From Candidatus Omnitrophota bacterium (GTDB taxonomy: Bacteria > Omnitrophota > JACPQZ01), in the NCBI GenBank assembly GCA_016190205.1, contig JACPQZ010000047.1:1-18421 (forward strand): DNA of 18,421 bases, in the 5' to 3' direction. The position numbers were made by a program, and so were the translations under genes. Under the pieces are notes generated by a model, which saw only the letters and a program-made list of their open reading frames with translations, did no database searches and had not been told where the DNA came from. Numbering within the stretch: position 1 is the stretch's first letter; each line of letters starts with the position of its first letter. Below are positions 1-18,421 of this stretch, in pieces.

Positions 1-9
1 ATTCGGAGC

Positions 10-175
10 AAATCCGAAATTCGAAATCCGAAATTCAAAGCAGTAGGTTTCGTATTTTGAATTTTGCTCCTTCGAATTTCCTTCGCGCTTCGTATTTCGT
101 ATTTCGAATTTTATCCTTTCGCTCTGGTATCTGGTTTCTGGAATCTTCTGGTATCTGGTTACTGGTTTCTGGTTA
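10..175. repeat. Heptamer repeat block A
   Basis: Tandem 7-bp words in three sub-arrays. AAATYCG-type units lie at 10-37 (four units). TTCGTAT/TTCGAAT units lie at 89-109. CTGGNNN units lie at 124-144 and 148-175, in three plus four copies split by a 3-nt CTT at 145-147. The first sub-array is roughly the reverse complement of the second, so part of the block can fold back on itself. The linker between the TTCG and CTGG arrays (about 110-123) recurs almost unchanged in blocks B (5269-5282) and C (6593-6606), so this is a copied composite element and not random simple sequence. The block runs into the coding frame of the next gene. Units and coordinates were read directly; function is unknown. 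Confidence 0.9.
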
Positions 176-731
176 CTTCGTGCTGCAACTTACTTGTGCT
201 TGGGGTGCCCCGCAGTCCCTCATCGATTACGAGGGCGTCAACCTTCTTAAGTCCGGCCGTGTCATGGGGCCCAAGCACACGGCCAACGATAAGACCGTCT
301 TCTGCGTCAACTTGAGCGGGGAGGCGAACGAGTATCTATTTGGCGGAACCCTCTCGTCTTCCGAGAAGAGGGATCTCTTTAAAAGGGTCAAATACGAGAT
401 CTTTATCGCCAACGTAGACGGGTCGAATCAGAAGCGTCTCACGCAATCTCCGGAAGGGACTTTAAGTTTCGCGCCCCGCTTCACAGGGGATGGAAAAGCA
501 ATTGTCTACAAAGAGATATACTTGACCGAGGAGTATTTGGACAGGCATCCGGAAGAGGTGTTTAAGAATATCCCGGGAACCCCGAAGCTCCACTATACCG
601 GCGAGTATGCGGTTATGTCGGGGCGTTTTATGATGAATTACTTCCGCCTGATTTTGGAAGACGGCGGTGTGACGCGGCTTACCTTTGTAGAAGCGGACGC
701 TTTTTACGCGAGTCAAAAGAAAAAGAAATAG
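57..731 (+). CDS. TolB-like beta-propeller fragment protein, exported (putative)
   Basis: Probable small periplasmic or envelope protein. Residues from about 50 on contain two segments like TolB/PD40 propeller strands: one near residues 115-155 with the pattern IFIANVDGSNQKRLT, followed by FTGDGKAIVYKE, and a weaker one near 195-215 (LEDGGVTRLTF). At 224 residues it is about half of a TolB, so it cannot form a full propeller alone. The start is uncertain. The frame is open from TTG at 57, and residues 1 to about 41 are encoded by heptamer block A, giving hydrophobic 7-residue repeats (GIWLLVS-like) ending in CAWGA, which resembles a signal peptide. A later GTG at 180 would leave too short a signal. 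The TAG stop (729-731) directly abuts the ATG of the ATP synthase b-delta gene, so the two are probably co-transcribed, but no functional link to ATP synthase is evident. Confidence 0.55.
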   Translation: MNFAPSNFLRASYFVFRILSFRSGIWFLESSGIWLLVSGYFVLQLTCAWGAPQSLIDYEGVNLLKSGRVMGPKHTANDKTVFCVNLSGEANEYLFGGTLSSSEKRDLFKRVKYEIFIANVDGSNQKRLTQSPEGTLSFAPRFTGDGKAIVYKEIYLTEEYLDRHPEEVFKNIPGTPKLHYTGEYAVMSGRFMMNYFRLILEDGGVTRLTFVEADAFYASQKKKK

Positions 732-1454
732 ATGCTGATCCCGATCATCCTGTTGCAAATCCTCATCTTTGCGGGCCTCGTCTTCTTCCTGCGGCAAATC
801 CTGACCAAAGACGTCGGACAGGCCACCCAGCACCTTAAACAGCAGGAGGAGGAAACCGCCAAGAAGGAGCAGGAGCTCAAGGCCAAGCTTCAGGATACGG
901 AGAAATACTACGAAGAAACGCTCAAGAAGGCCAACGATGAGTCGGGTCTCATCAAGACCCAGGCCATCAAGGAGATTCATGAGGCCCGGGAGCGGATTTT
1001 GGAGCAGGCCCGCACGCAGAGCGAGGAAATCATACAGCGGGCCAATAAAACGAGCGAGCAGCTGCGGGAGAATGTCCTGACTGATTTGGGCAAAAAGACC
1101 CTGCTCGCCGCCAGCGAACTTTTAAGAAATGCCCTTCCGCCTGCCTTCCGCAGGAAGATCCACGACGACTGGGTAGAGGAGCTTTTGACAAGCGAGCTGG
1201 CCGCTTTGGACCGTATGCATCTGCCGGAAGGCTTGGGTTCGGTGGAGCTCAAAACGGCGTTTCCCCTCACTCCCCAGGAAAAGGGCGCCCTCAAGTCTAA
1301 GCTGAAGGCGCGCCTCAAAAAAGATTTGGAGATTCACGAGGTGACGGACTCGACGCTTGTAGCCGGTGTGGTTGTCACGTTGGGGGGGGTCGTTTTGGAC
1401 GGAAGTCTTGCCAACAAAATTCGGGATGTGGCGGAGAAACATGCGGGCGGATGA
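732..1454 (+). CDS. F-type ATP synthase b-delta fusion subunit
   Basis: Peripheral stalk subunit joining Fo to the top of F1. Residues 1 to about 22 form one hydrophobic membrane helix (IPIILLQILIFAGLVFFL). About 30-120 is a charged, Gln/Glu/Lys-rich coiled coil typical of subunit b. About 130-240 is a delta-like domain ending in the family signature pattern (LVAGVVVTLGGVVLDGSLANKI). At 240 residues it is longer than b (about 156) or delta (about 177) alone but shorter than their sum, so it is a compact fusion. Mycobacteria have a b-delta fusion too, but much longer. The ATG follows the upstream stop with no gap, and the 3' end overlaps atpA by 14 nt, indicating translational coupling. Fusion identity rests on the residue patterns and on its position before alpha, where E. 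coli has b then delta. Confidence 0.85.
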   Translation: MLIPIILLQILIFAGLVFFLRQILTKDVGQATQHLKQQEEETAKKEQELKAKLQDTEKYYEETLKKANDESGLIKTQAIKEIHEARERILEQARTQSEEIIQRANKTSEQLRENVLTDLGKKTLLAASELLRNALPPAFRRKIHDDWVEELLTSELAALDRMHLPEGLGSVELKTAFPLTPQEKGALKSKLKARLKKDLEIHEVTDSTLVAGVVVTLGGVVLDGSLANKIRDVAEKHAGG

Positions 1455-2919
1455 GCTCACGGCGGGGGCGGCAGGCGTCCAGTTCGACATTATGGAGGTC
1501 GGCAGTGTCCGTTCCGTGCGGGAGTTCATCGTTGAGGCCACGGGTTTGCCCTCGTGCATCAACGGTCAGATGGTGTCGTTCAAGCACGGTTTGAAAGGTA
1601 TGGTCATGGGCTTTTCAGGAGATGAGGTGCAGATCCTCGTCTTCGGTTCCAAGGCCGATATCCACGCGGGCGATGAAGTCTACTCGCGCGGGGAACCCCT
1701 GCGCCTCCCGGCGGGCGAGGCGTTCCAGGGCCGCATGGTGAACGCCCTGAGCGAGCCGCAGGACGGTCTGGGGCCCATACAGGGTGATACCCTAAGCCCC
1801 GTCTTCAAGGAGGCGCGGGGCGTGATGGAGCGCAGGCCCGTGGATCAGACGTTGGAAACGGGCTGTAAAATCATCGATGAGATGATCCCCATCGCGAAGG
1901 GACAGCGTCAGCTTATTATCGGAGACCGTTTGACCGGAAAGACCACCATCGGCATTGATACCATCTTGAACCAGAAGGGGAAAGGGGTCATCTGCATCTA
2001 CTGCTGCATCGGAAAAACCTACTCAAGCCTCCTCAAGGTCTTGACGCTCCTGCGGGAGCAGGAGGCGGTTTCCTACACCATCGTCGTGAGCGCCATCGCC
2101 TCCACTTCGCCGGGCGAGCAGTTCCTCTCTCCCTACACCGCCAGCATGCTGGGGGAGTATTTCATGGAGCGGGGCAAGGACGTGTTCGTGGTTTTTGACG
2201 ATCTCACCAAACACGCTTGGATCTACCGTCAGATCTCGCTTCTCCTCGAGCGCCCGCCAGGGCGCGAGGCGTATCCGGGAGACATCTTTTACATCCACTC
2301 ACAGATGATGGAGCGCGCCGGTTACCTCAAGACTGAAATCGGCGGAGGAGGGTCCATGACCTTCTTTCCCATCGTGGAAATCCTGCAGGGGGATGTGACG
2401 GGGTATGTATCCAGCAACCTGATCTCGATGACGGACGGTCAGATCTACCTTTCCACGGCGCTGTTTAACAAGGGTTTTAAACCGGCCATTGACCTGGGGC
2501 TTTCGGTTTCCCGTATCGGGAGCAAGGCCCAGTGGCCGGCCTTGAGGGAGATGTCCAGCCGCCTGCGCCTTGAATTTCTGCAGTACCAGGAGGTCCTCCG
2601 TATGACGCAGCTTCGGGCGACGGGGCTTTCCAAGGAAGCGGAGGAACGCTTAAGGCGCGGCCAGGTCATCAGCCACCTCATCCTGCAGGATAAGAATGAA
2701 CCGGTCTCTATGGAAGAACAGATCATGCACCTCTACGCCTTGAGCCGCGGCGTCCTGGACAACCTGTCCGAATCAGATATCCACGCCTTTAAGAGGAATT
2801 TCTACAAATCCGCTTCCGAGTCCGCTCCGGCCGTCGCCGTGAGACTTCGGGAGGGCAAGGTGTTGAGCGATGACATGAAAAAAGACCTGGATCAGGCGCT
2901 GGCGGGTTACTTTCAATGA
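1441..2919 (+). CDS. atpA: F-type ATP synthase subunit alpha
   Basis: Non-catalytic nucleotide-binding subunit of the alpha3beta3 F1 head. At 492 residues it is close to the usual 500-513. The P-loop is GDRLTGKT at residues 161-168; the usual GDRQTGKT Gln is Leu here. The switch to RPPGREAYPGD and the arginine finger SVSRIG (Arg358, equivalent to E. coli alpha Arg376) are present, so it can complete the beta active site. The start was chosen at ATG 1441: it is preceded by a GGAG-type Shine-Dalgarno at about 1432, and upstream codons in this frame lie inside the b-delta gene. It overlaps b-delta by 14 nt at its 5' end and gamma by 4 nt (ATGA) at its 3' end. Confidence 0.96.
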   Translation: MRADELTAGAAGVQFDIMEVGSVRSVREFIVEATGLPSCINGQMVSFKHGLKGMVMGFSGDEVQILVFGSKADIHAGDEVYSRGEPLRLPAGEAFQGRMVNALSEPQDGLGPIQGDTLSPVFKEARGVMERRPVDQTLETGCKIIDEMIPIAKGQRQLIIGDRLTGKTTIGIDTILNQKGKGVICIYCCIGKTYSSLLKVLTLLREQEAVSYTIVVSAIASTSPGEQFLSPYTASMLGEYFMERGKDVFVVFDDLTKHAWIYRQISLLLERPPGREAYPGDIFYIHSQMMERAGYLKTEIGGGGSMTFFPIVEILQGDVTGYVSSNLISMTDGQIYLSTALFNKGFKPAIDLGLSVSRIGSKAQWPALREMSSRLRLEFLQYQEVLRMTQLRATGLSKEAEERLRRGQVISHLILQDKNEPVSMEEQIMHLYALSRGVLDNLSESDIHAFKRNFYKSASESAPAVAVRLREGKVLSDDMKKDLDQALAGYFQ

Positions 2920-3761
2920 TCGCAACGATCCCACAGCTTAAAAAGGACATGGAGTTCAATACGGGGCTTTTGGCCCTGATCGAGGTGATGAAGAATGTGG
3001 CCGTGAGCCAGTATCAGGTGCTCGAGCGCAGGCTCACCAGCGGAAAGGAGCTCTTTGATCTTTTGGGCTCGTTCTTCGATCTCATTAATCTCAAGCCCCT
3101 GAGGCACCCCTTTCTTACCCCGATGTCTAAAACCGTGTGCGTGGTGGCGGTCACGAGCGATGCGGGCCTTCTGGGGGGCTTGAACAGCCAGGTCCTTTCG
3201 ACTGCGCTGGAGGAGGTGGGGGACCAGCCTGCCAAGATCGTGATCGTCGGCGAGCGGGGGCAGATGTACCTTCGCGACCGGCGCGTGGCATTTACGGGGT
3301 TTGAGGGTATCCAGGACGACGCCAAGCAGGGGCAGGCTGTCCGGCTCGTGGATTACCTGGCCGCAGAGCTTTTGAGAAAAAAGATCGGCTATTTAAAAGT
3401 GATTTATCCCCGGCCGCTCTCCTTCACGCAGCAGCGCATCGATTGTTTGCAAGTCGTGCCATTCGTACGGGAGGAAAAGGACGCGAAGGAGGGACCTAAG
3501 CCGGAATCTTTTATTTGGGAGTCGCATCCGGCCCGGCTCGCGGAGTATCTCATCCGGCTGTGGATGGCCAGGAAGTTCTACGATATCTTCGGTTTGAGCC
3601 GGCTCTCGGAGCTCGCCGCCCGTTATATCCACCTCGAGGAGAGCGCCCGCAAGCTGGAAAAGGAGCAGGGGACTCTGAAACTCAAGTACTTCCGGATGAA
3701 GCACGAGCTCATAGACCGCAATATGCGCGACCTCTTTGCAGCGAGGGCCCTCTATGGTTGA
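2916..3761 (+). CDS. atpG: F-type ATP synthase subunit gamma
   Basis: Central rotor shaft of F1. The 281 residues match the normal length. The N-terminal helix (residues about 1-50) has the family pattern ending [12 protein letters not shown]. The Rossmann-like core carries [10 protein letters not shown], corresponding to the canonical SDRGLCGGLN, and the C-terminal helix (about 225-281) follows the pattern [10 protein letters not shown], where most gammas have a SE(L/M)AAR motif. The sequence is divergent: the C-terminal helix is unusually charged and lacks the common alanine-rich end. The ATG overlaps the atpA stop as ATGA, and its TGA lies 8 nt inside atpD, so alpha, gamma and beta are translationally coupled. 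Confidence 0.93.
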
Positions 3762-5157
3762 CCGCGCGAAAGGGGATGGGTTGGGATGGGTTATCTCGGT
3801 GCAGGGCCCTGTGGTGGATGTTAAATTTCCAGCAGATTCTGTATTGCCTAATATCTTCGATGTCCTTTGTACAGAAACGATTGAAGGACAAAAGGTTACA
3901 TTGGAGGTGGCAGAGCATCTGCCGGACCACATCGCCCGTTGCATCGCGATTCAGTCGACCCAAAACGTCCAGCGCCACGCGCAGGTGACCTTAGGGGGCG
4001 GACCCATCAAAATACCCGTCGGCGATTGTCTCTACACGCGGATTGTTAACTCTTTAGGGATGCCCATCGACCAGGCCGGGGAAATCGTTGCGAGTACCTA
4101 TGCACAGATCCGTAAACCCCCCGCGGGCACGCGCGTGAATCAGGCGAAGCTCAAAGGGGAGCGCATTGAGATTATCGAGACCGGCATCAAGGTTATGGAC
4201 CTTTTGTTTCCGCTGGTGAAGGGTGGAAAGACGGGCATCCTGGGGGGTGCCGCCCTGGGAAAAAGTATCCTGACCCTCGAGATCATTCATAATATCGTGA
4301 AGAAGATAAAAGGCACCTGTGTTTTTATCGGGGCGGGGGAGCGCATCCGTGAGGGCAACGAGCTTTACCATGCCCTGACGAAGCACGAGATCCTGGACAA
4401 GGTCATGATGGTCTTTGGACAGATGAATGAGCCCCCAGGGGCCCGCTATGCAGTCGCCATGACCGGGGTGACCGTGGCCGAGCACCTGCAGGCCCAGAAT
4501 AAAGACGTCCTGCTCTTTATCGACAATGTCTTCCGATTTCTGCAGGCGGGGAGCGAGATCTCCACACTCCTCGGCCGGGTTCCTTCGGAGACGGGATATC
4601 AGCCGACGCTGATCTCGGAGGCGAGCGAGTTCCACGAGCGCATCCGGTCCACGCGGGACGTCGGCGGGTCTATCACGGCCTTCGAGGCGGTGTACGTTCC
4701 AGCAGACGACCTGACCGATCCCGCGGTGGTCGCGATTTTCAGCTTTTTGGATTCGATCCTCGTCCTCTCCCGCGAAAGGATTCAACTGGGGCTCTATCCG
4801 GCCGTGGATCCCCTGCTATCCAACAGCGCGAATCTGGATCCGGACATCGTGGGGGAACAGCATTTTAAGACGGCCAGGGAGGTCATTCAGATATTTCAAA
4901 AGTATGAGGAGCTTAGGCGCATCGTGCTCGTGGTGGGGGTGGACGAACTGTCCACGGCGGACCGGACACTCTATGACCGGGCGAGAAAGCTCCAGAATTT
5001 TCTGACCCAGCCGTTTTTCGTGGCGGAGGCCTACACCGGCAAGGGCGGCGAGTATGTGACGCGCGAAGAGACCTTGGAGGGCTGCCGCAGGATCATCGAG
5101 GGGCGTCTGGATCACCTTACGGAGGACCAGTTCTATATGATCGGGAGGGCGCCGTGA
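3754..5157 (+). CDS. atpD: F-type ATP synthase subunit beta
   Basis: Catalytic subunit of F1 (ATP from ADP and phosphate, or the reverse); 467 residues, full length. Residues needed for catalysis by E. coli precedent are kept: P-loop GGAALGKS with Lys170, GER with Glu196/Arg197, and Asp257-Asn258 with Arg261 in the Walker B segment IDNVFRF. Downstream LGLYPAVDP keeps the adenine-pocket Tyr. Differences: the P-loop Thr is Ser, the usual YHEM after the GER motif is YHAL, and the DELSEED torque loop reads DELSTAD (397-403). The start at ATG 3754 lies inside the end of atpG (8-nt overlap) and gives a standard N-terminus running into the [15 protein letters not shown] pattern. No epsilon gene follows, although beta-epsilon is the usual order. 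Confidence 0.95.
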
Positions 5158-5163
5158 TGCGAG

Positions 5164-5334
5164 TAACCAGATACCAGTAACCAGAAGATACCAGATGCCA
5201 GAAACCAGGAAAAATCCGAAATTCGAACATTCGAATTTGTTTCGTGCTTCGTATTTCGTATTTCGAATTTTATCGTTTCTTTCTGGTATCTGGTTTCTGG
5301 AATCTTCTGGTATCTGGTTGCTGGTTTCTGGTTT
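5164..5334. repeat. Heptamer repeat block B (inverted arrays)
   Basis: Fills the gap between atpD and the first MshEN gene. Left arm: NNNCCAG units at 5164-5184 and 5188-5208, split by AAG at 5185-5187. Centre: AAATCCG/AAATTCG units at 5212-5225, then TTCGTGC, TTCGTAT (twice) and TTCGAAT at 5241-5268. Right arm: CTGGNNN units at 5283-5303 and 5307-5334, split by CTT at 5304-5306. The order is therefore CCAG word, CGAA word, TTCG word, CTGG word, a nested imperfect palindrome that as RNA would make one long stem with an inner stem. The right half is a near copy of block A. The last unit ends 5 nt before the ATG at 5340. No clear promoter or terminator is separable from the arrays. Confidence 0.92.
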
Positions 5335-5339
5335 CTCTA

Positions 5340-5831
5340 ATGGCTGACGGCTTTCGTTCTAAACCCGGCCTCCACCTGGGCGGGATACTGGTCCGGAAGG
5401 GGTATATCACCGAGACCCAGCTCATTTCGGCCCTCGAGGAGCAAAAGAGGACCAAGGAGCTTTTGGGAGAGATCCTGGTCCGGAGGGGGCATGTCACGGA
5501 AGAGCAATTGACGTATGCCCTGGCCGTGCGCTTCCGGATGCCGCTCATTGTGCTGAAGTCCTTCCAGATCGACTGGGAGGTGGCGAAGAAATTCGGTACA
5601 ACCCTTGTGATCGAGCACCGATGTTTTCCTCTTGACGAGGACGAAGAGACGCTGACGGTGGCGATCACGAACCCTTTGGACGCACAGCTCAAAAGCGAAC
5701 TGGGGGCCCGCGTAGGCATGAAGAGAATCAATTTTGTGCTTGTGACCCCGCAGGAGATGCGGGTTGCCATGGAGCAGTACCGGCATAAGGTGATCGATCA
5801 GATACAGTCGAAGCTTAAGAAGCGGGAATAG
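5340..5831 (+). CDS. Stand-alone MshEN / GspE N-terminal domain protein
   Basis: A 163-residue soluble protein made almost entirely of the domain normally found at the N-terminus of GspE/PilB ATPases (T2SSE_N/MshEN). Visible are two tandem helical motifs, LGGILVRKGYITETQL (about residue 12 on) and LGEILVRRGHVTEEQL (about 43 on), then the beta part with LTVAITNPLDAQLKSEL. There is no P-loop, so it is not an ATPase. MshEN domains can bind cyclic di-GMP through paired RLGxxLxxxGx(6)LxxxLxxQ motifs; here the Arg is His in the first motif and Leu in the second, and the final Gln is lost in the second, so binding is uncertain. The frame stays open upstream through block B, but ATG 5340 gives a normal N-terminus and is preferred. 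Its last codons and stop lie in the heptamer array at 5823-5857. Likely a regulator or partner of the downstream GspE. Confidence 0.85.
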   Translation: MADGFRSKPGLHLGGILVRKGYITETQLISALEEQKRTKELLGEILVRRGHVTEEQLTYALAVRFRMPLIVLKSFQIDWEVAKKFGTTLVIEHRCFPLDEDEETLTVAITNPLDAQLKSELGARVGMKRINFVLVTPQEMRVAMEQYRHKVIDQIQSKLKKRE

Positions 5832-5857
5832 GGATTCGGGAAACGGGAAGCGGGAAT
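5823..5857 (+). repeat. Five-unit CGGGAAN heptamer array spanning a stop codon
   Basis: Five tandem 7-bp units: CGGGAAT, AGGGATT, CGGGAAA, CGGGAAG and CGGGAAT. The first unit covers the last sense codons (Arg-Glu) of the upstream gene, and its TAG stop (5829-5831) is formed at the junction of units one and two. The array ends next to the strong Shine-Dalgarno of the following gene. It thus fills the whole intergenic gap between two paralogous genes. Confidence 0.88.
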
Positions 5858-5864
5858 AAGGAGG
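5858..5864 (+). promoter_or_regulatory. Strong Shine-Dalgarno for second MshEN gene
   Basis: AAGGAGG, 4 nt before ATG 5869, starts immediately after the CGGGAAN heptamer array. It fixes the start of the second MshEN gene. Confidence 0.85.
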
Positions 5865-5868
5865 CGCG

Positions 5869-6351
5869 ATGGGAGACATTCCACGGGGGGGAAAACTCCT
5901 GGGAGAGATCCTGGTCGACAAGAAGCTTATTACGGAACTCCAGCTCATCTGGGCCCTGGCGGAGCAGAAGCGCACGAATGAATTTCTGGGGCAGGTCCTC
6001 ATGAAGAAGAAGTACATCTCGGATGAGCAGCTGGCACAGGCCCTGTCCGAACAGTTCGGGATTCCCTATACCACGCTGCGGGCCGAGCGGGTAGACTGGA
6101 ATGCCGTACAAGAGATCAGCCCATCCGTGTGCGTGGAGGGGAGATGCGTCCCGCTCTATAAGGACGAAAAGATTTTGACCATCGCCTCTGTCAATCCCTT
6201 GGACGTTAAACTCAAGAGCGAGGTGGAGCGCGTGGCAGGCTCAAGGCTTGTGCGGTGGGTCATTATCACGCACAAGGAGATGGAGGTCGCCCAGGACGAA
6301 TATCGCAAGGCGGCCCGTAGACGTATCCAGGATAAAATAAAGGGCCCCTGA
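5869..6351 (+). CDS. Second stand-alone MshEN / GspE N-terminal domain protein
   Basis: A 160-residue paralogue of the upstream gene with the same architecture: two helical motifs (LLGEILVDKKLITELQL near residue 10 and FLGQVLMKKKYISDEQL near 41), then LTIASVNPLDVKLKSEVERVAG in the beta part and a basic C-terminal tail. Compared with the MshEN cyclic-di-GMP motif, the leading Arg and the central Gly are replaced in both copies, while the final Gln is kept in both; ligand binding is doubtful. No Walker motifs. The ATG is fixed by an AAGGAGG box 4 nt upstream. Its TGA stop (6349-6351) is the first three bases of a TGAATCG heptamer array. Tandem duplication just before gspE suggests a role in modulating the secretion ATPase (inference). 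Confidence 0.85.
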   Translation: MGDIPRGGKLLGEILVDKKLITELQLIWALAEQKRTNEFLGQVLMKKKYISDEQLAQALSEQFGIPYTTLRAERVDWNAVQEISPSVCVEGRCVPLYKDEKILTIASVNPLDVKLKSEVERVAGSRLVRWVIITHKEMEVAQDEYRKAARRRIQDKIKGP

Positions 6352-6765
6352 ATCGTGAAGCGTGAAGCGTGAAAAAAAGAAACCAGATACCAGTTGCCAG
6401 TAACCAGAAGAGACCAGATACCAGACACCAGGACAAACCCGAAATTCGAATGTCGTCCGCCACAAAAATCGGCGGATCCGCCTCGGGCGGAAAACCCGAA
6501 CAATATCGAAATACGAAATTCAAAACCCAGAGTTTAACATTTCGGATTTCGGATTTTGAATTTGTTCGTGCTTCGAATTTCATATTTCGAGTTTTATCCT
6601 TTCACTCTGGTATCTGGTTACTGGAATCTTCTGGTATCTGGTTACTGGTTTCTGGTTACTCAAGTCGTCTGCTACGTTTCACGAATCACGATTCACGAAT
6701 CACGACGAGGCTCGCATGACAAGGGCTGGCGAGATACGCTTCACGAGATACGAGATACGAAATGG
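6349..6765. repeat. Heptamer repeat block C, three-layer nested inverted arrays before gspE
   Basis: This 410-nt gene-free stretch is almost entirely 7-bp words. Left to right: TGAATCG/TGAAGCG units (6349-6369); NNNCCAG units (6380-6407 and 6411-6431, split by AAG 6408-6410); a CGAAATTCGAA segment; a GC-rich core with TCCGCC/GGCGGA hairpins (6456-6491); ATCGAAA/TACGAAA units (6505-6518); TTCGGAT to TTCGAGT units (6541-6592, with a short break at 6562-6564); CTGGNNN units (6607-6627 and 6631-6658, split by CTT 6628-6630); TTCACGA/ATCACGA units (6678-6705); and GAGATAC-type units (6731-6758). Words on the left reappear as reverse complements on the right in mirror order, giving a three-layer nested palindrome around the GC-rich core. 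The final unit (GAAATGG, 6759-6765) contains the gspE ATG. Confidence 0.92.
6456..6491. repeat. Tandem small hairpins at the centre of block C
   Basis: TCCGCC (6456-6461) pairs with GGCGGA (6471-6476), and the abutting TCCGCC (6477-6482) pairs with GGCGGA (6486-6491). The middle 12 bp (6471-6482) are themselves a perfect palindrome around GGATCC. The element sits at the centre of the nested arrays and does not follow the 7-bp rule, so it may be the older core of the block. Confidence 0.8.
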
Positions 6766-8912
6766 ATAAGCGCATTGATCCGATATTGACTGAGGGGTTA
6801 TTAGAGGGCGGCCTTATATCCAGGCAGACCCTGGCGGCGGCCCAAGCGGAGGTGGTGAAGACAACCGAGGGCCTGGCGGCCCACCTGGTTAAAAAGAAGC
6901 TGGTGCCCGAGGACGCCATCCTCACCATCCTTTCGGAAAAACTTAAGCTCGCGCGTGTTCATCTCAAGGACATCCTGGTCGATACCTCGGTGATAGAGAA
7001 GGTCCCGCTCAAGATCGCGTCCTACTACAAGTTTGCTCCCGTCAAGATGGATGGCACGACCTTGACCATTGCCGTCTCCTATCCCATGGATATAAAGACC
7101 ATGGACGCCATCCGTCTTCATCTGGGATGTAACGTCGCCTGTATCCTCACGACGGAAGAGGACCTGCAGGATGCGCTCAAGACGAACTACGGACTGGGGG
7201 CGGAAACCATCGAAGGCATCATCTCGCAGACCGCCCGGGACGGCGCCCCCCAGCCTGTCGCGACCGATGAGAAGGTTGAGGATATTGAAAAGCTGGCGGG
7301 GGATGCGTCGGTCATCAAGCTCGTCAATCAGGTGATCCTGGATGCCTATCAAAAGCGCGCTACCGATATTCACATCGAGCCCTACCGGGGCAAGGTCCGG
7401 TTCCGCTACCGCATCGACGGCGTCTTGTACGATGCCAACGTCCCCCCGGACGTCAAGCAGTTTCTGATGCCCATCCTGTCGCGCATCAAGATCATGTCCA
7501 ATCTCAACATCGTGGAGCGCCGTCTTCCCCAGGACGGCCGGGCCATCGTGCGGATCCAGGACGAGGTGCTGGACTTAAGGATCTCCACCATCCCCACCCC
7601 CCACGGCGAGAGCCTGGTGATGAGGATTCTTCCGACCGTCATGTTTTTTGATCTCAAGAAGCTGGGGCTTGCCCCGCAGGATCTATCCATCCTCGAGACC
7701 TTCATCCAGAGGCCGCACGGGATCATTTTTGTGACCGGCCCCACAGGAAGCGGAAAGACCACCACCCTGTACGCGGCCTTGAGTAAGATCGACACCAAGG
7801 AGCGGAAGGTGATCACCATCGAAGATCCGATCGAGTACGAAATGGAGGGCATCACCCAGATTCAGGTAAATTCTGAAATCGGGCTAGATTTCGCGCGGGG
7901 TTTGAGAAGCATGCTCCGCCACGACCCCGACGTCATTCTGGTCGGTGAGGTGAGGGATCTCGAGACGGCCGAGATCGCCATCCGGGTGGCGCTGACCGGT
8001 CACCTCGTGCTCTCCACGCTCCACACGAATGACGCGGTGAGCGGTATCACGCGCCTCTTAGATATGGGACTTCAGCCCTTCCTGGTCGCTTCCAGCGTGG
8101 AGGGCTTCATCGCCCAGCGTCTTGTGCGGGTGCTCTGCCCGAAGTGCAAGGTCCAGGACCGCGCCGTCATCCCGGAGCTCAAGCGCCAGATCGCGCAGGA
8201 CTTGAGGATGCCTTCCGAAAAAGAGGTGAGGGTCTTCAAGGCCCAGGGCTGTAAGGATTGTTCCAAGAGCGGTTACCTGGGCCGGACGGCAATATACGAG
8301 ATCCTCATGGTGGACGATGAGATCCGCGACCTCATCATGAAGAAGGCTTCGAGCGACGAGATCCAGGCGGTTGCGGTCAAGAAGGGCATGCGGGTCCTGC
8401 GGCAGGACGGATGGCGGAAAGTCCTCGAGGGTTTCACGACTCCGGACGAGGTCATGAAGGTAGCGCCCGCGGAAGCCCTGGCGGCGGCCGGTGGGGAAAG
8501 GTCCCCGGTACCGATGGCCTTTGGTCAGCCGGACGAAGAAGACGCGGAATCCCCCATGCCGGACGAACGCGCCTTCGTGCGCATGGAAAAAAGGGTGAGT
8601 ATCCGCTACAAAGTCTTCGAAAGCCTCGACAGGCTTGCCCAGGCGGGTTACCAGCCGGAGCAGTTTGGATCCACAAAGGATATGAGCGCGGGGGGAATCT
8701 TTTTTTCCGCCGACGAGAAATTAGCGCCAGGTTCATTTCTCGAGCTCGTCATCAACCTGCCTCAGGAGAAATCTATTACCTGCCTTGCCAAGATAGTGCG
8801 CGTGGAAGAGGTGGTCCCGGATCGGCGCTGTGACGTGGCGGCGTGCTTCCTCGACCTCTCCAGCGAGGAGCGGGTCCGATTGAACAAGTTCGTGATGAAG
8901 GGGTTGCGTTAA
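6762..8912 (+). CDS. gspE: Type II secretion ATPase GspE with C-terminal PilZ domain
   Basis: Cytoplasmic hexameric ATPase that powers pseudopilus assembly. The 716 residues comprise a degenerate MshEN N-domain (about 1-150) and a secretion-ATPase core with P-loop GPTGSGKT (326-333), Asp box VITIEDPIEYEMEG, Walker B DPDVILVGEVRD and His box TGHLVLSTLHTNDA. A tetracysteine zinc motif follows (CPKC, then CKDC about 45 residues later). From about residue 600 there is an added PilZ domain with R607xxxR611 and D640xSxxG645, the two cyclic-di-GMP-binding motifs. A normal GspE is about 500-570 residues, so the PilZ part is an extension. ATG 6762 is the only good start, with no clear Shine-Dalgarno; a GAGATAC heptamer array precedes it. 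gspF begins one base after the stop. Confidence 0.95.
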   Translation: MDKRIDPILTEGLLEGGLISRQTLAAAQAEVVKTTEGLAAHLVKKKLVPEDAILTILSEKLKLARVHLKDILVDTSVIEKVPLKIASYYKFAPVKMDGTTLTIAVSYPMDIKTMDAIRLHLGCNVACILTTEEDLQDALKTNYGLGAETIEGIISQTARDGAPQPVATDEKVEDIEKLAGDASVIKLVNQVILDAYQKRATDIHIEPYRGKVRFRYRIDGVLYDANVPPDVKQFLMPILSRIKIMSNLNIVERRLPQDGRAIVRIQDEVLDLRISTIPTPHGESLVMRILPTVMFFDLKKLGLAPQDLSILETFIQRPHGIIFVTGPTGSGKTTTLYAALSKIDTKERKVITIEDPIEYEMEGITQIQVNSEIGLDFARGLRSMLRHDPDVILVGEVRDLETAEIAIRVALTGHLVLSTLHTNDAVSGITRLLDMGLQPFLVASSVEGFIAQRLVRVLCPKCKVQDRAVIPELKRQIAQDLRMPSEKEVRVFKAQGCKDCSKSGYLGRTAIYEILMVDDEIRDLIMKKASSDEIQAVAVKKGMRVLRQDGWRKVLEGFTTPDEVMKVAPAEALAAAGGERSPVPMAFGQPDEEDAESPMPDERAFVRMEKRVSIRYKVFESLDRLAQAGYQPEQFGSTKDMSAGGIFFSADEKLAPGSFLELVINLPQEKSITCLAKIVRVEEVVPDRRCDVAACFLDLSSEERVRLNKFVMKGLR

Positions 8913-8913
8913 G

Positions 8914-10134
8914 ATGCCGCTTTTTAAATATATCGCCAAAAAGGGTCCTGACGAGATCGTGGAAGACACGATTGAGGCCCAATCGAAAGATGACGCCGTC
9001 AGGAAAATCAACGATTGGGGTTATCTAGCCACACGGATTGTGGAAGTCGCTCCAGGCAAGGAGAAGGCGGCCGCTGCGGCCGTCTCGCTCTCCACCGCCC
9101 GTATCTCCGGCCGCGATCTCACTATTTTAACGCGCCAACTGGCAGCGCTCCTCAAGTCCGGGGTGCCGATCCTCCAATCCCTGCAGATCCTCTCGGAGCA
9201 GACGGAGGGCCGGGCGCAGAAGGCGATGCTCACGGACATTGCGGTGGGGGTGAGAGAAGGAAAACCCTTCTCGGCGGCGCTTCAGAAGTATCCCCGGGTG
9301 TTCGTTCCCCTTTATGTCTCGATGGTCCGGGCGGGGGAGGACAGCGGAAATCTTCACCAGATGCTCTTCAAGGTCTCCGATTACCGCGAAAAGCAGGAGC
9401 AGGCGGTGGCCAAGATCCGCTCGGCCCTGGCCTATCCGGCGCTCATGTTTGTTACGGGTGTCGCTACGATCGTTTTCATGCTCACCTTTGTGCTCCCGCG
9501 TATGACCGGCATCTTTACCGGAATGGGCCAGGACCTCCCGCTCGCAACCCGGATTGTTTTAAAAATAAGTACGTTCATGAGCGACTGGTGGTACGCCGTC
9601 CTATTGGGACTGGCCATTTTGACAGTGCTCATGAGGCAAATGGGGAGGACACACGCGCAGCGGAAGGCCTTAAGCCGCCTTTTGCTGAACCTTCCCCTGA
9701 TCGGAGATTTTGAGCGGTGGGCGAATCTTTCCCGCTTCAGCCGGACCCTGGAACTCCTCATCCGCTCCGGTATCCCTGTGCTCCAGGCTATCTCGTTAAG
9801 TCTGCCGGTTCTTCAAAATGAGGTCATCAAGGAAGAGCTCGCCCGTTGCCACCAAAAGCTGGAGGGCGGGGGGTCTTTGGGGCAGAGCCTCAAGCAGGGG
9901 AAGGTCTTTCCGCCGTTTATGACGAATCTCGTGGCTGTGGGGGAGGAGTCGGGGCGCTTAGACGAAGTGCTTGCTGAGATCGCGAGCGTATATGAGCGGG
10001 ACGTAGAGGAAGCGCTCAAGGTTATGACGACGCTCTTCGAACCCCTCATGATCTTGTTGATGGGTGGAGTGGTGGGATTCATCGTCGTGGCGATGCTGCT
10101 GCCGGTGTTTGAGATGAACATGATGGTGCGTTAA
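8914..10134 (+). CDS. gspF: Type II secretion inner-membrane platform protein GspF
   Basis: Polytopic platform protein that contacts GspE and couples ATP hydrolysis to pseudopilin insertion. At 406 residues the length is typical. The N-terminus (PLFKYIAKKG, then DDAVRKINDWGY) is the usual GspF start. Two T2SSF repeats are visible, around 72-195 and 274-396, each with the conserved pattern (TRQLAALLKSGVPILQSL; SRTLELLIRSGIPVLQAI). Membrane helices lie near 172-196, 222-240 and 375-400. The stop overlaps the next ATG by one base (TAATG), so the downstream peptidase is translated as part of this operon. Confidence 0.95.
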   Translation: MPLFKYIAKKGPDEIVEDTIEAQSKDDAVRKINDWGYLATRIVEVAPGKEKAAAAAVSLSTARISGRDLTILTRQLAALLKSGVPILQSLQILSEQTEGRAQKAMLTDIAVGVREGKPFSAALQKYPRVFVPLYVSMVRAGEDSGNLHQMLFKVSDYREKQEQAVAKIRSALAYPALMFVTGVATIVFMLTFVLPRMTGIFTGMGQDLPLATRIVLKISTFMSDWWYAVLLGLAILTVLMRQMGRTHAQRKALSRLLLNLPLIGDFERWANLSRFSRTLELLIRSGIPVLQAISLSLPVLQNEVIKEELARCHQKLEGGGSLGQSLKQGKVFPPFMTNLVAVGEESGRLDEVLAEIASVYERDVEEALKVMTTLFEPLMILLMGGVVGFIVVAMLLPVFEMNMMVR

Positions 10135-10922
10135 TGAGAGCAGCGCTCGCCCTTTCCGCGGTCATGGTGATGGCGGTTTTCTTCGCCCGAAACGTTAGTG
10201 CGGAACCGGCTTGGGAAGAGATTAAGGGCGATCACTTTATCGTGTATCATGTCGGCAAGGACGAGTTCGCCAAGGAGGTGGTAAGAGAGGCCGAGCGGTT
10301 TTACCAGCGTATCGCGGACGAGTTGGGCTATGAGCGTTACTCCAATTTCTGGCAGTGGGAGAACCGGGTCAAGATCCGGATCTATCCGGACCGGGAGAGT
10401 TTCCAGAGCTCTCTCGCGAGTCCCGGGTGGTCCGAGGGCCTCGCCAATTATGACACGAAGGAGATCATCTCCTACGCCTGGCATGAAGGATTCATTGAAA
10501 ATCTGCTGGCGCACGAGATCGCGCACCTCATCTTTCGCGATTTCGTCGGGTTTAAGGGGGAGGTCCCCCTTTGGCTGGATGAAGGTGTCGCCCAATGGAT
10601 GGAGAGCACCAAGCGCCAGATCCTGCGCGAGAATGCAAAGGCACTCCTCAAACAGGGTGAGCTCATACCCTTGCGTACCCTCACTTCTACTGATATCCGC
10701 GATAAGGGAAAAGAGGACATGGTAAAGGTTTTCTATATTCAGGCGGCCATGGTGGTAGGCTTCTTAATCGAGGAGCATGGCTCTGAAAATTTCATAGAGT
10801 TATGTCGTAACTTACGTGATGGCAAGTTGTTAGATGAGGCATTGAAATTCGCGTACCCTACCACCATCCGGGACTTGGAGGATTTGGAACAGCGCTTTAG
10901 AAAATATGTGGAGGCAGGTTGA
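10134..10922 (+). CDS. Secreted gluzincin metallopeptidase (peptidase MA-like)
   Basis: 262 residues with a Sec signal peptide (residues 1 to about 23, ending NVSA). The zinc site HEIAH (His127, Glu128, His131) is followed by a likely third ligand, Glu150, in the pattern PLWLDEGVAQWME, the arrangement of peptidase MA-like gluzincins. The catalytic residues look intact. It should act outside the cytoplasmic membrane. Position between gspF and gspG, overlapping gspF by 1 nt, suggests work with the secretion machine, for example maturing a substrate or clearing misassembled parts; this is inference. It is not the prepilin peptidase, which is an aspartic membrane protease. The last part of the gene carries the GGAGG used by gspG. 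Confidence 0.85.
   Translation: MRAALALSAVMVMAVFFARNVSAEPAWEEIKGDHFIVYHVGKDEFAKEVVREAERFYQRIADELGYERYSNFWQWENRVKIRIYPDRESFQSSLASPGWSEGLANYDTKEIISYAWHEGFIENLLAHEIAHLIFRDFVGFKGEVPLWLDEGVAQWMESTKRQILRENAKALLKQGELIPLRTLTSTDIRDKGKEDMVKVFYIQAAMVVGFLIEEHGSENFIELCRNLRDGKLLDEALKFAYPTTIRDLEDLEQRFRKYVEAG
10910..10914 (+). promoter_or_regulatory. Shine-Dalgarno supporting the far-upstream gspG start
   Basis: GGAGG, 10 nt before ATG 10925, lying in the last codons of the metallopeptidase gene. It supports initiation upstream of the whole repeat array that precedes the pilin domain. Confidence 0.6.
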
Positions 10923-10924
10923 CC

Positions 10925-11611
10925 ATGTCTAAGCGAGCAACGTTCGTGCATCGTGCATCGTGCATCGTGAATCGTGAGAAAAAGAAACCAGCTACCAGTC
11001 ACCAGAAACCAGAAGATGCCAGATACCAGAGACCAGATAAGGCTGCAGAGGTGAATCGTGAATCGTGGCCTTCGAATCACGAATCACGAATCACGAATCA
11101 CGAATCAAGTATCGCGGGTCACGGGTCACGGTGGTTCGTGGACTGTGGACCGTGGACTGTCGCAGTGCGCAGTACGCAGTACGCTGTACGCAGTACGCTG
11201 TACGCAGTACGCTGTACGAGCGCGTTTACCCTCATTGAATTAATGGTCGTGGTGATCATCATCGGAGCGCTTGTCGCGATGGTGACGCCGCGTCTTGCCG
11301 GGCGGGGGGAGCAGGCCAAGACGGCGGCGGCCCGTGCGGATATCCAAGCCAATATCGCAACGGGACTCAAGCTCTATGAGCTGGATAACGGCGCCTTTCC
11401 CACCACGACCGAGGGACTCAACGCGCTCATGGCCGAGGCGGGTTCCGCCGCCAATTGGAACGGGCCCTATTTGGAAAAGGCGCCCCTGGACCCTTGGGGG
11501 CGCGCGTATCAATACCAGTCACCCGGCCAGCACCGCAAAGATTACGATCTCTTTTCCTTGGGCCGGGACGGCAGCGCGGGAACAGACGACGATGTTGACA
11601 ATTGGGAGTGA
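10925..11611 (+). CDS. gspG: Major pseudopilin GspG with repeat-encoded N-terminal leader
   Basis: Main subunit of the T2SS pseudopilus. The mature part starts at Phe101 (codon 11225) with FTLIELMVVVIIIGALVAMVTPRL, has Glu at position +5, and ends with the GspG signature DPWGRAYQYQSPG and the acidic calcium-loop-like tail (FSLGRDGSAGTDDD). The mature length of 128 residues is normal. What is odd is upstream: from ATG 10925 (GGAGG 10 nt before, 2 nt after the previous stop) the frame stays open through block D, giving a 100-residue leader made mostly of repeat-encoded peptide, where leaders of about 6-30 residues are usual. Alternative starts are GTG 11165 (leader 20 residues, several Arg) or CTG 11198 (8 residues). 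The residue before the cleavage site is Ala instead of the near-invariant Gly. Function is certain; the start is not. Confidence 0.9.
   Translation: MSKRATFVHRASCIVNREKKKPATSHQKPEDARYQRPDKAAEVNRESWPSNHESRITNHESSIAGHGSRWFVDCGPWTVAVRSTQYAVRSTLYAVRCTSAFTLIELMVVVIIIGALVAMVTPRLAGRGEQAKTAAARADIQANIATGLKLYELDNGAFPTTTEGLNALMAEAGSAANWNGPYLEKAPLDPWGRAYQYQSPGQHRKDYDLFSLGRDGSAGTDDDVDNWE
10944..11216 (+). repeat. Heptamer repeat block D inside the gspG leader
   Basis: Six kinds of 7-bp word follow one another: TCGTGCA/TCGTGAA (10944-10978, five units); NNNCCAG (10985-11012 and 11016-11036, split by AAG 11013-11015); TGAATCG (11052-11065); CGAATCA (11073-11107, five perfect units); CGGGTCA (11115-11128); GTGGACY-like (11131-11158); and CGCAGTA alternating with CGCTGTA (11161-11216, eight units). 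TGAATCG and CGAATCA form an inverted pair. The whole block lies in an open reading frame that continues into the GspG mature domain 9 nt after the last unit. Confidence 0.93.
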
Positions 11612-11624
11612 AAATAGTGCGGTT

Positions 11625-11763
11625 CGTACAGCGTACAGCGTCGTGCGTACAGCGTGGCGTCGGGGCGAGCGGGATTCGTACAGCGTACAGCGTCGTGCGA
11701 ACTGCGAAAGAAAAACCATTCTGAACCTTCGCGCGGTACGCTGTACGCTGTACGCTGTACGCA
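11625..11763 (+). repeat. Heptamer repeat block E before the gspI-like domain
   Basis: CGTACAG/CGTCGTG units at 11625-11652 and again at 11677-11697. A 26-nt stretch is duplicated almost exactly (11622-11647 and 11674-11699). The opposite-sense word GTACGCT lies at 11736-11756, ending with GTACGCA at 11757-11763. CGTACAG and CTGTACG are reverse complements, so the left and right parts form an inverted pair. The block begins within 14 nt of the gspG stop and ends 12 nt before the Phe codon of the next mature pseudopilin. Confidence 0.92.
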
Positions 11764-12158
11764 GGACGAGCGGGTTCACTCTTTTGGAGTTATTATTGAC
11801 TGTTGCGGTACTCTCCTTCGGCATCGTGCTCGTTTTTGAGGCATTTTTCATCACCCTGGATGTTTCGAAGCTCGCGACCAGCCGACTGGACGCGCTCATG
11901 TGGATAGATGATAAGAGTTGGGAACTGCATGAGAAGCTCTTGGTGGCCGGGGCGCTCGAGGAGGCCAAGGCCGGCGGCGATTTTGTCAGAGATCATAAAC
12001 CCTATTCCTGGGAAACCGACATCACGACTCTGGACGGGCCCCCGCAGCTCTACCGCTTGAATATGAAGGTCCGCTGGAAATCGGGTTGGAGAAATGCCGT
12101 ATCCAGCCGGCAGGCGTATTACTTGAGTCTTCCGGAGCCGGCGGGAGAAAGCACGTGA
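11643..12158 (+). CDS. gspI: Minor pseudopilin, GspI-like, with repeat-encoded leader
   Basis: Minor pseudopilin of the T2SS tip complex. The mature domain starts at Phe after Gly (codon 11772) with SGFTLLELLLTVAVLSFG, giving correct Gly(-1), Phe(+1) and Glu(+5). The rest (about 127 residues) has the GspI-type layout, ending with a beta segment LNMKVRWKSGWRN. Identification as GspI over GspH rests on this ending and on the order G-I-J-K. The start is unclear: the frame has no ATG before the mature domain. GTG 11643, inside block E, gives a 44-residue Arg-rich leader and is used here; CTG 11739 would give 11 residues. A GTG at 11608 that overlaps the gspG stop looks like the ancestral start but is out of frame and stops at 11722. 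The 3' end overlaps gspJ as GTGA. Confidence 0.75.
   Translation: MRTAWRRGERDSYSVQRRANCERKTILNLRAVRCTLYAVRRTSGFTLLELLLTVAVLSFGIVLVFEAFFITLDVSKLATSRLDALMWIDDKSWELHEKLLVAGALEEAKAGGDFVRDHKPYSWETDITTLDGPPQLYRLNMKVRWKSGWRNAVSSRQAYYLSLPEPAGEST
12143..12147 (+). promoter_or_regulatory. Shine-Dalgarno for gspJ GTG start
   Basis: GGGAG, 7 nt before GTG 12155. It supports starting gspJ upstream of repeat block F. Confidence 0.6.
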
Positions 12159-12997
12159 AGAAGTTCTGGCGAGCAGGTCTCGTACAGCGTACAGCGTACA
12201 GCGTACAGCGTCAGTCGGGCGGCCTTCTTCCAGCGTCTGCCGCTTGGAGGGGGTACTCGGATCGTGCAAAGTGCAAAGTTCAAAGTGCAATGTGGTTAAG
12301 ATGGAGAAGATGGCGGTTTTATTTTTCTCTTTGCACGTTGCACCCTGCACATTGCACATACCTTATCTACGTACTTCGTCACGCAGTACGCAGTACGCAG
12401 TACGCAGTACGAAGACATGGTTTTACGTTGATTGAACTTCTCGTGGTGCTTTCTTTACTGGGCGTGGTCGCGGTTGCCATTTTTTCAGCTTTTTCAAGCG
12501 GTGTGAATATTTGGAAGCGGCTTAACGAGCAGACGCAGGGTGAGGATGCCGCCATACTATTCCAGAAGCTGGCGCGTGACCTCAGGAATTCAGTTGAGTT
12601 CCGGGGTATGGACTTTCAAGGGGACCCGGAGCTTCTTTCCTTTGCGGTTGTGCGCCGGGAAGCAGCGGTTTCGAGCGCAGATCGTGTGTGTCTTGTGACG
12701 TATCAGCTGGATCTTGCCGAGGGCGCAGTCACAAGAGAGGTTAGAGGGATGAGCGAGATCTACGAGGGGCATTCGGGCTCCATCCTCCCCGTGGTCGGGA
12801 ATGTTCGTTCCCTCTCTTTTGCGTATTTTTACCAGGACCCTCAGACCAAAAATTACCTTTGGTCGGAGACCTGGCCGCCGAAAGTGACGTCTGATGGAGT
12901 GAGGCGCCCCACTGCGGTGTCGGCCGAAATGGTGTTGAGAAAAGACGGTGGCGATGCGCGTTACACGAAGCACATTCCTCTCCCGGGCTGTGTGTGA
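12155..12997 (+). CDS. gspJ: Minor pseudopilin GspJ with a leader split by repeats
   Basis: Tip-complex minor pseudopilin. The mature part starts at Phe90 in RRHGFTLIELLVVLSLLGVVAVAIFSAFSSG, with Gly(-1) and Glu(+5) intact, and continues about 190 residues with GspJ features (LFQKLARDLRNSVEF; LVTYQLDLAEGAVTREV). GTG 12155 overlaps the upstream stop (GTGA), has GGGAG 7 nt before it, and begins MKKFWRAG, a typical prepilin leader start. Directly after this the frame enters block F and stays open for about 240 nt before reaching the cleavage site, giving an 89-residue leader. The simplest reading is that block F was inserted inside an ordinary short leader. An internal ATG at 12290 would give a 44-residue leader instead. 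Normal GspJ is near 200 residues in total; the excess here is all leader. Confidence 0.88.
   Translation: MKKFWRAGLVQRTAYSVQRQSGGLLPASAAWRGYSDRAKCKVQSAMWLRWRRWRFYFSLCTLHPAHCTYLIYVLRHAVRSTQYAVRRHGFTLIELLVVLSLLGVVAVAIFSAFSSGVNIWKRLNEQTQGEDAAILFQKLARDLRNSVEFRGMDFQGDPELLSFAVVRREAAVSSADRVCLVTYQLDLAEGAVTREVRGMSEIYEGHSGSILPVVGNVRSLSFAYFYQDPQTKNYLWSETWPPKVTSDGVRRPTAVSAEMVLRKDGGDARYTKHIPLPGCV
12181..12409 (+). repeat. Heptamer repeat block F, 4+4 / 4+4 nested inverted arrays in gspJ leader
   Basis: Four CGTACAG units (12181-12208), four GTGCAAA-type units (12264-12291), four TTGCACN/CTGCACA units (12331-12358) and four CGCAGTA units (12382-12409). The inner two arrays are reverse complements of each other. 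The outer two are reverse complements except for one A/T position per unit. Each array has exactly four units, so the block is a symmetric two-layer palindrome. It lies in the open frame of gspJ and ends 12 nt before the Phe codon of the mature pilin. Confidence 0.94.
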
Positions 12998-13000
12998 CGT

Positions 13001-14068
13001 ATGAGGCGGGGGTGCGCGCGAAGGGCCCGCCCCGAGCAAGGTCAAAGGGGCAGCATCATCGTCCTGGCGCTCTGGACGTTGTTCGTTTTGTCTTCCTTCG
13101 CAGTTACCATGGCTTATGCGGCGCGTCAGAAGATCATGCTGGCCATCCGTCTTGAGGCGCATGAGGTGCTGTGTGCAGTCGCAGACGCCGGGGTGAGGCG
13201 GGCCATGTCGGAACTTTTTCAAGACACGGACCTTACTGCTGACGCCTGGACGGAGGTCTGGGCCAACAACGAGGCCCTGTTTCGGGAGAGCGAGGTGGGA
13301 CGCGGGCGTTTCTCGGTTAAGTACCCTGCCGTGGATCCGCTCACAGGCAAGGCCGGAACGCGTTATGGCGTGGAGGATGAGGGCGGGAAGCTCAATCTGA
13401 ACCGGGCCACCACGGAAGAGCTGGCGCGCCTCTTCGGTTCCACCGCGGGTTTGTCAGCGGACGGCGCATTGGATCTTGCCTTTTGCGTGATAGACTGGAG
13501 GGATGAGGACTCTTTTTTTGGCCACCCCCAGTACGGGGCGGAGGATGAGTACTACCAGGGCTTGGCGCGCCCTTACACGTGCAAAGACGCGCCGTTCGAA
13601 GTGCTGGAGGAGCTCCTCATGGTGAAGGGGATGGACCATGAGATCTTCAGCCGCTTAAGTCCCTATCTGACGGTGCACGGCGATACGCCGCTTAATATCA
13701 ATACCGTGCCGCATGAGGTGCTGATGGCCGTGGGCCTTTCCAAGGAGGTGGCGGATAAGATTCACCTCTACCGTGTGGGCGAGGACCAGAAGGAGGGGAC
13801 TACCGACGATCAGACGTTTGCCACGGCAAGCGGGATCGTGAGCGCGCTCACCCAGTTTTTGCCGTTTAGTTCTGATGAAGTGGCACAGGTGAGCAATCTG
13901 GTGGCGGCGGGGAGGTTTGGCACGAGCTCCGGCTTTTTTTCGGTACACTGCGAGGCCTGGATCAAGAGCGATCCGGCCAGCAGGCTTCAAGTCCACGCGG
14001 TCGTGGAGCGCGCCTTGACTCACGAAGGCAAGCCCACGGGCAGGATCAAGCTCTGGAGCGAGGGATGA
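13001..14068 (+). CDS. gspK: Minor pseudopilin GspK
   Basis: Large minor pseudopilin that caps the T2SS pseudopilus tip. 355 residues. A short basic leader (17 residues) ends in RG before SIIVLALWTLFVLSSFAVTMAY, with no Glu at +5, as is usual for GspK. Family patterns LNLNRATTEEL (from 131) and LNINTVPHEVL (from 231) mark the helical insertion domain. Its leader is ordinary and repeat-free, unlike the three pseudopilins before it, so it serves as an internal control. ATG 13001 lies 3 nt after the gspJ stop, without a clear Shine-Dalgarno. The 3' end overlaps the next gene by ATGA. Confidence 0.92.
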   Translation: MRRGCARRARPEQGQRGSIIVLALWTLFVLSSFAVTMAYAARQKIMLAIRLEAHEVLCAVADAGVRRAMSELFQDTDLTADAWTEVWANNEALFRESEVGRGRFSVKYPAVDPLTGKAGTRYGVEDEGGKLNLNRATTEELARLFGSTAGLSADGALDLAFCVIDWRDEDSFFGHPQYGAEDEYYQGLARPYTCKDAPFEVLEELLMVKGMDHEIFSRLSPYLTVHGDTPLNINTVPHEVLMAVGLSKEVADKIHLYRVGEDQKEGTTDDQTFATASGIVSALTQFLPFSSDEVAQVSNLVAAGRFGTSSGFFSVHCEAWIKSDPASRLQVHAVVERALTHEGKPTGRIKLWSEG

Positions 14069-15582
14069 AGGCGTCGCTCGCTATTCCTGCCGGTTTGCGT
14101 GAGTGGTCACTTTCGATACAACCTTTTGTGTCTCGGCTCGTTCAATTTAAAGAGTCGGTCTGCCTCGAGATTGCCGGGGAGCATCTCAAGGTGGCCTGCG
14201 TCAGGAATTTGAGCCGCAAGAGGCGCGGGGTCACTCAGCTTAGGGTTCATGATATCCGCAGCTTTTCCGACACGGATATAGCCGATCTCGTTAAAAATAC
14301 GTTTAAGACCATGGGGGTGAAGCACGCAACGGTTTATAGCGTGGTCCCTTCGAGCCAGGTGCTCACCCGGAATATCGAGATCCCTTCCGTAGACCCCAAG
14401 GAAATCACAGACATCATCAGCCTGCAAGCCGGCAGGCATACCCCTTATTCGCGGGAGGAGATCATCGTAGATTTTCTCAACCTGGGGGTATTTGGAAAAA
14501 ACTATACCAAAATACTGCTCGTCATCGTCAAGCGGGACGTGGTGAAGAGGCTCTTTACAATCTCCAATGCCGCCGGGGTCTATCTCCACCGTGTCGTGCT
14601 TGCCCCGGAGGCGATTGGAATCGGTTTGTCCAGCCTCCTGGACACGCGGTCGCAGGAAGGCCCGGTTTGCCTCGTGCATGTCGATTCCGACAGCACCGAC
14701 TTCAATGTCATTCTGAATGGAAACCTCATCTTTCTGAGAACCCTCACGATCGGCAGCCGGCAGCTCGTGAGTGAAAGGGAAAAATACCAGGTCCTTTTCC
14801 TGGACGAGGTGAAGCGGTCTCTCGAGTCTTATCAGGGTGAAGATGTGGGGGCCTCGCCCCGGTCTTTCGTCATCACGGGGAGCGTCACAGACGCGGTGGA
14901 GGAGTTTCCGCCGCTGATCCGCGAAGCCCTGCATATTCCCGCCGAGATCCGCCCCTATCCCGACAAGATCCTCCTCTCCCCAGGGGCCCGGAAGACCCTC
15001 CTGGCCTCCAAGCACGAATCCTTCTTCAATGTCCTGGCCCCTCTCGTCGTCTCGCCCGAAGCCAAAATCAATTTGATACCCGAGGAGGTCAAGATACGCC
15101 GGGCGTTTGAGGAACGCGGCAAGGACATCGTCAAGATGGGCATTTATTCGATGACCGTGTTCATCCTGATATTCGCAGCGTTCTTGAGCCAGATCTACTT
15201 TAAGAACAGATACCTCGACAATCTCAAGGCGCGCTTTCAAAATTTGAATCAGGAGGCCGAGTCGCTCAACCATACCTATACCAAGGTCGAAGTGATCAAG
15301 GGATACTTAAACCAGCGCGGGTACCCGCTGGAGGCCCTGACTTCTCTTTACCATCTGCTTCCCGAAGGGATCTATTTGAGCCAGATCAAGTTTGATGACG
15401 TCACCGGCCTGTCGATTAAAGGCACGGCTTACACCATGACCGCGGTCTTTGAGGCCGTGGATGGAATCGAGGAGTCTGGCTGGTTCAGCAACGTGAAGAC
15501 CAAGTACGCGACGAAGCGCAAGGAGGAGGACCGAGACGTGACCGATTTCGAAATCACGTGTCTTCCGGAGGAGCAGGGCTAG
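14065..15582 (+). CDS. GspL-like PilM-PilN fusion protein
   Basis: Inner-membrane assembly protein, 505 residues. Residues 1 to about 350 resemble the actin-like fold of PilM / cytoplasmic GspL (VCLEIAGEHLKVACVRN near the start; VCLVHVDSDSTDFNVILNG in the middle). One membrane helix lies near 360-380 (YSMTVFILIFAAFLSQIYF). A PilN-like periplasmic part (about 381-505) follows, with a coiled coil and a ferredoxin-like end (LPEGIYLSQIKFDD, then LSIKGTAYTM). The NLIPEE motif just before the helix is the N-terminal PilN peptide by which PilN normally docks to PilM; here it is covalently attached. Position after gspK matches gspL in classical operons. It overlaps gspK by 4 nt. Confidence 0.82.
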   Translation: MKASLAIPAGLREWSLSIQPFVSRLVQFKESVCLEIAGEHLKVACVRNLSRKRRGVTQLRVHDIRSFSDTDIADLVKNTFKTMGVKHATVYSVVPSSQVLTRNIEIPSVDPKEITDIISLQAGRHTPYSREEIIVDFLNLGVFGKNYTKILLVIVKRDVVKRLFTISNAAGVYLHRVVLAPEAIGIGLSSLLDTRSQEGPVCLVHVDSDSTDFNVILNGNLIFLRTLTIGSRQLVSEREKYQVLFLDEVKRSLESYQGEDVGASPRSFVITGSVTDAVEEFPPLIREALHIPAEIRPYPDKILLSPGARKTLLASKHESFFNVLAPLVVSPEAKINLIPEEVKIRRAFEERGKDIVKMGIYSMTVFILIFAAFLSQIYFKNRYLDNLKARFQNLNQEAESLNHTYTKVEVIKGYLNQRGYPLEALTSLYHLLPEGIYLSQIKFDDVTGLSIKGTAYTMTAVFEAVDGIEESGWFSNVKTKYATKRKEEDRDVTDFEITCLPEEQG

Positions 15583-15583
15583 C

Positions 15584-16156
15584 GTGTTCTCCGTAAATAA
15601 ATTTCTCGCAACGCGCTCCAAGAAGGAGAGGGCCGGCATTTATCTCGCCGCCCTGTTTGTGTTCTTGGCAGGGGCGGACAGGCTCGTTCTGGACCCCTTT
15701 CTCGCCAAGATGGGTCAGATCGACGCGGCCATAGAAGAACACAAGGCACTCATCAAGCGAAACTCCCTCATCCTGGCCAATCAGGACAATTTCAAAGCGG
15801 AGATCGAACTCTATAAAAAGTTCATTATCGAGTCGGTGTCGGAGGAAGAAGAAATCGCCTCCCTCTTAAAGGAGGTGGAGGGGGTGGCCAACCAATCCTC
15901 CGTGTACGTCGTCGACATCAAGTCGAAAGGGGTGACGCGCGAGGGTCCCACCGAGCGGTACCTGGTGGACTTAAACTGCGAGGGCGAGATGGAGCACCTC
16001 GTCCGGTTCATGTATCTGGTGGAGAATACGGAGAGTCTGCTCAAAATTTCGAAGTACACGATCATGCCGCGCGCGAAGGAATCTTCTATTCTAAAGGCCA
16101 CCATCTCCATTTATAAGCTGCGTACCCAATCCGAAGAGGAGGCTGCAAGCGCCTAG
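15584..16156 (+). CDS. GspM / PilO-like assembly protein
   Basis: 190-residue bitopic membrane protein: a short basic cytoplasmic tail, one helix near residues 18-36 (IYLAALFVFLAGADRLVL), a coiled-coil segment (about 40-95) and a ferredoxin-like domain (about 100-185). This is the layout of GspM and PilO, the partner of the L/PilN subunit encoded just upstream. Sequence identity to either is low, so the call rests on architecture and gene order. It starts at GTG 15584, one base after the upstream TAG; no ATG fits. It is followed without a gap by the kinase gene. Confidence 0.72.
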   Translation: MFSVNKFLATRSKKERAGIYLAALFVFLAGADRLVLDPFLAKMGQIDAAIEEHKALIKRNSLILANQDNFKAEIELYKKFIIESVSEEEEIASLLKEVEGVANQSSVYVVDIKSKGVTREGPTERYLVDLNCEGEMEHLVRFMYLVENTESLLKISKYTIMPRAKESSILKATISIYKLRTQSEEEAASA

Positions 16157-17581
16157 ATGAACCAACTTGCGGTTTTTGTGACGACGGCCCTGGCCAGTGT
16201 GATGGTGGGATTCCTCCTGTACCGCCTCGCCAATGTGAGGGGGCACGTGGATGCGGCCAAGGAGGCTCCCGAGGAAGACAAACAGTGGGCGAAGGCCATC
16301 CGCAGCCAGCTGGACAGTCTGACGGCCCCGGCCCGGGACAGGGAGCGCGTCGAGCAGGAGCTCTCTCAATTTTTCGACGCCGAGATCGAGAAGGCGAAGA
16401 ACGAGGCCAAAGAAGAAGTTGCCCGCAAGTACGATGAGATTGTGGAGGAGAAGAAGCGCTCGCTCAAACAGGCCATGGAAAAGGTAAGGACTGCGGACGA
16501 GCAGGTCAAGCTGGTCAATCAGAAATACAAGAAGGTGGAGCTTGAAAAGGAGCAGACCGAGTCTGTGGTGCGGAGCATCGCGGAGGGGCTCGTGGTCGTC
16601 GACAATGAGGGCAAAGTCCTCATGATGAACCCGGCGGCGGAAAAGATCCTGGGAGGCGGGAAGGAAGGACGGATCGGCAAGAACATCTCCAGCGACCTCG
16701 ATGAGACACAGCTCGTATCGTTTATGCGGCCCGGGGCCGAGTCCGAGGAACATGAGATTGAGCTCGCCAGTACGCAGGATGAGACGAAAAAGGTGATACG
16801 TGCCAGCACCGCCGTCATCGAGAACGAGAGCGGAAAGACGGTGGGTATGGTGTCCGTGCTCACCGATGTCACGAAACAGCGGGAGCTCGAGCAGCTCAAG
16901 AAGGATTTTGTGAACAACGTCTCGCATGAGCTTAGGACCCCCCTCGTGACGCTTCAAAAGGCGCTCGCCCTGGTTCAGGATGAGAGCACGGGCGGGAATC
17001 TTTCGGAGACCCAAAAAAAGTTTTTGGCCATCGCCCTGCGCAATCAGGAGAACTTGAGCCGGCTCATCGACGACCTCCTGGACATTGCGAAGCTTGAGTC
17101 GGGGAGGATGCGCCTCGATATGAAGCCCGTACATGTGGACGTGGTCATCGAATCCACCTGCCAAAATCTGGAGCCCTGGGCGGGATCCAAGAACATAAAG
17201 ATCGAGCGCAAGTTCGACAAACACCTTCCCGAGATGCCCATGGACGCGAAGCGGATCGGGCAGGTCCTCACCAATCTCATCGGCAATTCCATCAAGTTTA
17301 CTCCACAGGGCGGGAAGATCACCGTGGAGGCCCAGGGACTCTTGGGCCTCGTGGAGGTGAGCGTTCGTGACACGGGCGTGGGGATCCCGAAGGAGGAACT
17401 GGGCAGGATATTCGATAAATTTTATCAGGTTCGCTCCCGCGCGCATTCCGATGTGGCGGGAACCGGCCTGGGGCTCTCGATTGCAAAGGAAATTGTGGAG
17501 TTGCACGGAGGCAAAATTTGGGTCGAGAGCGAACCTGGAAAGGGCACCGAATTCACGTTTACCATTTCACCGAAATCCTAA
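16157..17581 (+). CDS. Membrane-anchored PAS sensor histidine kinase
   Basis: 474 residues. N-terminal membrane helix (about 3-22), long charged coiled coil (about 30-130), PAS domain (about 130-245; IAEGLVVVDNEGKVLMMNPAAEKILG), then HisKA with phospho-acceptor His257 in FVNNVSHELRTPL. The ATPase domain has N-box NLIGNSIKFTP (Asn377), G1 DTGVGIP (Asp405), F-box FDKFYQV and G2 GTGLGLSIAKEIVELHGG. All catalytic boxes are intact. There is essentially no periplasmic loop, so the signal is probably cytoplasmic (PAS) or from the membrane. ATG 16157 directly follows the stop of the GspM-like gene; such tight coupling to secretion genes suggests a shared transcript. The partner is probably the response regulator just downstream. 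Confidence 0.95.
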   Translation: MNQLAVFVTTALASVMVGFLLYRLANVRGHVDAAKEAPEEDKQWAKAIRSQLDSLTAPARDRERVEQELSQFFDAEIEKAKNEAKEEVARKYDEIVEEKKRSLKQAMEKVRTADEQVKLVNQKYKKVELEKEQTESVVRSIAEGLVVVDNEGKVLMMNPAAEKILGGGKEGRIGKNISSDLDETQLVSFMRPGAESEEHEIELASTQDETKKVIRASTAVIENESGKTVGMVSVLTDVTKQRELEQLKKDFVNNVSHELRTPLVTLQKALALVQDESTGGNLSETQKKFLAIALRNQENLSRLIDDLLDIAKLESGRMRLDMKPVHVDVVIESTCQNLEPWAGSKNIKIERKFDKHLPEMPMDAKRIGQVLTNLIGNSIKFTPQGGKITVEAQGLLGLVEVSVRDTGVGIPKEELGRIFDKFYQVRSRAHSDVAGTGLGLSIAKEIVELHGGKIWVESEPGKGTEFTFTISPKS

Positions 17582-17596
17582 CGAGGGAGAATAACA

Positions 17597-17995
17597 ATGC
17601 CTGAACAAGCTAAAAAGATCAGAATCCTGTTGTGCGACGATCAGCCGGACTTTCTCGAGACCATTTCCTTTTGGATGGAGAGCAAGGGGTATGAGGTGAC
17701 CGTGGCCCGGGACGGCCTGGAAGCCATGCGCCGGATCCGCAGCGCCCCGTTCGATATCGTCTTCCTGGATATCCACATGCCCAAGCTGGACGGGATCGAA
17801 ACCCTGGGGATGATCCGTAAAGAAAACAAAAAAATGCCCGTCATCCTCCTGACCGCCTATCCCGATGAGGACACGATCGAAAAAGCGAAGAAGCACAACA
17901 TCTCCGGCTATTTCCCCAAGTCCGGCTCCTTCGACGACCTCACCCGGATCCTGGACGTCGCCCTTCGGACTCACAAGAAGCTCCGCGCCACTTGA
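17597..17995 (+). CDS. Single-domain response regulator
   Basis: 132 residues, only a receiver (REC) domain: acidic pair Asp14-Asp15 (LLCDDQPDF), phospho-acceptor Asp58 in VFLDIHMPKLDG, conserved Thr in VILLTAYPDED and conserved Lys in YFPKSG. There is no DNA-binding or enzymatic output, so it must act through protein contact or as a relay, as CheY and Spo0F do. A GAGGGAG Shine-Dalgarno (about 17583-17589) sets the ATG, 15 nt after the kinase stop. It is the last gene of the operon-like run. Confidence 0.94.
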   Translation: MPEQAKKIRILLCDDQPDFLETISFWMESKGYEVTVARDGLEAMRRIRSAPFDIVFLDIHMPKLDGIETLGMIRKENKKMPVILLTAYPDEDTIEKAKKHNISGYFPKSGSFDDLTRILDVALRTHKKLRAT

Positions 17996-18090
17996 CATAC
18001 TCGGGCTGATCATCGCCTCCAGCGTGCCGCCCCCGGGGCCGGCACCCTTCTCCGCGAAACGCTCGGGCCCCAGCGCGGCCCTCGCTCTGC

Positions 18091-18148
18091 ATTTTTTGCG
18101 CACCGCATATTTCTAGAGCGAGCCGGCGGACCCTGCTGCGCAAAAAAT
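18091..18148. repeat. 12-bp perfect inverted repeat, 34-nt loop
   Basis: ATTTTTTGCGCA (18091-18102) pairs perfectly with TGCGCAAAAAAT (18137-18148). About 95 nt downstream of the response-regulator stop. The arms have an A/T end and a GCGC core. The long loop makes a classic terminator less likely than a protein-binding or folded-RNA element. Confidence 0.75.
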
Positions 18149-18377
18149 GAGGTTCGCTCCGAAGGGCGCCGCCCCCGGTGGCGATAAGTTCTTGGCGCAT
18201 TAGATCGCCCCGGGTACTGTAATAGCCCGGCTTGGACCCGCAGAGCCCCTGGAGATGTTTTAGGTGTTCGACGCAGACGGCGAGGGAAAGAGAACGGCTG
18301 CTGTCTGAGGCCCGATTCGAGCGCGGCCCCCTCCTTCGCTCTCTGATGTTTAATGTGTAAGAGAGCTTCGGTGGGGG

Positions 18378-18401
18378 AAAATCAGCCATGGGGCTGATTT
18401 T
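18378..18401. terminator. Terminator-like hairpin
   Basis: AAAATCAGCC, loop ATGG, GGCTGATTTT: a perfect 10-bp stem with a 4-nt loop, A-tract before and T-tract within the stem on both strands. This is compatible with a weak bidirectional intrinsic terminator, though GGG follows the T-tract. It lies about 380 nt beyond the last gene. Confidence 0.5.
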
Positions 18402-18421
18402 GGGAGCGCGAGGGCTTAATC

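Follow-up and report, generated by a model that had tools for sequence, protein, structure and literature searches.

Inverted heptanucleotide arrays with genome-specific words in a Candidatus Omnitrophota genome

The window, a stretch of 18,421 nucleotides from a Candidatus Omnitrophota bacterium (contig JACPQZ010000047.1), carries seven blocks of tandem arrays with many different words and a period of seven (Table 1). Which process yields so many words of one length? The cause of heptamer dominance among long bacterial repeats has been a standing question since 2007. PMC4679880 and PMC4692102 credit a paper of that year with the finding that heptanucleotides dominate many genomes, and with the idea that 7 nt reflects the length of polymerase contact. 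Because heptamer dominance is already published, period 7 itself is not new. The features that set these arrays apart from known heptamer repeats are dozens of words per genome, arms of constant size, step and polarity, in-frame copies within conserved enzymes, and the switching of words at orthologous sites. A first-pass annotation of the window had listed 7-bp arrays, which Tandem Repeats Finder (TRF) recovers in place (44 rows, mostly of period 7 or its multiples). The inverted, partly nested architecture, the layout of the main family, the in-frame arrays and the differing words at orthologous sites were absent from that reading.

Table 1. Heptanucleotide blocks in the window, with their arrays and neighbouring genes.
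Block	Positions	Strand	Arrays and arms	Context
1	10-177		AAATYCG array 10-39; TTCGTAT array 81-111 (inverted partner); CTGG right arm 120-177, layout 7,7,7,10,7,7	Left side truncated by contig end; runs into N-terminal part of ORF ending 731
2	5162-5336		CCAG left arm 5162-5212; CGAAATT 5212-5235; TTTCGTA 5238-5270; CTGG right arm 5279-5336	Between atpD (stop 5157) and MshEN ORF (ATG 5340); nested hairpin, predicted RNA fold z = -10.2
3	5819-5857	+	CGGGAAN array	Across stop codon of ORF ending 5831
4	6349-6763		TGAAGCG array; CCAG arm 6378-6435; TTTCGGA 6539-6563; CTGG arm 6603-6660; CGAATCA 6674-6705; ACGAGAT 6743-6763	TGAAGCG spans stop at 6351; ACGAGAT extends to gspE ATG at 6762
5	10944-11218		CGTGCAT; CCAG arm 10983-11040; GTGAATC 11051-11067 facing CGAATCA 11073-11113; later CGGGTCA, then GTGGACY; CGCWGTA 11161-11218	CGCWGTA codes for GspG prepilin leader (...RSTQYAVRSTLYAVRCTSA/FTLIELMVVV); prepilin with T2SSG/N_methyl Pfam matches
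6	11625-11768		CGTACAG 11625-11655 and 11677-11708, facing CGCTGTA 11732-11768	Upstream of second prepilin and into its leader; N_methyl match; predicted fold z = -5.0
7	12181-12414		Outer pair CGTACAG 12181-12211 with CGCAGTA 12381-12414 (6-bp helices, one mismatch per 7 bp); inner GTGCAAA 12264-12294, TTGCACA 12331-12359	Nested hairpin; runs into third prepilin leader (GspJ-like; N_methyl/T2SSJ); predicted fold z = -6.4, 6+1 periodic pairing

Period, array length and position

The period-resolved search proposed with the first-pass annotation covered 1,603,967 of the 1,648,513 bases (~1.60 Mb) of the window's genome, and the expected excess was found. At a threshold of at least 14 matched bases, 105 exact arrays of period 7 were counted directly, and none of periods 1-6, 8, 10, 11 or 13. 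The other exact arrays mainly have periods of 14, 21, 24 (7+7+10) and 28, and an order-3 Markov control gave no exact arrays. A relaxed scan returned 575 arrays of period 7, 116 of period 24, and 11-64 for most other periods that are not multiples of seven, about seven in each of these other counts being runs of N. A second genome has 91 period-7 arrays versus 0-5 at other short periods, and thus the 7-bp unit typical of the heptanucleotide STRR/SSR class exceeds other periods in two genomes. Period 7 recurs across many independent assemblies, each with other words. An assembly or sequencing artefact is extremely improbable. The compared genomes are short-contig draft assemblies, and many of the named records are metagenome bins, but independent assemblies agree on the period and differ in words, frames stay open through the arrays in three orthologous sets, and single arrays are short (~31 bp).

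The vocabulary of the window's genome, read directly from the arrays, comprises more than 20 word families, and each heptad consists of a conserved core and variable positions. Array length peaks at 30-33 bp (~31 bp) in three data sets, corresponding to a modal size of about four units, and drops off sharply near 31 bp without gradual decay. Many arrays are solo, including most of those within genes, and some of these are perfect. There are also words which drift but are kept in phase. A rather unlikely explanation is slippage that prefers 7 nt, the polymerase-contact length, followed by point mutation and concerted unit turnover, with selection clearing all but tolerant sites. PMC4679880 and PMC4692102 report heptanucleotides as the commonest long repeats in most genomes and offer the same explanation, and solo perfect arrays and in-phase drifting words fit it. 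The length cut-off without decay does not.

Genome-wide, 241 of 282 array blocks are intergenic according to a crude ORF caller; their median distance to a stop codon is 10 bp, and that to the first potential start codon 19 bp. Restriction to gene boundaries or N-termini, as had been claimed, agrees with this majority but is overstated, because in-frame arrays occur within genes. In PolA, CarA and KdsB, as well as in Lpd-like, HisH-like and PGM/PMM proteins, such arrays were directly located within a Pfam domain or in the stretch that separates two domains of a single frame. A terminator or promoter role deduced from gene orientation was rejected, as the blocks track the genome background (85% versus 82% in tandem gaps). 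No Rfam match was found in the window, and a known structured RNA family was rejected on this basis.

The arrays could also be host functional elements, either sites for an oligomeric protein stepping along DNA by 7 bp or REP-like intercistronic hairpins which tune mRNA stability or translation; this is unlikely. Omega of pSM19035 is a ribbon-helix-helix ParB that binds consecutive WATCACW heptads and requires at least four contiguous heptads for full activity (PMC9499535), a number close to the modal array here. Both systems line up 7-bp sites one after another and allow A/T degeneracy within them, but Omega reads a single word and serves a plasmid centromere. The stop-to-start placement, the strong predicted hairpins, and heptads with a conserved core and variable positions are likewise in line with a host function. 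However, a single reader is hard to reconcile with over 20 unrelated words in each genome and with vocabularies that are almost private, the blocks favour neither convergent nor divergent gaps when compared with the genome as a whole, and a regulatory role is hard to see for in-frame copies within enzymes.

Paired arms and their layout

The main family, CCAG/CTGG, has a layout of four heptads, a 10-11 bp step and three heptads. Among 93 CCAG arms, 39 show the spacing 7,7,7,10,7,7 and 14 the spacing 7,7,7,11,7,7. The earlier statement that every word is 7 bp long thus captures the dominant period, but this family has one longer step at a fixed place. Comparing arm with arm, the variable dinucleotide agrees at a rate of 0.336 at the same position and 0.224 at different positions; unit variants are position-specific and locus-independent, a pattern observed directly together with the layout. 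Adjacent units within one CTGG-family arm agree at 0.10 versus 0.24 expected. Neighbouring units therefore differ beyond chance, contrary to local slippage. The fixed layouts and the position-shared variants argue for common descent of the CCAG arms across loci. Slippage preferring 7 nt is at odds with these shared variants and dissimilar neighbours, as well as with the fixed 10-11 bp step, the A- and B-type arms and the polarity of the pairs described below.

Most paired elements combine an A-type with a B-type arm, and both orientations occur. Their outward ends read AG.AACC..GGTT.CT and form terminal inverted repeats as in MITEs, and the inner sequence between the arms varies. The polarity of pairing was also observed directly: 59 same-family inverted pairs no more than 400 bp apart have one polarity, and none has the opposite. 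The five largest families contribute 73 inverted pairs, a palindromic structure as in Rickettsia palindromic elements. Against shuffles, the predicted folds of three window blocks reach z = -10.2, -6.4 and -5.0. Arms within one element pair worse than arms from different elements, which weighs against hairpins kept for a host function. Individual blocks are clearly nested; in the whole-genome count, only two pairs from different large families were detected as nested and none as crossing, and no strict nesting rule emerged from it.

Inverted arms in both orientations, dispersal, insertion next to genes, and the presence of four Y1/RAYT-type transposase genes (Y1_Tnp) in the genome would suit ordinary non-autonomous transposons of known MITE/REP families, with subterminal binding sites 7 bp apart by chance. 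This is very improbable, since the inner sequence is variable, target duplications and an array-flanked transposase are lacking, and dozens of families all have period 7. None of the four Y1_Tnp genes is flanked by inverted arrays, one having a single array upstream, and mobilisation of the RAYT/REP type was rejected because no Y1 transposase is bracketed. Among inverted arrays 0.5-4 kb apart, only one same-family pair of the right polarity encloses any gene, and neither of the two genes inside is transposase-like. No consistent target-site duplication was detected for 36 CTGG elements (permutation test, p = 0.07); at k = 4-7, matches numbered at most 1-2, close to the permuted numbers. RVT_1 is absent from the window's genome (G000, 92.8% complete) and from G010, G013 and G056, and occurs once each in G007 and G016. 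Retroelement-driven copying by a DGR or group II intron was rejected, as the window's genome has no reverse transcriptase.

Word switching between related genomes

Four loci were compared among three congeneric relatives (G010, G007 and G013), the nearest relatives compared being ~80% identical. In valS, the array after STLGWP reads AAAAATC, AAAGAGC and ACAGAAG in G010, G007 and G013, respectively, and in nadC the array after KDNHI reads TCGCAAA, TACAAGC and AAATCCC. In lnt, the congeners carry either GTCACCA or CCCACTT before the GNIPQ motif. All of these frames are open, and single steps of 7 nt in either direction would break them, a further point against slippage preferring 7 nt. By hand count, the word differs at 11 of 12 orthologous sites which carry arrays in at least two species. 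The switching was read directly from the orthologous sites, as was the occurrence of one word at different sites of sister species: GTCACCA, a G010 word, is present in G007 at other loci. Different words at one site in sister species make ordinary slips of a single repeat inadequate as an explanation. At the L118 locus, every GGTTTTT unit reads GATTTTT in G010, a whole-array single-base shift at an orthologous site that favours slippage with unit turnover.

The CCAG layout was found 51 times in its own genome and once in 383 other Omnitrophota. A phylum-wide shared element was rejected, as this layout, like the CGCWGTA word, is almost confined to one genome. The vocabulary is nearly genome-private, and period 7 and the ~31-bp array length are common. 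From one period with changing words, the first-pass annotation had deduced a copying process that measures length rather than ordinary slippage. Its rejection of one-motif slippage holds, given the many words, their differences at orthologous sites of three congeners, the unlike neighbouring units of CTGG arms and the length peak at ~31 bp. A length-measuring polymerase or reader goes beyond what the arrays show. The main families look as if completed arms of common descent had spread, instead of being made at each place.

Proposed dispersal of heptad cassettes and known systems

The reading we favour, at roughly even odds of being correct, is that the arrays are arms of dispersed hairpin-like heptad cassettes which settle at permissive positions and are then recast in the words current in that host. 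Short quasi-palindromic cassettes of roughly 31-54 bp per arm would disperse within a genome and land wherever extra DNA is tolerated, such as stop-start gaps and the leaders of prepilins, or protein surfaces and linkers if the net insertion preserves the frame. Each genome would have its own set of currently spreading words, and an array at a tolerated site could later be overwritten by or swapped for another word, with site, period 7 and arm length persisting. Spread may proceed by copy-and-insert or by conversion through a recognising enzyme, whose DNA contact the 7-bp step may reflect. The lack of a consistent target duplication, a flanked transposase and RVT_1 in the genome counts against such cassettes. 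Solo arrays, some of them perfect, could be slippage products, and site retention with word change could arise by concerted evolution and unit turnover, as in the L118 shift. Possible but doubtful is a dedicated machine measuring seven nucleotides, which makes or rewrites ~4-unit arrays at permissive sites, with sites lasting as long as the genus and words drawn from a genome-specific vocabulary. If true, DNA would disperse in a length-coded, sequence-free mode, and loops in essential proteins would be edited as well.

Heptameric repeats are described from Calothrix, Nostoc, Xanthomonas (GGGNATC) and Beggiatoaceae (TAACTGA), and these SSRs/STRRs share the 7-bp unit, few copies, a mostly intergenic location near start codons, several coexisting words and occasional inverted pairs (PMC4692102, PMC4679880). 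The Omnitrophota arrays differ in having dozens of words per genome, in the constant size, step and polarity of their arms, in also lying in frame within conserved enzymes, and in the switching of their words at orthologous sites. The nearest analogue is the Rickettsia palindromic elements, dispersed palindromes whose insertions into unrelated metabolic genes keep the frame and lie at structure-compatible positions (PMC10969869). In-frame presence in conserved genes is shared (PolA, CarA and KdsB; valS, lnt and nadC in congeners), but the Rickettsia elements are ~150 bp long, encode conserved peptides and are not built of 7-bp units, and the review PMC10969869 describes no word switching. The heptad arrays are ~31 bp long, and their words, hence their peptides, differ between genomes. 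REP/BIME and MITE sequences are also short intergenic inverted repeats with many copies in both orientations; the present elements differ by their heptad-array arms and variable loops, and neither RAYT association nor target duplication was found for them. Borg tandem repeats are likewise fast-evolving and independently formed, in intergenic regions and ORFs, but have perfect units of varied length, always divisible by three in ORFs (PMC9879509), whereas the Omnitrophota unit is 7 throughout.

Omnitrophota combine a very strong heptamer effect with dozens of words, a fixed arm size and switching orthologous sites, some of them in essential genes where the reading frame constrains simple slippage. 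The strength of the effect and the switching sites make the heptamer question testable. Through dispersing cassettes, non-coding hairpin DNA may also keep giving housekeeping proteins new loops and leader peptides.

Period 7 and array length

Exact tandem arrays were counted over 1.60 Mb of the 1.65-Mb draft genome (76 contigs, 92.8% complete; the window is contig C37), yielding 105 arrays at period 7 and none at periods 1–6, 8, 10, 11 or 13. The remaining periods were chiefly multiples of 7, or 24 (7+7+10), and a Markov control gave no exact arrays. The first-pass annotation had described period-7 arrays of many words in the window, and TRF confirmed both arrays and words. The broad spread of periods that would refute it was not seen. 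A relaxed scan detected 575 period-7 arrays, or 568 once N runs were removed, covering about 1.4% of the sequence. Grouped by unit profile, the arrays fall into more than 20 word families, and many remain as singletons. Array length peaks at 30–33 bp (219 of 568), as it does in G056, another genome compared, and in other Omnitrophota; almost no exact arrays exceed 31 bp. Heptanucleotides have been reported as the most abundant long repeats and explained by polymerase contact, and mixed heptamers are known from Microcystis (PMC4679880, PMC4692102).

Between CGCWGTA arrays, one conserved spacer (GAGCAAATGAGCCGAATGG...CTATGACG) recurs at L037:43-238 and at L019:16346-16390, indicating that the family disperses in larger composite units.

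Paired arms, slippage and dispersal

Among the five largest families, all 59 inverted same-family pairs within 400 bp had the expected polarity, with none in the other. Predicted RNA folds exceeded shuffled sequences by 10.2 standard deviations at window positions 5158-5342, by 6.4 at 12175-12416, and by 5.0 at 11620-11772; the predicted fold of 12175-12416 has 6-bp helices with one mismatch per 7 bp. In the main family, which carries CCAG in the left and CTGG in the right arm, the 93 arms include 39 with steps 7,7,7,10,7,7 and 14 with 7,7,7,11,7,7. Most of its elements join an A-type to a B-type arm around a loop of 1 to more than 300 nt, and both orientations occur. Composite elements also occur, several loci sharing identical outer CGTGAAT/CACGATT arms and identical bases from outer to inner arm. 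The relatives G007 and G013 also carry, at many loci (noted at L270:2268-2328 and L292), a dispersed palindrome of 60 bp (CAATTTAG...CTAAATTG) that lacks heptad structure and is a separate REP-like family.

Ordinary slippage of one motif, rejected in the first-pass annotation, predicts that neighbouring units are alike. In the main family the CCAG cores are separated by two variable bases, which agree between adjacent units in 10% of cases, where drawing from the pool at random gives 24%. Neighbours thus differ more than random, and simple slippage fails for this family. The variable bases agree in 34% at the same position across arms, compared to 22% at different positions. Position-shared variants together with unlike neighbours imply that whole arms were dispersed and neighbours kept different. 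Arms are also less complementary to the partner in their own element (44.0/54) than to arms from different elements (45.5/54), with 0 of 2000 permutations as low, a p-value that is optimistic because the elements are mutually related. This suggests that the elements lose or avoid both perfect palindromes and perfect repeats. For solo perfect arrays and in-place single-base shifts, slippage with concerted turnover remains a rival to dispersal.

Array sites and switched words

Of the 282 blocks, 241 are intergenic, lying a median of 10 bp past a stop codon and 19 bp ahead of the first possible start, with gene starts taken from a simple ORF caller. Block orientation showed no preference over the genome background. 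A restriction to gene boundaries or N-termini, as initially proposed, fits these blocks and three window arrays that extend into prepilin leaders immediately ahead of the FTLxELL motif, but other arrays lie inside genes.

Arrays located inside proteins
Protein	Residues	Position of the array
DNA polymerase I	355-368	inside 3'-5' exonuclease domain
KdsB-like cytidylyltransferase	177-188	inside protein
Dihydrolipoamide-dehydrogenase-like protein	256-267	inside protein
HisH-like amidotransferase	110-141	inside protein
CarA	242-253	between its two domains
Phosphohexomutase	126-139	between domains I and II

In lnt of G007 (L264, ~2034-2071), a CTGTNNT array codes for part of an apparent transmembrane helix (LLSVLCLLSSVFIYGY); arrays can supply membrane segments. 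Rickettsia palindromic elements (PMC10969869) are likewise in-frame and palindromic. Borgs carry fast-evolving arrays in ORFs (PMC9879509), whose unit lengths are divisible by three, in contrast to period 7 here.

The window also encodes an unusual ATP synthase (732-5157) with fused b and delta (ATP-synt_B plus OSCP), alpha, gamma and beta-like subunits. The beta-like subunit has a V/A-type C-terminal domain and the P-loop GGAALGKS, no epsilon gene follows, and relatives share 64-77% identity across Omnitrophota. Judged by the beta subunit, the genome's nearest named relatives belong to Candidatus Omnitrophota. Ahead of a GspE/PilB ATPase (6762-8912) with N-terminal MshEN and C-terminal PilZ lie two ORFs, one a stand-alone MshEN (5340-5831) and the other similar to it (5869-6351).

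Words were compared at four loci of G007, G010 and G013, which belong to one genus and are about 80% identical. After STLGWP in valS, the words are AAAAATC (G010), AAAGAGC (G007) and ACAGAAG (G013), all in frame. Before the GNIPQ motif of lnt, GTCACCA (G010) stands against CCCACTT (G007, G013), and after KDNHI in nadC the words are TCGCAAA (G010), TACAAGC (G007) and AAATCCC (G013). A TCGGTTA/CCGAACA hairpin at a valS site is confined to G010, while an ACCCTCT array at an lnt site is found in two species and absent from the third. By hand count, words differ at 11 of 12 sites filled in at least two species. Since frames stay open through these arrays, gain or loss of one 7-bp unit at a time cannot be the way in which they usually change. 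GTCACCA, the lnt word of G010, occurs in G007 at other loci. At the L118 locus, relatives read GGTTTTT at one site and AGGGTAG at a second; in G010 both are GATTTTT, the complement of AAAAATC, a word present at dozens of G010 places. One site thus carries different words, and one word occupies different sites. This switching is documented in another genus of the phylum, the relatives of the window's own genome being only of phylum level. Even the closest genomes in the comparison are about 20% apart, so that single events were not seen. Comparing L118 with L281/L283, G007-G013 identity is 97% in one half of the locus but 83% in the other, and array sites lie between the halves. The pattern resembles recombination whose breakpoint is close to the arrays.

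Proposed mechanism and near-private vocabularies

The reading we favour is that hairpin-like heptad cassettes disperse into tolerated sites, where arrays are replaced from the host's current vocabulary. No target duplication was found at 36 CTGG elements, nor any array-bracketed transposase, and no reverse transcriptase was found in the 92.8%-complete genome. A single ACGTCCC array lies directly 5' of a Y1/RAYT-like transposase gene (L066:5291-5339); this is one case in four, about that expected from array density.

Other Omnitrophota, sampled over 0.49 Mb around their ATP synthase locus, show 33 arrays of period 7 and no more than 4 for each remaining non-multiple period between 4 and 15, each genome having different words. 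Another 0.55 Mb from Actinomycetota, Bacillota, Chloroflexota and further relatives outside Omnitrophota holds only 4 at period 7, without excess, and peaks at periods 6, 9, 12 and 15. In 341 kb of G056, 91 arrays have period 7 versus 0–5 at others, multiples of 7 excepted. The window's own genome has 51 copies of the CCAG 7,7,10,7 layout, against one in 383 other Omnitrophota; three-unit CGCWGTA is found in four others, with a few copies each. The vocabulary is therefore close to private per genome while period 7 is common. Several CTGG hairpins of G056 (L244, L247, L248) finish in TATGCTATTACAAGGAG or close variants, so that a ribosome-binding-site-like AAGGAG comes after the element boundary and a short way ahead of the start codon.

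We did not find the combination of a fixed period 7, dozens of words, fixed arms, in-frame copies and word switching at orthologous sites described in the literature searched, which was mostly that outside subscription journals. Consecutive 7-bp sites are read by the pSM19035 protein Omega, which requires four of them (PMC9499535); it proves that 7-bp-stepping readers exist, but for these arrays it is only an analogy. The constancy of 7 across all families is an argument for a single machinery that makes contact over 7 bp.
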